Assembly: GCF_030389965.1 (NCBI RefSeq)
Contig: NZ_CP128400.1
Coordinates: forward strand, 1,364,001-1,428,000
Origin: Candidatus Chlorohelix allophototropha
GTDB taxonomy: Bacteria; Chloroflexota; Chloroflexia; Chloroheliales; Chloroheliaceae
Length of the DNA stretch: 64,000 nt
Direction of reading: 5' to 3'
Shown here: piece by piece, positions 1-64,000 of the stretch
How positions within the stretch are numbered: the first letter of the stretch is position 1
Layout: the number at the start of each line of letters is the position of its first letter
Notes under the pieces: generated by a model
Database searches by the model: none
The model's input: the letters and a program-made list of their open reading frames with translations, nothing else
Told to the model about the DNA's origin: nothing
Program-made: the position numbers and the translations under genes

Positions 1-1593
1 AATGCGAAGCGGCAGCCCTATTAGGTCGGCATCGGCGAATTTAACCCCGGCAGCCGCATCTGGTCTGTCATCGAATAGAATTTCCAACCCGGCAGCTTGC
101 AAATCGTGGTAAAGTTTTTCGGCAGTTTCGCCAACTTCCGGTTTATTGCTACTTAACATAACTAGATGAACCTCGAAAGGCGCAACCGAAATCGGCAATT
201 TCAAACCCGCTTCGTCGCGAAACTCTTCACAGACACACGCCAGCAATCGCCCTACCCCGATTCCGTAAGAACCCATCACAATCGGTTTGGACTGACTGTC
301 ACGGTCGAGGAAATTTGCGCCGAATGCACCGCTATAGCGTGTGCCTAGCTTGAAAATATTCCCTATTTCCACCCCGCGCACCGCTTCTAGTGATGCGGCA
401 CAATTCGGACATGTTTCGCCTCCGCCCGCCGCCACAATGTCAGTAACATAATCGGCAGTAAAATCACGCCCGTAGTTTACATTTTTAAGATGATAATTTT
501 CCTCGTTTGCTCCCACTACCAGATTGGGTGTACGAGTTATCAAATCATCCGCTATGATTATTGCATCTACCCCTTGCGCCCCGGCATAACCCGGTACTGC
601 GCCCGCCACTGTTATCTCTTCCGAACGAGCGGCGCGTAATTCCACTGCCTTTATAGCGTTGGAAATTTTGGTTTCATTCGCTTCCATATCGCCCCGCACG
701 ATTGCCATAACCAACCGTTCGCGCCGTTCTTCACCCAATGTTGCCACCAGAAAGACCGCTTTGCCGGTTTTAGTTTCGGGGATTTGCAGATAATTTGCCA
801 GCGCCTCGATGGTTTTTGTGCCGGGCGTATAAACTTTTTCAATTGGCAAGGCTTCTTCATGGGGCGGATTTGGTTTCTGGAAAGCGGCAACCTGACGATT
901 AGCGCGACAACCGCATGCGCGACAAATTATCAGGGTGTCTTCTCCAATGGGGGTTAGATACATAAACTCATGTGCTTGTGAACCACCCATCATACCCACG
1001 TCACTGCTGACGCTGCTGGCAGGCAACCCCACCCGTTGAAAGATGCGGAAGTAGGCTTTGTAATGTGCTTTGTATTGCAAATCAAGCCCTTCCTCATCTG
1101 TATCTAGGCTGTAGCTATCCTTCATGATAAATTCGCGGGTACGGATAAGCCCGGCGCGAGGTCGCAATTCATCCCGGAACTTGGTTTGAATGTGATAGAC
1201 CAATTGCGGAAGCTGTCGATAAGAGCGAATCTCGCGCCGAATCAGGTCGCCCACTATTTCTTCGTGGGTCATTGCTAGCACCATATCACGGTTGGCAATA
1301 TCCTTGAAACGCGCCAGTTCCCCGCCGATACTATACCAGCGTCCGGTTTCTTTCCACAGTTCGGCTGGGTTCACTACCGGCATCAATAATTCCTGACCAC
1401 CGATAGCATTTATCTCCTCGCGGATAATTTGCTCAATTTTGCGGATTGCGCGGTAAGCAAGCGGCAAGTATGAATACAAACCCGCTCCAACTTGTCGGAT
1501 ATAACCCGCTCTAAGCAACAACTGGTGACTGGCAGTATCTGCCTCGCCGGGCGTTTCGCGCAATGTTAAACCGAATAAGCGGCTTTGCCTCAT
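1..1593 (-). CDS. proS: Prolyl-tRNA synthetase, bacterial type with editing insertion (3' end cut by window)
   Basis: Charges tRNA-Pro with proline in the cytoplasm. Reading minus from the ATG at 1593, 531 codons stay open to the left edge, so roughly 40 C-terminal residues are missing compared with the usual ~570. Class II motifs are visible: motif 1 (GAGLYSYLPLAYRAI), motif 2 around RTREFIMKDSYS, and motif 3 at MGSYGIGVGRLLA. Between motifs 2 and 3 lies a ~200-residue insertion, which marks the bacterial type with the cis-editing INS domain that removes Ala-tRNA-Pro. The start lies 3 bases after the stop of the upstream glycosyltransferase, so the two are probably cotranscribed. A second, unrelated-type ProRS is encoded at 33133-34587. 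Identity is very secure. Confidence 0.95.
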   Translation of the reverse strand, partial: MRQSRLFGLTLRETPGEADTASHQLLLRAGYIRQVGAGLYSYLPLAYRAIRKIEQIIREEINAIGGQELLMPVVNPAELWKETGRWYSIGGELARFKDIANRDMVLAMTHEEIVGDLIRREIRSYRQLPQLVYHIQTKFRDELRPRAGLIRTREFIMKDSYSLDTDEEGLDLQYKAHYKAYFRIFQRVGLPASSVSSDVGMMGGSQAHEFMYLTPIGEDTLIICRACGCRANRQVAAFQKPNPPHEEALPIEKVYTPGTKTIEALANYLQIPETKTGKAVFLVATLGEERRERLVMAIVRGDMEANETKISNAIKAVELRAARSEEITVAGAVPGYAGAQGVDAIIIADDLITRTPNLVVGANEENYHLKNVNYGRDFTADYVTDIVAAGGGETCPNCAASLEAVRGVEIGNIFKLGTRYSGAFGANFLDRDSQSKPIVMGSYGIGVGRLLACVCEEFRDEAGLKLPISVAPFEVHLVMLSSNKPEVGETAEKLYHDLQAAGLEILFDDRPDAAAGVKFADADLIGLPLRI

Positions 1594-1596
1594 CTT

Positions 1597-2586
1597 CTAA
1601 TCCTTCTTATTTCTATTACTGAAACGCCATAATAGCCCAACCGGGTAGCCTATCATTTTTGCTACGTCTCCGGTGAGGCGAATCAGCGGGACTAGCAAGA
1701 GTGCCTGTATTTTCTTTTGCGTTGTCCATTTTTGCCAACCCTGTATTTCGCCAAGAATCAGCCGGCGATGTGGTTTAAAGACATATCCCTCGCCAGTAAG
1801 TAATAATACCAGCCAAAATGGTTTCCAACGTCTCGCCAAAAATATCATTAGCGGGGCGAACACCAGATAGATTAGATAGCGCAATATGTGGCGTTTCAGG
1901 AATAAATCGGCTTTGCCATCTCCGCGCGCATAACGGTAATATTGTACGTAAAAGTCTTTTAGGCTGCTTCGGGGTCGAAACAGCACTACTGCTTCAGGTT
2001 GCCAGACAAAGGGATAGCCCGCCTTTAACAAATTCAAATCAAAAATCAGGTCTTCGCAATAATCGAGCCATTCCGGGTAGCCGCCAATCTTTTCCCATGC
2101 GCTACGCGAGAATGCTACCGAACGACTGCTTGGCAGGAATTTTTCTGGCTTAATATCGCGCACAGTGGGTAATACAGTTGCGCCCATTGCCATTTCAAAA
2201 ACAGAACCTGCGGTGGGATCGGCACGGAAAAAGCCGCAAGATACCGCGTTTGGGTTACTGTAAAACGATAGCGCCAGTTTTTCCAACCAGCTTGGCAGCA
2301 AGCGCACCCCTGCGTCAGTGGTAGCGATAATCTCATGAGAAGCGGCGGCAATCGCCAGATTGCGCCCCCGTGATATGTTTGCGCCCTGCTCGATAATCAG
2401 TTTCAAAGGCAAATCCGGGTTTGCTTCAACCCATTGCTGGATTTTGTCAGGTGTGCCATCTTTTGAACCACCGTCCACAATTATTATTTCATCCGGGCGG
2501 CGCGTTTGCTCACGCAGGCTGTTCAGCAACTTTTCAATATTGCTGGCTTCATTGTAAACCGTAGCAATTAAAGAGACCTTTAACAT
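1597..2586 (-). CDS. Family 2 glycosyltransferase, membrane-associated
   Basis: Transfers a sugar from a nucleotide-activated donor to an unknown acceptor, probably on the cytoplasmic membrane face. The N-terminus (VSLIATVYNEASNIEKLLNS) and the VDGGSKDGT stretch are typical of the GT-A fold of family GT2. An acidic TTDAG motif near residue 90 and an EDLIFDLNL segment near 183 are placed like the metal-binding and catalytic acids. A hydrophobic stretch around residues 240-270 (YLIYLVFAPLMIFLA, then WLVLLLTG) suggests a C-terminal membrane anchor. It directly precedes proS, which says nothing about its substrate. The family is confident, the substrate unknown. Confidence 0.85.
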   Translation of the reverse strand: MLKVSLIATVYNEASNIEKLLNSLREQTRRPDEIIIVDGGSKDGTPDKIQQWVEANPDLPLKLIIEQGANISRGRNLAIAAASHEIIATTDAGVRLLPSWLEKLALSFYSNPNAVSCGFFRADPTAGSVFEMAMGATVLPTVRDIKPEKFLPSSRSVAFSRSAWEKIGGYPEWLDYCEDLIFDLNLLKAGYPFVWQPEAVVLFRPRSSLKDFYVQYYRYARGDGKADLFLKRHILRYLIYLVFAPLMIFLARRWKPFWLVLLLTGEGYVFKPHRRLILGEIQGWQKWTTQKKIQALLLVPLIRLTGDVAKMIGYPVGLLWRFSNRNKKD

Positions 2587-2676
2587 AATAATGACCGTTT
2601 ATTTATGCTGGCTAACAAAACCGGGTAGCCCAATGGACTACCCAGACATTTAATTATAAAATTCTCTATGGCTATT

Positions 2677-4224
2677 TCAGACTTTCGGTTTCTCCGAATT
2701 GCGTTCTGCTAACTTCTTACGCTTTTTTATTGTCTCAGGGTCGCGCCCGTAGAGGATAGTAAGGGTTTTCAGATATTCTGCCATTCCTGACGAAAGTTGG
2801 TCATAGCTAAAACGCCATTGCCAGTTACCTGCGGGGCGACCGGGGAAATTCATACGCCCTTCGCTACCCAAACCTAGCACTTCCTGTAAGGGGATAATAG
2901 CCATATCTGCAACCGAACTGAACGATAGCTTTATCAATCCCCAGTTGATGTCGCGACCATCGCTATTGGTGTACATTCTGGCGCGGTGCTGTTCCTCCGC
3001 TGGAGCTTTTTCGTACCAACCGATTGAAGTATCGTTGTCGTGACTTCCGGTGTAAACGATTGAATTTTTGGTATGGTTGTGCGGTAAAAATGGATTCAAG
3101 GCATCGTCTGAGAAGGCGAACTGGATAATCTTCATGCCGGGCAAACCCAGTTGATCGCGCAATTCATAAACTTCTGGAACCATATCACCTAAATCTTCGG
3201 CTACAATCGGGCAATCTCCCAGCGCTTCGCGAATCTTATCAAAAACATCCGCGCCCGGTCCCATTCGCCACTCGCCCTTAATGGCGGTTTCTTCTGAAGC
3301 AGGTACCGCCCAATAATTGTAAAAGCCTCTGAAGTGATCTATCCTTACTATATCTGCCATCTTCAGAGCTTGTCGGAAGCGTTCAATCCACCACTCGTAT
3401 CCGGTGGTTTTCAGCTTGTCCCAATTGTAAAGTGGGTTGCCCCAACGTTGCCCGGTTTCGCTGAAATAATCGGGTGGCACTCCCGCAACATGGGTTGGAT
3501 TGAGTTCGTCATCAAGGTAAAATAGACCTGAATTCGCCCACACATCCGAGCTATCATAAGCCACGAAGATAGGAATATCGGCAATTAATTTGATACCCTT
3601 TTCATTAGCGTATTGGCGCAAGGCTAACCATTGACGGTTGAACAGGAACTGGCAGTAACTATAATATCCTACCTCATCCGCCAGCTTTTCTTGCCATTGA
3701 GTTATTGCGTTGGCTTCATGCTGTACTATAGCGCCGTCCCATTTATTCCAGACTGCTCCCCCAAAATGATCCTTTAACGCCATGAATAAAGCAAAATCAG
3801 GCAGCCAGGTTTTATTATCTTTTTCAAACTCAGCCAATTTGTTCTTCACATCAGGCGAAGCCTCTGTTTTGAAACGCTGATAAGATTTTCCCAAGATTCT
3901 TTTCTTGAAATCAATAACCGGACCAAAGTCAACTCGTTCGGCAGGGAAATTGGGCAAATTGTGTAAGTCTTCTGGTTTTAAGAAACCTTCCTCTACCAGC
4001 TTGTCTAAATTAATCAGCAAAGGATTTCCGGCAAATGCCGAAAGACTATAATAAGGAGAGTCACCATAGCCAGTCTGGTTGAGCGGCATAAATTGCCACA
4101 AAGTTTGATCGGTAGCGACCAGAAAATCCACGAATCTGTAAGCCATTTCGCCTAGTTCACCTATGCCGTATGGTCCCGGCAATGAGGTAGGGTGGAGCAA
4201 AATCCCGCTACAACGCTCGAACAT
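2677..4224 (-). CDS. malQ: 4-alpha-glucanotransferase (amylomaltase, GH77)
   Basis: Disproportionates maltooligosaccharides by moving alpha-1,4-glucan segments between chains, in glycogen or maltodextrin metabolism in the cytoplasm. At 515 residues it has full family length. The start GILLHPTSLPGPYGIGELG is the classic GH77 signature. The catalytic nucleophile lies in VRIDHFRG (Asp about 296), the acid/base in VAEDLG (Glu about 343), and the transition-state Asp in TGSHDND (about 396). A GGAG sits ~10 bases before the ATG. It lies alone between the glycosyltransferase and the HD-GYP gene, with no other glycogen gene beside it; a GH57-like protein is encoded far away at 45450-47066. Confidence 0.95.
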   Translation of the reverse strand: MFERCSGILLHPTSLPGPYGIGELGEMAYRFVDFLVATDQTLWQFMPLNQTGYGDSPYYSLSAFAGNPLLINLDKLVEEGFLKPEDLHNLPNFPAERVDFGPVIDFKKRILGKSYQRFKTEASPDVKNKLAEFEKDNKTWLPDFALFMALKDHFGGAVWNKWDGAIVQHEANAITQWQEKLADEVGYYSYCQFLFNRQWLALRQYANEKGIKLIADIPIFVAYDSSDVWANSGLFYLDDELNPTHVAGVPPDYFSETGQRWGNPLYNWDKLKTTGYEWWIERFRQALKMADIVRIDHFRGFYNYWAVPASEETAIKGEWRMGPGADVFDKIREALGDCPIVAEDLGDMVPEVYELRDQLGLPGMKIIQFAFSDDALNPFLPHNHTKNSIVYTGSHDNDTSIGWYEKAPAEEQHRARMYTNSDGRDINWGLIKLSFSSVADMAIIPLQEVLGLGSEGRMNFPGRPAGNWQWRFSYDQLSSGMAEYLKTLTILYGRDPETIKKRKKLAERNSEKPKV

Positions 4225-4414
4225 TATTATGTATCTCCAAGTTGATTTTTGATTGTTTACAATAGTTATAGGAGTAAATATACCATAAAAATTCGATAAC
4301 TTCTGACAGTATTATCTAGCAAACGTTCTGAAGATACCATTTATTCAGGGGAAGTTTAAACATGACTTCACTCGAAATGAAGTGAAAATCATATTGGTTG
4401 GCTGTTACTGCTAA

Positions 4415-5626
4415 TTATTGCAGAAAGCGTGACAAATCAGGCGCTAATGTTTCGGCAGGTGTGCTACCAAATTGTAGTGCAGTATCCTCATAAGGGTTCT
4501 GCGGCGCTCCCACACGCTCTACCACCCGCACCAATGCTTCTACACAGTCACCTTCAAATTCGATACCGGTCAGAGTGCGCAGGTAGTTCAGCGCGTCAAT
4601 ATGGGTCATTGGCTCACGATAATAGCGTCGGACTGTCAGTGCATCATAAACATCGGAAACTGCCAAGATTTTAGCTTCCATCTGAATAGCTTCACTGAGT
4701 AACCCATTCGGATATCCGGTGCCATTAACCCGCTCGTGGTGCTGTCCAGCGATGCTAGGTAATCGCTTGAGTTCTCCGATTAAATACAGCCTTTTTAGAA
4801 TTCCCTCAGTAATGGATACATGTTGGCGCATAAAACCCCACTCTTCTTCAGTGAGTTTCCCCTGCTTTTTCAAAACCACTTCCGGTACGCCAATTTTCCC
4901 ATAGTCGTGGAGCAAGCCTGCCATGCGGATAAGCTCAATATTATCTTTAGACAAATTCAATTCACGGGCGATTTCGGCGGCATAGAAGGCGACACGACGG
5001 CTGTGTCCGGCTGTTTGTGGGCTTTTAAGGTCGATGGTATCTGCCATTGTTTCGATGAAGCTTTTGAGCATTAACTCTATGTCGCGTCGCATTGTAGCAT
5101 TTTCGATTGCAACAGCGGCAAGTGAGGCGAACGCTAGGGAAACCTCTTCATCGCGCTCATTGAAGCTCCCGGTTTTTTTATTTATAGTTTGGATTACTCC
5201 TATAATTTTTCCGGAATGGTTACGCATTGGCACAGTAAGCATGGTGTGTGGGATGTAGGCTTGCTCACTGGCAATTCTTTTTTGTTGGCGTGGATCGTTT
5301 TGGGCATCTCGCAGATTAATAATTTCCCCTGTTTTAGCCACAGTTCCTGCCAGACCGGAGCCGATTTTCACCCGGATTTCGTTTGAAGTTCCCAACGCAA
5401 TTTTGCTAAACAGTTCGTTTGTTGCATAATCTACCAGAAAAAGACTACTGCGATCTGCATTCAGCAAGCTATTGCTGGTGTCAATAATCAAATTAAGTAG
5501 ATTATCCAACTCCGGTTCTGAACTTAATAAACAAGCAATTTTAACCAGCGCACGGTAATCATCCATATGGGCAGAGTGTTGTGTGATTGCCTCGTGCGAA
5601 CCGGAATTTAAATCTTGTTGAGACAT
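4415..5626 (-). CDS. GAF-domain HD-GYP phosphohydrolase (putative cyclic-di-GMP phosphodiesterase)
   Basis: Residues ~25-180 form a GAF sensory domain and ~190-385 an HD-GYP domain, a family that hydrolyses cyclic di-GMP. Visible active-site motifs are His 208 in AGHSRRV, the HD pair at 240-241 (LLHDYGKIGVPE), the HHE triplet at 296-298 and GYP at 304-306. In the HHE motif the usual Asp before the glycine is Asn 301 (HHERVNGTGYP). This may alter activity but does not remove the metal-binding histidines. No transmembrane segment or receiver domain is present, so it is probably a soluble sensor with an unknown small-molecule ligand on GAF. It is monocistronic; its regulation is not visible. Confidence 0.88.
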   Translation of the reverse strand: MSQQDLNSGSHEAITQHSAHMDDYRALVKIACLLSSEPELDNLLNLIIDTSNSLLNADRSSLFLVDYATNELFSKIALGTSNEIRVKIGSGLAGTVAKTGEIINLRDAQNDPRQQKRIASEQAYIPHTMLTVPMRNHSGKIIGVIQTINKKTGSFNERDEEVSLAFASLAAVAIENATMRRDIELMLKSFIETMADTIDLKSPQTAGHSRRVAFYAAEIARELNLSKDNIELIRMAGLLHDYGKIGVPEVVLKKQGKLTEEEWGFMRQHVSITEGILKRLYLIGELKRLPSIAGQHHERVNGTGYPNGLLSEAIQMEAKILAVSDVYDALTVRRYYREPMTHIDALNYLRTLTGIEFEGDCVEALVRVVERVGAPQNPYEDTALQFGSTPAETLAPDLSRFLQ

Positions 5627-5749
5627 ATCTGACCCTTTACTACCTTAACATACCTTACAACTTTATACGATGCTATATTATCTCAATCCGGTTATAAGAA
5701 AAACTCACATAGCGTTTAATTCCTGCTAACCGGATATTAAGACTAATTT

Positions 5750-8566
5750 CTAGCGCATCGCCGCAACTGCCCCGTGACATTTCTTATATTTCTTACCGCT
5801 ACCGCAAGGGCAAGGCTCGTTCGGTCCTGTTTTTTTTGATTTGGCAGGTGTAGGTTTAGCTTTACCGTTATCGGCGGACTCTTCCGGCGCATTGGTTTGC
5901 ATCGGCGGTGGTGGAGGAGCAGCCCGTTGAAGTTCATAGGCAAAGAACTTTTCGGCAATATCGCGCTTGATGTTAACCTGTAACTCATTCCAGAACTGGA
6001 AGGCAGCACGGCGATATTCCTGTAATGGATCGCGTTGTCCATACGCCCGCAGACCAATACCGCGTCGTAATTCTTCAAGCGGGGTCAAGTAATTTACCCA
6101 GTTATCGTCATAGACCTGAACCAATACCAGCCGCTCGAACAACTTCATATTCTCTTCGCCGAGACGCTCTAGTTTCTCGTTATAAGCGTGATCAAGCATT
6201 TCTGAGACAAGTTCATCTATCCCCTCACGATTTTTGCCTTCAAAATCGTGTAAGCTTATATTGAACTCTTTCTCAAGAGCTTCAAGCACCATTTGCTTTT
6301 GATCTTCTTCATCGTGAGGCTGGCGGTCAAACTTGATAGCGCTACTACGCAGCATCAGACCGAGGTTGCGGAATAGGCTTGCTAAATCCCATTCGTGTTG
6401 GTCGCCGTGAGTATGCTCTTCTACAATCTCATCCAGTCGTCCCTTAATCAGGGTACTAATCTGTTCTCGCAGGTCTTCACTGGTGAGAATACGATGGCGG
6501 TCATCATAAATTGATTCGCGCTGTTTGTTCATTACATCATCGAACTCAACTAAGTGCTTTCGGAAGTCGAAGTTCATGCCTTCTACTTTTGTCTGCGCTT
6601 GCTCTACTAACCTACCAACCATACCAAAGTCAATCGGTTGATCATCCTCAAAATTAAAGCGTTCTAGCAGACTTTTGATGCGATCTGAACCAAAACGGCG
6701 CATTAGCTCATCTTCCAGCGATATATAGAAACGGGTGCTACCCGGGTCGCCTTGTCGTCCGGCACGACCGCGCAACTGGTTGTCAATACGGCGCGACTCG
6801 TGGCGTTCAGTCCCTATAATGTGCAAACCTCCAGCGGCAATAACCCGTTCATGGGCTTCTTCCCAACGTTTTTGGGCTTCTTCTTCTGCTTCAGAATATA
6901 TTTCCGAGCCTATGTCTTCCGCCTTTAAGCCACGTTTCTCCAATTCGTCTTGCAAATAGCTGTCAGGTGAACCGCCCAAAATAATGTCAGTACCGCGTCC
7001 TGCCATATTGGTCGCGATTGTAATTGCACCTGGTCGCCCGGCTTGCGTGACGATTGCGGCTTCCTTTTCATGCAATTTTGCGTTCAGCACATTGTGAGGA
7101 ATTTTGTGCCGCTGCAAAAGGTTTGCCAACACCTCGGATTTTTCCACACTAGTTGTACCAACTAGTACGGGTCGCCCGATTTTGTACATTTCCTCGATTT
7201 CTTCCACCACTGCTTCGTATTTGGATTTTTCGCTCTTGAAAACCATATCGTTTTCGTCGGCGCGCTTCATCTCTTTGTTGGTGGGGATTGGCACTACATC
7301 AAGTCCATAAATTTTATAGAATTCTTCCGACTCAGTTATAGCAGTACCGGTCATGCCTGAGAGTTTTTCGTACATACGGAAATAGTTCTGTAGTGTAATG
7401 GTAGCGTAGGTAAGATTTTCCTGTTGTATGCGTACTCTCTCTTTGGCTTCAATCGCTTGATGCAACCCGCCTTCGTAACGTCTACCTTCCATCAAGCGTC
7501 CGGTGAACTCGTCTACGATGATAACTTGCCCATCACGCACAATATACTCGCGGTCGCGCTGATAGAGAGCTTTCGCTTTGAGCGCATTATCAAGGTATGG
7601 GGTATATTTGCTCCATTTATCATCATAGATGCTTTCGTAGGGTGGGATATTGAGCATACGCTCTACTCGTTCGAGACCGAGTTCGGTTAGGTTTACAACC
7701 CGCTCTTTTTCTTTGATAGTGTAATCTCTGTCTTCGCCTTCCCGTAACTGGCGCAAAATGTCGGCGAATTTGTAGTAATTATCATCGGCTTTGCCTGCCG
7801 GTCCACTGATAATAAGCGGAGTTCGCGCTTCGTCAATTAGAATGTTATCTACTTCGTCCACAATCGCGTAATGCAATTCGCGCTGTACATATTCCTCTGC
7901 GCTGCGTGCCATGTTATCACGCAGATAATCAAAGCCAAACTCATTATTGGTACCATGAGTAATATCTGCTCTATAGGCAGCATGGCGGGATACCGGTACC
8001 AAGAAGTTCATAGAGGGATCGGAAGGATCGTGGAAGGTAGGGTCGAGCATGTAGGCGGAAGGTCGGTTGGGATTGCCGCCATTGCTCTGGATAACTGCTA
8101 CAGAGAGTCCTAGAGCATGATAAATCGGTCCCATCCATTGAGTATCACGTTTTGCTAGGTAATCGTTTACTGTAATTACGTGTACACCAAGACCTTCAAG
8201 CGCGTTTAAATAGGCAGCGAGGGTTGCCACCAGCGTTTTACCTTCACCGGTTTTCATTTCGGCTATCTTACCGCTATGTAATACTTGCCCACCCATTATT
8301 TGCACTTTGAAGTGTTTCTGACGACGGGTTCTCCATGCAGCCTCACGCACTGTCGCGAAAGCTTCGGGCAGAATATCTTCCAGACTTTCCCCGTTATTTA
8401 ATCTTTCTTTGAATTGGTCGGTTTTGGCACGAAGTTCTTCATCACTAAGTTTTGAAAATTCCTGATCATATTCATTTATAACTTTGCTGGCGATTTGCTC
8501 TAATTTGCGCAATTCTTTATCGGTACTATCGCCACCTGTAATTAAATTCTTAAGAGTTTTGAACAC
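5750..8566 (-). CDS. secA: Protein translocase ATPase SecA
   Basis: Motor ATPase that drives preproteins through SecYEG. The 938-residue product has the expected order: Walker A ([18 protein letters not shown]) near residue 105, preprotein cross-linking region, [15 protein letters not shown] Walker B, second ATPase half with [13 protein letters not shown] and [21 protein letters not shown], scaffold/wing domain, and a C-terminal SecB/phospholipid-binding zinc motif [14 protein letters not shown] proline-rich linker (AAPPPPPMQ) precedes the zinc motif. The start is a GTG at 8566 with AGGTGG about 5 bases upstream. An extended -10 promoter lies ~95 bases further up. It appears to be a single-gene transcript. 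Confidence 0.98.
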
Positions 8567-8659
8567 AATTCCACCTATAATTGCTAATTAATATTTATGC
8601 CTATTCCGGATATTATAAAAATCTAATAACCCGGCTTTCCGGCAATTTCTACAAACCAC

Positions 8660-8668
8660 ATTATAACA
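8660..8668 (-). promoter_or_regulatory. Extended -10 promoter element for secA
   Basis: On the minus strand the bases read TGTTATAATG, that is a perfect TATAAT with an upstream TG one base away (extended -10). No good -35 hexamer lies 16-18 bases further up, which extended -10 promoters tolerate. Transcription would begin near 8653, about 87 bases before the secA GTG. Confidence 0.4.
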
Positions 8669-8709
8669 TATCAAAATAGTTATTCTCGTTCTACTTACGA
8701 TGACATAGC

Positions 8710-10491
8710 TTATTGATTGTATCGCCAGCTAAAATAATGCCGTCCGATGTTACCCATTTCCACCCGCCAATCCACAGGATTTGTCGGTGTATAAGTAAGT
8801 ACTCGGCGTTCAAATAATTGTACTAGTACGTATGTATTAGTTCCCGCTAATTTTGTGACTGTCCAGTAAGGGTCAGTAATGGGGTAACCCAATACAAAGA
8901 GCCATCCTCCGGTTATGCTATTCATATAGGTCAGAAGTACATCCGCAATGTTGTGTCCTAGGGTTTTGTCATATTGTTTATAAGTCACCGGGGCAGGCGC
9001 GTTTGCCACTTTTTGCACTGAGCCGTCTTTAGCAATAGTCTCAAGAACTGTTTGTCCGGTTCGGTCTGCGACACGCTTGTCATTATTGAGTGTGGCTACC
9101 GTTGCAAAAGAGGCATAGGTAGGGGCACTGAGATTGGATGCGGCAGGATCTCCCGCAACCGGCACTTGCGCCGGGCTGCGTTGTTCGTAGCTGCTGTCTC
9201 CTACCTGCACGAATCCTCCTACCAATTCGCGGGTGAGCAAGCCACTGGTTACAAACCACTTGCTGTTGCGGTCTCCAGCCGGATTATTGATTTCCAGCCG
9301 GGCTTTATCAAGGTAATAAACCAACCGATTACCACCGGGCGCTTCTTTGTAGGGTTCGTAGCGCGCCTCGAAGATTTCAGGTCCGTATAACCAACTTCGC
9401 TTAACTTTACCTGCTGCTACCGGTGCATCGGTGTTCTGCCATAGATTCCGCACCGAAATATCAGCGTTGCTCAAACCCGCTTTGGGTTGGGTAACGGTGG
9501 AGGTAGTAATCAACGGGCTGGTGCTGAACGACCAACTTACCACTTGTGCTGCGCCACCGTTAATACTGAATGTAAAGGTGACGGTAAGGGTCGTATCCGG
9601 GGCAAGTGGTTGAATTGAAGAAATTGCGGCGCTATTGCGGGCAGTCCAGAACGAGTTCAAATCTGCCAGTTTGTAGCTTGGCACTTCCTTACCACTCGAA
9701 TCTTTCAAGCTCATTCCATTGGGATCATACACAATTTTACCCGAACCCCGGTAAGTAACCGTAATCGGATTGCCGATAGGGTAAGTTGGATTCAACCCGG
9801 CACGCTTGAACATATCGGGACTTTCTCCCCGATAACTGCGATAAAACCCACTACTGCCATTAGGCGGCCAGATTATAAATTGAGGCTGGAAGCTGGTTTT
9901 CCACACGGGCATTCCGAAATCTATAACTGAAATCGGGTTTGTACCATCCGGTTTGGCGCCATAAGCAATCCCAATATCTGGATAAGCAGGGTCAAGTAGA
10001 GGAATACGATGGTTCAAGGTGTTCATCAGACGTTCGACTGCTTGCAAAGGGTCGGCAATAGTATCAATGTTTTCATTGGTACTATCTGGGTTTACATAAC
10101 CAAAATGGGCAGCACGGGCAAAGAAATCTTTACCGCAAAAGCCCTGATTAGTGGCTATTTCTTCGTGAATGGAATAATTACCCGACCCATTCAAGGTGTA
10201 ATAATTAACATGAGACGCTGCCGCTTGCTGTAACGGTTGGTTCATCGTTGCTGCTGCCACGCTTACCTGACTACGATAGTAGTTTATTCTGTCCAGCGCA
10301 AACTGTGATTTATCCAAACCGAAAGTTTGCATAGAACCAGTATTACTATCTGCCGCATCCATCCCCACAGAGGCTATAGTCATAGGGGCACTTTCTTCAT
10401 CCGATTGGAAAGTATCCGGAGTATCGGCTGTAGTAAGACTTGGAGGGGGTGTATTGGTAGAGTTTGGTTCAGATCCGGTATCAGCGCTCAT
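8710..10491 (-). CDS. CAP/SCP-domain protein of unknown function
   Basis: The N-terminal third contains a CAP (cysteine-rich secretory/PR-1-like) domain: LDRINYYRSQV, LQQAAASHVNYYTLNG and HEE followed by FFARAAHFGY resemble Chloroflexota CAP proteins. The region after residue ~250 holds an Ig-like segment (PLAPDTTLTVTFTFSINGGA), then a long C-terminal part repeating themes such as ERRVLTYTP and GNIGRHYFSWRY, seen in large Chloroflexota surface proteins. I place the start at the ATG at 10491 because AGGAGA lies 7 bases before it; a GTG at 10524 has no such site. The predicted N-terminus (MSADTGSEPNSTN) shows no signal peptide, which is odd for a domain that is usually secreted. Function is unknown. 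Confidence 0.75.
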   Translation of the reverse strand: MSADTGSEPNSTNTPPPSLTTADTPDTFQSDEESAPMTIASVGMDAADSNTGSMQTFGLDKSQFALDRINYYRSQVSVAAATMNQPLQQAAASHVNYYTLNGSGNYSIHEEIATNQGFCGKDFFARAAHFGYVNPDSTNENIDTIADPLQAVERLMNTLNHRIPLLDPAYPDIGIAYGAKPDGTNPISVIDFGMPVWKTSFQPQFIIWPPNGSSGFYRSYRGESPDMFKRAGLNPTYPIGNPITVTYRGSGKIVYDPNGMSLKDSSGKEVPSYKLADLNSFWTARNSAAISSIQPLAPDTTLTVTFTFSINGGAAQVVSWSFSTSPLITTSTVTQPKAGLSNADISVRNLWQNTDAPVAAGKVKRSWLYGPEIFEARYEPYKEAPGGNRLVYYLDKARLEINNPAGDRNSKWFVTSGLLTRELVGGFVQVGDSSYEQRSPAQVPVAGDPAASNLSAPTYASFATVATLNNDKRVADRTGQTVLETIAKDGSVQKVANAPAPVTYKQYDKTLGHNIADVLLTYMNSITGGWLFVLGYPITDPYWTVTKLAGTNTYVLVQLFERRVLTYTPTNPVDWRVEMGNIGRHYFSWRYNQ

Positions 10492-10570
10492 AATCTTTCT
10501 CCTGTTCAGCTGATATATAGGCACTTTACATATCGGATTTTACTTAATGCAGGCAGTTAAAGCAATCGAG

Positions 10571-10599
10571 TTGCAAAATAGCCTCAACTTTGTTATTAT
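10571..10599 (+). promoter_or_regulatory. Promoter of the tRNA-Leu/tRNA-Thr unit
   Basis: TTGCAA at 10571-10576 and TATTAT at 10594-10599 are separated by exactly 17 bases and lie about 15 bases before the mature 5' end of tRNA-Leu, a typical arrangement for a sigma-70 tRNA promoter. Confidence 0.55.
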
Positions 10600-10613
10600 A
10601 TTGTACGAGTTAC

Positions 10614-10697
10614 GCCTGGGTGGCGGAATGGCAGACGCGGCGGTCTCAAAAACCGTTGGGCTAATCACCCGTGTGGGTTCGACTCCCACTCCAGGCA
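10614..10697 (+). tRNA. tRNA-Leu (anticodon CAA)
   Basis: 84 nt with a class II long variable arm. The acceptor arm GCCTGGG pairs with TCCAGGC (one G-T pair), with A as discriminator. The anticodon stem CGGT/ACCG encloses loop CTCAAAA, giving anticodon CAA, which reads UUG. The T arm GTGGG-TTCGACT-CCCAC is perfect. CCA is not encoded. Confidence 0.95.
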
Positions 10698-10698
10698 T

Positions 10699-10771
<73 letters not shown>

Positions 10772-10774
10772 TGA

Positions 10775-10808
10775 TAAAAAAAAGCGAGCGCTTTGCCCGC
10801 TTTTTTTT
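10775..10808 (+). terminator. Intrinsic terminator of the tRNA unit, possibly bidirectional
   Basis: An A-run, the arm AAAGCG(A)GC, a short loop and the arm GC(C)CGCTTT followed by eight T form a hairpin a few bases after tRNA-Thr. The A-run on the other side would give a T-tail on the minus strand, so it may also stop transcripts of the hydrolase gene at 10830. Confidence 0.7.
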
Positions 10809-10829
10809 CAAATTTATCTCAAAGGGCTT

Positions 10830-11861
10830 TCAATTCTCCGAGTGCGCCAAAAGATCGTTCCTCTTCCCAATTGAATTTTTCCCCAAGTGCATTATCATCA
10901 ACTCCCCAACTTGTTTTGGCAATTCTGCCAGAATTAAATGTCCACACTTAGGCATTTCAAAGTAGGTAAGATTTGGGATTAGGTCTGCTAACGCTTTAGC
11001 ATTCTTTTTGCCGATAACCCGATCATGTGAACCCGGCACCAGCAAAGTTGGCGCTTTAACAGCGGCACACCAAAGGGGCAACTCATCTAGCACTGGTTTT
11101 GACATGATGTCACGGGCGCTATTGTACGAGGTGCGGAAGGGGCAATCACGGAGACTAAGTAAGCCGTATAAAATGTCGCGCTTGTCCACCGGGTTTTTAG
11201 TGAGTGTCAATCGAGAGTAGTAGTAAACAAACCGCCAACTTCTAGGACCCATAGGACGCAAAACTTTACTGAAAACAGTGCTAAGCGTTATCGGCATAAC
11301 CTTTACTACAATCGGATTATATCGGAATAAACCAAAATTAAAGGCAGTCAAGGTGGCAACATGTTCAGGATATTTTGCGGCATAAGATACTGCTATAACA
11401 GAACCTAGCGAAAAAGTAGCAACGTGGAATTTCTCCAATTTAAAATGCTGGCGTATAGCTTCGAGGTCATTCACATAAGCCTTGATACTATAGTCATCAT
11501 TTCCCGGATGGTTTTCATCGCTCAAGCCATGCCCACGTAGATCATAATTGATTGTACGATACCCGCCCTCGTTGAGCTTGCCAATGATTGAATGCCACCA
11601 GAAACTACTACAATCCCAGCCATGAACCAAAATCACCGCCTCACCATCCGCGGGCCCCTCATCCATTATAAAGTGCTTAACCCCGTTGATTTCAACAAAT
11701 TTCCCTGCCGCAATTTTGGCAAGGTCATCTTCTATCTCAGCGCGGCGTTTAGCTTTGAGACGCGGCTGGTACAACTCTTTTTTTAGGCTCTCGATGTAAT
11801 CAACCGCTTTTGAGGTGAGTAACCCGGCAGAGGCAGCATTGGTATCATTTACTTTAAGCAT
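10830..11861 (-). CDS. Alpha/beta-fold hydrolase
   Basis: A 343-residue soluble hydrolase. The oxyanion-hole region is VILVHGWDCSSFWWHS (about residue 76). The nucleophile elbow reads FHVATFSLGSVIA, so the Ser is kept but the first glycine of the usual G-x-S-x-G is Thr. The acid lies in VPGSHDRV and the catalytic His in KCGHLILAELP near residue 310, so a complete Ser-Asp-His triad can be drawn. No signal peptide is apparent. Divergent from the cytochrome/fmoA unit across a 302-base spacer, it could share regulation with photosynthesis genes, but the sequence does not identify its substrate. Its resemblance to BchO-type hydrolases is only at fold level. Confidence 0.85.
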   Translation of the reverse strand: MLKVNDTNAASAGLLTSKAVDYIESLKKELYQPRLKAKRRAEIEDDLAKIAAGKFVEINGVKHFIMDEGPADGEAVILVHGWDCSSFWWHSIIGKLNEGGYRTINYDLRGHGLSDENHPGNDDYSIKAYVNDLEAIRQHFKLEKFHVATFSLGSVIAVSYAAKYPEHVATLTAFNFGLFRYNPIVVKVMPITLSTVFSKVLRPMGPRSWRFVYYYSRLTLTKNPVDKRDILYGLLSLRDCPFRTSYNSARDIMSKPVLDELPLWCAAVKAPTLLVPGSHDRVIGKKNAKALADLIPNLTYFEMPKCGHLILAELPKQVGELMIMHLGKNSIGKRNDLLAHSEN

Positions 11862-12163
11862 AGGGATCCACCTTAATCTATTTGAAAGAAATGAGACTTC
11901 TGTAATTAATTTATGACTAAGTTGGGATATGCGCAGTAGTAACCACTACAAAACCTATTGTTCAAAATTTGTCGAAGATGGCGCAGAATCGAGGGTGTAG
12001 CAAAAACTACCGCACCCTGAAGCCAGTTTTAATAGAATAAACTCAATAGTAAATACCTGTTTGCTTACGTAGGAATAACTCTTCTTGCGTTTAATTTTTA
12101 ACGCCCATCAAGCCTTTAAGTATCTAGTATCCGGCAAGTCTAGCTAGACAGGAGAGAAAACCA
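11862..12163. other. Divergent intergenic region upstream of the cytochrome-fmoA unit
   Basis: This 302-base spacer holds the 5' signals of the hydrolase (minus) and the cytochrome gene (plus). I find no hexamer pair close to TTGACA/TATAAT at 16-18 bases on the plus strand. Two dyads stand out. At 11992-12018, AGGGTGTAG and CTACCGCACCCT can fold into a stem with a CCG bulge region. At 12087-12104, GCGTT and AACGC flank eight A/T-rich bases. Either may be an operator. GGAGAG at 12151-12156 is the ribosome-binding site of the GTG-started cytochrome. Confidence 0.5.
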
Positions 12164-12721
12164 GTGGCTTACCAACCTAAACAAAACAGAAATGTTAGGA
12201 CGGTGTTGGGAGAACCCCGTGTACAACTGGTGGTTTACACTGTCTGGTTCAGTGGTATTATCATCGGGGCGATCCTGCTCTTTTTCCTCGGTTTTCTGGT
12301 AGCAGGCGACTATAACGGGCGCACCCAGCAGACTGCTCGAGAAGCGGCCGGTCCTGCATACGCTAAAATCCCACTAACCGCCGACGGTACGAAGATTGCG
12401 TACGTGGAAGCGTGGAAAACCCAAGGAGCACAGGGTGAGGAAGCGCTGAAAAGTGCCCTTGCTCAAGGGCAAGCTAACTTTAATCGCATTTGTGTCGGTT
12501 GTCATTATGGTCCTCCGACCATTACCAGTATCGGCGCGTGGTTGGGTGATCTTTACCAAACCGCAACTCTTTACAATGGTACGCCCGTGAACGATGCAAA
12601 TGTAGTGAAGTTTATCTTACTAGGACATGGAAATATGCCTTCCGGCATTCCATTGCCTCAGCAGGCAGTAAATATTATGCTCTATTTGAAACAGCAGACG
12701 AGTGGCACGCCAACCAAGTGA
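12164..12721 (+). CDS. Membrane-anchored monohaem cytochrome c, candidate photosynthetic electron carrier
   Basis: 185 residues from a GTG with GGAGAG seven bases upstream. A short basic N-terminus is followed by one transmembrane helix (about 22-48: VQLVVYTVWFSGIIIGAILL onward) that tethers the protein with its C-terminus outside. The haem site is CVGCH (Cys 110, Cys 113, His 114); Met 158 in GHGNMPSG is the probable sixth ligand, as in class I cytochromes c. The single haem and its position just upstream of fmoA in the same direction suggest a role in electron delivery near the photosynthetic apparatus, perhaps to the type I reaction centre. This role is inference from context. It differs from green sulfur PscC, which has several N-terminal helices, so I give no gene symbol. 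Confidence 0.88.
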   Translation: MAYQPKQNRNVRTVLGEPRVQLVVYTVWFSGIIIGAILLFFLGFLVAGDYNGRTQQTAREAAGPAYAKIPLTADGTKIAYVEAWKTQGAQGEEALKSALAQGQANFNRICVGCHYGPPTITSIGAWLGDLYQTATLYNGTPVNDANVVKFILLGHGNMPSGIPLPQQAVNIMLYLKQQTSGTPTK

Positions 12722-12766
12722 AACCAAGGCGAAATGCAGTCTGCCCTTTAGTTTAACCTATCAGTC

Positions 12767-12822
12767 GTCAGTGGGTAGCAGTCGTAAGCAAACTGCTGGC
12801 GACGCGGCTATTGACAACTGAC
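12767..12822 (+). other. Nested inverted repeats between cytochrome gene and fmoA
   Basis: GTCAGT (12767-12772) pairs with ACTGAC (12817-12822), and inside it AGCAGT (12777-12782) pairs with ACTGCT (12792-12797). There is no T-run, so full termination is unlikely. An RNA structure here could act as a processing or stability element that lets the fmoA part of a shared transcript accumulate. This is a hypothesis based on geometry only. Confidence 0.4.
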
Positions 12823-12855
12823 AAGCCACAAGTATTTTAGAAGGAGGATTCCCGT

Positions 12856-13977
12856 ATGCCAGCATTCCTTGAAGGAAGGGCAGAGCAAGGGAAGGGTCTG
12901 GCCGATTGGCGCTGCCGCTACGATAACGATTGGTGGGCTAACATTACAGCCCGTGCTACGATAGGTTGCCCAGCGGCAGTACCCAAACTCCCACTCGAAT
13001 CCGAGATAGAGTTTAGAGCTAGGCCCAAGGGTGACGATATCTCCGACATTACGGTTCGCGTTGAATCGATTGTGGAGGGCGTTAAGAAGGGCTTGGAAAT
13101 AAACGCACTTATCACGGACCTAGATGATAAAACCCGTGAGAGTAAGGGCTATGGGCGCATTATCGTAGGCGATTTCATACACCCATTTGAGTGGCGCGGC
13201 ACAGTTCGGCGAGAAACTTACGTTCCCGATAGCAGCCTAAATCTGACCCGATCCCAGACCTATATCGGTGGTCGTTTGTTCCATGATGTTACGGCACGTA
13301 TTGCGCTTGATACCCAGATTGCTCGTGAAGCATGGGAGCAAGTTCGTACTGTGACCGCCAAGAACAGCGAAGTCTTAACTAAGACTGTGTTCTTTGGTCC
13401 TCTATGGAGCACTGCTGATCTCACCGGTCAATTGTATGAGGATATTCAGGTTCGCACCCTGAGTGCTAGTGAGGGCAAAACCCTTAGCCGTGTATCCTTC
13501 GTTACAAGTGGTACTGGTCAAGTGGACAGTATTACCTACTGGACTCGCCTATTCCCGGTGTCTCAGTTGAAAGGTCGCGAAGCCTACGTAAAAGCGAAAT
13601 TTGTAACCGATGGTGCAAGTATCCGCGTGGCTGCCGAAGCTGAATTACCCAGTGGTGTAGAACGAGCCGGTAACTTGCTAAAGGTTATTGACCATCCGCA
13701 AATACCAATCCTGCATCATGGTATTCCAGCACAACCCATCCCGTTGGACTTGGAGTTCAATTATACGCTTACTACGCCAGATGGCTGGAGAATTCAGAAA
13801 GCAGAGCCGACCTTCCGCAAGAAGATTGGGCGAAATAGCTATCTGTTCCAGGGCGGTAGTTATCTGGGTTTTGTTAACACAATTGCCCGTGGCAATATTA
13901 CACCGTTTGACGTATTCTTTGAGCCTGAAGATGGTTCAGTCTCTTTGAGCCCGAACGCTGCTATTGCTATTAAGTAA
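12856..13977 (+). CDS. fmoA: Bacteriochlorophyll a protein FmoA (Fenna-Matthews-Olson antenna)
   Basis: FMO forms a water-soluble trimer that carries bacteriochlorophyll a and passes excitation from the chlorosome baseplate to a type I reaction centre at the cytoplasmic membrane face. The 373-residue product aligns along its full length with the family: VGDFIHPFEWRG, GGRLFHDVTARIALD, SGTGQVDSITYWTRLFP, VIDHPQIPILHHGI and GGSYLGFVNTIARG. The five histidines that ligate bacteriochlorophyll in green sulfur FMO (about 110, 145, 290, 297, 298) correspond to His 109, 143, 280, 287 and 288. The two cysteines linked to redox quenching in Chlorobaculum (49 and 353) align with Ser 49 and Ala 344. A ~18-residue tail extends past the usual C-terminus. 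No signal peptide or membrane helix is visible. AAGGAGG at 12841-12847 is a very strong ribosome site, and a perfect terminator follows at 14261. Confidence 0.95.
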   Translation: MPAFLEGRAEQGKGLADWRCRYDNDWWANITARATIGCPAAVPKLPLESEIEFRARPKGDDISDITVRVESIVEGVKKGLEINALITDLDDKTRESKGYGRIIVGDFIHPFEWRGTVRRETYVPDSSLNLTRSQTYIGGRLFHDVTARIALDTQIAREAWEQVRTVTAKNSEVLTKTVFFGPLWSTADLTGQLYEDIQVRTLSASEGKTLSRVSFVTSGTGQVDSITYWTRLFPVSQLKGREAYVKAKFVTDGASIRVAAEAELPSGVERAGNLLKVIDHPQIPILHHGIPAQPIPLDLEFNYTLTTPDGWRIQKAEPTFRKKIGRNSYLFQGGSYLGFVNTIARGNITPFDVFFEPEDGSVSLSPNAAIAIK

Positions 13978-14260
13978 GCAACGAACTTGGTAATTGCTAC
14001 TAATTCTCGGATACAGATTCCTCATCCTAAACCCGAGAGTTAGTGGCAAATGCATTTTTAATTAGATATATCCTTAACTTATTTAACTGAGATGGCTTGA
14101 ACAGGTAGAAGCTGGTGAAGTTGTATTTATAGATAATTATTTTATCTGATAGATACTGTTTATTGGTTGCTACCGATCGCGAAAGCGGTGAGCTTGCTAG
14201 GTTAGATAGGTGAGCAAGTCAATATAGTTAGTGACAGTGAGTAAGTGAATCCAACAAGCC
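13978..14260. other. Spacer between fmoA and its terminator
   Basis: About 280 bases with no open frame I would call a gene and no clear promoter. It forms a long 3' untranslated stretch of the fmoA transcript if the hairpin at 14261 is its terminator. Confidence 0.4.
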
Positions 14261-14299
14261 AAAGCTGGTCCTTTGAGTGAGGGGACCAGCTTTTTTTTT
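14261..14299 (+). terminator. Strong intrinsic terminator downstream of fmoA
   Basis: AAAGCTGGTCC (14261-14271) pairs without mismatch over 11 bases with GGACCAGCTTT (14283-14293), and the T-run continues to 14299. It ends at the stop codon of the convergent purA-like gene. It is well placed to end the cytochrome-fmoA transcript. Confidence 0.85.
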
Positions 14300-15650
14300 A
14301 CCCGTAATTCCCCATTACTCGACTCATATTTATCGGTCTCAGAGGATCACGCATCACAATGGTATCTTTTTGATCCGGTCCAGTAGAAACTATATCCACA
14401 TTAACCCCAACCAGCGTACCGATTCGCTTTATGAAATTCTGACAATTAGCCGGTAATTCATCAAAGCTTTTAATATGGGCAGTTGGAGCTTCCCAGCCCG
14501 GTAATTCTTCATAAACAGGGGTAGCTATTTTAAGTGTTCCAATATCAGAGGGGAACCGTCGCACGTTGGTATCATATACTTGATACTCAGTACAAATCTT
14601 GACAATTTTGAAATCATCCAGTGCATCGAGGTTGGTAATCGCCAGAGAAGTTAAGCCATTTAGCTGTGCTACAAAACGGGCTGCAACCGTATCGAACCAA
14701 CCATAGCGGCGATATCGCTCACCTGTAATGGGGTTGGTAGCTCTGCGCCCTCCACGGCTGTTGTCCTGGCTTCGAAAGCTTACCAATGGTGCGCCTTCTT
14801 CTTTTGACATTTCGGTCGGGAATGGTCCGGTCTGAGAGCGAATTATGTAAGCGCTAAAGACACCCAGCGACGCTTTTATGACCGAAGGTGGAAGCCCACA
14901 CCCGATACAAGCCGCACCAACGGTTGGCGAAGCATTGGAGACATATGGATAAGATCCAAAGTCAAGGTCTAGCATCGAACCTTGATCGCTTTCCAGAATG
15001 ATTGTGTGATTATCTTCAATTGCTTTTTGAAGAATCAGGCGAGTATCAAAAATGCGTTCACGCATTGCTCGCCCGTAACTGAGATATTGCTGGTAGATTT
15101 CACGCAGATTTAGGGGTTCTTGTTTGTAAACCTTGGTGAGTATGTCGTTCTTAACGGTCAGCGTTTTGCTCAAGCGCGATAAAAACTGTTCTTCCTGAAT
15201 CAGGTCGCCAACTCTTATCCCTATTCGACTCACCTTATCAGCATAGGCAGGTCCAAGACCTGAACCTAGGGTATCAATAATAGGAGTTCCATAAACCCTG
15301 CGTTCTTGTTCTTCAAACAAAGGATGGTAAGGCATTATCAAATGAGCTTGCTCGCTGATAAAAAGCCTTTTAAGATTAATCCCGTTACCGACAAGGGCTT
15401 CCATCTCTTCTACAACCCGTTTAGGGTCGAGCACCATGCCCGCGCCAAGTATTGTGATTACTTTATTGTTAAATATGCTGCGTGGAATAAATTGAAGATT
15501 AAAACGACCCTGCTCGTTGATTACGGGCTGGCGTATATGTCCCCCACCACTATAACGTACCACAACTTTGGCTTGCTCGGCCAGAATCTCGGTAAATTTA
15601 CCCTTGCCTTCTTCGCCCCATTGCCCGCCAATTAAAGCCATTACCGACAT
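14298..15650 (-). CDS. PurA-like protein (adenylosuccinate synthetase family) with altered active site
   Basis: The 450-residue product has the PurA fold throughout: GGQWGEEGKGK, LFISEQAHLIMPYHPLFEE, GPAYADKVSRIGIRVGDL, ESDQGSMLDLDFGSYPYV, GPFPTEM, RRYGWFDTVAARFVAQLN and IVSTGPDQKDTIVMRDP. PurA makes adenylosuccinate from IMP, GTP and aspartate. However, the catalytic Asp of WGDEGKGK is Glu 13, and the loop that is GGHNAGHT in E. coli is GGGHIRQP, so the catalytic His is Gln 41. TTGRGIGP is TLGSGLGP, and the NTTAGG phosphate loop is SPTVGA. These changes lie in conserved contact sites, so it may use another substrate or be a paralogue beside a standard PurA elsewhere. A hairpin overlaps its ribosome site. 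Family confident; activity doubtful. Confidence 0.8.
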   Translation of the reverse strand: MSVMALIGGQWGEEGKGKFTEILAEQAKVVVRYSGGGHIRQPVINEQGRFNLQFIPRSIFNNKVITILGAGMVLDPKRVVEEMEALVGNGINLKRLFISEQAHLIMPYHPLFEEQERRVYGTPIIDTLGSGLGPAYADKVSRIGIRVGDLIQEEQFLSRLSKTLTVKNDILTKVYKQEPLNLREIYQQYLSYGRAMRERIFDTRLILQKAIEDNHTIILESDQGSMLDLDFGSYPYVSNASPTVGAACIGCGLPPSVIKASLGVFSAYIIRSQTGPFPTEMSKEEGAPLVSFRSQDNSRGGRRATNPITGERYRRYGWFDTVAARFVAQLNGLTSLAITNLDALDDFKIVKICTEYQVYDTNVRRFPSDIGTLKIATPVYEELPGWEAPTAHIKSFDELPANCQNFIKRIGTLVGVNVDIVSTGPDQKDTIVMRDPLRPINMSRVMGNYG

Positions 15651-15665
15651 AGAGGTACTACCTCT
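15651..15665 (-). promoter_or_regulatory. Palindrome occluding the ribosome-binding site of the purA-like gene
   Basis: AGAGGTA and TACCTCT form a perfect 7-base inverted repeat around one central base, directly abutting the start codon at 15650. In the transcript the GAGG ribosome site lies in one arm, so a hairpin or a bound protein could block translation. Confidence 0.45.
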
Positions 15666-15725
15666 TTGCTCAAACGATATGCTGCGTTGAAATTAAAAAG
15701 AGTTACAAACTTCCCGCTGAAACTA

Positions 15726-16871
15726 CTATGACCCAACCCGGAATCGCCCAAAGAACCCGCCTTTATCATCTTTATCACGTTGGGATTCTTTGCCGATTTG
15801 TTCCCGCGGCATAGTACGCGCCATTTGCTGAAGTAACTGCCGTTGTTCTTCGCTAAGTTTTCGGGGTACTATTATTTTGAAAGTAATAATTTGATCTCCC
15901 CGCCCGTTTCCCCGCAATAACGGTACTCCCCGCTCTTTTAACCTGATAATGTCACCGTGTTGAGTACCCGGTTTAACTTCTATTTCTAACGCTCCATCTA
16001 CCGTTGGCACTTCAATCTTATCACCCAGAGTAGCCTGCCATAAATTGAGCGGCACATCAACCATTATATGGTTTTCCACTCGCTTAAAAATGGGATGCTC
16101 TTTAATCGCTATACCCACAAACAGATTACCGGGTAGGGTACCACGAGGACCTGCTTCACCTTCGCCGCTTATTCGAATTTGTGAGTTGGAGTCAATCCCG
16201 GCTGGAACCTTGACCAGCAAGCGTTTGCTTACCTTAACCCTTCCTTCACCTCGGCATTCTTTGCAGGGGGTGCTTACAATCCGCCCATCGCCTCGACAAC
16301 GGTCACAGGTTGTTACACTCACAAATTGACCAAAGATGCTGCTCTGTACACGGCGTACTTCTCCAGAACCGTTACAATTAGGACATTTAGCGGTTTCGAC
16401 TCCCGGCTCGCTTTTACTACCCTTGCAGCGCGCGCATGTGTCGAAACGTGCAATTTCGATTTCTTTTTCAGTGCCAAAAACTGCTTCTTCAAATTCAAGG
16501 GTAATGGTGGTTTTTAGGTCAGCACCCCTTTGTGGACTAGCACGACGCGCTCCTCCGGGTCCTCCTGACCCACCAAAGAATTGCTCAAATATATCGCTGA
16601 AACCACCCATTCCGCCAAAACCTTCAAATGGGTTAGCGCCTGCTCCAGACATACCGGCGTGACCAAACTGGTCGTAAGTGGCGCGTTTTTTAGCGTCACT
16701 AAGGACTTCATAGGCTTCTTTGACTTCTTTGAATTTTTCTTCAGCATCCGCTTCTTTATTGACATCAGGATGGAACTTCATCGCCAAGCGGCGATATGCT
16801 TTTTTAATCTCATCTTCGGTTGCTGACCGGGTAACTCCCAGCACTTCGTAGAAATCACGTTTTGAAGCCAT
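15726..16871 (-). CDS. dnaJ: Chaperone protein DnaJ
   Basis: Co-chaperone that delivers unfolded clients to DnaK and stimulates its ATPase. The 381-residue type I DnaJ has a J domain (1-70) with HPD in MKFHPDVN, a Gly/Phe-rich linker (about 75-110), and four zinc motifs [24 protein letters not shown] and CKECRGEG between ~145 and 210, followed by the C-terminal substrate-binding domains. It follows grpE by 82 bases in the hrcA-grpE-dnaJ order. dnaK is not present in the window, so this heat-shock cluster is split. Expected to be under CIRCE/HrcA control. Confidence 0.97.
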
Positions 16872-16953
16872 TAATATACCTGTCTTTTTCTTAAATTCAG
16901 TTTAATCAAAACCGCATACCCCGTCAAGAGGAAGCGCTAAATAGAAACGATTT

Positions 16954-17496
16954 TTAGCCCCTTCCAACCTTAACTGCTGCCGGTCTAAGCACTCTATCGC
17001 CCATCATGTAACCTTTTTGATAAACTTCGGTTACTATATCTTTATCTCCGTTTCCATCTTCATCTCTCTGTACGGCATCATGGAAGCGAGGGTCAAAATC
17101 TGCGTCTTTCGCATCGAATGAACTGATGCCTTCTTGATCAAGCAGGGTTTTTAATTTCTTTTCTATTAAACTGACCCCATTAACCCACGGCTCAACTTTC
17201 AAATTGTCAGGAGTAGATGAAAGCGCTCGTTCAAAATCATCTACTATGGGTAATAGTCGCAATATCACTCTTGATTTTACATCAGCATTTAAATTAGCGC
17301 GTTCGATTTCGGTGCGTCGTTTTAAATTTTGAAAATCAGCCAGAGAGCGTTTCCAGTTGTCTGCCAATTCCGCGGATTTCTTTTGTTCTTCCACCAATAG
17401 CGCTTCCAATTCTTCTACTGTACGTACGGTGGTTTCGGTGACTGCTTCACCTGTGCTATCTGTTTCCTGATTGGTTTGTTTGGTCGTTTCTTCCAT
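16954..17496 (-). CDS. grpE: Nucleotide exchange factor GrpE
   Basis: Releases ADP from DnaK. The acidic, Glu/Thr-rich N-terminus is followed by a long helix (LEALLVEEQKKSAELADNWK) and the conserved core FQNLKRRTEIER and LRLLPIVDDFERAL, ending in the beta domain with GYMMGDRVLRPAAVKV. I prefer the ATG at 17496 because AGAGGA lies six bases upstream; an ATG at 17526 would add ten basic residues but has no ribosome site. Length is then 180 residues, normal for the family. It sits between hrcA and dnaJ. Confidence 0.95.
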   Translation of the reverse strand: MEETTKQTNQETDSTGEAVTETTVRTVEELEALLVEEQKKSAELADNWKRSLADFQNLKRRTEIERANLNADVKSRVILRLLPIVDDFERALSSTPDNLKVEPWVNGVSLIEKKLKTLLDQEGISSFDAKDADFDPRFHDAVQRDEDGNGDKDIVTEVYQKGYMMGDRVLRPAAVKVGRG

Positions 17497-17631
17497 TTTC
17501 ATTCCTCTTCTTCTACCTTTTCTCATCAGGATATGTTTGAATATTATTCTATTCTCACAATTAAGCGCGTCGAGTGGGGCTTTGATAATGAAACCCTTCG
17601 CCGCGCACTTGATAAATATAGCGACCGTTCT

Positions 17632-18753
17632 TTAAGTCGGACCTATAAAATTATTACCAGAACGTTCGGTAAGTAGGTTAGTCATAAGATGTGCAATATA
17701 TTGTACTGTGGAAATTGAGCGATTATACTCCATTCGGGTTGACCCGACCAATCCCACTACACCTACTACCTGACCGTCAATGCCGTAACGGGCTAGAACT
17801 ACACTTAGCAAGCGCATATCGTCAAATCGGTTCTCACCGCCAATTACTACCTGAACTCCTCCCTCATAATTTTGAAGGATTTCTGGAATTAAGGTTGGTA
17901 ATGCGTTGCCGGTTTCTATCGTCTGCATTACCTGTCGCATTGTTGAAATATTGTTAAATTCAGGCTGGTTAAGTATATTTGCCAACCCCTCACGATACAA
18001 TTGTACATCCCTATACTGTTCAAGACTTCGTAGCATTTCCACCAAACGAGTTGCTACAATTTTGTCCAACTCTTCTGCCCAATCCCGTACTTTTATTTCA
18101 ATCTGAGTGCGGTTCTGGTTACATAGCGTTGCATTTAGGCGGTTTGAAATTATGCTTAATTCTTCTTGCGTAATCGGGTCTTCCAAACTTAGCATTTGCT
18201 CTTTAATAGAACCGTCTTGAGTTACGGCAACCACCAATGCTAACCGCTCCTGGACTCCGATCACTTCCAACCGTTTTAAACGACCATCAAATACATAAGG
18301 TGAGCTAACCACTCCAACATTCTGGGAAGTACGCGCCACCACTCCGGCGGCTAACCGTATCCACTCGTTTAATTCCAATTGTACCTGATAGAACTGGTGT
18401 TGGATGTTATGTTGTTCCGGTAGGCTAAGTCCGCCTTGTCGTTCCATTAGGTGCTCTACATAATAGCGGTAGCCTTTGTCGCTGGGGATACGCCCTGCCG
18501 AAGTATGCGGATGCGTAATGTATCCTTCTCGTTCTAGTTCCGCCATTTCATTTCGAACAGTAGCCGGGCTTATGGGAAGTTTGTATTTGTTAACGATCAT
18601 CTCTGAGCTTACCGGTAGGTAGTTATTGACATACTCGTTGATTATTGTTCGCAACAATTCCTTGCGCCGCTCAGTCATGGATTCTTGCGGCTCTTCCATG
18701 TTAACCTTGCTTTCTTTTTCTATTCCCCCTGTTTTGCGTTCCTGGCGTTTCAT
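17632..18753 (-). CDS. hrcA: Heat-inducible transcription repressor HrcA
   Basis: Represses heat-shock operons by binding CIRCE, with GroEL as chaperone cofactor. The N-terminal winged helix begins at TERRKELLRTIINEYV and contains VSSEMIVNKYKLPISPATVRN; the GAF-like middle and C-terminal dimerisation regions follow (VGVVSSPYVFDG; GLVGSTRMEYNRSISTVQYI). The ATG at 18753 gives 373 residues; an ATG at 18699 preceded by AAGG gives 355 and fits the family better, so the first 18 residues are uncertain. A perfect CIRCE and a promoter lie immediately upstream, giving autoregulation of hrcA-grpE-dnaJ. Confidence 0.95.
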   Translation of the reverse strand: MKRQERKTGGIEKESKVNMEEPQESMTERRKELLRTIINEYVNNYLPVSSEMIVNKYKLPISPATVRNEMAELEREGYITHPHTSAGRIPSDKGYRYYVEHLMERQGGLSLPEQHNIQHQFYQVQLELNEWIRLAAGVVARTSQNVGVVSSPYVFDGRLKRLEVIGVQERLALVVAVTQDGSIKEQMLSLEDPITQEELSIISNRLNATLCNQNRTQIEIKVRDWAEELDKIVATRLVEMLRSLEQYRDVQLYREGLANILNQPEFNNISTMRQVMQTIETGNALPTLIPEILQNYEGGVQVVIGGENRFDDMRLLSVVLARYGIDGQVVGVVGLVGSTRMEYNRSISTVQYIAHLMTNLLTERSGNNFIGPT

Positions 18754-18829
18754 ATCTTAAATGTTACCAACAATGGCTCGGCAAATGTATCTAGAAAGAC
18801 AATGATATTTTTAATTTACCCTAGTAATA

Positions 18830-18856
18830 TTAGCACTCTACCTCTATGAGTGCTAA
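18830..18856 (-). promoter_or_regulatory. CIRCE operator (HrcA binding site)
   Basis: TTAGCACTC (18830-18838), nine bases, then GAGTGCTAA (18848-18856): both half sites match the CIRCE consensus exactly with the canonical spacer. It lies just downstream of the predicted transcription start of hrcA, where a bound repressor would block initiation. Confidence 0.97.
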
Positions 18857-18871
18857 TAAGTGCTGATTTTT

Positions 18872-18900
18872 ATGGTATCATTTCGACTTTGTTGTGTCAA
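18872..18900 (-). promoter_or_regulatory. Promoter of the hrcA-grpE-dnaJ operon
   Basis: On the minus strand TTGACA (18900-18895) and TACCAT (18877-18872) are spaced by 17 bases. The start point would fall near 18865, just before the CIRCE element. The perfect -35 and the CIRCE position support each other. Confidence 0.7.
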
Positions 18901-18926
18901 TAGTATCTTACTGCTTGTTCTTTTTG

Positions 18927-19628
18927 CTAAATAGCAGGCTCTTGTAAGTTCAGCACTTTCGCGTTAAATTTACCTTCCGCGTATTTTTGAATCAACTCCT
19001 GCAAGTCAGCCAACGCTGCCTCTACTTCACGCCGACCATCGACATGTTGCGCTTCCACCGTGATTATGGCATTCTCCGACTCTAGGCGTGCCGCGCTTTC
19101 CGCGCTTTGTCTCCAGCACCAGCGTCGTGCCGATACGATTTGCGCTTCATCTACAAATATCACTTCACCCACTTCAGGAGTTTCGGTAATACTTTCACCA
19201 AGCGGTGTAAAGTGTTCAGTTCCTTCAGATAAGCGTACTGTTATGCTGCCGGTAGTTTGATGAGTATCGAAAACTGCGATCGGCAGGTTATAACGGATAC
19301 TGACCAGATTTCCAATATCTACCAGCAAATTTATTGAGGGAATGTCACCCTTCTTGGTTAAACGCCGCAATAGGGCTTCAATAGCCGAGCGGTATTTAGT
19401 AGGTTCTACCCCAAAAGCTGAAAAAGTTGAACGCCATGCGGAGAGCGCTGGTATCTGGCTAAGCGGGGTATCGCCGATAAGCTGCCTTGTCGCTTTCTGT
19501 TGTTCTTGGTATTGCGCCAGCAATTCGGGCGGTGTTTGCCTATTACGCAAGCCTTGTGCCACTATAACTCCTCCGGTTACCGAAGGAAAACGCTCTAATA
19601 ATTGAGAATGATATTGAAATGACTTCAT
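18927..19628 (-). CDS. B3/4-domain protein (PheRS beta-like, possible tRNA-editing homologue)
   Basis: The 233-residue protein matches the B3/B4 domain that edits mischarged tRNA in the beta subunit of phenylalanyl-tRNA synthetase, here as a stand-alone protein. Recognisable segments are ALSAWRSTFSAFGVEPTKYR, SAIEALLRRL, INLLVDIGNLVSIRYNLPIA and GEVIFVDEAQIVSARRWCWR. Stand-alone copies are common and usually of unproven function; editing or amino-acid binding is a guess. It is transcribed away from the hrcA promoter region. The operon relation is unclear, and no upstream partner exists because the next gene is divergent. Confidence 0.8.
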   Translation of the reverse strand: MKSFQYHSQLLERFPSVTGGVIVAQGLRNRQTPPELLAQYQEQQKATRQLIGDTPLSQIPALSAWRSTFSAFGVEPTKYRSAIEALLRRLTKKGDIPSINLLVDIGNLVSIRYNLPIAVFDTHQTTGSITVRLSEGTEHFTPLGESITETPEVGEVIFVDEAQIVSARRWCWRQSAESAARLESENAIITVEAQHVDGRREVEAALADLQELIQKYAEGKFNAKVLNLQEPAI

Positions 19629-19802
19629 ATGAAAAATCTAATTATAAGTTCAGCTAGCCACAAACACTAGTGAATTATACCCTATAGCTGTTGTTTGTGT
19701 ATGTAACTCTAACCGCATTTTATCCAACTCACAGGGATTTTGCACTATAATTAACCAATACAACTTTTGGTTTAGCGGGGCAATTCTACGATGGAGTAAG
19801 GG

Positions 19803-21650
19803 ATGGGATGGATAGCAGGAATAATTCAGGCAACCGACTCTGGTTCTAACTACAATTTGATTACTGCGTTGGTTCTAGCGGTTATTGCAGCGGTTGTGGG
19901 CGGTTTAGTGGCAGCGTGGCTCAAGCAACCACTTATAATCGGCTATTTGCTTGGTGGTGTGTTCATTGGTCCTTATACCCCCGGACCGGCATTAGTAGTA
20001 TCCGATGTAGAGGTGCTGGCAGAAATCGGGGTAGCGCTGCTGATGTTCGCTTTAGGCACAGAATTTTCTTTGCAAGAGTTAAGACATATAGGAAAAACAG
20101 CCGTTCTGGGAGGTATCTTTCAGATTTCTCTTACTATTCTTCTGGGAATCCCGGTAGGAATGCTGCTAGGGCTAAATTTAAGCAGTAGCATTTTCTTGGG
20201 AGGTCTCCTTGCCATTTCAAGCTCAATTGTAATTCTGAAAATCCTTATGGGACGCGGCGAAATGGAATCGCTGCATGGCAAAGTAGCGCTTGGGTTGGGT
20301 ATTGTCCAAGACCTGAGCGTTATTGTGCTGGTGGTATTATTGCCTGCCCTTGGAGAAAAGGGTGGTGATAATCTAGCCTTGAGCATTGGGCTGGCACTGT
20401 TGAAAGGCACTCTATTTTTAGTGGGAGCTTATATCGTAGGCACTCGTTTCATGCCTTGGATAGTACAAAAACTGGTGATGTTGGGAATGCGCGAGATGTT
20501 TTTGCTTGGCGTGATAACGATTGCTTTAGGTACGGCAAGTTTAGCCTATTTTCTTGATATCTCCTTCGCATTGGGCGCTTTTGTAGCAGGTTTAATGGTG
20601 AGCGGCTCTGAGTCTGCCGGGGATATTCTCACCGAAATCATACCGATACGCGATGTTTTTGCCAGCCTTTTTTTTGTGAGTATCGGCATGTTGATCGACC
20701 CTGTTTTTTTGGTAAATAACTTCCCTGAAATTATGCTGTTGGTAATTACAGTGTTGATTGGTAAATGGGCGTTGACCAGCGGAATATTACTTCTGTTCAA
20801 ACAACCCTTAAAAACCGCAGCTCTAGCCGGTTTATTGCTGGCGCAGGTAGGGGAGTTTTCGTTTGTTTTGGCGCGTATCGGGGTTGATAGCCGGGCAATT
20901 AACAGCCGGGTTGAATCCTTGCTACTTTCGGCAGCGCTGGTTACTATTATTGCGAATCCGCTTTTATTGCAGTTCTTTCCCACTTTAACCCTTTGGCTAA
21001 CCCAACTCCGTACCCGCTTGTTCAGGCTGTTGGGTAAAGCTGTTCCAGGTTATGCTAATGCCGGGGTGTCCTTACCGGTTTCGTTGCGTCCACTAGTCGA
21101 AGAGAAAGAAGCTGGCGAGATGCTTTATACCCGACGCGGGCTTAGAGGTCAGACCGAGCGTTGGCCCTACAAAAAGCATGTGGTGGTGTGCGGTTATGGA
21201 CGGGTAGGTCAGCAATTGGTGGATGCATGTATGCGCCGGAATTTCGACGTGGTAGTGATTGAGTATAACCCACGCAGGCTGGAACTGGCTCGCAAACGTG
21301 GTATTATCGGCTTATTTGGCGACGCATCGGTTGAGGTAACTCTTAAACAGGCAAATATAACTGAAGCTAAGGTGCTTGCTATAACTGTGCCAGATGCGAT
21401 TGTAGCTGAAGCAGCCAGTCGTGCCGGAAGGGCAATGAACCCCCAGCTTGAAATTATCACTCGCGCCACCGAGCAAAAAACTATTGAAATGCTAAAAAAT
21501 TCGGGCGCAGACGAAGTAATCCAGCCTGAATTTGAAGCCAGCCTCGAATTTATTCGTCGCACTGCCAAATTGTATGGGGTGAGCGGGGTAGAGTTACAGG
21601 CGTTGATAAATGGAAGGCGCGCCCGCTTTTACGGGCGCAAAGATATGTAG
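19803..21650 (+). CDS. CPA2-family cation/proton antiporter with RCK (TrkA-N) domain
   Basis: A 615-residue polytopic transporter. Residues ~15-400 form about 12 membrane helices with the signature GYLLGGVFIGPYTPG near the start and LISSSIVILK-type sequence (LLAISSSIVILKILMGRGEM) around helix 5. A cytosolic Rossmann domain begins near 458 (HVVVCGYGRVGQQLVDACM) and would bind NAD(H) or another nucleotide, as in KefB/KefC and YbaL. It probably exchanges K+ or Na+ for H+. GGAGTAAGGG precedes the ATG. It is convergent with the next gene, only 6 bases apart. The ion cannot be read from sequence. Confidence 0.88.
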   Translation: MGWIAGIIQATDSGSNYNLITALVLAVIAAVVGGLVAAWLKQPLIIGYLLGGVFIGPYTPGPALVVSDVEVLAEIGVALLMFALGTEFSLQELRHIGKTAVLGGIFQISLTILLGIPVGMLLGLNLSSSIFLGGLLAISSSIVILKILMGRGEMESLHGKVALGLGIVQDLSVIVLVVLLPALGEKGGDNLALSIGLALLKGTLFLVGAYIVGTRFMPWIVQKLVMLGMREMFLLGVITIALGTASLAYFLDISFALGAFVAGLMVSGSESAGDILTEIIPIRDVFASLFFVSIGMLIDPVFLVNNFPEIMLLVITVLIGKWALTSGILLLFKQPLKTAALAGLLLAQVGEFSFVLARIGVDSRAINSRVESLLLSAALVTIIANPLLLQFFPTLTLWLTQLRTRLFRLLGKAVPGYANAGVSLPVSLRPLVEEKEAGEMLYTRRGLRGQTERWPYKKHVVVCGYGRVGQQLVDACMRRNFDVVVIEYNPRRLELARKRGIIGLFGDASVEVTLKQANITEAKVLAITVPDAIVAEAASRAGRAMNPQLEIITRATEQKTIEMLKNSGADEVIQPEFEASLEFIRRTAKLYGVSGVELQALINGRRARFYGRKDM

Positions 21651-21656
21651 GGTCTC

Positions 21657-22400
21657 TTAAAACCGGGCTTGAAGCTCTTTAGGGAGTGGAAAGCGATTTG
21701 GAAGCTCTACACTTTCGCGATTCGGGTTAATAACTGGCGCCGCTCCCTGTTCGTAAAGTAAATCTTCCAATGCGGTAGGTCCCTTAGCCAGAAGGTAAGC
21801 TAATTCTTGCCCAGTAATCCCTAACAACTGCAACAACTCTACCTTACCGCTAGGTAATGAAAAACCTGCTTGAAAATCACGCGGCTGCGATACTAAAATA
21901 CCACGCACTTTGCTATTTGGCGTGCCGGGGTCTATCGATCCGTTTAGTGGCATCCAATCGCCATAATTAAAGACCTTGCCTTTGATTATTTTGCTGGTAA
22001 CGCCAATCTGGTAGGCGCTAAGTCGGTGCAACACATCCACTGCCCACCCGGCACGTTCAGGCGTGCGCACTACTATTTCAATTCCCGTACCGCTGCCTCC
22101 GTTCGGGTTCAACTCGGTCTCTTTATCAATGTTCCAAGGTTGGCTGAAACCGGTGGTAACATATAGCCAGTCCGAATGATGAGCGTTAGGGGCAATTTCA
22201 ATTACCCCGTAATGAAGCCATTCCGGTAGGATTTTGGCTTCTGCTCCCAAAATAGCTTTCAAGGCTTGCTCATGCAGCCGAATAACAGTTTCAGGTAATT
22301 TACCGAATAATTCAGTGTAAATCTTCTCTTCGCGTTCTTCCCAGATTCTTTGAAACCACTCGTCGCTACTATTACTCTTTAAAAGGTCAACCAAGCTCAT
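21657..22400 (-). CDS. Suppressor-of-fused (SUFU) family protein
   Basis: 247 residues with the bacterial SUFU-domain pattern: IEIAPNAHHSDWLYVTTGFS, ELVVRT-type TGIEIVVRTPERAGW, GDWMPLNGSIDPGTPNSKVR and LLQLLGITGQELAYLLAKG. Bacterial members are soluble and often linked to toxin-immunity or unknown roles; nothing here points to a toxin partner. It follows pgl by 48 bases and may be the last gene of the pentose phosphate transcript, but a functional link is not evident. Biochemical role unknown. Confidence 0.75.
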   Translation of the reverse strand: MSLVDLLKSNSSDEWFQRIWEEREEKIYTELFGKLPETVIRLHEQALKAILGAEAKILPEWLHYGVIEIAPNAHHSDWLYVTTGFSQPWNIDKETELNPNGGSGTGIEIVVRTPERAGWAVDVLHRLSAYQIGVTSKIIKGKVFNYGDWMPLNGSIDPGTPNSKVRGILVSQPRDFQAGFSLPSGKVELLQLLGITGQELAYLLAKGPTALEDLLYEQGAAPVINPNRESVELPNRFPLPKELQARF

Positions 22401-22448
22401 TAAAAGTATCGTTCCTGTCTATTTGTAGGTTGTTTGTGTATAAATCCC

Positions 22449-23228
22449 TTAAATTGTGTCCAATTGAGATGCTGCCGCTCGATCTACAAACCAGTAAACA
22501 CGTCCTCCATTGGGTTTTACTAACTGGCTTGGCAAGGTTTGCGGCTGATAATCGCCTTCGAGAACTCGCTTTAGAGTCGGTGCTTTATCCTCTCCGACTA
22601 CTAAGAACCAGACTTGTTCTGCCCGGTTTATGGTTGGAGCGGTAAGCGTCAGGCGGTTAGCGTTCAATTTTGGGACGAAATTTGCGGCTACCGGATGCCC
22701 CCGTTCCTGAAGAGCGGATGTGCCGGGAAATAACGAAGCGGTATGCCCGTCTGGTCCCATTCCCAGCAATATCAAGTCAAATTTCGGGAAGTTTTCCGGG
22801 CTAGGGCCATCTCCGGATTCGAGTTCGAAGAACTCTTGTAACAGGTTGGCGTAGTTTGTTGCTGCTGCTTCCGGATCAAGGTTTTCACCTTCCATCCGAA
22901 AGATATTGGCGAATGGAATTCCCACAAAATCCAGCAAATTTTCCTGTACCATCCGGTAATTACTGTCAGGATGGTTGGGCGGCACACACCGCTCATCCCC
23001 GAAAAACAGATAAGTATTGAACCAGTCTATTTGTTCACGAATCGGTGGTTGTGCCAATATCTTGTACAGTTCGCGGGGGGTGTTGCCTCCTGCCAAAGCA
23101 ATTGTAAAACGCCCTTGCTGCGCTATACAATCAGCGGAATAGACGGCTAACCTTTCTGCCGCTGCTTTGCTCAATTCCGCTAGATTTTCAAAGGTTTGGA
23201 TTTTAATTTGCGGGTCGATATTATGCAT
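22449..23228 (-). CDS. pgl: 6-phosphogluconolactonase
   Basis: Hydrolyses 6-phosphogluconolactone, the second step of the oxidative pentose phosphate pathway. The product shows the NagB-like fold motifs FTIALAGGNTPRELYKIL and LFFGDERCVPPNHPDSNY, then LLGMGPDGHTASLFPG and RLTLTAPTINRAEQVWFLV. I choose the ATG at 23228 (259 residues) since AAGGA lies 5 bases upstream and it leaves a 7-base gap after opcA; a longer frame to 23300 would overlap opcA. Part of the tkt-tal-gnd-zwf-opcA-pgl cluster. Confidence 0.95.
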   Translation of the reverse strand: MHNIDPQIKIQTFENLAELSKAAAERLAVYSADCIAQQGRFTIALAGGNTPRELYKILAQPPIREQIDWFNTYLFFGDERCVPPNHPDSNYRMVQENLLDFVGIPFANIFRMEGENLDPEAAATNYANLLQEFFELESGDGPSPENFPKFDLILLGMGPDGHTASLFPGTSALQERGHPVAANFVPKLNANRLTLTAPTINRAEQVWFLVVGEDKAPTLKRVLEGDYQPQTLPSQLVKPNGGRVYWFVDRAAASQLDTI

Positions 23229-23235
23229 ATTATCC

Positions 23236-24456
23236 TTAACTACCGCTGCCGCCAAACTTACCGGCGTAAACCAGCGCTTCCTCAAACAGCAAGTCCCCAC
23301 CTACCACGCTCAACTCTTCGTGCATAAGGTCGGTTACATCTCGCAATGGTAAGAGCGCCGAGAAGGTTGAAACAATTTGCCCGTTTTCCTCAATTTTGCT
23401 ATGAGCATGTTCCAAATCGTCCGAAAGCGTAAGCGTAAAAACTGCTTCCCTGTTCTCATCCGGTAGGCTGGAATAAACCCGTAAGGAGGTTATTCCACCC
23501 GATTCATCTTTCCGCTCATTGTGCCCATGAAATTCAATGTTTAGTGGTTGCCCACCTCGGTCGATTATCAGACTTGCATTTGAGCCACGCACTTTCAGAG
23601 CAAAAGCCGGTTTCCAGTTAAGCACTTTTGCAAACCATCCCACCAGTAACAATGCTTCAGAGAAATTCGGTTGTTCAATATCATAGGGCGCTTCATACTC
23701 GATTTCCAATTTGTCCACAGCATAAAGATACGGCAGGAAATTGGTATTGTCAAAAAACTGTGAAATTGCGCTACGCCATGGAGTCAAACGTGCCCAGTTC
23801 AAATCGCTGATATTAACCTTATGCTGGGTACTTTTTGCTAGGTCAGCTAATTGCTTGAAACTGGCAGTTGGTTTTTTGAACAGCCGCGAATCAACAACTA
23901 GTCGGTCAGCCGTTTCAAATAGATGTTGGAAAAGATTAAATTGGGAGCCAAGGTCGTACCGCCACCACAATACCACCGGTAAATCTGAAACCAACAATGG
24001 CAAGACCATGCTACTGATGCGTTCTGCGCCCGAACCTCGCCCTTCAATAGTTATTTGCTCACAGCATACTTTTTGACCTTTAGGATCAGGCATCTGGCAA
24101 TGTGCCGAAATCCAGGCTGTTATTTCTTCCTCTGGATCATTTGGCTTTGAAAGCAATACAATACTGCGGCTAGGGTAAGTCCAAGTCAAACGCGCAATCG
24201 AGTTAGTTGCATGCTCCAACTCTTCATCGGTTTCAGTACATATTACCAGATTCAAAACGCAAGCTCGCATCACAGCAGGCTCACTATCAGGTTGTCGCGT
24301 CATCTCGGTGGCTTGCCAGAGCGCGGTTATTCCTTTTTCTATGTCTTCAAGTGCAACAGTATGCGCTTGTCCCTGTTCGATAATCTGTTGTAAGGAATCA
24401 CTATTGATTGTACCGGTTCCACTACCGAATATTTTACTATTTGTATTATCGGTCAC
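23236..24456 (-). CDS. opcA: Glucose-6-phosphate dehydrogenase assembly protein OpcA
   Basis: OpcA promotes assembly and activity of Zwf; it is known from cyanobacteria, Actinobacteria and Chloroflexota. The 406-residue protein has the family core LNLVICTETDEEL, GAERISSMVLPLLVSDLPVV, LWWRYDLGSQ and RLVVDSRLF. The start is GTG with GAGGT 8 bases upstream, 19 bases after the zwf stop, so the two are translated from one message. In photosynthetic bacteria OpcA helps to switch Zwf with redox state; whether that holds here is not visible. Confidence 0.93.
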   Translation of the reverse strand: MTDNTNSKIFGSGTGTINSDSLQQIIEQGQAHTVALEDIEKGITALWQATEMTRQPDSEPAVMRACVLNLVICTETDEELEHATNSIARLTWTYPSRSIVLLSKPNDPEEEITAWISAHCQMPDPKGQKVCCEQITIEGRGSGAERISSMVLPLLVSDLPVVLWWRYDLGSQFNLFQHLFETADRLVVDSRLFKKPTASFKQLADLAKSTQHKVNISDLNWARLTPWRSAISQFFDNTNFLPYLYAVDKLEIEYEAPYDIEQPNFSEALLLVGWFAKVLNWKPAFALKVRGSNASLIIDRGGQPLNIEFHGHNERKDESGGITSLRVYSSLPDENREAVFTLTLSDDLEHAHSKIEENGQIVSTFSALLPLRDVTDLMHEELSVVGGDLLFEEALVYAGKFGGSGS

Positions 24457-24475
24457 CGCTAATTACCTCGCTTTG

Positions 24476-26035
24476 TTACAACCGGCGCCAGCGGCGACCG
24501 TCCTTCTCGATGAAATCATCGGCTTCTTTTGGTCCCCATGTTCCCGACTCATAATTAGGAAAGTTAGGAGTCATTAAATACTTCCAACCATCCGTAATTG
24601 AGTTAACTATCGTCCAGGCTTGCTCAACTTCATCGCGGCGTGCAAACAGGGTAGAATCGCCCAATAGCGCATCAAGAATTAGGCGTTCATAGGCATCGGT
24701 AGCCACATTGCCAAAGCTTTGACCGAACCGGAAGTCCATAGTTACCGGGCGAATTTGCATTGCCTGACCGGGAACTTTAGCCCCAAAACGCATTGAAATA
24801 CCATCGTTGGGCTGGATTTGCAGGGTTAATACGCTTGGTTCAATATTAGTTTGCGGGAAGAGACGATGTGGCGCAGGTTTAAATTGCAAAGCTACTTCAG
24901 TGATACGTTTAGGCAAGCGTTTGCCGGTACGTAGATAAATGGGCACACCCGCCCAGCGCCAGTTCTCTACAAAAAGTTTGATGGCTACGAAAGTATCCGT
25001 TACCGAATTAGGGTCAACCCGCTCTTCTTCACGATAACCCTTGACCGGCTTACCGAAAATTACCCCCGCTCCGTATTGCCCACGAACGGTACGTTGTACT
25101 ACATCATCCGTATCTAACGGCGCGATGGCACGTAAAACTTTCACCTTTTCATCTCGCACAGAGTTCGCATCAAAGTTGATAGGCGGTTCCATACATACGA
25201 GGCTGAGCAATTGCATCATATGGTTCTGCACCATATCTCGAATTGTACCTGAATTTTCGTAGTAAGGACCACGCCCTTCCACCCCTAATTCTTCTGATAC
25301 CGTCATCTGGATATGGTCTATATAACGGCGGTTCCAGAGCGGTTCAAAGATGCTATTGGCAAAACGAAACACCAAGATATTCTGAACGGTTTCCTTACCC
25401 AGATAGTGGTCAATGCGGAAGACCTGATTTTCACGAAACACCTGTGCTACTGTTTCATTTAATTGCTGCGCGCTTTCCAAATCATGCCCAATCGGCTTTT
25501 CCACAATAATGCGCGCCCAAGCACTCGAGCCGGCTCTTTGGGGGCGTGCTAAACCTACTGCCCCGAGATTCTGGATAATAACCGGATAATCGCTGGGGTT
25601 TGTAGCTAGATAAAATAGTCGATTTCCCTGAGTACCTTGTTCTTGATCGAGTTTTCCAAGTAAATCGCTTAAACGCTGGTAGCCTTCCGGATTTTGAAAA
25701 TCGCTGCTGATAAAATGGATTGTCTGTGTAAACTGATCTTTTACTTCCGGCATGATCGGACGGCGGCGTGAGAAATGATTAATTGATTCGACCAGAGATT
25801 CCCGAAATTGCTCGTCTGTAAGAGGGCGACGCGCAAAGCCAATCACATTAAAATTGGCAGGTAAGTAGCGTTCGATTGCAAGATTATAAAGAGCAGGAAT
25901 CAATTTTCGGTGAGTAAGATCTCCGGTAGCTCCAAAAATAACCATTACACATGGTTCAGGTGTGCGCTCATTTCGCATGCCAGTCCTAAGCGGGTTAATG
26001 GCAGGAGTAGCTGTGGTTGTGAGAGCCTGCGTCAT
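24476..26035 (-). CDS. zwf: Glucose-6-phosphate 1-dehydrogenase
   Basis: Oxidises glucose-6-phosphate to 6-phosphogluconolactone with NADP+. The 519-residue product shows the nucleotide site IFGATGDLTHRKLIPALY (about 34-51), the EKPIGHDL motif and the active-site RIDHYLGKETVQNILVFRF with catalytic His in DHYLGKE. It ends with the usual AWTIVNSITDGW. Two segments after the active site, MTVSEELGVEGRGPYYENSG and RTGKRLPKRI, are family typical. It lies between gnd and opcA. Confidence 0.97.
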   Translation of the reverse strand: MTQALTTTATPAINPLRTGMRNERTPEPCVMVIFGATGDLTHRKLIPALYNLAIERYLPANFNVIGFARRPLTDEQFRESLVESINHFSRRRPIMPEVKDQFTQTIHFISSDFQNPEGYQRLSDLLGKLDQEQGTQGNRLFYLATNPSDYPVIIQNLGAVGLARPQRAGSSAWARIIVEKPIGHDLESAQQLNETVAQVFRENQVFRIDHYLGKETVQNILVFRFANSIFEPLWNRRYIDHIQMTVSEELGVEGRGPYYENSGTIRDMVQNHMMQLLSLVCMEPPINFDANSVRDEKVKVLRAIAPLDTDDVVQRTVRGQYGAGVIFGKPVKGYREEERVDPNSVTDTFVAIKLFVENWRWAGVPIYLRTGKRLPKRITEVALQFKPAPHRLFPQTNIEPSVLTLQIQPNDGISMRFGAKVPGQAMQIRPVTMDFRFGQSFGNVATDAYERLILDALLGDSTLFARRDEVEQAWTIVNSITDGWKYLMTPNFPNYESGTWGPKEADDFIEKDGRRWRRL

Positions 26036-26089
26036 ATTAGTAATTACTTTCTTTATTGTCTATTTATATTTTAAGAAATTATCATTGCA

Positions 26090-26118
26090 CCTGTCCCTGT
26101 CGTTTTGGAAGGGACAGG
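26090..26118 (-). other. Hairpin between gnd and zwf
   Basis: CCTGTCCCT (26090-26098) and AGGGACAGG (26110-26118) form a perfect 9-base stem 12 bases past the gnd stop codon. There is no T-run after it on either strand, so partial attenuation or 3'-end protection inside the PPP operon is more likely than termination. Confidence 0.45.
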
Positions 26119-26129
26119 CAAAGCGGGAA

Positions 26130-27065
26130 TTAACCGTGTTGTTTTTCCATTTCCCCTGTAACTTTGGAAAGCACTGCATGCCCACCAAACTGATTGCGCA
26201 GGGCAGAAATCACCTTCGCGCTGAAGCTATCGTCCTGGCGACTGACAAATCGAGCCAATAACGAAAGGGTTAGGATTGGAGCAGGCGTAGATTGGTCAAT
26301 TGCTTCTTGCACTGTCCATCGTCCTTCGCCGCTATCCTGTACAAATCCCTTGATATTCGTCAGGTCGTTGCCTTCGCTTTCAAAAGCATTTACCGCTAGT
26401 TCAAGCAACCAACTTCTCACTACGCTACCGTTCATCCACATTTTGCTGATAGCTAGCAGATCTAAGTCATATCGGCTGTTTTTCAAAATTTCATAACCTT
26501 CGCCATATGCCTGCAACATGCCGTATTCAATGCCGTTGTGTACCATTTTGACGAAGTGTCCTGAGCCGCTTGGTCCGCAGTGTAAATAACCGTTCTCAGG
26601 GGCTAAGGTTTTGAAAAGAGGATATAGATGTTCTACCTGTTCTTTTTCGCCACCTACCATCAAGGCATAACCGACCGTAAGACCCCAAACACCGCCGCTG
26701 GTGCCGCAGTCAAGATAATGTATCCCCTTTTGTTTTAATAGATCGTGGCGACGGATAGTATCTTTATAGTTGCTGTTTCCACCGTCAATAACAATATCGC
26801 CGGGCTTGAGTAGGTCTGAAACTTCATTCACATACTGTTCGGTGACATCTCCGCTTGGAACCATTAGCCATACTGCTTTGGGTGATTCTTGCAATTGATC
26901 TACCAGATTTTGCAGGGAAGTAGCACCAACCGCCCCAAATTTAACCACTTCTTGCACTTTATCTTGAGAACGGTTATAGGCAACTACACGGTGTCCGCCC
27001 AGAGTTACCAACCGTTGTACCATGTTTGCACCCATACGCCCCAAGCCGACAAAACCTAGTTCCAT
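26130..27065 (-). CDS. gnd: 6-phosphogluconate dehydrogenase, decarboxylating (short type)
   Basis: Oxidatively decarboxylates 6-phosphogluconate to ribulose-5-phosphate. At 311 residues it belongs to the short class (GndA/YqeC type), not the ~470-residue one. The Rossmann start ELGFVGLGRMGANMVQRL is followed by VIDGGNSNYKDT and the substrate loop CGTSGGVWG; the central HNGIEYGMLQAYGEG carries the catalytic Lys-equivalent region (VKMVHNGIEYG). Downstream of tal (135-base gap) and upstream of zwf (94 bases). Short Gnd enzymes often prefer NAD+; the preference here is not decided. Confidence 0.95.
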   Translation of the reverse strand: MELGFVGLGRMGANMVQRLVTLGGHRVVAYNRSQDKVQEVVKFGAVGATSLQNLVDQLQESPKAVWLMVPSGDVTEQYVNEVSDLLKPGDIVIDGGNSNYKDTIRRHDLLKQKGIHYLDCGTSGGVWGLTVGYALMVGGEKEQVEHLYPLFKTLAPENGYLHCGPSGSGHFVKMVHNGIEYGMLQAYGEGYEILKNSRYDLDLLAISKMWMNGSVVRSWLLELAVNAFESEGNDLTNIKGFVQDSGEGRWTVQEAIDQSTPAPILTLSLLARFVSRQDDSFSAKVISALRNQFGGHAVLSKVTGEMEKQHG

Positions 27066-27200
27066 TTATATTTTAACCTTTCTTACAATACTGCATCAAA
27101 AGATTTGCTGCTTTTTGTTACTAAAAATTGGGCGGGGATTATAGCACGATTGAAATAGTAAAAAACGTGTGTAAAATTCCCGCCCTAATATTAATTGATA

Positions 27201-28313
27201 CTACCCTTTATTAGCCAATACCAACTGCCGTTTGGCTTCTACTCCTGCCAGCAAAGTTTCAAAGCTATCGGAAAAGCTTTTGACACCTTCTGCCAGCAAT
27301 TGCGCAGTTACTGCATCAATTGAGACTCCATAAGTTTCAAGGGCTTTAACATGAGCTTTCGCTTCCTCATAACCCTTATTTACGGTTTCGGATGCCACAC
27401 CATGGTCGCCAAAAGCTATGACTGTTTGAGGTGGCATGGTATTGACCGTATCCCGCCCGATCAATTGCTCTACGTAAATTACATCGCGGTATGCAGGGTT
27501 TTTGGTGCTGGTACTTGCCCAAAGCAAGCGCTGCTTGCGCGCGCCTTGCGCTTCGAGGTTCTTCCAGCGTTCGGTGCTATAGATTTGCTCAGACATTTCA
27601 TAGGCGAGGCGACTATTACCGATGCCTGCCTTACCGAAAAGCTCTGCTGGCGCGCCGTTCTGCTCTAACAATTTGTCCACCAGCGAATCCACGCGGCTAA
27701 CAAAGAAGCTTGCTACGCTCGAAATCTCACTCAAGTTTTTCTTGCCACTTTTCGACAGTTCTTCCAAACCTTCGATATAGGCATAGGCTACTTGCTTATA
27801 AGAATCAAGGGAGAAAATAAGAGTAACGTTTACATTAATGCCAGCCCCAATGGTGGCAGTAATAGCCGGAATACCCGCCGGGGTGGCAGGGATCTTAATC
27901 ATCAGGTTAGGGCGATCTACGCGGGTGTAATAATAAACCGCCGATTTTTTTGTACCTTCGGTGTCATTCGCCAGTGTCGGGGAGACTTCCAATGATACAT
28001 AGCCGTCCAACCCGTTACTTTCATCGTAAACCGGACGGAAAATATCGGCTACATTTTGAATGTCCTCAATCGCCAGTTCGTCGAAAATAGCAGAGGCATC
28101 TTTGCCTTCGCTTGCTGCGTGCAAGATTTGTTCGTCATATTCTGCTGAACTGCTAATAGCTTTCTCAAAAATGGTGGGGTTGCTGGTTACGCCAACTACC
28201 GCCTGTTCCTGAATCATGCGCTTGAAACTACCGTCCTTAATCAAGCTACGTGACACATTGTCATACCACACGCTCTGTCCGTACTTTTGCAATTCCTGCA
28301 ATGGGTTGCCCAT
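27201..28313 (-). CDS. tal: Transaldolase
   Basis: Transfers a dihydroxyacetone unit between sugar phosphates in the non-oxidative pentose phosphate branch. The Schiff-base lysine lies in NLMIKIPATPAG. Other family segments are the starting LQKYGQSVWYDNVSRSLI, GVTSNPTIFEKAI, SLEVSPTLANDT and NVTLIFSLDSY. At 370 residues it is the longer bacterial class related to the Tal-Pgi N-terminal domain, here without a Pgi fusion. A good ribosome site (AAGGAGTGGAG) precedes the ATG. 107 bases behind tkt. Confidence 0.96.
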   Translation of the reverse strand: MGNPLQELQKYGQSVWYDNVSRSLIKDGSFKRMIQEQAVVGVTSNPTIFEKAISSSAEYDEQILHAASEGKDASAIFDELAIEDIQNVADIFRPVYDESNGLDGYVSLEVSPTLANDTEGTKKSAVYYYTRVDRPNLMIKIPATPAGIPAITATIGAGINVNVTLIFSLDSYKQVAYAYIEGLEELSKSGKKNLSEISSVASFFVSRVDSLVDKLLEQNGAPAELFGKAGIGNSRLAYEMSEQIYSTERWKNLEAQGARKQRLLWASTSTKNPAYRDVIYVEQLIGRDTVNTMPPQTVIAFGDHGVASETVNKGYEEAKAHVKALETYGVSIDAVTAQLLAEGVKSFSDSFETLLAGVEAKRQLVLANKG

Positions 28314-28374
28314 AAATACTCCACTCCTTGTCTTTCTCTCTCTGATTATTTTGATTTAGGGGTTTTCGCTGTGG

Positions 28375-28396
28375 GCAAGGGGCTTCAGCCCCCTGC
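28375..28396 (-). other. GC-rich hairpin between tkt and tal
   Basis: GGGGC-TTCA-GCCCC is extended by GCA/TGC on the outside around one mismatch. It lies in the 107-base spacer between the two genes and may be a transcript-stability or attenuation element. Confidence 0.4.
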
Positions 28397-28420
28397 TTAG
28401 TGCTTCAAGCGAAAATTATA

Positions 28421-30517
28421 TTAATGTCCCCCCGGATGGAAGGATTGGTTCATAATCTTTTTTGCTAGAGCGCGACCCTCTTTTGGGTTGCTTACCAATT
28501 TTTGCGCCAATTCCGTAACAGTTGGCACATTGAATCCAAAATGTTCTGCTACTATATCACCGGGTGCGCTCGCACCGAAGTGATTAATTGCCAGCGATGC
28601 GCCTTCCCCGCCTATATAGCGTTCCCAACCCATTGGGCTACCTGCTTCTATCGAAAGGCGAGCGGTAACGTCAGAAGGTAATACTGATTCCTTGTATTCT
28701 TCCGATTGTTCCTCATAAATTTCCCAACTGGGCATACTCACAACTCGCGCTTGTACGCCTGCTGCCGTTAATTGCTCCTGCGCCTTAAGTGCAAGGCTCA
28801 CTTCTGACCCGGTAGCAATCAAGATAACCTGTGGTGTGCCGGAAGGGGCTTCACTCAAGATATATGCGCCCTTAGCCAGATTTGCCGTTGGGTATTTCTC
28901 AGGTTCGAGAACGGGCAATTTCTGGCGACTCAAGATAATGCAAGATGGGCTATGCTGCCGTTCCAATATCACTTTCCACGCTTGCGCGGTTTCGTTGGCA
29001 TCGGCGGGGCGAATTACCGTCAGATTATGAATAAGGCGAAGGCTGGCTAAATGTTCGATTGGTTGATGGGTTGGTCCATCCTCGCCTACTCCGATGCTGT
29101 CATGGGTGAAGACAAAGATGCTGGGAATACCCATAAGGGCAGCAAGTCTTAAGCTAGGGCGCATATAATCGGCGAATACAAAGAAGGTCGCCCCGTAGAT
29201 TCTTAAGCCACCATAGAGAGTAGCCCCATTTACGGCTGATCCCATGCCGTGTTCTCTAACGCCGTAATGTAGCGTGCGCCCATCGTAAGAACCGCCCTTT
29301 TCGGCGTTAGGCTGGAACCCGGCATAATGTTCAAGGCTTGTTATGGTAGATTCTGCCAAGTCTGCGCTACCGCCGATAAAGTTGGGTAGCTTTGGAGCAA
29401 TCGCATTCAGCACCGTACCGCTGGCGTTGCGCGTAGGGATCGAACCGCTGCTGAATACCGGTAGCGCTTCTTCCCAGCCTTCTGGCAATTTGTTATCCCA
29501 TGCCGTTTCGAGTTGCGCTGCCAGTTCAGGGTAAGCTGCTTTGTATGCTTCCCATTTCTTGTTCCATTCTGCTTCCAATTGTGCACCGTTGTCAATTGCC
29601 TGACGGTACAACGCCAACGCCTCTTCCGGCACATAGAATTCAGGCTCAAGGGGCCAGCCCAACTTCTCTTTGGTTGCTTTTACATTGTCTTTGCCGAGCG
29701 GGCTACCGTGCGCTTTTGCGCTATTTGCAAGAGGGCTGCCATAACCAATGATACTTCTCAAGTTGATTAAATGCGGCTTGCCTTTAACTTGTTTGGCAAC
29801 CTCGATTGCAGCTTCTACCGCTGCCACATCGTTAATATCGCTTACATGCTGAACATGCCAGCCATAAGCCTCAAAGCGTTTGCCTACATCTTCGGTAAAA
29901 GCAATCTTGGTATCGCCTTCAATAGTGATATGGTTATCATCATAGAAGTAAATCAGGTTATCTAGTTCTAGATGTCCTGCCATTGAAGCGGCTTCGCTGG
30001 CTACCCCTTCTTCAAGACAACCATCACCCACAATGACATAGATATAATGGTCGATTATTTCATGTCCCGGTTTGTTATAGGTTGCTTGAAGAAATTTCTG
30101 GGCGATACCCATTCCAACACCGTTGCCGAAGCCCTGTCCTAGCGGTCCGGTGGTGGTTTCTACTCCCGCAGTCATTCCATATTCAGGGTGACCGGGGGTA
30201 ATGCTGCCCCACTGCCGGAACTGCTTTAGCTGTTCCAGTGGTAAATCGTAACCGCTTAAATAAAGCATGGCATAGTTAAGCATCGAAGCGTGTCCGTTTG
30301 AGAGGATAAAACGGTCACGGTTGTGCCAGTGTGGGTTGCGCGGGTTATAGCGCATCTGGCGAGTCCATAGTAGATAGGTAAGTGGAGCAAGCCCTAATGG
30401 TGCGCCGGGATGCCCCGAATTAGCTTTCTGAACACCGTCCACCGCTAGAAAGCGGATGGTATTAATGGCTAATTCTTCCAGTTTTGGATCAATCTTCTCT
30501 CTTACGCTGCTAGTCAA
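28421..30517 (-). CDS. tkt: Transketolase
   Basis: Thiamine-diphosphate enzyme that moves two-carbon units between ketose and aldose phosphates; used in the pentose phosphate pathway and, in autotrophs, the Calvin cycle. The 698-residue product has full length. ThDP site: VGDGCLEEGVASEAASMAGH followed by YDDNHITIEGDT. N-terminal NTIRFLAVDGVQKANSGHPG and the later EHGMGSAVNGATLYGG and DSIGVGEDGPTHQPIEHLAS are diagnostic. The start is TTG with AAGGAG 8 bases upstream. It is the first intact gene of the pentose phosphate cluster. Confidence 0.97.
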   Translation of the reverse strand: MTSSVREKIDPKLEELAINTIRFLAVDGVQKANSGHPGAPLGLAPLTYLLWTRQMRYNPRNPHWHNRDRFILSNGHASMLNYAMLYLSGYDLPLEQLKQFRQWGSITPGHPEYGMTAGVETTTGPLGQGFGNGVGMGIAQKFLQATYNKPGHEIIDHYIYVIVGDGCLEEGVASEAASMAGHLELDNLIYFYDDNHITIEGDTKIAFTEDVGKRFEAYGWHVQHVSDINDVAAVEAAIEVAKQVKGKPHLINLRSIIGYGSPLANSAKAHGSPLGKDNVKATKEKLGWPLEPEFYVPEEALALYRQAIDNGAQLEAEWNKKWEAYKAAYPELAAQLETAWDNKLPEGWEEALPVFSSGSIPTRNASGTVLNAIAPKLPNFIGGSADLAESTITSLEHYAGFQPNAEKGGSYDGRTLHYGVREHGMGSAVNGATLYGGLRIYGATFFVFADYMRPSLRLAALMGIPSIFVFTHDSIGVGEDGPTHQPIEHLASLRLIHNLTVIRPADANETAQAWKVILERQHSPSCIILSRQKLPVLEPEKYPTANLAKGAYILSEAPSGTPQVILIATGSEVSLALKAQEQLTAAGVQARVVSMPSWEIYEEQSEEYKESVLPSDVTARLSIEAGSPMGWERYIGGEGASLAINHFGASAPGDIVAEHFGFNVPTVTELAQKLVSNPKEGRALAKKIMNQSFHPGGH

Positions 30518-30688
30518 TTTGCTATCTCCTTGATTATAAAGTCAGCTAGTTTTTTGATTTGATAAGCTGTTTATATAAATCTCTTTGCCTTTCCCTTGCT
30601 GCATTTTTAACCTCATGCCGGTTAGGTTGGGCTGGAAGCTATTACCAAAATGGTAGTTAGACTTTTCAAGTCCTTGCTTATTATGTTC

Positions 30689-31094
30689 TTACCGTAAGCG
30701 GGAAGCAGCATCGGCATATTTGCCCAAGCATATTGGGCGCCCCGGCATTACCTTTTGGTCAATTTCCCCTTATGCTGTGCCAGAAAGTATCCAACGCTAC
30801 TGCTCCGATTCTAGCTGAAAGCTTTCTAGCTTTTTCAAGAACCTGATAAGTAACGATAAAAACGGACTTTAACAGTGTGTCCGGGTTTGTTTTTATCCCA
30901 CCGTCTGGCGTAGTATTAAGCTGGTACAGGCTTCGGGCTTCTTGATTTAGAAAAGAGTTGGCATGGGAATTATATAGGCTTGCTCTTACAGAACTGTTAC
31001 TAACGTCAACAGCAAACACAGGCGGCGATTCGGTTGTTTCCCGCGTGATGTACAGCAGCATATTATTCCTATCCATCCAACCGACTCGCTCCAC
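30689..31094 (-). pseudogene. FGGY-family sugar kinase remnant (gluconokinase-like), frameshifted and truncated
   Basis: From an ATG at 31094 the frame reads PVFAVDVSNSSVRASLYNSH and later VALDTFWHSI, matching the N-terminal ATPase fold of FGGY carbohydrate kinases such as gluconokinase. It stops at 30759 (about 111 codons against ~500 in the family). The overlapping -1 frame then continues DQKVMPGRPICLGKYADAAS and ends at 30689, matching the next conserved strand (…TPxYxWADxRAAxAA), so a frameshift is visible. Downstream, only a faint TGMRL-like scrap remains before tkt. Gluconokinase would feed 6-phosphogluconate into the adjacent pathway, so its decay beside the operon makes sense as a lost sugar entry. 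Exact sugar is inferred. Confidence 0.75.
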
Positions 31095-31480
31095 TCAAAC
31101 CTATATGAGGGCAGCCTTGTCCGATTACGTCGGTTTAGTCTTCTCTATTCTCTGGAAAATTCAGTTTGGCGACTCACTATTTTACATATCACAATTTAAC
31201 ATAGCCTTGCCTGTTTTTCAACCGTGAACGCTTAGGCGAGTCCGAATAAATTGATGTACCTATTCAGCCCCTCTATACCAAATTGTAGGAGATAATTATA
31301 AAATCCTGTATGGGAGAGTGTTACTCTGATTTGATTTATTCAGTAGCTTTTTAAAGCTTTCCTTGCTCTAAAATTTGATTCCATACACAATATATTGTGT
31401 TTTTAGGAAAATCAAATCAATATGTCGTAACTTAATAATACTAATTATATATTATCGAACAGGGGTAAAGAAAGGGCTGG
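31095..31480. other. Intergenic region between the kinase remnant and the carboxyltransferase gene
   Basis: A 386-base A/T-rich spacer. No ORF with coding character is seen. A TATAAT on the minus strand occurs near 31295-31300 without a good -35. A 16-base perfect palindrome lies at 31385-31400. This may be the old promoter region of the kinase/PPP cluster. Confidence 0.4.
31385..31400. promoter_or_regulatory. Perfect 16-base palindrome, candidate operator
   Basis: ACACAATATATTGTGT is its own reverse complement. It is upstream of the pentose phosphate cluster on the minus strand and has the form of a dimeric repressor site. The binding protein is unknown. Confidence 0.35.
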
Positions 31481-33091
31481 TTAGACCGGAAAAATGCCGT
31501 GTTTGCGAGGATAACGCAGCGTTTGTTTATTTTTGCTGGCTTCCAGTCCTTGCGCCAGTAAGGCACGAGTATCGGCGGGATCAATAATATCATCCACATA
31601 GGTGTAGGAAGCGGCTAGATAGGGGTCAATCAGCTTACGAAACTGGGCTTCCATCTGGGCGCGTAAGGCTGCTTCTGCTACCTCCCCTCCCTGTCCCCGC
31701 GCTTCACTCAGCGCCTTTCGCCCGATGATGTTCACTGCGCCTTCTGGTCCCATTACGCTTATTTCGGCGGTAGGCCAAGCTACGATCAAATCCGGGTCGT
31801 AGGCTTTGCCGCACATTGCGAAGTAACCCGCCCCGTAGGCTTTACGTACCACAACCGTCAGTTTTGGAACAGTGGCAGAACTGACTGCAAAAATCATCTT
31901 TGCGCCGTGTCGGATGATGCCTTCTTTTTCTACTTTAGAGCCGATGAGGAAGCCGGGCGTATCTACCAGAAATATCAGCGGTATATTGAAGGCATCGCAG
32001 AGGGTGATAAAACGCGCTCCTTTATCGGCACTATTGACATCTAGAATTCCACCCAATACCAGCGGATTGTTCGCAACTATACCTACTGCTTTACCCTCGA
32101 TTCGGGCAAAGCCTGTGACCAGATTTTTAGCCCAACCCGCTTTCATCTCAAAAAATATACCGCCATCTACTATTTTGTGAATCACCTTGTGCATATTATA
32201 GGCGCGACGTGGGTTGGTAGGGACGATTTTGTATAGGCTTTCTTCGCGTTGAGAGGTGGCGTTGTTGTTTGGGAGAGGTGGTGGGTGCTGCTGGCTGCTA
32301 GAAGGGAAATAGCTCAGGTAATCCTTGATGGCTTGAAGGCAAGCATAGTCGTTAGCTACCTCCATATCGGCTACCCCGCTGATTTCATTATGGATGCTCG
32401 AACCGCCCAGTTCTTCTACCCCGATTTCCTCGCCGGTAGCTGCTTTTACCAGATGTGTGCCACCTAGCGCCATTGAGCCGGTTCCCTTCACCATCGGCAC
32501 AAAATCGGCGAGACCGGGGATGTAGGCAGTGCCAGCCGCGCAGGGGCCCATTACCGCTGCTACCTGTGGCACTACCCCGCTCATTAGCACTTGCTCTTTA
32601 AAAAGATAACCCGACCCGGCAAATTGACTCCCCGTGGTTTCTTGAATACGCGCCCCCGAAGAATCGAGCAGCCACACGATGGGCATTTGCCATTTTGCTG
32701 CCATTTCGCGCAGCATAGCCACTTTGTATTCTCCGGTAGAACCCATCGACCCGGCAAGCACTGTGAAATCGTAGGCAGCTACCCCTACCATGCGTCCGTT
32801 AACGCGCCCGTAGCAGGTAGTCACTCCATCGGCGGGCAATTTTCGCCCCTTTAAGTCGGGATGGCTGGAGTGATGGTCGCCCAGCATCCCGAATTCAGTA
32901 AAGATCCCGCCATCAAAAAACAATTCTAGGCGTTCACGGCTGGTGAGTTTGCCGGAGGCGTGTTGACGCTCGATTTCTTTTTGCCCACCCAATTGTAAAG
33001 CAGTGGCTTTGCGCTCTTTTAGGTGCGCAACCATTTCCTCCATTGTGTGGGGCGCTAGGGGAGCACCTTCGCCCCCCTTCGTCTCGCTCAT
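31481..33091 (-). CDS. Acyl-CoA carboxylase carboxyltransferase (beta) subunit, propionyl/acetyl-CoA type
   Basis: Transfers CO2 from carboxybiotin to an acyl-CoA. The 536-residue crotonase-fold protein shows ASGKLTSRERLELFFDGGIF, YDFTVLAGSMGSTGEYKVAM, WLLDSSGARIQETTGSQFAG in the N half and GARFITLCDAFNIPLIFLVD, TPGFLIGSKVEKEGIIRHGA and GYFAMCGKAYDPDLIVAWPT in the C half. This is the PccB/MmdA subfamily. Biotin carboxylase and carrier genes are not adjacent. The start is 41 bases after the stop of the upstream proS. Substrate (propionyl-, acetyl- or methylcrotonyl-CoA) cannot be decided. Confidence 0.9.
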   Translation of the reverse strand: MSETKGGEGAPLAPHTMEEMVAHLKERKATALQLGGQKEIERQHASGKLTSRERLELFFDGGIFTEFGMLGDHHSSHPDLKGRKLPADGVTTCYGRVNGRMVGVAAYDFTVLAGSMGSTGEYKVAMLREMAAKWQMPIVWLLDSSGARIQETTGSQFAGSGYLFKEQVLMSGVVPQVAAVMGPCAAGTAYIPGLADFVPMVKGTGSMALGGTHLVKAATGEEIGVEELGGSSIHNEISGVADMEVANDYACLQAIKDYLSYFPSSSQQHPPPLPNNNATSQREESLYKIVPTNPRRAYNMHKVIHKIVDGGIFFEMKAGWAKNLVTGFARIEGKAVGIVANNPLVLGGILDVNSADKGARFITLCDAFNIPLIFLVDTPGFLIGSKVEKEGIIRHGAKMIFAVSSATVPKLTVVVRKAYGAGYFAMCGKAYDPDLIVAWPTAEISVMGPEGAVNIIGRKALSEARGQGGEVAEAALRAQMEAQFRKLIDPYLAASYTYVDDIIDPADTRALLAQGLEASKNKQTLRYPRKHGIFPV

Positions 33092-33132
33092 CTTTGTATA
33101 CTCGCTTCGCTAACTCAAACTGCCGCTATTAT

Positions 33133-34587
33133 TTAATACGAGCGGGCAAAAAGCGCTTCACAGGTGGCAGGATTGCCGGTGTAGAAACACTTCTTACCTT
33201 GCATCCCCTCTGCGGGTTGGTCAAAAGGAATCACACGCACGGTGGCTTTGGTTTCCTCTTTGATTTTTAGCTCCGCCGCGCTGTCCTCCGACCAAGGGAC
33301 TCGGACAAAACCACGCTTTTCTTCCAGAATCTGCTTGAATTCATCATAGTTGTCGGTATAGTAGGTATGCTCGTCCCGGAATTTCTTAGCTTTGTCGTAT
33401 AACGCTTTCTGGATTTCTTCGAGCAGCACGGGCAAACGTTCTGTGAGTGCGTCCACGCCTACAAATTCTTTGGCGCGACTATCGCGCCGTACCAGCACCA
33501 CGCTATTATTCTGCACATCGCGGGGTCCGATTTCCATACGCACCGGTACGCCGCGCATTTCGTATTCGGCAAACTTCCAGCCCGGCGTATTTTCGCTCAG
33601 GTCGACAGTTACACGCACCTTGCCCTTGAGCAATTTCTTGACGCGCTCGACCATTTCGAGAACGGCTACTTTTTCCTCTTCCTTGCGCCAGATCGGTACA
33701 ATTACCACTTGATGCGGGGCAAGACGTGGCGGGAAAATCAGCCCGTTCTTGTCGCCATGTACCATAATGATGCCGCCGATCATGCGGGTGCTGAGACCCC
33801 AACTGGTGGTGGAGCAATACTTGCGCTGTCCGTCGCTATCTAGATACTGGATGTCAAAGCTTTTGGCGAAATTCTGACCGAGATTATGGCTCGTTCCCGA
33901 CTGTAACGCCTTGCCATCGCCCATCATCGCTTCGATGGAGTAAGTGCGGAGTGCGCCTGCGAATTTTTCGTTCTCGCTTTTGCGCCCGGTAAAGACCGGA
34001 ATAGCAGCATCTTCTTCAGCGAAAGAGCGATATACATCCAGCATCATGCGAGTGCGTTCTTCGGCTTCTTCGAGGCTGCGGTGGGCAGTGTGCCCTTCTT
34101 GCCACAGGAACTCAGCGGTACGCAAGAATAATTTAGTGCGTTTTTCCCAACGTACTACGTTATTCCAAAGGTTAATCAAGATGGGCAAATCGCGATAGCT
34201 TTGTACCCACTTGGCATAGCTGTAGCCGATGATAGTTTCACTGGTAGGGCGCACGGCAAGGGGTTCTTCCAGTTCTTCTCCGCCACCTCGTGTAACCCAT
34301 GCTACTTCAGGAGCAAAGCCTTCTACGTGTTCGGCTTCGCGCTCAAGGAAGCTCTTGGGGATGAACAGTGGGAAATAAGCGTTGACCACATCGGTCTCTT
34401 TAAACCGAGTGTCTAGCGTGTGCTGAATATTTTCCCAAAGGGCGTAACCATAAGGGCGTATAATCATACAGCCGCGTACAGGCGCGTAATCGGCGAGTTG
34501 CGCCTTAATTACCAGTTCGTTATACCACTCGCTGAAATCGTCTTCTTTATCAGCTAATTCCTCGACGTACTTTTCCTCGTTAGCCAT
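33133..34587 (-). CDS. proS: Prolyl-tRNA synthetase, archaeal/eukaryotic (type 3) form
   Basis: A second ProRS, of the ThrRS-like type without the INS domain. Diagnostic parts are the N-terminal DFSEWYNELVIKAQLADYAP, VRGCMIIRPYGYALWENIQ, motif 2 around TAEFLWQEGHTAHRSLEEAE, LSTRMIGGIIMVHGDKNGL for motif 3, a ~110-residue anticodon domain and a C-terminal zinc-type extension ending in ARSY, with the terminal Tyr that is conserved in this form. I place the start at the ATG at 34587 (484 residues), with AAGGA 5 bases upstream; a longer frame to 34644 adds 19 unlikely residues. The partner copy at 1-1593 is bacterial type, so the organism carries two classes. Confidence 0.95.
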   Translation of the reverse strand: MANEEKYVEELADKEDDFSEWYNELVIKAQLADYAPVRGCMIIRPYGYALWENIQHTLDTRFKETDVVNAYFPLFIPKSFLEREAEHVEGFAPEVAWVTRGGGEELEEPLAVRPTSETIIGYSYAKWVQSYRDLPILINLWNNVVRWEKRTKLFLRTAEFLWQEGHTAHRSLEEAEERTRMMLDVYRSFAEEDAAIPVFTGRKSENEKFAGALRTYSIEAMMGDGKALQSGTSHNLGQNFAKSFDIQYLDSDGQRKYCSTTSWGLSTRMIGGIIMVHGDKNGLIFPPRLAPHQVVIVPIWRKEEEKVAVLEMVERVKKLLKGKVRVTVDLSENTPGWKFAEYEMRGVPVRMEIGPRDVQNNSVVLVRRDSRAKEFVGVDALTERLPVLLEEIQKALYDKAKKFRDEHTYYTDNYDEFKQILEEKRGFVRVPWSEDSAAELKIKEETKATVRVIPFDQPAEGMQGKKCFYTGNPATCEALFARSY

Positions 34588-34658
34588 ACCGTCCTTCTTC
34601 AAGAAATGCGAAATTTTGACAAAAGATTTTATTGCACAAGGCAAATTATACTATAAGA

Positions 34659-34674
34659 GCGGCTTTTCAGCCGC
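34659..34674 (-). other. Small GC hairpin upstream of the type 3 proS
   Basis: GCGGCT-TTTC-AGCCGC is a perfect 6-base stem in the 141-base gap between two minus-strand genes. It may weakly terminate the upstream gene at 34729. A TATAAT sequence at 34650-34645 follows it on the minus strand and could be a -10 for proS. Confidence 0.35.
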
Positions 34675-34728
34675 CCTAGGATACCTGCTACAGGTTGTGA
34701 AATTTGAATCCACCCGGTGCGGCGAGAA

Positions 34729-35172
34729 TTAATAATCGCTATCGGGTGGTGGGTCGAACGCGCCTGCCCATGAATATCCAAGAAAAATGTAAATTACGCC
34801 TACTACCACCGAGAAGCTCAAAAGCAGGGCATTGCCTAAATCCATACCGCCGTTTATAAGCAAAAATGCTGCTCTGACTACGGGTATAACCACTAGCGCT
34901 ACTCCGGTAATAAAACATACAAAGCCGTAAATTTTACGGATGCCGTCTTCGTCATCGGCATTTTCGCTGGTTAGTTCGCGGATAGTGCTGATACCGATAC
35001 CAACTATAATAATCAAAACACTAAAAACAGCCAGCCCGAAGTTTATATTTGCTCCGCCCGCCAGCGCAAAGAACTCCCCCAAAGTAGTCATCGCCAGACC
35101 AAGAAAGAAAGTGAAAAAATCGAAAATTGTGACCATTGCAGCACTATTGGCTTTTGGCGTTTGCTTAGCCAC
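34729..35172 (-). CDS. Small integral membrane protein of unknown function
   Basis: About 147 residues from a GTG preceded by AAGGAG at 7 bases (an ATG six codons upstream lacks a ribosome site). Four hydrophobic helices are visible: IFDFFTFFLGLAMTTLGEFF, LAVFSVLIIIVGIGISTI, GFVCFITGVALVVIPVVRAA and LLLSFSVVVGVIYIFLGY, with an acidic loop TSENADDEDG between the second and third. I do not recognise a family. It is divergent from the two-component system across 170 bases. Confidence 0.65.
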   Translation of the reverse strand: MAKQTPKANSAAMVTIFDFFTFFLGLAMTTLGEFFALAGGANINFGLAVFSVLIIIVGIGISTIRELTSENADDEDGIRKIYGFVCFITGVALVVIPVVRAAFLLINGGMDLGNALLLSFSVVVGVIYIFLGYSWAGAFDPPPDSDY

Positions 35173-35233
35173 CCGGGTTCTCCTTTCCATAACTACAGTC
35201 GTTTGAATTCATTTTAACATAATATTTTAACTG

Positions 35234-35262
35234 TTGTATAGGTCAAAGGAAATTAGTATAAT
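35234..35262 (+). promoter_or_regulatory. Promoter of the two-component system
   Basis: TTGTAT (35234-35239), 17 bases, then a perfect TATAAT (35257-35262), about 80 bases before the histidine kinase start. No operator-like dyad is visible beside it. Confidence 0.5.
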
Positions 35263-35343
35263 ATTTAGCGTTATATAACCTTCATTTATATCTTCACTGT
35301 AGTAGCTAAGCAGCCGTTGAACTCAAAATGAACAGGTTGTAGC

Positions 35344-37443
35344 ATGCCCGATTCGCTGGATAGGAACAAACTCAATATTGGCAACCAGCCACAAGTAGCG
35401 GCTGCCCATTCTGGAACTGAAGAGCTGTACAAGCAATCTTCTCAGGGTGGTGTTTTCCCGCTGCGAAATAGTTTAGGTGGGCGGATTCTTGCCGGGTTCT
35501 TGGCTATGGCTTTCATGGGTCTCGTGGTTGCTCTTGCTGCCATTCTTTATACCAGCCAATCGGGGAGCAGCCTGAGTACTCAGGAAGAACTTGACCAACA
35601 GGTTACAGACTCGGTATTACGTTTGGAACTGGCAGTAGAGCGCCAGTTTAACGCCGCACGTGGTGTGCTTCTTAGCCTTGATCCGGCTGATACGGATAAG
35701 GAATTTTCTGAAGCTACCAAGATTTATGAAGATGCCAATGCTCAGCTAAATAAAGCCTTTGAATCGCTTTCTCTAACTCAACGTAGCGCCAGCCAGACCC
35801 AAGAATTGTACGATAAGTTTTCTACCACAATTAATCAGATTCGCGCTATAAACCTTGAAGATTTCAAAACTACTGCTATTCGCACCTATGAAAGGGTGGC
35901 GCGCGAACAAAAGAATAACCTGATTACCGCCATCAATAACGACCTTAGCTTATATCGTGAAGAAATTGCTCGTAAAATCCAAGCGGCACGTGATCAGGGT
36001 ACTTTGATTACCATATTATCTTTGGTTCTGGTGTTGATGACCACTCTCGGCGGCATTATAGTAGCAGCTTTGATTACTCGCAGCATAACGCGCCCTCTTC
36101 GTGAGCTTGCCTCTGTGGCTGATGCCATCCACAAAGATAATTATGATGTCTCTGTTCCTCAATCGCGAGGCAATGACGAAGTTGCCAGCCTTGCCGGGGC
36201 AATGGGTCGCATGGCGGAAAATTTAAGAATCTCCCGCAATCGTCTGCAATCTTCCTTAAATGAGACTCGCCGCCGCAACCGCGAATTAACTGCTGTCAAC
36301 CGTGTAATGGCTTCTATTAGTGCCTCTCTCGACCTCGATCAGGTACTTAATGACGCAATGGAAGAACTTATTTCGGTGTCGGAAATGGAGCGTTGTGCGG
36401 TCTTTCTAGTTTCGCCTGATAGCCAGATTTTGCGATTAGTGTTGCATCGCGCCCAATCAGATCAGTCGTTGAATATTTTCAACAAAGGGTTGAAGGTGGG
36501 CGAATATATGACCGGGCAAGTTGCCGAATCCGGCGAAGTAATTTACCTAAATGATAATGTGCTTGAAGACTCGCGAGTTCATCCAGATATACAAACACAA
36601 AGCTATATCAGGAGCTATTTGGGTATCCCTCTTACCAGTAGTAGTGGCGTAGTGGGCGTAATTGCTATGACCAGCGATTTCCGAAAAAACTTCACCGATA
36701 ATGATATAGTTCTATATAAAGCCATCGGTAGCCAGATTGGTATTGCAGTAGAAAATGCCCAACTATATTCACAAGCGCAACTGGTAGCTGCATTAGAGGA
36801 ACGCAACCGTTTGGCGCGCGACCTGCACGACTCGGTTACTCAGACTCTTTTCAGCATTACTCTTACTGCCGAATCGGCGCGGGCAATGCTTATTAAAAAA
36901 CCTGAGAGAGTTGAGGCGCAACTCGATCGTTTGCAGGTTATGGCACGAGGGGCGTTGGCGGAAATGCGCGCTTTAATTTTTCAATTACGCCCTGCTGCTT
37001 TGGAAGAACAGGGCTTGATTACAGCCCTTCAAAAACATATTGAGTCGGTCAAGGTAAAGGAACATCTGGATATTGAATTTGATGTATTCGGAGAACGACG
37101 ACTTTCTAATGAGCATGAACAAACCCTTTATCGCATTACTCAGGAAGCCTTGAATAATATTATGAAACATGCTCAGGCAAGCAAGGTTCTTATTAAACTG
37201 ACAATAGATGACCAGCAAGCCGAGTTAGCTATACACGATAACGGAGTAGGTTTTAGCCCACAGGAAGTAGTTAACAGTGGTAGCACAGAACGAAAATCTC
37301 TAGGTATGACCAGTATGCGGGAAAGAGCGGAATTAGCCGGTGGTGCGTTACATGTAGAAAGTAAACCCGGTGAAGGTACTAAAATAAGAGTAATTTTGCC
37401 TTTGTTGGTAGCGCCGCGTCCGGTTGGCTTAGGAATATATTAA
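35344..37443 (+). CDS. Membrane sensor histidine kinase (HAMP-GAF-HisKA_3, NarX/DesK class)
   Basis: Autophosphorylates on His and signals to the adjacent NarL-type regulator. 699 residues: first helix ~47-70, an extracytoplasmic helical region ~71-220, second helix ~220-245 (ITILSLVLVLMTTLGGIIV), HAMP ~245-300, a coiled segment, GAF ~325-470, then HisKA_3 with His 495 in RNRLARDLHDSVTQTLFS, and an HATPase domain with ITQEALNNIMKHAQASK, DNGVGF and SLGMTSMRERA. The periplasmic part resembles four-helix (methyl-accepting-like) sensors; the stimulus is unknown. A promoter lies at 35234. Regulator follows after 15 bases. Confidence 0.93.
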   Translation: MPDSLDRNKLNIGNQPQVAAAHSGTEELYKQSSQGGVFPLRNSLGGRILAGFLAMAFMGLVVALAAILYTSQSGSSLSTQEELDQQVTDSVLRLELAVERQFNAARGVLLSLDPADTDKEFSEATKIYEDANAQLNKAFESLSLTQRSASQTQELYDKFSTTINQIRAINLEDFKTTAIRTYERVAREQKNNLITAINNDLSLYREEIARKIQAARDQGTLITILSLVLVLMTTLGGIIVAALITRSITRPLRELASVADAIHKDNYDVSVPQSRGNDEVASLAGAMGRMAENLRISRNRLQSSLNETRRRNRELTAVNRVMASISASLDLDQVLNDAMEELISVSEMERCAVFLVSPDSQILRLVLHRAQSDQSLNIFNKGLKVGEYMTGQVAESGEVIYLNDNVLEDSRVHPDIQTQSYIRSYLGIPLTSSSGVVGVIAMTSDFRKNFTDNDIVLYKAIGSQIGIAVENAQLYSQAQLVAALEERNRLARDLHDSVTQTLFSITLTAESARAMLIKKPERVEAQLDRLQVMARGALAEMRALIFQLRPAALEEQGLITALQKHIESVKVKEHLDIEFDVFGERRLSNEHEQTLYRITQEALNNIMKHAQASKVLIKLTIDDQQAELAIHDNGVGFSPQEVVNSGSTERKSLGMTSMRERAELAGGALHVESKPGEGTKIRVILPLLVAPRPVGLGIY

Positions 37444-37458
37444 AGGAGCTTATAAGAA

Positions 37459-38118
37459 ATGGCTACGGATGGCAACGAATCGGTTAAAGTTTTGATTGTT
37501 GATGATCATGCGGTTGTACGCCAAGGTCTTATAACTTTTCTTGAGTTGCAAGACGAAATTGAAGTGGTGGGCGAAGCCAGCAACGGCAAGGAAGCTCTTC
37601 AAAAAGTCAAAGAATTGCATCCTGATGTAGTTCTGATGGATTTAGTTATGCCTGTTATGGATGGTCTGACTGCTATCAAAGAAATTAAGTTGATGCGCCC
37701 TGAAACCGAAGTCATTGCACTTACCAGCTTTGCCGATGACGAGAAAGTGTTCACTGCTATTCGTAGCGGCGCTACCGGCTATTTGCTAAAAGATGTACAG
37801 CCCCAAGATTTGGTGAAAGCGGTGCTGGCTGCCGAACGTGGCGAAGTCCAATTGCATCCTGAAGTTGCCAAGAAACTCATGCATGAGGTGTTAGCTCCTC
37901 CTAAGGAAGCGGATGCGATTGAAGAGTTGACCGAACGTGAGCGTGAAGTTCTCGGCTTATTAGGCAAAGGAATGAGCAATAAGGAAATTGCCCGTGACCT
38001 CTCGGTAAGCGAGAAAACGGTAAAAGCTCATGTGAGTAGTATTCTCAATAAATTGAACTTACCGGGCAGAACGCACGCCGCATTATATGCTGTAAAGCGT
38101 GGAATTGCTGCAAATTAA
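37459..38118 (+). CDS. NarL/LuxR-type response regulator
   Basis: 219 residues. The receiver domain (1-125) has the acidic pair in VLIVDDHAVV, the phosphoacceptor Asp 61 in VVLMDLVMPVMDG, Thr/Ser in ALTSFADD and Lys in GYLLKDV. The helix-turn-helix (about 153-215) reads LTEREREVLGLLGKGMSNKE, IARDLSVSEKTVKAHVSSIL. It is cotranscribed with the kinase (15-base gap with AAAGGAG). Targets unknown. Confidence 0.95.
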   Translation: MATDGNESVKVLIVDDHAVVRQGLITFLELQDEIEVVGEASNGKEALQKVKELHPDVVLMDLVMPVMDGLTAIKEIKLMRPETEVIALTSFADDEKVFTAIRSGATGYLLKDVQPQDLVKAVLAAERGEVQLHPEVAKKLMHEVLAPPKEADAIEELTEREREVLGLLGKGMSNKEIARDLSVSEKTVKAHVSSILNKLNLPGRTHAALYAVKRGIAAN

Positions 38119-38181
38119 CGAATATCTCTAGGTGGTGTTGAACCTTTATTTTATAGAAACCAATTATCGGAGTGGTTATAG

Positions 38182-39018
38182 ATGCAAATAAACGAGTTGG
38201 AGGTGGGACAATTCGAGAGTTATGAAATGGAGTCCTACTCAGTATTTTTCCAATCTATTGGTCCGTCTATGATGGATTTGGGGTTGAACATTATTATCAG
38301 CAACGGTCTATTCCAATTTGCCAGCACCGAAGCTCCGAATGTTAGCTTTTTGAACCGCGTACTTGGTTTAGGACTAAGCAAACCCGCTTCTAGCGATGAC
38401 ATAGACCGAATAGTTAAACGCGCTTATGCTCTGAAGGTTTCCTGTACTATTTATGTGATTGAAAACCATTCAAAGCCGACCAACTTATCAACTTTGCTTA
38501 AAGAGCGCGGTTTTACTTCTAAAGCTCGTAGCAGTGTTCTTGCTTATATTCCCGGTAGTCTCCCCCCGTTAGCAGAGAATCATTCCGTAGAGGCTCAAAT
38601 ACGGCTGGTAACTCCTGAACAACGTGAAGAATTTGCACAAGTGGTATGTGAAGGGTTTGAATTGAGAGGCGGTTTCCGCAGAACTTGGGAGGCAGTCAGT
38701 AGGGCAAGTGTTGGGCATCCCCAGCAAATTTGCTACTTGGCATATATTCATGACCAACTCGCAGGGGGCGCAACTCTATTTTTAAGTAAAGACGGCAATT
38801 ATGCCGGGCTTTATTCCGCCAGTACCCTACCGGATTTTCGGCAGCATGGTGTACAGAGTGCGCTCTTGCGGGCTATGCTTGAAGAAGCCTTGCGGCGCGG
38901 CAGACAAATAATTACCGCTCAAACCCCTTACGGTGGAAGCTCGGAGCATAACCTCCACCGACTCGGTTTAGAAACAGCCTATGTACGCGAAAGTTATTTC
39001 CTGCCTTCTCGTCGTTAA
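38182..39018 (+). CDS. GNAT-family acetyltransferase
   Basis: A 278-residue protein whose C-terminal half is a GNAT fold: QICYLAYIHDQLAGGATLFL, GLYSASTLPDFRQHGVQSAL (the acetyl-CoA pyrophosphate loop is R/Q-x-x-G-x: RQHGVQ), and LLRAMLEEALRRGRQIITAQ. The N-terminal half looks like a degenerate second GNAT domain. It lies 63 bases after the response regulator and could be a third gene of that operon. The stop codon overlaps by 4 bases the end of the convergent EamA gene. Substrate unknown. Confidence 0.78.
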   Translation: MQINELEVGQFESYEMESYSVFFQSIGPSMMDLGLNIIISNGLFQFASTEAPNVSFLNRVLGLGLSKPASSDDIDRIVKRAYALKVSCTIYVIENHSKPTNLSTLLKERGFTSKARSSVLAYIPGSLPPLAENHSVEAQIRLVTPEQREEFAQVVCEGFELRGGFRRTWEAVSRASVGHPQQICYLAYIHDQLAGGATLFLSKDGNYAGLYSASTLPDFRQHGVQSALLRAMLEEALRRGRQIITAQTPYGGSSEHNLHRLGLETAYVRESYFLPSRR

Positions 39019-39956
39019 CTTTTTCTAATTGAGAGAATCCATACACTTACTACCAGCATTATTGTTCCAGCAAGTGTCAAGAGACTAACGCTTTCACCCA
39101 GCAACAACCATGCCAGAAAAGCTGCCACTCCCGGTTCTAACAAAGTAACGATTGAAGCGGCGGTGGCAGTGGCACGTCTGAGCGCTTGCATAAAAATTAT
39201 GTAGGCTACTCCGGTTGGTATCAGTCCCAAGTATGCCGCCATCATCCAAACTCCCGGCGCTAGGTTTAGCTTTAAATTCCCCGTGAGCAAAGCCCCCCCT
39301 AGCAACAGAATCGCCGCAAACGTAAACGATAGAGCCATTGTTTGGCTGTTGCCGGACTTTGTGTGACGTGTTGCTAGTTTGGACAAGATAGTAATACTTG
39401 AGTACGATAGCCCTGCTCCTAAAGCCAGCAACGCTCCAAGTAGATACTCCGGTTTGAGAAAATCACCACTGTTACTACTACCGCCTAGGGTTAGCAAGCC
39501 CGTTCCTGCCAGCGCCAGTCCAAGCGCTAGGATAACCGAACCCGTCAACTTCTCTTTAAAAATCGGTATCGAGAGTAACGCGACTATTACCGGTGCGCTA
39601 CATAACGCCACTACTACTACCAGAGTTACGCTGGAGAGGGGAATAGCCATAAAGTAAAAAAGCTGGTAACTTGCCATTGCGATTCCCAGCGCGGCGAACA
39701 GCGGTAAATCGCGCAATCTAGCTTTGAACGGGTTGCGTCGGGTGGTGAAAAAGGCTACTCCCAATAGAAAGGGAGCAGAAAAAGCCAGCCTCAAAAAGCC
39801 GATTGTTAGCGCGGGTGTGCTTTCTATCCGATTGAGCAGTGCCGAGGAAACCCCGACTGTTCCCCAAATCCCTGCTGCCATCACCAGAAGCACAATTCCA
39901 CCGCTTCTCTTTTTTTCCTGTTGCTTTGTGAGTATTAATTCTTCTGAGCCAATCAT
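39015..39956 (-). CDS. EamA/DMT-family transporter
   Basis: 313 residues with about ten membrane helices arranged as two EamA repeats (GIVLLVMAAGIWGTVGVSSA in the first, LGALLALGAGLSYSSITIL in the second) and the typical ending VTLLEPGVAAFLAWLLLGES. Such drug/metabolite transporters export amino acids, purines or other metabolites; the substrate is not evident. It is convergent with the acetyltransferase gene and downstream of, but separate from, the exopolysaccharide operon. Confidence 0.88.
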   Translation of the reverse strand: MIGSEELILTKQQEKKRSGGIVLLVMAAGIWGTVGVSSALLNRIESTPALTIGFLRLAFSAPFLLGVAFFTTRRNPFKARLRDLPLFAALGIAMASYQLFYFMAIPLSSVTLVVVVALCSAPVIVALLSIPIFKEKLTGSVILALGLALAGTGLLTLGGSSNSGDFLKPEYLLGALLALGAGLSYSSITILSKLATRHTKSGNSQTMALSFTFAAILLLGGALLTGNLKLNLAPGVWMMAAYLGLIPTGVAYIIFMQALRRATATAASIVTLLEPGVAAFLAWLLLGESVSLLTLAGTIMLVVSVWILSIRKS

Positions 39957-40094
39957 ATATTAACCTCCGGTTTTACACGGTGAATCATAATCTAATTAAC
40001 TTTACATAAAGTGAAAAACAAGGAGGCAAAATCCAAAAACAAGCTACTTGGCAATTATGCCTATAGCTGAATTGAGGGAATAATTGGGGGTATG

Positions 40095-40131
40095 CCTCTC
40101 CTGCTTACTGCGCTACAGCGCGGCAGGGAGG
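40095..40131 (-). other. Large imperfect hairpin at the end of the exopolysaccharide operon
   Basis: CCTCTCCTGC (40095-40104) pairs with GCAGGGAGG (40123-40131) with one bulge, and GCGC-TACA-GCGC forms an inner stem. It lies ~60 bases after the stop of the BY-kinase gene. There is no T-run, so a Rho-assisted 3' end or a repeat-type element is possible. Confidence 0.4.
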
Positions 40132-40192
40132 TGGGGATGCGCTTAATGAAAGGAAATTCAACAGGTTCATTCTATTTAGTTCAATCCTATAA

Positions 40193-40903
40193 TTAATAAC
40201 TGTAGCGGTTTGCGCCGCTTTTCACCTCGTTCAGCACCACGCCTACAATATTGGCGCGCACTTTTTCGAGTTGTTCTTTCGCTTCTTTAGCATCATCCCG
40301 CTTGGTTTTATTGGCTTTTAACGTTAACAGCACTCCATCCAAACGAGTGGATAATACTGCTGCATCGGTTACTGCCAAAAGGGGAGGCGAGTCAAAGAAA
40401 AGATAATCAGCTTCTCCGCGAAGTTGCTCGATTATTTCGCGCATCAGGTTACTGCCAAGAATCTCGGCAGGATTTGGAGCTTGCAACCCGGCTGGTAGCA
40501 ACCGCAAATTTGGCACGCCGGTTTCCAGGATCGGGAATTTGATTGAACCAATCCCTGAACCGTTCTTTGAAGACGAGGCAAACCCGCCCGCTTCAAGAAT
40601 GACATTTGATAGACCGGGTTCTTGCTCTAATCCGAAAAGAATATGGAGACTCGGACGGCGCAGATCACAATCTATCATTAAAACTTTATTTCCGGCTTGG
40701 GCAAAGGACACCGCTAGATTTGCTAGTGTTTCAGATTTGCCCTCATCAGGGCGCGCGCTGGTGATAAGCAAGGCGCGTAATTGGCGATCAAGCCCGCTGA
40801 ATTGAATATTGGTGCGTAAGTCTTTGTATGCTTCGGCGGCAGGTGAACGCGGATCTGCCAATGTCACCAATTTCTCTATACCCCCTATACTGGAATTGCT
40901 CAT
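40193..40903 (-). CDS. CpsD/CapB-type bacterial tyrosine kinase for polysaccharide export
   Basis: 236 residues of a P-loop ATPase: Walker A SARPDEGKSETLANLAVSFA, A' motif KVLMIDCDLRRPSLH and Walker B DYLFFDSPPLLAVTD. The C-terminus ends NRYSY, a short Tyr cluster of the kind that is autophosphorylated. In Gram-positive-like systems it works with a separate membrane modulator (Wzz/CpsC); two such genes lie directly upstream. It is the last gene of the operon. Controls chain length or export of the polymer. Confidence 0.92.
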   Translation of the reverse strand: MSNSSIGGIEKLVTLADPRSPAAEAYKDLRTNIQFSGLDRQLRALLITSARPDEGKSETLANLAVSFAQAGNKVLMIDCDLRRPSLHILFGLEQEPGLSNVILEAGGFASSSKNGSGIGSIKFPILETGVPNLRLLPAGLQAPNPAEILGSNLMREIIEQLRGEADYLFFDSPPLLAVTDAAVLSTRLDGVLLTLKANKTKRDDAKEAKEQLEKVRANIVGVVLNEVKSGANRYSY

Positions 40904-40925
40904 GCTAGGTTAAAAAATCCTTCCG

Positions 40926-41675
40926 TTAATCGCGTTTGCTGCCTGCTTTGATCGGTCTTGAATTGTTCGCAGCGGCATCGGTGTTAATAGTTGAATTGTA
41001 AGAGGAATCATTTCTTGTACCTTTCCAAATCGGTACACTTCCCAACACCGTCAATCCGGTCAAACGCTTTAACTCTTCTTCGCTCTTAATAGTATCGTCA
41101 AAAAACTCAACAGCAAAAATAAATATCAAACCAATGACAAGTCCTAATGCTGCTCCTGCGGCGGTGTTAAGGTTGGTACGCGGTCCGTTAGGCTTATCAG
41201 GTACTGCGGCAGGACTGGTTAATTTAATATAGGTCTGCTGATCTTGGTTATATCCGGCAATTTTTTGCTCGTTTTCATCCACCAGAATCTGACCGGAGGT
41301 GTTGGCAATAGCGGCGGCACGTTTTGCATCCGTATCATCTACGGTAATTACAAAGGTATATTCGGCTGGTCGCGCCTGTACTTTGATTTTGCCTCTGATT
41401 TCGTCAATTGGAAGATCAAATTTGCCCCGCTCATTAATGGCAGAAGCAAACTCAACCGAGTCGAAACGGGCAGGGTAGCCATTTATCTGCTCTTTTAGTG
41501 AAGCCCACAGGTTATTATCCGGTTTGCCCACATCACCTTGCAATTTGGCGATAGCCTGATAGGTTTTTGGCTGGCTGAGGCTATATCCAAAAGCTACTCC
41601 TGCCGCTACCATTGCTACCAGCAATGCCAGCCACCATCTTTTTTTCAGGACGTTTATATAATCCTTGAGTTGCAT
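40926..41675 (-). CDS. Wzz/YveK-type polysaccharide co-polymerase (second copy)
   Basis: 249 residues with a short N-terminal cytoplasmic tail (MQLKDYINVLKKR), a first helix ~14-33 (WWLALLVAMVAAGVAFGYSL), an extracytoplasmic domain ~34-170 and a second helix ~172-195 (AAGAALGLVIGLIFIFAVEF), then a cytoplasmic tail with DDTIKSEEELKRLTGLTVLG, the usual docking segment for a CpsD kinase. 22 bases ahead of the kinase gene. Together they form a split BY-kinase. Confidence 0.88.
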   Translation of the reverse strand: MQLKDYINVLKKRWWLALLVAMVAAGVAFGYSLSQPKTYQAIAKLQGDVGKPDNNLWASLKEQINGYPARFDSVEFASAINERGKFDLPIDEIRGKIKVQARPAEYTFVITVDDTDAKRAAAIANTSGQILVDENEQKIAGYNQDQQTYIKLTSPAAVPDKPNGPRTNLNTAAGAALGLVIGLIFIFAVEFFDDTIKSEEELKRLTGLTVLGSVPIWKGTRNDSSYNSTINTDAAANNSRPIKAGSKRD

Positions 41676-41686
41676 AACACCCTTTG

Positions 41687-42463
41687 TTACCGCCGCGCCG
41701 ATATTTGCTCTGGCTCGGAGCTACTAGGATTATAATTACCACCATTGCTATTATTTTGTCCGAAAGGTAATAGCGATTTTGCAGGGATGACCCCAATTAT
41801 GGGTAAACCCAGCGCTTCCTTGAAATCTTCAGGAGTTCTCAGCCTGTTATCAAGATACGCCAGCAAGAAAGCTAACCCTACTCCCAAAATGAGACCCACT
41901 ATGAGCCGGATACTGGATACAAGTAGGTTGCGCCCACTGTTAAATACCGCACTGGTCGGGAAATCAATCAAATTAGCTGAAAACTGCGTATTATCACCAT
42001 GTGCAATATATTTACCGGCGTTTTGCACAATCGTATCAGCCAGCGCTTTGGATATTACCAACGCCTTATCTTCGGTGTCAGTATGCACCGTGAAGGTAAT
42101 CTCGCGGTGTTTACGCTCTACATCGAAATTGCCCTTGAGTTCTTCCGGGGATAGCGGGTATTTGGTGCTTTTCAGCTTTTCCACTGCGTCGTTTAAAAAG
42201 ACGCTGCCTTTTACAATCATTACATAGTCATCTAGCACATATTCAGACGAGATAAACTGGTAATAATTGAAATAGTCCTGAAAACCTTTGTTGGTTTGGT
42301 CAGGTGGAGGGTCGTTGCGCCCGGCATTGACCTCAAAAGCTGCTTGGTAATTGGAGGCAGTGGATTTGTACTGGATATAAGCTAACGCTCCGCCCGCAAC
42401 GGTAAAGAGCAGCACTATCCACCAATATCTAAAAAGGATTCGCCCGTATTTTCTGAGTTCCAT
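41687..42463 (-). CDS. Wzz/YveK-type polysaccharide co-polymerase (first copy)
   Basis: 258 residues, the same layout as its downstream neighbour: MELRKYGRILFRY, helix ~15-33 (WWIVLLFTVAGGALAYIQY), external domain, helix ~190-212 (IRLIVGLILGVGLAFLLAYL), and DNRLRTPEDFKEALGLPIIG on the cytoplasmic side. The two copies are alike in layout but differ in most positions, so an old duplication or functional split is likely. 11 bases separate the genes. Confidence 0.88.
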   Translation of the reverse strand: MELRKYGRILFRYWWIVLLFTVAGGALAYIQYKSTASNYQAAFEVNAGRNDPPPDQTNKGFQDYFNYYQFISSEYVLDDYVMIVKGSVFLNDAVEKLKSTKYPLSPEELKGNFDVERKHREITFTVHTDTEDKALVISKALADTIVQNAGKYIAHGDNTQFSANLIDFPTSAVFNSGRNLLVSSIRLIVGLILGVGLAFLLAYLDNRLRTPEDFKEALGLPIIGVIPAKSLLPFGQNNSNGGNYNPSSSEPEQISARR

Positions 42464-42476
42464 TCCCTGTTACCTG

Positions 42477-43661
42477 TTACTGCGCCGTTTGCTCTTTGAT
42501 ATTGGGCATTTCAGCCGTATCACTCAAAGGGCGTATCGCCAAAATTTTTTTTTGCTGTGCTGCTTTGAATTCGCGTACACAAAAGTCAATTTGTTCGTGG
42601 AAATGTTTGATAAAGATTTCACGGCTAAAAGTTTCCGCGTGCTTGCGAATTATATGTGAGTCGAATTGGGCGCTCATTTGCTCAAAACGCTGTACTGTTT
42701 CCATTAGAGATTGGGGAGACTGTTCATCAAAGAACATTCCGGTTAGCCCCTCGATGTTTACTTCGGCGGGTCCGTTCTGCTTGATGGCGATTACCGGCGC
42801 ACCTGCTGCCATAGCCTCAACCTGAGTAATCCCGAAATCTTCCGCGCCGGTTTGGATGAAGGCTTTACATTGACCGAATAATTCATACAATTCTTCGTCC
42901 GATACATAGCCTAAAAACTCAATATTTGAGCCGCCCAAATCCTTCAAATTTTTCAAATCGCGTCCGGTTCCCACAATTTTCAAGGGCAATCCCAGTTCCC
43001 GAAACGCTTTTACCCCAACATCCAAACGTTTATAGGGCATTAGGCGCGATGCCATCAAATAAAAATCTTCACGCGGACCATAATTGCAGGGGATTTGCTC
43101 AACCTCTACCGGGGGATTTATCACTACTGCCTCACGTCCCCAGTATTCTTTGATACGCCCTGCGATGGTTTGCGAATTTGCCACATAGAAGTGTGGTCGG
43201 GCGGCGCTAGATATGTCCCACAGTCTAACAAATTCCATTACCAAAGGCAACCCGATTTTAGCCAGCCGACTCATGTTTTCTCTGCGGGCGTAATCTTGGG
43301 TATCCCAAGCAAAGCGCATTGGGGCGTGGCAATAGCAGATGTGCAGGGTATTGGGAGGAGTAACTATTCCCTTCGCCCATGCGCTGCTACTACTGATAAC
43401 CACATCGTAGTCTTTCAAATCAAAATGCTCAAAAGCAAAGGAGTAAGCCAGCAAATATATCTGATGGCGTTTGAGAACACCCGGAAATCGTTGCATAAAA
43501 GAGGTATATATTTTATGACCCGGAAACTTTCCTTCCATCAATCTCTTATCATAAATGGAAGTGTAGATTGGGGCTTCTGGAAACATATCGGCTATTGCTT
43601 CCAGCACTCGCTCGGCTCCTCCATATTGGTTCAGGTAATCGTGTACAAGTGCAACTTTCAT
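42477..43661 (-). CDS. GT4-family glycosyltransferase
   Basis: 394 residues. The GT-B donor half shows FYLMASRLMPYKRLDVGVKA and the E-x7-E motif in EDFGITQVEAMAAGAPVIA; the acceptor half begins MKVALVHDYLNQYGGAERVL, typical of WbaZ-like mannosyltransferases. It would add a sugar to the lipid-linked repeat unit of the polymer. Located between the initiating sugar transferase (6 bases) and the first Wzz gene (13 bases). Confidence 0.92.
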   Translation of the reverse strand: MKVALVHDYLNQYGGAERVLEAIADMFPEAPIYTSIYDKRLMEGKFPGHKIYTSFMQRFPGVLKRHQIYLLAYSFAFEHFDLKDYDVVISSSSAWAKGIVTPPNTLHICYCHAPMRFAWDTQDYARRENMSRLAKIGLPLVMEFVRLWDISSAARPHFYVANSQTIAGRIKEYWGREAVVINPPVEVEQIPCNYGPREDFYLMASRLMPYKRLDVGVKAFRELGLPLKIVGTGRDLKNLKDLGGSNIEFLGYVSDEELYELFGQCKAFIQTGAEDFGITQVEAMAAGAPVIAIKQNGPAEVNIEGLTGMFFDEQSPQSLMETVQRFEQMSAQFDSHIIRKHAETFSREIFIKHFHEQIDFCVREFKAAQQKKILAIRPLSDTAEMPNIKEQTAQ

Positions 43662-43667
43662 TGATTC

Positions 43668-45362
43668 CTAGTATGCTCCCTCCCCCTTAAGAACCGCCGG
43701 GATTGTGCGAATCAGGATTTTAAAATCTAGCCAGAGCGACCAGTTCTCAGCATAGTATATATCTAATTTCACCATATCGTCGAACGAGAGTTTGCTTCGC
43801 CCGCTTATCTGCCATAAACCAGTTAGCCCGCATGCCACTTCAAGGCGGCGATAGTGCCATTCCTCATACTGTTCCACTTCTCGATCAATTGGTGGGCGTG
43901 GTCCAACGAAGCTCATTTGCCCGAACAGGATATTAAAAAGCTGAGGTAATTCATCAAGGCTGGTGCGACGCAAGAATTTCCCCAATCTGGTACGGCGAGG
44001 GTCATTGGCAATTTTAAAAGTAGGTCCGCCGGTTTCATTGAGATGGGTCAGGTTATTCAGTTGCTGATCTGAGCCTACCTTCATTGATCTGAACTTAAAG
44101 AAGGTAAAGGTTTTACCGTGTTTGCCTACTCTGGTCTGTTTGTAGATAATCGGTCCTTTAGAATCCAGTTTGATAAGCAAGGCGATCAATAATAAGAACG
44201 GGGAGAGGATTATTAGCGTGGTGAGTGCTAAGGTAATATCCATCGCCCGTTTTAAAACATAATTCCAACCAGTTAGATTAGTACCCTTGAATCCAATCAG
44301 TGGTACGCCATTAATCTCGGTGAAATTCAACGAGTCGAGGCGCATCTCAAAAATATCGGGTATCAGGTTAAAATCAACATCGCTTTCTCTACATATATTT
44401 ATTATATCGTTGATAGTGGTATGGTGCGTTGCGGGTAGGGCGATAATAACTTCGTCAATTTTATGCGAAGATAAAAGTGCACTCAAGTTATCAAAAGTAC
44501 CTAGGCAAGATACCGGTTGCCCATCCAAATAGCGTGGTGGTAAAATCCACTCCGAAAAGCGGGTTTCATCATCAACGTAACCAGCCAGCCGATAGCGATG
44601 ATCTGGGTTGGCTACTACTGCATCCATCAGACGTGAGGCGGCATCTGTCGCTCCTACTACCAGTAACCTACGTACGCCAATTCCACGATGCCACAGTGAG
44701 CGTCTTATCCTCTTAACTACGATGCGTTCTATTGCCAGCGTTAAAATGGTTGTAGGGATTAGAAAAACAAACATGAGACGGCTAAAAGCCAGTGGACGGC
44801 TGATGAAAACCAGCACCATCATACTGGCAACTGCGATTAGAGTAGAACTGAGGATAGTGCCGAGTTCGTCAAGAAATGAGAGCACCTGTTTTCGGCGATA
44901 GAAACCTTTGAAATGGAGAGTGACTAACAAAACGAAGGTGTAGGCTAACTCAATTGGAATATAATTGGTGAAGGGAACTTGATATTCTTCAAGAACTTCA
45001 ACCCCAATCTGTAAAACATAGCGCACGAAATAAGCCAGCCCAAATGCCAGCAAAATTAGTAAAGAATCCATTACCAGCCGCAGGGCGTAAAACAGGCGTT
45101 CCCGACTTGCTGTCGATTTGTTCTGGTTCTGGTTTAGCGTGGCGTGTTTTGAATTCAAAATCTGGAAAGAGCCTGAAATATCAAACTGGCATTTCGGGGC
45201 TTCATCGTCCTTATCGGCGGGATGCCCGAATTTAAAAGGTTTGATTTCGTTGTTCATTTCTGAAAGCTTCTCAAACTCCAGAGTCGCAGAGGTGTTTCCT
45301 CTTTCTCTGAACAAGGTTTCTTGGTCAGAGCTAAAGGGTTTATTCTGTTCAACTGAACTCAA
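43668..45362 (-). CDS. Polyprenyl glycosylphosphotransferase initiating exopolysaccharide synthesis
   Basis: 564 residues. Four N-terminal membrane helices (~75-220) are followed by a Rossmann CoA-binding-like domain (RRLLVVGATDAASRLMDAVV) and a C-terminal bacterial sugar transferase domain: KRAMDITLALTTLIILSPFL, YKQTRVGKHGKTFTFFKFRS and SLDELPQLFNILFGQMSFVG, PRPPIDREVEQYEEWHYRR. This is the WbaP/CpsE class that loads a sugar-1-phosphate onto undecaprenyl phosphate. It is the first gene of the five-gene operon; its promoter should lie in the 87-base gap to 45450, which holds a palindrome. Confidence 0.93.
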   Translation of the reverse strand: MSSVEQNKPFSSDQETLFRERGNTSATLEFEKLSEMNNEIKPFKFGHPADKDDEAPKCQFDISGSFQILNSKHATLNQNQNKSTASRERLFYALRLVMDSLLILLAFGLAYFVRYVLQIGVEVLEEYQVPFTNYIPIELAYTFVLLVTLHFKGFYRRKQVLSFLDELGTILSSTLIAVASMMVLVFISRPLAFSRLMFVFLIPTTILTLAIERIVVKRIRRSLWHRGIGVRRLLVVGATDAASRLMDAVVANPDHRYRLAGYVDDETRFSEWILPPRYLDGQPVSCLGTFDNLSALLSSHKIDEVIIALPATHHTTINDIINICRESDVDFNLIPDIFEMRLDSLNFTEINGVPLIGFKGTNLTGWNYVLKRAMDITLALTTLIILSPFLLLIALLIKLDSKGPIIYKQTRVGKHGKTFTFFKFRSMKVGSDQQLNNLTHLNETGGPTFKIANDPRRTRLGKFLRRTSLDELPQLFNILFGQMSFVGPRPPIDREVEQYEEWHYRRLEVACGLTGLWQISGRSKLSFDDMVKLDIYYAENWSLWLDFKILIRTIPAVLKGEGAY

Positions 45363-45410
45363 CTAATAATTACCTCCAGCAATTCCATAAGCGGGTGAGC
45401 AGCCCGAATT

Positions 45411-45427
45411 TATGCTATTATAGCATA
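45411..45427. promoter_or_regulatory. 17-base palindrome in the divergent exopolysaccharide/GH57 promoter region
   Basis: TATGCTAT-T-ATAGCATA has perfect 8-base arms. On the minus strand it contains TATAAT, which may be the -10 of the exopolysaccharide operon, so a bound repressor would block polymerase. A matching -35 is not evident. Confidence 0.4.
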
Positions 45428-45449
45428 GACACAATCAAATTTTAAAATT

Positions 45450-47066
45450 ATGGAGACCTCATTCTTGACTGGTAAAGTCGAAAGTTCCAGTGTACAAATC
45501 TGCATACACGGTCACTTTTACCAACCGCCTAGGGAAAACCCCTTCACCGGGCTTATTCCGCCTGAGCCGGGCGCTGAACCTTACGCTAATTTTAACGATA
45601 AGATTACAGCAGAGTGTTATAGCCCTAATGCCAAGTTGAATAATTACCGCAATATCAGTTTTAACTTTGGACCTACGCTGGCGGCTTGGCTCGAAAAAAA
45701 TGACCCTGTTACCTACCGCAATGTTATTCAAGCCGACAGTTCAAATGTTGAAAAATACGGTTATGGTAACGCGCTGGCGCAAGTTTATAACCATGTGATT
45801 ATGCCCCTTGCCCGACCTGAAGATATGCGGGTGCAAATTGAGTGGGGTATTGCCGATTTTCAGCGCCGATTCGGACATTTGCCTGAAGGCATGTGGTTGG
45901 CTGAGGCAGCCGTAAATAGTACCGTACTGGAATTATTGGCAGATTGCGGTATAAAATTTACTATACTTGCCCCATGGCAAGCTTATCATGATAGTGTTGA
46001 AACCATTGATCCTCTCGAACATCAGTTAGAGCAAACGCGCCTGCGCAGCAATGTATTAGGAAGCCTGAGCCACCAATTCCACCAAGATGAGCGTTTGCAG
46101 TGGGCTGCTTCTGTTGCGTTAGAACATGCAATTATCCCCGAAACCTTTGACCCGAACGAGCCTTATGAAGTTACTTTGCGAAATGGGAAAAGCATTATAG
46201 TCTTTTTTTACAATGCGCCTCTCAGTGGTGGCGTGTCTTTTGATCACGGTGCAACTTCCGATGCGGATTCTTTTGTAAAAAATTGGATTGCTCCTCAGGT
46301 TAATCTTGATAAGCTTGAACGTGGGGTAGATCAGTTAATCACTATTGCTACCGATGGCGAACTTTACGGGCACCATAAATCCTACCGAGACCTGTTTCTG
46401 AAACGTCTGGTAGAACATTCGATTGAGGCGGCTGGTTTTAACGTAACTTTCCCTTCTCATTGGTTGCGTACTCATCCACCTCGTCGCAAAATCCGAATCT
46501 TGGAAAATACTAGTTGGAGTTGTTTTCACGGAGTCAAACGTTGGGGCGAAGGTTGTGATTGTACTCCCGGTGATACATCTTGGAAAAAATACTTGCGTCT
46601 CGCTTTTAATGTTCTGGGCATGGAAGCTGACCGCCTGTTTAATGAAAATAGTCCAAAACTTTTTGTTGATCCGAATGCTGCCTTGCGCGAATGGCTACAA
46701 GTATATCTTGGCTTTCAGAATGAAAATGACTTTGCGCCTATTCACTTGCGTTTGCCCTCGGACAAAAATATGGAAGCTGCCCGTCGTTTGTTGATGGCTC
46801 AGATTTACAAACATCAAATGTACACCAGTTGTGCATGGTTCTTTGAGGATATAGACCGGATTGAGCCTAGGAATGCGCTGGCGGCGGCAGCAATTACCAT
46901 CCGTTTACTGGGAAGGCAGTTGAATCGCGCAGCAGTTGAACAATTCCAGCACTATCTTGAGCAAGCTCGCAGTAATAAACCTCATCATTACAACGGTTTG
47001 CAGCTTTATAAGCGCGGTGTACGCTGGTCACAACGCCATCAGGTTGAATTATTAATTTCGGATTAG
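45450..47066 (+). CDS. GH57-like glycoside hydrolase family protein
   Basis: 538 residues. The start ICIHGHFYQPPRENPFTG is the typical His-containing first strand of the GH57 barrel; PEGMWLAEAAVN (Glu about 152) aligns with the family nucleophile segment and IATDGELYGHHK (Asp about 302) with the acid. It belongs to the DUF3536-carrying subgroup whose substrate is not known; alpha-glucan processing is a guess. A TTG at 45465 with GGAG 9 bases upstream is an alternative start that would drop five residues. Divergent from the exopolysaccharide operon, so a link to polymer metabolism is possible. Confidence 0.85.
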   Translation: METSFLTGKVESSSVQICIHGHFYQPPRENPFTGLIPPEPGAEPYANFNDKITAECYSPNAKLNNYRNISFNFGPTLAAWLEKNDPVTYRNVIQADSSNVEKYGYGNALAQVYNHVIMPLARPEDMRVQIEWGIADFQRRFGHLPEGMWLAEAAVNSTVLELLADCGIKFTILAPWQAYHDSVETIDPLEHQLEQTRLRSNVLGSLSHQFHQDERLQWAASVALEHAIIPETFDPNEPYEVTLRNGKSIIVFFYNAPLSGGVSFDHGATSDADSFVKNWIAPQVNLDKLERGVDQLITIATDGELYGHHKSYRDLFLKRLVEHSIEAAGFNVTFPSHWLRTHPPRRKIRILENTSWSCFHGVKRWGEGCDCTPGDTSWKKYLRLAFNVLGMEADRLFNENSPKLFVDPNAALREWLQVYLGFQNENDFAPIHLRLPSDKNMEAARRLLMAQIYKHQMYTSCAWFFEDIDRIEPRNALAAAAITIRLLGRQLNRAAVEQFQHYLEQARSNKPHHYNGLQLYKRGVRWSQRHQVELLISD

Positions 47067-47160
47067 TCGAATCATCGCACTATAAATCAGGTAAAATAGC
47101 TTAAAATAAAAGCAACTCTCCGGTTTTCTTAACTGCCAAATTGAATTTGAAGGAATTTAA

Positions 47161-47877
47161 ATGACCGAAAAATTGTATTACATAGATCCTTATTTACAAG
47201 AATTTGAAGCCAAAATCGTAACTATAAGCGAGGATAGATTGGCTGTAGCCCTCGATCGCAGCTTGTTCTTTACGCCCGGTGGTGGACAGCCAACTGACAC
47301 CGGAACTCTCACGATTGATGGTGAAATCTATAATGTCACCGAAGCCTATAGCTCGGAAGGGCTAACTTGGCATAAGCTCGACCGCGCGTTACCAACCGGA
47401 TTAAAAGGGCAGTCCTTGAAAGGTGCGCTCGATTGGGAGCGTCGCTATGCAATTATGCGTCATCATACCGCCTTGCATGTGCTTAACGGCGTGGCTTATC
47501 TCGCTTTCGGGGCATTGGTTACGGGCGGTCAAATTTATACTGATCGTGCCCGCATAGACTTGACCTTAGAAGACCTGAATCCGGAGAAGGTGGCATATAT
47601 TGAGAAAGAGTCGAATGCGATAATTGCCAAAGCCTTCGATACTATTCCACGTCTGGTTACTCAGGAAGAAGCGGCAACTATGCCAGAATTGGTGCGTACC
47701 CTTAATGCCATGCCACCGCAGTCAGAAAAAATGCGTGTTGTGGAAATAGCCGGGTTAGATCGGCAGTTTTGCGGCGGCACTCACGTTGCCAATATTCGTG
47801 AGCTTGGAACCCTAAAGGTTTTGGGTACTCGTAGTAAGGGTAAGGTAAACAAGCGCATTGAGATTGGTCTTGAATAA
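47161..47877 (+). CDS. Alanyl-tRNA editing protein AlaX
   Basis: Stand-alone homologue of the AlaRS editing domain; hydrolyses Ser-tRNA-Ala (and Gly-tRNA-Ala). 238 residues. Zinc ligands are HxxxH (His 102, His 106 in HHTALHVLNG) and CGGTH (Cys 204, His 208); the glycine-rich motif is FFTPGGGQPTDTG at ~37-49. The length, with an N-terminal translation-like domain, fits the AlaX-L/M group rather than AlaX-S. Followed after 71 bases by an aminotransferase. Confidence 0.93.
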   Translation: MTEKLYYIDPYLQEFEAKIVTISEDRLAVALDRSLFFTPGGGQPTDTGTLTIDGEIYNVTEAYSSEGLTWHKLDRALPTGLKGQSLKGALDWERRYAIMRHHTALHVLNGVAYLAFGALVTGGQIYTDRARIDLTLEDLNPEKVAYIEKESNAIIAKAFDTIPRLVTQEEAATMPELVRTLNAMPPQSEKMRVVEIAGLDRQFCGGTHVANIRELGTLKVLGTRSKGKVNKRIEIGLE

Positions 47878-47948
47878 GCTAACCAACCCATAGGAAAATT
47901 ATCTGCATACCAGAATTAACTTTACATAAAAGATGAGGGAGAATTGTA

Positions 47949-49124
47949 ATGGCAAAGTTTGTGGCTAAACGTATGGACATTGTGCCGCCCAGCGGTATTC
48001 GGCGATTCTTTGATATTGCCGCCACTATGCAGGATGTTATTTCATTGGGTGTTGGTGAGCCTGATTTCGTAACTCCCGATAATATTCGTCGAGCAGCGGT
48101 TGATTCAATCGAAAAAGGTCAAACCCGCTACACTTCCAACGCCGGTATTTTGGAACTGCGGCAGCTTGTGCAAGCGCACTTGAATCATCGCTATGGAGTA
48201 GATTACGACCCTATCCATGAGATGATTATCACAGTGGGGGTGAGTGAAGCCCTTCAAACGGTATGCTTAGCTTCGCTTAATCCGGGTGAAGAAGTGTTGA
48301 TACCTGAACCGAGTTTCGTATCATACGCGCCTTCGGTTATTTTTGCCGGTGCAACTCCGGTTTATGTACCAACCAGCGTCGATGAACAATTTATGCCGAC
48401 GGTAGCCGACCTTGAAGCGAGGGTAACGCCTAACACCCGTGCGCTGTTGCTGGGTTATCCCAACAACCCTACCGGAGCGGTGTTAACTCCTCAACGCGCC
48501 TTAGAAATTGCCGAATTTGCCAAGAAGCATGACTTATTGGTTTTCAGCGATGAGATTTATGATCGCTTGGTTTATGGTGTTGAGCATATTTGCATCGCCG
48601 CACTACCGGGCATGAAAGAGCGCACCGTCACTTTAGGCGGCTTTAGCAAGGCTTATGCAATGACCGGATGGCGTATTGGCTATGTATGCGCTCCTGCCGA
48701 TATTATCGGAGCTTCTCTCCGTATTCACCAGTATGCAATTATGAGCGCTCCCACTGCTGGACAACATGCCGCGATTGAAGCCCTGAAGAATAATGAACAT
48801 TCGGTGCTAGAAATGGTCGCGGAATATGATCGTCGCCGCCAGTTTATGGTCAAATCTTTCAACGAAATCGGGCTGCCATGTTTTGAGCCAAAGGGCGCAT
48901 TTTACACCTTCCCCAGTATCAAGGCTACTGGTATGAACGAAGATGATTTCTGCGAAAAACTTTTGGTAGAGGAACATGTAGCGGTAGTGCCGGGATACTC
49001 GTTTGGTCCAAGCGGAGCAGGACACATTCGCGCCTGTTATGCTACCAGCCTGCCAAAAATAGAGGAAGCTATGGAGCGCATTAACCGCTTTGTACGCCGC
49101 TATTCTAGCGTTGGAGTGCGGTAA
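47949..49124 (+). CDS. Class I/II pyridoxal phosphate aminotransferase (aspartate aminotransferase-like)
   Basis: 391 residues of fold type I. ISLGVGEPDFVTPDNIRRAA, NPTGAVLTP, VFSDEIYDRLVYG and the PLP lysine in GGFSKAYAMTGWRIGY (Lys 234) mark the aspartate/aromatic aminotransferase Ig-gamma subgroup. It is the PatA/AspC-like kind with broad substrate choice. It sits 9 bases before the next gene, with which it is cotranscribed. Confidence 0.92.
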   Translation: MAKFVAKRMDIVPPSGIRRFFDIAATMQDVISLGVGEPDFVTPDNIRRAAVDSIEKGQTRYTSNAGILELRQLVQAHLNHRYGVDYDPIHEMIITVGVSEALQTVCLASLNPGEEVLIPEPSFVSYAPSVIFAGATPVYVPTSVDEQFMPTVADLEARVTPNTRALLLGYPNNPTGAVLTPQRALEIAEFAKKHDLLVFSDEIYDRLVYGVEHICIAALPGMKERTVTLGGFSKAYAMTGWRIGYVCAPADIIGASLRIHQYAIMSAPTAGQHAAIEALKNNEHSVLEMVAEYDRRRQFMVKSFNEIGLPCFEPKGAFYTFPSIKATGMNEDDFCEKLLVEEHVAVVPGYSFGPSGAGHIRACYATSLPKIEEAMERINRFVRRYSSVGVR

Positions 49125-49133
49125 CCTCCCCGA

Positions 49134-50381
49134 ATGTCATCTATTAGCGATTTGCTTACGAATGAAACCAAGTTGCGCGCCCTGACTCTTAACGTCTGGG
49201 GCGTGCCTTTTTTTACAGCGGAACGTAAAATGCGCATTGCGGCAATCGCACAGCACTTGCTGGAGCTAAAGCCTGATGTTGTAGCGATTCAAGAAGCATG
49301 GTTGTCTCTCGACCGACGCACACTGGTGGAAGGTGGCAAACGTGCTGGACTCAAGCACTGGCATTATTTCGCATCGGGTGTAAATGGTAGCGGTTTGTTA
49401 TTGCTATCACGTTATCCATTGGTAGATGTTGCCTTTTTACGCTTCAAGCTCACCTCCCGCCCGGAAAGAGTTCCCCAGGAACTCGATTATTTCGGGGGTA
49501 AAGGTATCGGGTATGCCCGGATACAGACTCCAACCGGGTTTGTCGAACTGTTTAATATTCATCCGGTAGCGCAATACACCGGAGATAGTAACGATTTATA
49601 TCGTGCCCATCGCGCCGCTGCCGCTTACGAAGCCGCAAGGTTTGTAAATACCCATGCAAATCGAAAATATCCCGTTATTTTGATGGGCGATTTGAATATG
49701 CGTCCTGATCAATTGCCCTATCGCCTTTTGCGCCACTTGGCAAATCTGTTGGATAGTTATTCCGAACTGAATCCGCAAGACCCCGGTTACACCTATTCGG
49801 TCAATAATCCCTATTCAAACAAGAGCGAGCCATCCAAGCGGTTGGATTATATACTTTATCGCGCAGGCAGTGAATCTAGTATAACTCCAGTTTCAAGTGC
49901 TTTGTGTTTTAACCAGATAAATACACAAGCACCTCGCGCCTATACCGATCATTATGGGGTATTGAGCGAATTTCAGTTGAATTGTACTCAAATCGTTGCT
50001 AACGAATTGCCTTCCAACCCACCTCAACTCTATTGTGAACTGGAAGAATTGCTTTACGAGTCATTGGTAGAGGCACGCTGCCGCAAGGAATCGCACTTGC
50101 TAAATATGGGGGTTGCGTTAGTGGGGTGGTTGGTATTCACTTTCTGGAATCGCCGCGCAATAATCCCGGTGCGATTACTAACCGGGTATTATTGGCTGGT
50201 ACAAGGTTGGCTATCGTTGCTGGTTGTACCAGAAGAAATAAGTGGGCTTGAATCGATGTTGGAAGAGGTTAGAAAACAGCTACCACCCGTTAATTCAATC
50301 TCTCAGTTCGGTGGAACGGAAAATCACCCGGTCGTACCAGAGTGCGAGGATGGTAATCACGAAGAATACCGCGATAAGTAG
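49134..50381 (+). CDS. Endonuclease/exonuclease/phosphatase family protein with C-terminal membrane segment
   Basis: 415 residues. Family motifs: LTLNVWGVPFFT (Asn), VVAIQEAW (Glu), NIHPVAQY (His), VILMGDLNMRPD (Asp/Asn) and YTDHYGVLSEF (Asp-His), so the metal-dependent phosphodiesterase site is complete. It most resembles neutral sphingomyelinase-like bacterial members. About residues 325-370 include two hydrophobic stretches (GVALVGWLVFTFW, GYYWLVQGWLSLLVVP), suggesting membrane attachment. The 3' end overlaps the convergent glycosyltransferase gene by 87 bases. A phosphodiester-cleaving lipid or phosphate substrate is possible. Confidence 0.82.
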   Translation: MSSISDLLTNETKLRALTLNVWGVPFFTAERKMRIAAIAQHLLELKPDVVAIQEAWLSLDRRTLVEGGKRAGLKHWHYFASGVNGSGLLLLSRYPLVDVAFLRFKLTSRPERVPQELDYFGGKGIGYARIQTPTGFVELFNIHPVAQYTGDSNDLYRAHRAAAAYEAARFVNTHANRKYPVILMGDLNMRPDQLPYRLLRHLANLLDSYSELNPQDPGYTYSVNNPYSNKSEPSKRLDYILYRAGSESSITPVSSALCFNQINTQAPRAYTDHYGVLSEFQLNCTQIVANELPSNPPQLYCELEELLYESLVEARCRKESHLLNMGVALVGWLVFTFWNRRAIIPVRLLTGYYWLVQGWLSLLVVPEEISGLESMLEEVRKQLPPVNSISQFGGTENHPVVPECEDGNHEEYRDK

Positions 50382-52436
50382 TACCAGCAACTTACCGCGC
50401 CAGCCTTGCCGTTTCCACAGTCTTGAGGAAAAGATACCCGCTCCTACCGCGACTACTGGTAAGGCAAAAAGTGAATAACGTACATAGAGGTTGGTTATCC
50501 AGCCGAGTATTGCAAAGAGCAATGCAATGGCATACCAGCTAAGACTAACCCGTAATAAGCGACCGCGCCCTTCCTGAAATTCTATATTGTCCTCTGTTTC
50601 CACCGGAAGAAGTCCATTCTTGCCGTTATTCCACAACCACCATAAAGCCCAGAGCGCAAAGATTAAGGGAATGAGATTGAAATAAACCTGCCCCTCTGCC
50701 CAGAAACCGGACAACCCTCCCCATAACCAATCCCCGAAATTGTTGACAGGCTTGCGGATTAATCCCAAACGAGGGTCTGCTACCGAACCACCCACATATA
50801 GCAAATTGCCTTTTGTAGTTGTGGCGGTGCCGCTTACTTTGCTGCTAATCGTATCCAACGCCTGTGGAATCATCTCCACCAGTGTTTGACGATGGTAAAT
50901 GGCGATTGAAAGCACCAATGCCAGCAGATAAGCCAGTCCCAGAAATTTCGCTCCGTTTCTTTCTCTGAACCACTGTACCAACGCAAACAGCAGGAAAACT
51001 GCCCCGCTAAGTATAGTTACGCCCGGATGTTGCATGAAAGAAGCCAGCAAAGTCAGCGTGAGGATAAAGAAATAAAAAGGACGATTTAACTGTTTATATT
51101 TAACTGCCACCAAACACAGCGCGACCATCATCAGCCACTCGCCGTACATATTGGAGACTTGCCCGAAGCCGATTGAAATCCATGCTACAGGTATGGTGAC
51201 CATGAAAAAAGCGGCAAATACGGCAGTGCGTCCGTCTCCCACCGTCTTTTTAACTAGATAGAACGCCAACAATGCCCGTGAGGTATCGAAAGCGGTCATC
51301 CAGAATTTTTGCAATAAGTTGACATCGGGTATTAGCCATTGGAACAAACCCATCATAAAATATCCGGTGGTGGGATAATAGGTTTCTTTGCCCCCCCACT
51401 CTGCCGATTGTATTTTTTGGAAGAATAGTCCTTTGTCCCACAGCATCTGGAAATGGTTATAGTGAAAGCCCATATCGGTCATTTGGATATGAGGATGCAA
51501 CGTTCCACCGAAGCGGATTGCCAGCGCCAGCCCGAAAAAGCTCAACACCCACGCGCGTTCCCACCGATATTGCCACACCGCACGCATCGGCAAATCCAGT
51601 ATCACCAACGCCAGCAATGCCAAAAAGAAGGCAAAGGACAGTTTGGCAGAGAAGATGGTAAGCCACGGACGGGCAGGTGTGGCAATGACATAAGCCATTA
51701 CTGCCAACACGGTTGCACCTGTGCCAAATCCGACCCAACCGTTTAAGCCCGCTCTGGTGACAATCAGGTACGTGAATAATACTGTTGCCAGCAAGTACAA
51801 CAGTTGCGTAACGGGCGGTAAGGTGAAGCTAGTGCCCATCGCTGTGATTTCCGCACCCCAGAAAACCAGCCCAAGTTCGCGGGGGTCGTCGGGTGGGTAA
51901 AAAGGCGTGGTTTTAAGAGTTAGGCGCAGATCACCATATATACCAGTGATGGCAGAAGCGGGTATAACGAAATCATAATCTACCTTGCCGGAGTCAATCT
52001 TGTAATAGCCGATGAGCGTTTCATTGGCATAAACATACAGGTCTAGGTTAGGATTCGGGTTGCCACCGGGTTGGAGTTTTAGCCTTAAGCCGTATTCATG
52101 CTTCCCGACTCCCATAAAATTAAGGTAGGATTCGCCGCGAGTCCAGCGCGAATTTGGCACATTTGGGGTTGGGGTAGTCGGTTCGCGTCCGTTGAACTTT
52201 GACACAAAGGGTTCATCTAGTCGAAAATGGCTATTCTGATCGAGGTTATAATTCCAACCGGGCTGCCACGAAAGCACAAAAACCCCAACCGATACCAGCA
52301 CTAGCAAGTAAAGCGCGGGAGATGAAAGAGCTTTGCGCCAGAGGCTCATTTCGTCACGCCATGATGAAGCTAGCCATAAGCGAATTTTATTGCTTGAGAT
52401 AACTGCTTTTTCCGGTTTGGCAATAACCTTGCTCAA
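50295..52436 (-). CDS. Polytopic membrane glycosyltransferase (ArnT/PMT-like), second of pair
   Basis: 713 residues, about a dozen membrane helices with a large extracytoplasmic loop near the N-terminus (beta-rich, ~55-200: YLNFMGVGKHEYGLRLKLQP, ENETLIGYYKIDS-like). The GT-C type DxD-like motif may be QMTDMGFHYNHF near residue 320. It uses a lipid-linked sugar and acts outside. Start is TTG directly following the stop of the upstream gene. Its 3' end overlaps the convergent nuclease-family gene. Glycan and acceptor unknown. Confidence 0.7.
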   Translation of the reverse strand: MSKVIAKPEKAVISSNKIRLWLASSWRDEMSLWRKALSSPALYLLVLVSVGVFVLSWQPGWNYNLDQNSHFRLDEPFVSKFNGREPTTPTPNVPNSRWTRGESYLNFMGVGKHEYGLRLKLQPGGNPNPNLDLYVYANETLIGYYKIDSGKVDYDFVIPASAITGIYGDLRLTLKTTPFYPPDDPRELGLVFWGAEITAMGTSFTLPPVTQLLYLLATVLFTYLIVTRAGLNGWVGFGTGATVLAVMAYVIATPARPWLTIFSAKLSFAFFLALLALVILDLPMRAVWQYRWERAWVLSFFGLALAIRFGGTLHPHIQMTDMGFHYNHFQMLWDKGLFFQKIQSAEWGGKETYYPTTGYFMMGLFQWLIPDVNLLQKFWMTAFDTSRALLAFYLVKKTVGDGRTAVFAAFFMVTIPVAWISIGFGQVSNMYGEWLMMVALCLVAVKYKQLNRPFYFFILTLTLLASFMQHPGVTILSGAVFLLFALVQWFRERNGAKFLGLAYLLALVLSIAIYHRQTLVEMIPQALDTISSKVSGTATTTKGNLLYVGGSVADPRLGLIRKPVNNFGDWLWGGLSGFWAEGQVYFNLIPLIFALWALWWLWNNGKNGLLPVETEDNIEFQEGRGRLLRVSLSWYAIALLFAILGWITNLYVRYSLFALPVVAVGAGIFSSRLWKRQGWRGKLLVLLIAVFFVITILALWYDRVIFRSTELRD

Positions 52437-54593
52437 TTATGGAGTTACCTCGACATATCCCAAAGTGTAGGCATCACTATAATCAGCCAAGGGTATTCGC
52501 GCTGTGTTCGCTGCATCGTAAAGCCCTACAATAATTTTATAACGTCCTATTGGCAGGTTCGGGGGTAGCGGAAGGCTATGCACATCTTGATAAAAATCGC
52601 CTTTGCGCCAAGTGCGGGTATCCCCTTTACCATCGAGCGGTAACAAATCGCGTTGCGCTACCCGTTGCCCGGTTTTTTCATCTATCAGATGGATAAACAC
52701 CTTAGCTTGTTGCAGTGGGGTAGCAACTGTTTCCCAGACCAGCCGCAAATCTAGTGTACGAGTACCGCTATCTTTCGTGTTCAGCCTCAAAACCCCGTCT
52801 GCTTCCACCGGATCGTAATTAGCTTTACCCTGAAAACTGCTACTTGCCCCAAAACTATAAAGGGTTAGCCCGTTTGAAAAGCGCGTTGGCGCTGGCTGGA
52901 ATCTACTCCGGTAAAGGTCAACGTAATCAAAGGTAAAGGCTTTGGCTGTAAGCGTCTGGAAATATTCTACCGAAGCGGGGGTGAGTTGCGGAAGGGCAAT
53001 TTTCCCATCCAGAGCAATCCAACTGCTCGAAGTGGCAGCCGCGCTCATAATTGCTTGCGCCCGTCCTTTTTGGAAAGTGTCATCCACCTGCCCACGCTCA
53101 CGGTTAAGATTAAATATTTGCCCGGTCATTTCACCTAAACCGCGTCGGTCAATATCAAGGTTAAGATAAACCATATAACCGGCGCTATCTACTAGGAACT
53201 TACCATCGGGGGTACGTGTCGGTTCACGTCCTGAGAGGAAGGCAAAACCCGGGTCAAAGCTCAAAATGCTGCTGCTATCGGGTTGCTGCCTTAGATACTC
53301 GCTCGAAGCGTGATAAACCCGATCAACCGTCACGCTTTGTCCCTGTAGCCATTGTCGCGCTGCTAGAGGCATAACTACCAATAGCAGCGCCACCAATCCG
53401 GTTGCCGCCAGTGTATAAAATTGCTGGTCGGGCTTGCGAACTTCAAATATAAAAAGCCCCCCTGCCAGCAAGGCAAGCGGTAAAGCCAATTGCGCGTAAT
53501 ACCAAGGGTGAAAACTCTTACCAACCAGCAAGGTAGCCAGCAAAGGAAAACTCCATGTGGCGGGTATCATCCACAGGTCGTTGCTTGTTTGGCGGCGAAT
53601 TACCCGCCACGCAATGATACAAAATACCATCCCTGCCAGCAGCAAGGTTAAAGCGGCTTGTGGTTCTTCTGCCAATCGTCCTATTTGGTCGCGCCCCTCC
53701 GCTACTTCCTGCGGGCGTAATAGTTGGAAGAAAAAAATCTGTCGGATGAATTGACCGATTCCACCCGCAAACCCGAAAAAGCCCACAATAAGCGCAGTCA
53801 AACCCGTAAATCCTGCGGCAGTCAAGCCTAACCCGCGCCAGTTGCGTTTCCAAGCTAGATAAACCAGAAAGCCGAAAATTACCGCCACACCGGGCAATTT
53901 GCTCAGGAAAGCCATTCCTGCCAGCGCGCCCGCCCCGGCAAACCATAGCGGGTTGATTTGCTTGCGTAAGCCTTCGAGCAAGCAAATAAAAGCGAAGACC
54001 GCAAAAAGATTTGAGATGGTTTCCAGCACCGCGATTTGGGAGGCACGCACATCTACTGCCAGCAGCACCGCGGCAGCTATTCCGGGTAAGCCCCACAATA
54101 TCCCTTTATTGCCCCACATTCTTGAGCCAGCCCATGCAACTCCGGCACAGGTGATCAATCCGGCAATAACGGTTAGCCAGCGTAAAGCGGCGTAAGCATC
54201 TGCGCCACCCATTGCGCCGAATAGCTTGATAATAGGCGCAAGTGTTAGCAGCGCGCCCGGTGGATGTGCCAGAAAAAAATCGCGATAGGGTAAATGTCCT
54301 TGCGCCAATTGAGAAGCGGCGCTAAAGTACACCATTTCGTCATAGTTGGAGGCAGACCATCGTCCCGCGCTATCGGGCAACAATTGGGTGGCGCGTACTG
54401 CCCAGCCTGCTGCTAACGCTCCTACCAGCCCTAATCCCCAAAGCATACGGCTTTGGAGCATTATGGGGAATGCGGCAAACTCAATTTTGACTTTCGCACT
54501 CTTTCGTACCGATAACAGCCCAAAAGCGCCCACCAGCCACAAACCGACTACTAGCAGTGGAAAAAGCGGGAAGGGGCTGTGTAACTCATCCAA
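52437..54593 (-). CDS. Polytopic membrane glycosyltransferase (GT39/ArnT-like), first of pair
   Basis: 718 residues from a TTG, with multiple membrane helices (about ten) and a C-terminal soluble beta-rich domain (~560-718) resembling a carbohydrate-binding fold. Motif SNYDEMVYFSAASQLAQGHL, YRDFFLAHPPGALL (the D-E and HPP pattern of GT39 and ArnT) is clear. It probably glycosylates lipid or protein on the outer membrane face using a polyprenyl-phosphate sugar. The open frame continues about 96 codons upstream of the TTG without a stop; see the following feature. The second gene of the pair follows immediately. Confidence 0.78.
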   Translation of the reverse strand: MDELHSPFPLFPLLVVGLWLVGAFGLLSVRKSAKVKIEFAAFPIMLQSRMLWGLGLVGALAAGWAVRATQLLPDSAGRWSASNYDEMVYFSAASQLAQGHLPYRDFFLAHPPGALLTLAPIIKLFGAMGGADAYAALRWLTVIAGLITCAGVAWAGSRMWGNKGILWGLPGIAAAVLLAVDVRASQIAVLETISNLFAVFAFICLLEGLRKQINPLWFAGAGALAGMAFLSKLPGVAVIFGFLVYLAWKRNWRGLGLTAAGFTGLTALIVGFFGFAGGIGQFIRQIFFFQLLRPQEVAEGRDQIGRLAEEPQAALTLLLAGMVFCIIAWRVIRRQTSNDLWMIPATWSFPLLATLLVGKSFHPWYYAQLALPLALLAGGLFIFEVRKPDQQFYTLAATGLVALLLVVMPLAARQWLQGQSVTVDRVYHASSEYLRQQPDSSSILSFDPGFAFLSGREPTRTPDGKFLVDSAGYMVYLNLDIDRRGLGEMTGQIFNLNRERGQVDDTFQKGRAQAIMSAAATSSSWIALDGKIALPQLTPASVEYFQTLTAKAFTFDYVDLYRSRFQPAPTRFSNGLTLYSFGASSSFQGKANYDPVEADGVLRLNTKDSGTRTLDLRLVWETVATPLQQAKVFIHLIDEKTGQRVAQRDLLPLDGKGDTRTWRKGDFYQDVHSLPLPPNLPIGRYKIIVGLYDAANTARIPLADYSDAYTLGYVEVTP

Positions 54594-54880
54594 CGGGCTG
54601 CCTCGTTCATCAATTCTGATGGGGTCAAAATCCAGCCGAATCAGTGCATCAAGCCCACGCCATATTGAAGCTGGTATTTTCAGGGCAATAATTAGACCGA
54701 GCGCACCGAGAATTAGGCATATGCTAAAGCTCGCCTCGAAAAATATAGTTAGAGCAAGGTGCGTTGGTTCGGAAGTACCAGACGCTTTATGGGGAGTTTT
54801 GGTTGGTAAACCTTTGATAGTTTGAATATCCTCCGGTATCAGATTATAACAAAGGCTAACTAGACAGGCAAAAAAGGCTC
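54594..54880 (-). other. Open upstream extension of the GT39-like gene, no standard start codon
   Basis: The frame of 52437-54593 stays open back to about 54880. It would encode SICLILGALGLIIALKIPAS, which looks like an extra membrane helix, followed by RLDFDPIRIDERGSPLDELH, reading smoothly into the annotated start. GGAGG at 54834-54830 is a ribosome-site-like motif, but no ATG, GTG or TTG follows it in frame. Either the protein starts at a rare codon, an indel hides a start, or it is untranslated. The rest of the 54594-54963 gap holds only a GGAGG-like site before the esterase. Confidence 0.4.
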
Positions 54881-54963
54881 AAGCATGTGCATTGGTATGG
54901 TAAAATCATCTGATTATACTTTGAATTCAAGTTTCAAGACCTGTTGGAGGTTATATTTAGCCG

Positions 54964-55809
54964 TTGTCATCCCTATCCGCGAATAATTCGCAGCCCCAAC
55001 CCGATTCTCATGTCTCGATTGTAACGACACACTTATTAAAGTTCCCCCACATTTTGCACCGCCATCGCGTGGATATATTCTTGCCGCCGGGCTATGATTC
55101 CAGCCCGCATCAAACTTACAAAGTGCTATATGTGAATGACGGTCAGGATATGGCGCGGTTGCTTATGCGAGAAACCCTTGAAAAACTTTATCGTTTACAG
55201 CAACTAGAACCTATTATAGTTGTAGCAATTCACGCCTCCCACGACCGAGTACATGATTACGGAGTAGTAGGTATCCCAGATGCACATAATCGCGGTTCCA
55301 AAGCACATGAATATGAGCAATTTGTGCTTGAGCGTCTCTTAATTTATATGGAGCATCACTATCGGATTCGCAAGGGCGCACCCAATACCGCCATATCAGG
55401 CGTTTCATTGGGCGGGCTTTCGGCGATTGACCTTGCGTGGCGCAATCCTACTCTTTTTGGCAAGGTTGGGGTATTTTCCGGTTCTTTCTGGTGGCGTACC
55501 GATGATACCGATTGGCGCGCTCAACAGGCTTCACGTATTATGCATAAGGTGGTACGGGAGAGCCAGAAGCGGGAAGGTTTGAAATTCTGGTTCCAAGCCG
55601 GGACGGCAGACGAAACCAGCGATCGGGACGACAATGGTGTTATAGACGCGATTCAGGATACGCTTGAACTTATTGATGAGCTAGAATTGAAGGGTTATCG
55701 CAGGGACGAAGAAATCGTTTATGTACAGGTAGAAGGTGGCAAGCACGATCCAGAAACGTGGAGTAGTGTCTTACCTGATTTTCTCAAATGGGCTTTCGCC
55801 CCAGAGTAA
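54964..55809 (+). CDS. Esterase, alpha/beta-fold (Fes/enterochelin esterase-like)
   Basis: 281 residues from a TTG (weak start: GGAGG lies ~13 bases upstream). Motifs: VLYVNDGQDMARLLM (the family's Asn/Asp-Gly), ISGVSLGGLSAIDLAWRNP (nucleophile Ser in G-x-S-x-G), and the His in GGKHDPETWSS; the acid may be in AGTADETSDRDDNGVIDA. The family includes enterobactin esterases, Yju/IroE-like enzymes and mycolyl-type acyltransferases; no siderophore gene is nearby. Substrate unknown. Confidence 0.82.
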   Translation: MSSLSANNSQPQPDSHVSIVTTHLLKFPHILHRHRVDIFLPPGYDSSPHQTYKVLYVNDGQDMARLLMRETLEKLYRLQQLEPIIVVAIHASHDRVHDYGVVGIPDAHNRGSKAHEYEQFVLERLLIYMEHHYRIRKGAPNTAISGVSLGGLSAIDLAWRNPTLFGKVGVFSGSFWWRTDDTDWRAQQASRIMHKVVRESQKREGLKFWFQAGTADETSDRDDNGVIDAIQDTLELIDELELKGYRRDEEIVYVQVEGGKHDPETWSSVLPDFLKWAFAPE

Positions 55810-55861
55810 TTTTCTAATACCAAAACCCCTCATTATTTACATGAACTCTTAATTTATACGC

Positions 55862-55890
55862 TTGCGATTAGCCATTGCGCGTCTTATACT
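55862..55890 (+). promoter_or_regulatory. Promoter of ispG
   Basis: TTGCGA (55862-55867), 17 bases, then TATACT (55885-55890), about 50 bases before the ispG start, placing the transcription start near 55897. Confidence 0.5.
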
Positions 55891-55939
55891 GTTGCAGATG
55901 GCTTGGAAACGGCAATGAAATTGTAAGGAAATCTCAAGA

Positions 55940-58096
55940 ATGTCATTAGATACAAAGCAGGATTTCAGCAAACTTTTGTATGTGGCTGACGCTTATCGCT
56001 ACCAGCGTCGCAAAACCCGCACGGTGAGGGTGGGCAACATCGGTGTTGGTGGGAATAACCCCATCAGAGTGCAATCTATGACTACCGCCGATACGTTGGA
56101 TACCGATTCTACCGTAGCGGAAGCAATACGGCTGGTTAATGTTGGCTGCGAAATTGTACGCATTACCACCCCCACTGCCAAAGATGCCGAGAACCTTAAA
56201 AATATTCGGGCTGCGCTGGACGCTAAAGGCATAAATGTGCCATTGGTGGCAGATATTCACTTCAACCCGAACGCTGCTATGGAAGCCGCGCGTTGGGCTG
56301 ACAAGGTGCGTATCAATCCCGGCAACTTTGCCGATGCCAAGCGTTTTGCCGAGCGTGACTATACCGCTAATGAATATCGTGCCGAACTGGACAAGATTGA
56401 GGAAAAATTCGCGCCTTTGCTGGAGCGTTGCAAAGAATTAGGGCGCAGCATCCGTATCGGTACTAATCATGGTTCACTTAGTGACCGGATTATGAACCAG
56501 TTTGGGGATACTCCTGAAGGGATGGTTGAATCTGCGCTTGAATTTGCCGAAGTCGCCCGCAAATACAATTTCCACGACCTTATTTTTTCTATGAAAGCCA
56601 GCAATCCCAAAGTAATGATTCAAGCATACCGCTTGTTGGCAGCGCGACTGGATGAGCGTGGTTGGGATTATCCCTTGCATCTGGGTGTTACCGAAGCCGG
56701 AAATGGTGAGGACGGGCGCATAAAGAGTGCAATCGGAATTGGCTCTTTGCTAGAGGATGGTTTGGGTGATACTATTCGTGTTTCTCTCACCGAAGACCCT
56801 GAATTGGAAATCCCGGTAGCTGTTCGGTTGGCGCGTCGCTATTCTCGGATTGATGGGTCTATTCTCGAAAAAGCCTCTGCAACCGACGAAACCCCAACTA
56901 TTTTGCCGGAAGCTTTTACCCATCTGGAAGCTTCGCAGACTATTCCCGACAGACGTGACCCTTACCATTTTGTGCGCCGTAGTTCCAGAGTAGTACAGGT
57001 TGGTAGTGTTCGTCTAGGTGGCGAGAATGTGCCGCAAGTAATAGCGTTGCTTACCCAAACACGACTTGAAGAGTTGCTCAAAGCCAACCGCGAATTGCCT
57101 TTGGCGGGTAGCAAGAAAAAGACCTCTACCGAAGCGCCCACCGTACCTGATATATATGTGGTAGATGAATTTACCTCTGAAATAATCGAACTGAAAAAAG
57201 CACAAGGAGATAAGTTACCTCTACTGGCTCAAGTTTATGAGGAAAAAGACGCGCAAATCGCCTTAGCAGCCGGGGCAGATGCTTTCATGCTAGCGCTATA
57301 CTCACAAAGTGGTACTACTAATCTCGCTCAAGTACGTCTTGTAGCACAACTAGCAGTTGCCAACGATAAGCCTCTTTTCCTGCAAAGTGTGGCATCGGGC
57401 AACGCTCTTTACAGCACTGTCACCAGTTATGACACTCCTGAACTGGATAACCTGTTGGAAGCCGCTTACACCAGTCGCGAGGTAGGTGTAAAGGAAATAG
57501 TGTTAGGCTTGGGTCTGGACAGTTCGGCGCGTACTATTTGGAGCTATCGTTTATTGGCTGCAAAACTGCAAGAATTGGGCTGGGACTACCCTATTCACCT
57601 AGAAGCGCCCGGTTTGAAGCAGGGCGTAGTTGAAGATTACCTGATAAATGATAGCATCGCTACCGGTGCGCTACTTGCCGATGGCATTGGCGATAGCATA
57701 CAGGTAATGCAAGGCGATAATAGCCCTCTTACAGGTGAACAGCAAATACAACTGGCGTTTAACATTTTACAGGCAGCAGGGGCGCGCAGCAGCAAAGCCG
57801 AGTTTATCGCTTGCCCTAGCTGTGGTCGCACCCTTTTTGATTTGCAAAGCACCACCGCTCGTATCAAAGCCAAAACCGGACATTTGGTAGGCGTGAAAAT
57901 TGCCATTATGGGCTGTATCGTCAATGGCCTTGGAGAATTGGCGGATGCCGATTTCGGTTATATGGGTGGCGCGCCGGGTAAAGTAAACCTGTTCGTAGGC
58001 AAAACCTCTGTTGAAAAAGGCGTGGCTACCGAAGAGGCAGTCGACCGTTTGATTTCCATAATCAAGCAGCACGGGCGCTGGATTGAACCAGAGTAG
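55940..58096 (+). CDS. ispG: 4-hydroxy-3-methylbut-2-enyl diphosphate synthase, long form
   Basis: Reduces MEcPP to HMBPP in the MEP isoprenoid pathway, which supplies precursors for quinones, carotenoids and the phytyl/farnesyl tail of bacteriochlorophyll. At 718 residues it has the long form with an extra domain (~300-600) between the TIM barrel and the cluster domain, as in plants and Chlamydia, against ~380 in E. coli. N-terminus: RVGNIGVGGNNPIRVQSMTT, DTDSTV. The [4Fe-4S] cysteines are Cys 625 and Cys 628 (ACPSCGRTLFDLQ) and Cys 659 (MGCIVNGLGELADADFG), with a conserved Glu in the last motif. It has its own promoter at 55862. Confidence 0.96.
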   Translation: MSLDTKQDFSKLLYVADAYRYQRRKTRTVRVGNIGVGGNNPIRVQSMTTADTLDTDSTVAEAIRLVNVGCEIVRITTPTAKDAENLKNIRAALDAKGINVPLVADIHFNPNAAMEAARWADKVRINPGNFADAKRFAERDYTANEYRAELDKIEEKFAPLLERCKELGRSIRIGTNHGSLSDRIMNQFGDTPEGMVESALEFAEVARKYNFHDLIFSMKASNPKVMIQAYRLLAARLDERGWDYPLHLGVTEAGNGEDGRIKSAIGIGSLLEDGLGDTIRVSLTEDPELEIPVAVRLARRYSRIDGSILEKASATDETPTILPEAFTHLEASQTIPDRRDPYHFVRRSSRVVQVGSVRLGGENVPQVIALLTQTRLEELLKANRELPLAGSKKKTSTEAPTVPDIYVVDEFTSEIIELKKAQGDKLPLLAQVYEEKDAQIALAAGADAFMLALYSQSGTTNLAQVRLVAQLAVANDKPLFLQSVASGNALYSTVTSYDTPELDNLLEAAYTSREVGVKEIVLGLGLDSSARTIWSYRLLAAKLQELGWDYPIHLEAPGLKQGVVEDYLINDSIATGALLADGIGDSIQVMQGDNSPLTGEQQIQLAFNILQAAGARSSKAEFIACPSCGRTLFDLQSTTARIKAKTGHLVGVKIAIMGCIVNGLGELADADFGYMGGAPGKVNLFVGKTSVEKGVATEEAVDRLISIIKQHGRWIEPE

Positions 58097-58103
58097 TATA
58101 ATG

Positions 58104-58139
58104 CGTTCCTTCTTGCTCTAGTAGGAATAGGAAGGAACG
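58104..58139 (+). other. Hairpin after ispG
   Basis: CGTTCCTTC (58104-58112) and GAAGGAACG (58131-58139) form a perfect 9-base stem 8 bases past the ispG stop. Only a short TATCTTTC follows, so it may be a partial terminator before the Nudix gene. Confidence 0.45.
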
Positions 58140-58151
58140 TATCTTTCAAGT

Positions 58152-58649
58152 ATGTTTAAAAAGAACTCCTATTGTTCTTGGTGTGGCGCAAAATTTGAGG
58201 ATGCCCTTCCCTTCCCACGCAAATGTGCGGTATGCGGTCATGCCACCTTTTTAAATCCTATTCCGGTAGCTGTAACCTTGCTTCCGATAGATAGCGGTTT
58301 GTTGGTGGTACGTCGCGGTATCGAACCGAAAAAGGGTTTGTGGGCACTTCCGGGTGGTTTTATCGACCTTGGCGAAAGTTGGCAACAGGCTGCTGCTAGA
58401 GAACTGCTGGAGGAAACAGGAGTAACTGTTGATTCGGCTGAACTTGAAAACTTCAAGGTTTTAAGCGCACCGGATGGTACAGTGCTTATCTTTGCGTTGG
58501 CAAAGCTTCGTACCCTAGCCGATCTTCCCCCGTTCCGGTTATCAGCCGAAAGTACCGAGATAAAGATACTGGAAAAACCAGAACCCCTCGCTTTTTCTTT
58601 GCACGAACAGGTAATGAACGAATACTTTGAAAAAATTGCTAATAGCTAG
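58152..58649 (+). CDS. Nudix hydrolase with N-terminal zinc ribbon
   Basis: 165 residues. A zinc ribbon with Cys 8, 11, 25 and 28 (CSWCGAKF…CAVCG) precedes a Nudix domain; the Nudix box GGFIDLGESWQQAAARELLE ETG fits G-x5-E-x7-REUxEExGU. Such proteins hydrolyse nucleoside diphosphates linked to another group, like NudC-type NADH pyrophosphatase or ADP-ribose phosphatases. The zinc ribbon points to the NudC-like or Nudix-type ADP-ribose group, but length is short. 55 bases after ispG. Confidence 0.88.
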   Translation: MFKKNSYCSWCGAKFEDALPFPRKCAVCGHATFLNPIPVAVTLLPIDSGLLVVRRGIEPKKGLWALPGGFIDLGESWQQAAARELLEETGVTVDSAELENFKVLSAPDGTVLIFALAKLRTLADLPPFRLSAESTEIKILEKPEPLAFSLHEQVMNEYFEKIANS

Positions 58650-58652
58650 ATT

Positions 58653-58681
58653 TTGACAGCTTGATTGATGGTATATATACT
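58653..58681 (+). promoter_or_regulatory. Promoter of the methyltransferase gene
   Basis: TTGACA (58653-58658), 17 bases, then TATACT (58676-58681). The -35 is a perfect match and the spacing is ideal; the start codon lies about 80 bases downstream. Confidence 0.65.
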
Positions 58682-58760
58682 CAAATTGTGCAGATTAAGC
58701 ACCGAAATTTGACTATCTTACTCAGGATAATTGCTATCCTTCTGCTAAAAGGAGCGTTTA

Positions 58761-59585
58761 TTGTCCCTGAAACTGGCTGAACAAACAGCCCCTGCCTCTA
58801 CTGAAATGCGCCTTCACGAATACGGTATCATGTACAATGTGGAGGATAATTTCTGGTGGTATGAGGGCATGCGCCGGAATCTTCTCAGTTTGCTGCAACG
58901 CCATTGGGATTGGCAAGCCAAACCAAACCCAGTTGTTCTCGATGCCGGATGCGGCACAGGAGCGACCTTGCAGCACCTTGCTGCTGGTTTTGAAGGGGAA
59001 ATCGCCACTAATCGAGCGGTAGGGTTTGATATTAGCAGCGAAGCCCTGCGCTTTTGCCGTCGGCGCAAACTTGACCGCCGCCTATTTCAAGGTTCTATTA
59101 CTGCAATTCCCGTAGCAGATAATTCGATAGATATTCTGGTCAGTTTCGAGGTTATTTCTAACCTATCCGACCCAGAACCGGGCTTTCGAGAAGTAGCACG
59201 GGTACTAAATCATGGAGGGTTGGCAATTATAAAGTTGCCCGCATATCAGTTTTTATACAGTGAGCATGATATAGCAGTCAGAGTGTTGCGACGTTTTAAT
59301 CGGGGAGAGGTGCAAGCTTTACTGGCAAAGCATGGTCTTGCGCCGGTTCGTATGTCTTACCTAAATACCTTCCTTTTTCCTCCTGCTGCCATTTCTCGTC
59401 TCATTAAAAAATTTCTCCTCAAAAACAAAGTGGATGAAGAACTTGAAAGTGATTTGAAACCGCCACACCCTCTACTCAACAAAATACTTATTGGTATAAT
59501 GGCTCAAGAAGCTAGAGTCTTGCGTCACACAAATTTTAATTTACCTTTTGGGTTATCATTAATTACGGTAGCGCGGAAGGTATAA
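58761..59585 (+). CDS. Class I SAM-dependent methyltransferase
   Basis: 274 residues from a TTG with AGGAG 7 bases upstream. SAM motif I is VVLDAGCGTGATLQHL (about residues 60-75), motif II includes VGFDISSEALRFCRRR, and the post-motif DILVSFEVISNLSDPEPGFR. It belongs to the Methyltransf_11-like group with a C-terminal extension. The N-terminal segment EYGIMYNVEDNFWWYEGMRR is common in methyltransferases beside glycosyltransferase genes. 13 bases before the ECF sigma gene, thus probably one transcript. Substrate unknown. Confidence 0.88.
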   Translation: MSLKLAEQTAPASTEMRLHEYGIMYNVEDNFWWYEGMRRNLLSLLQRHWDWQAKPNPVVLDAGCGTGATLQHLAAGFEGEIATNRAVGFDISSEALRFCRRRKLDRRLFQGSITAIPVADNSIDILVSFEVISNLSDPEPGFREVARVLNHGGLAIIKLPAYQFLYSEHDIAVRVLRRFNRGEVQALLAKHGLAPVRMSYLNTFLFPPAAISRLIKKFLLKNKVDEELESDLKPPHPLLNKILIGIMAQEARVLRHTNFNLPFGLSLITVARKV

Positions 59586-59598
59586 TCGGTAGTAACTA

Positions 59599-60276
59599 AT
59601 GTTGAATTACATTAGCCGAAACCAGCAATCATCAGAAGCATCTGAAGTCATGAAAATTAGCACTCCTATCGATGATGATAAGGCAGGCGAAGACGGTTTG
59701 GTTATTCTCGCTCAGCAAGGTGACCTCCCCGCATTTAACCAATTGGTCACTTTGTACGAGCAACGAATATTTAATTTAGCTTACCGTTTGCTGGGGGATA
59801 GGGAATCTGCCGCCGATGCTACCCAAGATACTTTCTTTCAGGCGTATCGCGCAATCGGGCAATATCGCGGCGGGTCTTTTAAAAGCTGGCTGTTACGTAT
59901 AGCTACCAATATAAGCTATGACCGTTTGCGTACCCGCCGCCGCCGCCCTACCTCTTCTTTGGATGCACTGGTGAACGAAGCCGAAGAAGTAGGTGGTAGC
60001 GCCCTTGCGTTGCTAGAAGACGTTGATTCTGATCCGGGTGATAAATATTTGCAGCGGGAGATGATGGTTGAACTGAGTCGTGCTCTGGATAAGCTGCCTC
60101 CCGAACAGAAGTTAGTGATAATATTGAGTGATGTGCAGGGGATGAACTATGAAGAAATAGCGACGATGACCCACACTTCGCTCGGAACGGTTAAAAGCCG
60201 CCTAAACCGAGGACGCACCAAAATACGCGAATTGTTGCAAAATACGGAACTTTTGTCGCGAAACAGGCGTCTATAA
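59599..60276 (+). CDS. ECF-type RNA polymerase sigma factor
   Basis: 225 residues. Sigma region 2 (about 40-110) includes LVTLYEQRIFNLAYRLLGDR and DATQDTFFQAYRAIGQYRGG, then FKSWLLRIATNISYDRLRTR; region 4 (about 155-210) includes LPPEQKLVIILSDVQGMNYE and EEIATMTHTSLGTVKSRLNR. Linker is long. Followed after 56 bases by a zinc-finger anti-sigma factor, its probable inhibitor. Regulon unknown. Confidence 0.95.
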   Translation: MLNYISRNQQSSEASEVMKISTPIDDDKAGEDGLVILAQQGDLPAFNQLVTLYEQRIFNLAYRLLGDRESAADATQDTFFQAYRAIGQYRGGSFKSWLLRIATNISYDRLRTRRRRPTSSLDALVNEAEEVGGSALALLEDVDSDPGDKYLQREMMVELSRALDKLPPEQKLVIILSDVQGMNYEEIATMTHTSLGTVKSRLNRGRTKIRELLQNTELLSRNRRL

Positions 60277-60332
60277 TATAGAGTTGGTTTTCCTCAATCT
60301 TTAATTATGCCTTCCTGTCGGTTCTGGCAGGT

Positions 60333-61013
60333 TTGCCGGGAGAGGACTTTGGGAAAAGTCCTAAGAATGCCGTGTTTAAGCGAGAACCAAAATCCGCCTT
60401 TGACCACCATAATGAGTTGTATTCTATTCATCTAGATGACTACGTGGACGGGCGGTTAACTACCCAACAACTAAAAGAAATGGAGGAACATCTCGCAAGT
60501 TGCGAGTCTTGCCGGGAAGAAGTGGCAGGCTTGCAACGGGTGCGCGCAATGTTCCGTCGCATTTCGGCTATTGACCAACCACTACCGCGTTCATTTGTCC
60601 TGAGCCAAGCCCAAGCTAATAGTTTGAAGCCAAAACCGCTTTATCGCTTTTCTACTTTTGCCGGAGCGATTGCTGCTACATTGCTGGTATTGTTTCTAGC
60701 CCTGGACATTATTGGTGCTTTTAACTTTACTTCCACTCGAACAGAGACACTTGCCGCTAGTTACCAACTCCCTACTTTTGGCGCACTTTCTTCGGTAACT
60801 TGCTCTACTTCAAGTGAAAATGGGAGTGTTTGCGCTGCCAGTGACCCAAATGGACCAACTGTTATTTATCCAGCCAACCCTCCAAGCCGTACTGTGGTAG
60901 TGACCGAGCGTTTGCAAGCCATTACATTTATTGAAATTGGCTTGGTAGGTATTATGATGGCTATGGCTGCCTATGCCTTTGCTCTGCGCCCACGCGCCCC
61001 TTCTAGAAAATAA
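60333..61013 (+). CDS. Anti-sigma factor with putative zinc-finger (zf-HC2) domain
   Basis: 226 residues. A cytoplasmic HC2 zinc finger (LDDYVDGRLTTQQLKEMEEH then ASCESCREEV: His and CxxC pattern) near residues 32-70, a membrane helix ~110-135 (AGAIAATLLVLFLALDIIGA) and a second helix near the C-terminus (~200-218: IGLVGIMMAMAAYAFAL). The start is uncertain: TTG at 60333 as given, with a GTG at 60375 possible. Should bind the sigma factor encoded upstream and release it on a membrane signal. Confidence 0.85.
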   Translation: MPGEDFGKSPKNAVFKREPKSAFDHHNELYSIHLDDYVDGRLTTQQLKEMEEHLASCESCREEVAGLQRVRAMFRRISAIDQPLPRSFVLSQAQANSLKPKPLYRFSTFAGAIAATLLVLFLALDIIGAFNFTSTRTETLAASYQLPTFGALSSVTCSTSSENGSVCAASDPNGPTVIYPANPPSRTVVVTERLQAITFIEIGLVGIMMAMAAYAFALRPRAPSRK

Positions 61014-61026
61014 TCCGTATAGCTCA

Positions 61027-61070
61027 AAAATCCCTTTCCTTCGCAAATAATTTGAAGGAAAGGGATTTTT
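61027..61070 (+). terminator. Intrinsic terminator of the sigma/anti-sigma unit
   Basis: TCCCTTTCCTTC (61031-61042) and GAAGGAAAGGGA (61054-61065) form a perfect 12-base stem with an 11-base loop, flanked by an A-run and a T-run. It is 13 bases after the anti-sigma stop and may act on both strands because the next gene is convergent. Confidence 0.85.
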
Positions 61071-61094
61071 AATTCATAAAAATCGGTTCTGTAG

Positions 61095-62366
61095 TTATTT
61101 ACTCATTATGCTTACTCTGGATTCAGCTATGACACCGGTCAAGTCTTGGTAAGTTTCCAGCACTCGGTCGGCGATAGCGCGCCAGCTAAACTGCTCGGCA
61201 TGGAGAATCGCTTGGTGTCCGAGCTTGTTGCGGTATTGGGTATCATCCAGTAATTGGCGGATGGCATTAGCCAGTTCAGCTTCATCTCCGGGGGGAACCA
61301 GTAAACCACTATAGCCATCCTTTACCGTGTAGGGCAACCCGCCTGCTCGGCTGGCAATTACGGGAGTTCCACAAGCTTGTGACTCAAGGGCAGCCATGCC
61401 AAAACTCTCATAGTAGCTTGACATAATAGTAATATCAGCAGCGCTATAATAAAATGGCATCAAGTTCTGAGGCTGAGAGGGCAGGAACTTTACATAATCA
61501 TCCAAACCTAACTCTCTTACCATAGTCTGAAGGCGAATGGCTTCCGGGTTATCGTCCTGCCCTGCCTTATTGCCTCCTCCCACCACAATCACCTGTGTAT
61601 CTCGCTCACCCTTTTCCACCAACTGCCGAATAGCGCCTATCAGTACGTCCACCCCTTTGATCGGCTCAATTCGCCCTACCAGCAATAGAATATTGCGTGC
61701 GGTCAAACCTAACTGGGTACGTGCATCGGCTTTGTGACGTGGCTTGAATAGCTTCAAATCCACTCCACAAGGAATTATATCTATTTTGTCCGCTTCTGCC
61801 CCGTATTGCCAACTTAATGAAGCTTTTTCGGCGGCGGTGGCAGCCACAATTCGATCCACTTTATCCATTAATAAGGTTTCGCGTTCTGTGCGGATATCCG
61901 GCTCAAGTTCGCTTTCATTGCGCGCCGTAGCATTCTTCAGCAAAGCTAGGGTGTGAAACATTTGCACTACAGGCACTCGCCATTTCTCGCTCAGCACCAA
62001 GCCTGCATACCCACTTAGCCAGTAATGGGAATGGATAACGTCATATTGCAAGCCTTCGCTGCGCTGGAAATTCTGGATATTGCGCACAAACTCAGGCAAA
62101 TGATCGTATATCTTGTTTTTATTATAAGGTTTGAGCGGTCCTGCCGGTAAGTGGATAATACGCGCATTATCGCTCAAAGTATGGGTCAGGGGTGTAATCA
62201 AGCTCTGGGTACGGGTAAAGACATCTACCATTATACCGCGCCGCCCCAGTTCTCGGCTTAGTTCGCGCACATAAACGTTCATGCCGCCTGCTTCTTTGCC
62301 ACCCAAAACTGCCAGGGGACAGGTATGCACGCTGAGCATGGCGACCCTGTAAGAATCTTTATTCAT
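61095..62366 (-). CDS. GT4-family glycosyltransferase (MshA/sucrose-phosphate-synthase-like)
   Basis: 423 residues. N-terminus SVHTCPLAVLGGKEAGGMNV resembles the acceptor side of MshA and sucrose-phosphate synthase type enzymes; the GT-B donor half contains ILLLVGRIEPIKGVDVLIGA and the E-x7-E motif in YYESFGMAALESQACGTPVI. The donor is a nucleotide-sugar; the acceptor is not evident. Convergent with the sigma cluster, separated by the bidirectional terminator. Confidence 0.85.
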   Translation of the reverse strand: MNKDSYRVAMLSVHTCPLAVLGGKEAGGMNVYVRELSRELGRRGIMVDVFTRTQSLITPLTHTLSDNARIIHLPAGPLKPYNKNKIYDHLPEFVRNIQNFQRSEGLQYDVIHSHYWLSGYAGLVLSEKWRVPVVQMFHTLALLKNATARNESELEPDIRTERETLLMDKVDRIVAATAAEKASLSWQYGAEADKIDIIPCGVDLKLFKPRHKADARTQLGLTARNILLLVGRIEPIKGVDVLIGAIRQLVEKGERDTQVIVVGGGNKAGQDDNPEAIRLQTMVRELGLDDYVKFLPSQPQNLMPFYYSAADITIMSSYYESFGMAALESQACGTPVIASRAGGLPYTVKDGYSGLLVPPGDEAELANAIRQLLDDTQYRNKLGHQAILHAEQFSWRAIADRVLETYQDLTGVIAESRVSIMSK

Positions 62367-62439
62367 TTTACTTGAATGACCTCATTATTAATATGTGATT
62401 TATTTTAATACCAAAACTTCTGTTTATATTTACAACTGT

Positions 62440-62853
62440 CTAAATCTTTAAGCTAAGTCCTATAACTAAGAAAATTAGCGCAATCAAAGGTAACCCGGTT
62501 TTCAGGATTTTACCTGTACCGCCCAGTTGCAATTGCAACGCTACTTCCAAGAATACTACTACAAATCTCAATCCTAATAAACCGAAACCGAGCGGCAAAA
62601 ATAGCCCAAATCCTCCGGTAATTAACGCAGTTCCGCCCAGAACAAACATAGCAATAGCCGCACCGAGATTCATCAGTGCTAGCAGCCAATTATTGTTGCC
62701 GAACCAACTGAGAATACGTATATCTACAGTTTGTTTCTCTTCATTACTAGTATTCAATGGGGGCTGTCCACCGGGTGTAGCCGCTCTTTTGGTAATTTGA
62801 GGTGATGCTCCCAATTCTTGGGTTTGTTTCAAGGACCTTTTGCTTTTCGCCAT
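62440..62853 (-). CDS. Small membrane protein of unknown function
   Basis: 137 residues with a polar N-terminus of ~45 residues (basic, Ser/Thr/Gln-rich) followed by three hydrophobic segments: LLALMNLGAAIAMFVLGG, LFLPLGFGLLGLRFVVVF and GLPLIALIFLVIGLSLKI. I do not recognise the family. It lies between two genes on the same strand and may be cotranscribed with the upstream nucleotidyltransferase-like gene (51-base gap). Confidence 0.6.
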   Translation of the reverse strand: MAKSKRSLKQTQELGASPQITKRAATPGGQPPLNTSNEEKQTVDIRILSWFGNNNWLLALMNLGAAIAMFVLGGTALITGGFGLFLPLGFGLLGLRFVVVFLEVALQLQLGGTGKILKTGLPLIALIFLVIGLSLKI

Positions 62854-62904
62854 TTCTGTTCTCGCTTATTTTAACCTAATATATTAAGACAAACCGACCT
62901 GTAT

Positions 62905-64000
62905 TTAGCCGAAACGTGGGGGAGTTAACTCCAATAGTAACATTAAATCTCCCGCTATTAAAGAATGACCGCCCATTAAAACGGTCAGCCCAGTTTTCTC
63001 TTGAACCTCCACTGCTGCGTAGGTAAATTCCCGTAAGTAGGCATCATGAATACCTTCGGGATTAAAAGCATCGCTGTTAAAACGGTCAGATCGGCTGAAA
63101 TTATATTTTAAATGGGCAAACAAAACTCGTGTATCAATCGCTACGGCTGTACTTAATTCAGCTAGTTGGAAAAAAAAACTCTGTGGGCCGGATTTTTCCA
63201 GAATTATCCCTGCCAGAGATTTTACCAAGCCCTTTGCTTCTCTACCACTGGCACGCATACCCCGTTCTTCGCTAAGTATTCGGGTTTGCCCATGTGTGCG
63301 CGTTTCTAGCAAACGATGCACTCCACCACTGACTCTGCCGCTTATCAGCACTTCGCTTTCAAAACGACCCAATTCGCGTAAAAAAGCGCTGGCGTTGCGA
63401 GTGGGGAAAGATTTTTCCTCACTTAAAAACTCTTTGAGCAAGCTCAGTTCTGTATTATTATCAAGCCATATTTTTAAAGCGGCTCCATCGGTAGGAGTAT
63501 CTATATCAAAAATGGTACGAAACGTCCGACTGTCTCCCGGTAACATTTGCCGCCATACTAAACCGGCGCGCTGGCATAAACTCCAAGCCAGATTATTATC
63601 ACTATCCGGCAATTCATTACGAGCGACAAGTTTATTAACAGCTTCTGTCGGTTTCCAGCCTACTATATCAGCGCTAAAAAAGTTATTAGCTGTTACAACT
63701 GCCGGTTCTTCTTCCAAAACTTTAAGCAAAGATTGCCATTCGGCTACAGAGAACAACGCCCCTGCCCCTGCTCCAGCATAAACGACGGCATCTTTTGAAG
63801 GCAACAATTGTGCTATTCGACTTAGCGAATACCCAAAATCAAATGTACCAGAAGAAGAAATTTCATTATCGAACAGCAGTTCAACCCCATCTGGTGGGTT
63901 GAAAGAATGGTCGTTGGTCAGCACTAGCATTCTTTCAAAAAGACCGGTCGAGCGAGCAGTCTGTAAGGTAGATACGGCGGCTAATCTCAGCAGCTTATCC
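62905..64000 (-). CDS. Nucleotidyltransferase-like protein, N-terminus beyond the window
   Basis: The frame is open from the stop at 62905 to the right edge, so the true start lies outside; the first ATG in the window (63930) is internal because the in-frame upstream residues DKLLRLAAVSTLQTARSTGL read on smoothly, ending in FERMLVLTND. This resembles the GT-A nucleotidyl/sugar-phosphate transferase fold (LLRLAAVSTLQTA, DAVVYAGAGAGALF, VVTANNFFSADIVGWKP). Positions around residue 140 onward (HDIDTPTDGAALKIWL-like segment) look like the domain boundary; the C-terminal part (HSLIAGDLMLLLEL) is unknown. Not identified further. Confidence 0.55.
   Translation of the reverse strand, partial: DKLLRLAAVSTLQTARSTGLFERMLVLTNDHSFNPPDGVELLFDNEISSSGTFDFGYSLSRIAQLLPSKDAVVYAGAGAGALFSVAEWQSLLKVLEEEPAVVTANNFFSADIVGWKPTEAVNKLVARNELPDSDNNLAWSLCQRAGLVWRQMLPGDSRTFRTIFDIDTPTDGAALKIWLDNNTELSLLKEFLSEEKSFPTRNASAFLRELGRFESEVLISGRVSGGVHRLLETRTHGQTRILSEERGMRASGREAKGLVKSLAGIILEKSGPQSFFFQLAELSTAVAIDTRVLFAHLKYNFSRSDRFNSDAFNPEGIHDAYLREFTYAAVEVQEKTGLTVLMGGHSLIAGDLMLLLELTPPRFG

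Follow-up and report, generated by a model that had tools for sequence, protein, structure and literature searches.

The Fenna-Matthews-Olson antenna gene of 'Candidatus Chlorohelix' and a putative operator shared with dispersed photosynthesis genes

The closest described system is that of the organism itself. The main text of Tsuji et al. 2024 (PMC10972752) divides the genome of L227-S17 ('Candidatus Chlorohelix allophototropha') into chromosomes of 2.96 and 2.45 Mb, a chromid (375 kb) and two plasmids (241 and 55 kb). It reports fmoA, as a remote homologue, together with a type I reaction centre and csmA. According to the same text, Fenna-Matthews-Olson (FMO) proteins come otherwise from two phyla only, the phylogeny of PscA rules out a recent transfer of the reaction centre, and the photosynthesis genes of L227-S17 are dispersed without a large cluster. 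Two further systems offer points of comparison. The reaction centre of Chloracidobacterium carries two distinct donor cytochromes, PscX and PscY, each with a single haem and attached to the membrane (PMC9751088), and NtcA, a CRP-family protein of cyanobacteria, binds the sequence GTAN8TAC (PMC3898017).

The window analysed here is a stretch of 64,000 nucleotides on contig C2 (2,453,413 bp) of the L227-S17 genome, which comprises 6,086,194 bp in five contigs, with C1 measuring 2,961,161 bp. The open reading frame at 12856-13977 on the forward strand encodes 373 amino acids from an ATG start and is a genuine FMO antenna gene, fmoA, as confirmed by matches far above chance. Its product scores 162.8 bits against the Pfam family BChl_A (PF02327; cut-off 25, E 1.4e-47), with an alignment that covers profile positions 12-354 of 355, and a PDB search returned FMO proteins exclusively (best E 8.9e-46). 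The gene is the sole PF02327 match in the L227-S17 genome, and the family has no match in 14 control genomes; a weak hit elsewhere in the Chloroflexia (genome G260; 20.6 bits over 58 columns) lies under the cut-off and was dismissed as chance. As the window gene is that of 'Ca. Chlorohelix', and almost certainly identical to the fmoA that Tsuji et al. 2024 (PMC10972752) describe for L227-S17, the FMO finding as such is already published and not new.

The original prediction had read this gene as an FMO gene with five bacteriochlorophyll-ligating histidines, and the Pfam match, the PDB matches and the alignment with 3vdi all agree with it: His 109, 143, 280, 287 and 288 align with the five conserved histidines of that structure. 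It had also guessed at 'Ca. Chlorohelix' or a relative, which is almost certainly right; the closest relative of FmoA beyond its own genome is found in 'Candidatus Chloroheliaceae bacterium isolate L227-5C', where the orthologue is 80% identical and keeps all five histidine ligands. The placement of the genome among the Chloroflexota is based on its assigned taxonomy and on this L227-5C record. The FmoA proteins of Chlorobiota (PDB 3vdi, 3eoj, 3bsd) resemble that of Chlorohelix in family match, in the five histidines and in length, which differs by no more than about ten residues. Identity to 3vdi, in contrast, is about 31% (101/329 in a residue-by-residue count), and a cysteine pair of 3vdi is missing. 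In the FMO protein of Chlorobiota, the cysteines at 49 and 354 are tied to redox-dependent quenching. These positions are Ser49 and Ala344 in L227-S17 and Thr49 and Ala344 in L227-5C. AlphaFold2 run on a two-sequence alignment, too shallow for this protein, reached a pLDDT of 35.5.

Several sequence signals flank the gene. Upstream, fmoA has its own strong AGGAGG-type ribosome-binding site, GAAGGAGGAT, at 12840-12849 (forward strand), directly preceded by a sigma-70-like promoter match, TTGACA-16-TATTTT, at 12811-12838 (forward strand), a consensus match only, of which the region holds five against 3.3 expected from shuffles. A terminator-like hairpin occupies 14261-14293 in the gap between fmoA and the convergent purA. 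Elsewhere in the window, an IspG/GcpE protein of 718 aa (55940-58096, forward strand) is matched in two stretches, and for this reason is probably a long form with an inserted domain.

Searches of the genome located pscA at C1:264224-266014 (PF00223 above cut-off) and csmA at C1:361779-362006, and found no genes for a type II centre (pufLM, PF00124) in L227-S17. This combination bears out the earlier claim of a type I centre with a chlorosome in a member of the Chloroflexota. Most likely, FmoA forms a BChl a relay between the chlorosome baseplate (CsmA) and a PscA-like, homodimeric type I centre, to which it would pass on the excitation.

Among five genomes of the order, fmoA is present only in L227-S17 and L227-5C, and its surroundings in these two genomes are alike. 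In L227-5C (locus L003), bchD is followed by a flippase-like gene, bchI, a hydrolase gene, cytochrome c, pscA and fmoA, of which the last three share a strand (7297-7974, 8005-9792 and 10001-11122, respectively). The window displays the same order of hydrolase, cytochrome c and fmoA, but without pscA, which in L227-S17 stands alone on C1 close to a fructose-bisphosphatase gene; comparison with the pscA locus by blastn revealed no pscA remnant between cytochrome c and fmoA. The arrangement suggests that fmoA in this lineage would be part of a reaction-centre unit of cytochrome c, pscA and fmoA, complete in L227-5C, of which the window of L227-S17 holds the cytochrome c and fmoA genes, with pscA separate on chromosome 1. 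The alpha/beta hydrolase gene (10830-11861, reverse strand; PF00561) is divergent from the cytochrome gene and has the same place in L227-5C (L003). Its identification as BchO was rejected, with 78 bits against TIGR03056 being below the cut-off of 172.55, and the protein is only distantly BchO-like.

The cytochrome c gene at 12164-12721 (forward strand) encodes a monohaem protein of 185 aa with a single CxxCH motif (CVGCH) and a predicted N-terminal anchor, a transmembrane helix at approximately residues 18-47. Its match to PF13442 is weak (E 0.0011, below cut-off). No match to PscC of Chlorobiota (PF10643) was obtained, the only hits being to PF13442 at E values up to 5, and a structure prediction from an alignment that is too shallow gave a pLDDT of 41. 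The orthologue in L227-5C is 54% identical and stands directly 5' of pscA-fmoA. A second anchored monohaem cytochrome c (L015:8955-9494 and L017:1489-2022, both reverse strand) is encoded in both phototrophs and shares the N-terminal anchor region of the first; its gene in L227-S17 is not preceded by the operator-like sequence described below. Both cytochromes are absent from the three relatives without fmoA. PscX and PscY (PMC9751088), which belong to a type I centre, are likewise c-type cytochromes with one haem and a membrane attachment, and they resemble the two related anchored cytochromes that occur in both phototrophs. The anchors differ, being an N-terminal loop with a modified cysteine in PscX and PscY and a predicted transmembrane helix in Chlorohelix, and a sequence match to a PscX or PscY chain was not found. 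Because of this analogy and the gene order, the window cytochrome is the best-placed candidate for the protein that would donate electrons to the type I reaction centre.

A palindrome is common to the regions upstream of cytochrome c-fmoA in the window, of pscA on C1 and of cytochrome c-pscA-fmoA in L227-5C. The window holds AGTAGTAACCACTACA at 11935-11950, which agrees with TGTAGTnnnnACTACA in 11/12 positions, and TGTAGCAAAAACTACC at 11996-12011, with 10/12. The exact pattern TGTAGNNNNAACTAC occurs at 12 sites in L227-S17 and 7 in L227-5C, and none of the 12 lies inside a long open reading frame. Behind the L227-S17 sites we found bchN, bchM, acsF and bchF, all with scores above curated cut-offs, as well as pscA and cytochrome c-fmoA; further genes there encode a radical-SAM/B12 protein, an ArsA-like ATPase, an FrhB-like protein that may be an 8-vinyl reductase, and three proteins without known function. 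A looser scan for TGTAGTnnnnACTACA over 2.06 Mb adds arsA-csmA, bchP, bchG, a chlG-like gene and a second bchF, so that TGTAGTnnnnACTACA is seen upstream of cytochrome c-fmoA, pscA, arsA-csmA, bchN, bchM, acsF, bchF (two copies), bchP, bchG and the chlG-like gene. In L227-5C, sites recur before the orthologous bchF, arsA, cytochrome c and bchG/regulator genes. The genes preceded by TGTAGTnnnnACTACA would thus probably form a photosynthesis regulon. We did not find the operator, the regulator family, the gene order or the role of the cytochrome in the main text of PMC10972752, the supplements of which may mention the cytochrome or the gene order, and a putative control switch near fmoA based on this operator is apparently undescribed so far.

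Some of the genes behind the sites deserve mention in their own right. The three without known function encode a protein with a weak polyketide-cyclase-like match (G000 C1:2336651-2337148; L035:1586-2083, forward strand), a protein with a weak DoxX match (C1:2419095-2419799; L037:1581-2285, forward strand) and a 132-aa protein without any match (L044:1592-1990, forward strand). The operator lies 64-76 bp 5' of each of these genes, which are candidate novel components of the photosystem or the chlorosome. Two ArsA/Get3-like ATPases also stand behind the operator (L009:8405-9625 and L041:1650-2801, both forward strand), one directly 5' of csmA and the other near bchF, the latter with the operator kept in L227-5C (L040:222-1370, forward strand). 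A role of these ATPases in chlorosome assembly is possible.

The search for a regulator points to five long CRP-family proteins, L082 (C1:1900288-1901403), L087 and L077 in L227-S17 and L081 and L075 in L227-5C, which have a common N-terminal domain. This domain has no Pfam match and occurs in two of 158 Chloroflexia genomes, both of them the phototrophs; it may be a lineage-specific sensor. The best PDB match of L082 is NtcA (E 2.1e-27), and its recognition helix is of the NtcA type, IGSNRVTVTR compared with IGSTRVTVTR, although by NCBIfam it is not NtcA itself, with 106.2 bits against the equivalog model TIGR03697 (cut-off 244.95). Cyanobacterial NtcA, which responds to 2-oxoglutarate, thus resembles L082 in the CRP-family DNA-binding half with its GSxRVTVTR helix, and the operator core found independently in Chlorohelix equals the GTAN8TAC of NtcA. 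The Chlorohelix regulators differ from it in their additional N-terminal domain, which is about 165 residues long, and in their putative targets, the photosynthesis genes. In both strains L082 and its orthologue L081 are divergent from bchG with the operator in between, and L077 has an operator-like site (10/12) 47 bp upstream. Another CRP protein, L096 near the operator site at C1:2419015, was rejected as the regulator because it has counterparts in non-phototrophs.

These NtcA-like proteins are not the only conceivable readers of the sites. The Crp helix-turn-helix model is matched 11 times in L227-S17, and the pairing of regulator with operator is based on similarity and neighbourhood, so that a different protein might bind the operators while the NtcA-like proteins act on other targets. 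We consider this unlikely, though it is the alternative that survives best, given that it is those NtcA-like proteins carrying the extra domain which are restricted to the two phototrophs and that two of the three L227-S17 copies have the operator in their own upstream region. The NtcA-like CRP proteins are probably the readers of TGTAGTnnnnACTACA.

A less probable alternative is that GTAGT-N4-ACTAC is a chance repeat or a feature of the transcript rather than a regulator's operator. The motif was first spotted by eye, upstream of fmoA and pscA, and its exact-pattern total in L227-S17 (12) is close to that of the reversed control pattern (11); the case for an operator therefore rests on the positions of the sites. 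Within the window alone, the count of 4 against 1.7 expected is not significant, and the other 118 of 120 sampled Chloroflexia genomes hold 0-3 sites each, without enrichment over the reversed control. In the 2.06 Mb scan, 10 of the 12 sites that agree in at least 11/12 positions are intergenic, with intergenic DNA making up about 11% of the sequence; the corresponding sum over 11 control palindromes at the same threshold is 7/34. Ranked by exact intergenic excess among 1024 palindromes, GTAGT-N4-ACTAC comes second (9 against 0.26 expected). Once the two discovery sites are set aside, four of the ten that remain still precede curated (bacterio)chlorophyll genes. The pronounced palindromic character of the sequence around a freely varying spacer, the recurrence of sites before orthologous genes in L227-5C, and the presence of NtcA-like proteins whose known relative binds the same core also argue against chance or a transcript feature, which we regard as quite improbable.

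It is highly improbable that fmoA is a contaminant or a recent gain from green sulfur bacteria or Chloracidobacterium outside a native type I system: such an origin would fit the otherwise two-phylum occurrence of FMO given in the main text of PMC10972752 and the separation of fmoA from pscA in L227-S17, but the contig that carries the gene is 2.45 Mb long and one of five in a genome that also encodes PscA and CsmA. The protein is 31% identical to an FMO of Chlorobiota, and its 80%-identical orthologue in L227-5C follows a matching cytochrome gene too, with the order conserved. The PscA phylogeny published there also rules out that the reaction centre was transferred recently.

We thus favour, at a probability of roughly 85%, the explanation as a whole, in which the Chlorohelix fmoA would belong to a reaction-centre unit with a cytochrome donor, and the dispersed photosynthesis genes would stand under the common operator TGTAGTnnnnACTACA, read by NtcA-like regulators of the CRP family. 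With a more modest preference, we hypothesize that the two phototrophs share one GTAN8TAC regulon governed by a new NtcA-like CRP family with a sensor domain, and that the anchored cytochrome is a subunit of the reaction centre.

For the organism, fmoA confirms the published case: FMO and chlorosomes serve a type I photosystem, whereas the other phototrophs of the phylum have type II centres. The electron donor has been missing from this picture, and the gene order of the cytochrome supplies a candidate. Control through a common operator would account for the co-ordination of the scattered photosynthesis genes, and the operator offers a handle on further photosystem genes, such as the three operator-preceded genes without known function. 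Control of photosynthesis by an NtcA-type CRP protein beyond the cyanobacteria would bear on how the control of photosynthesis evolved.
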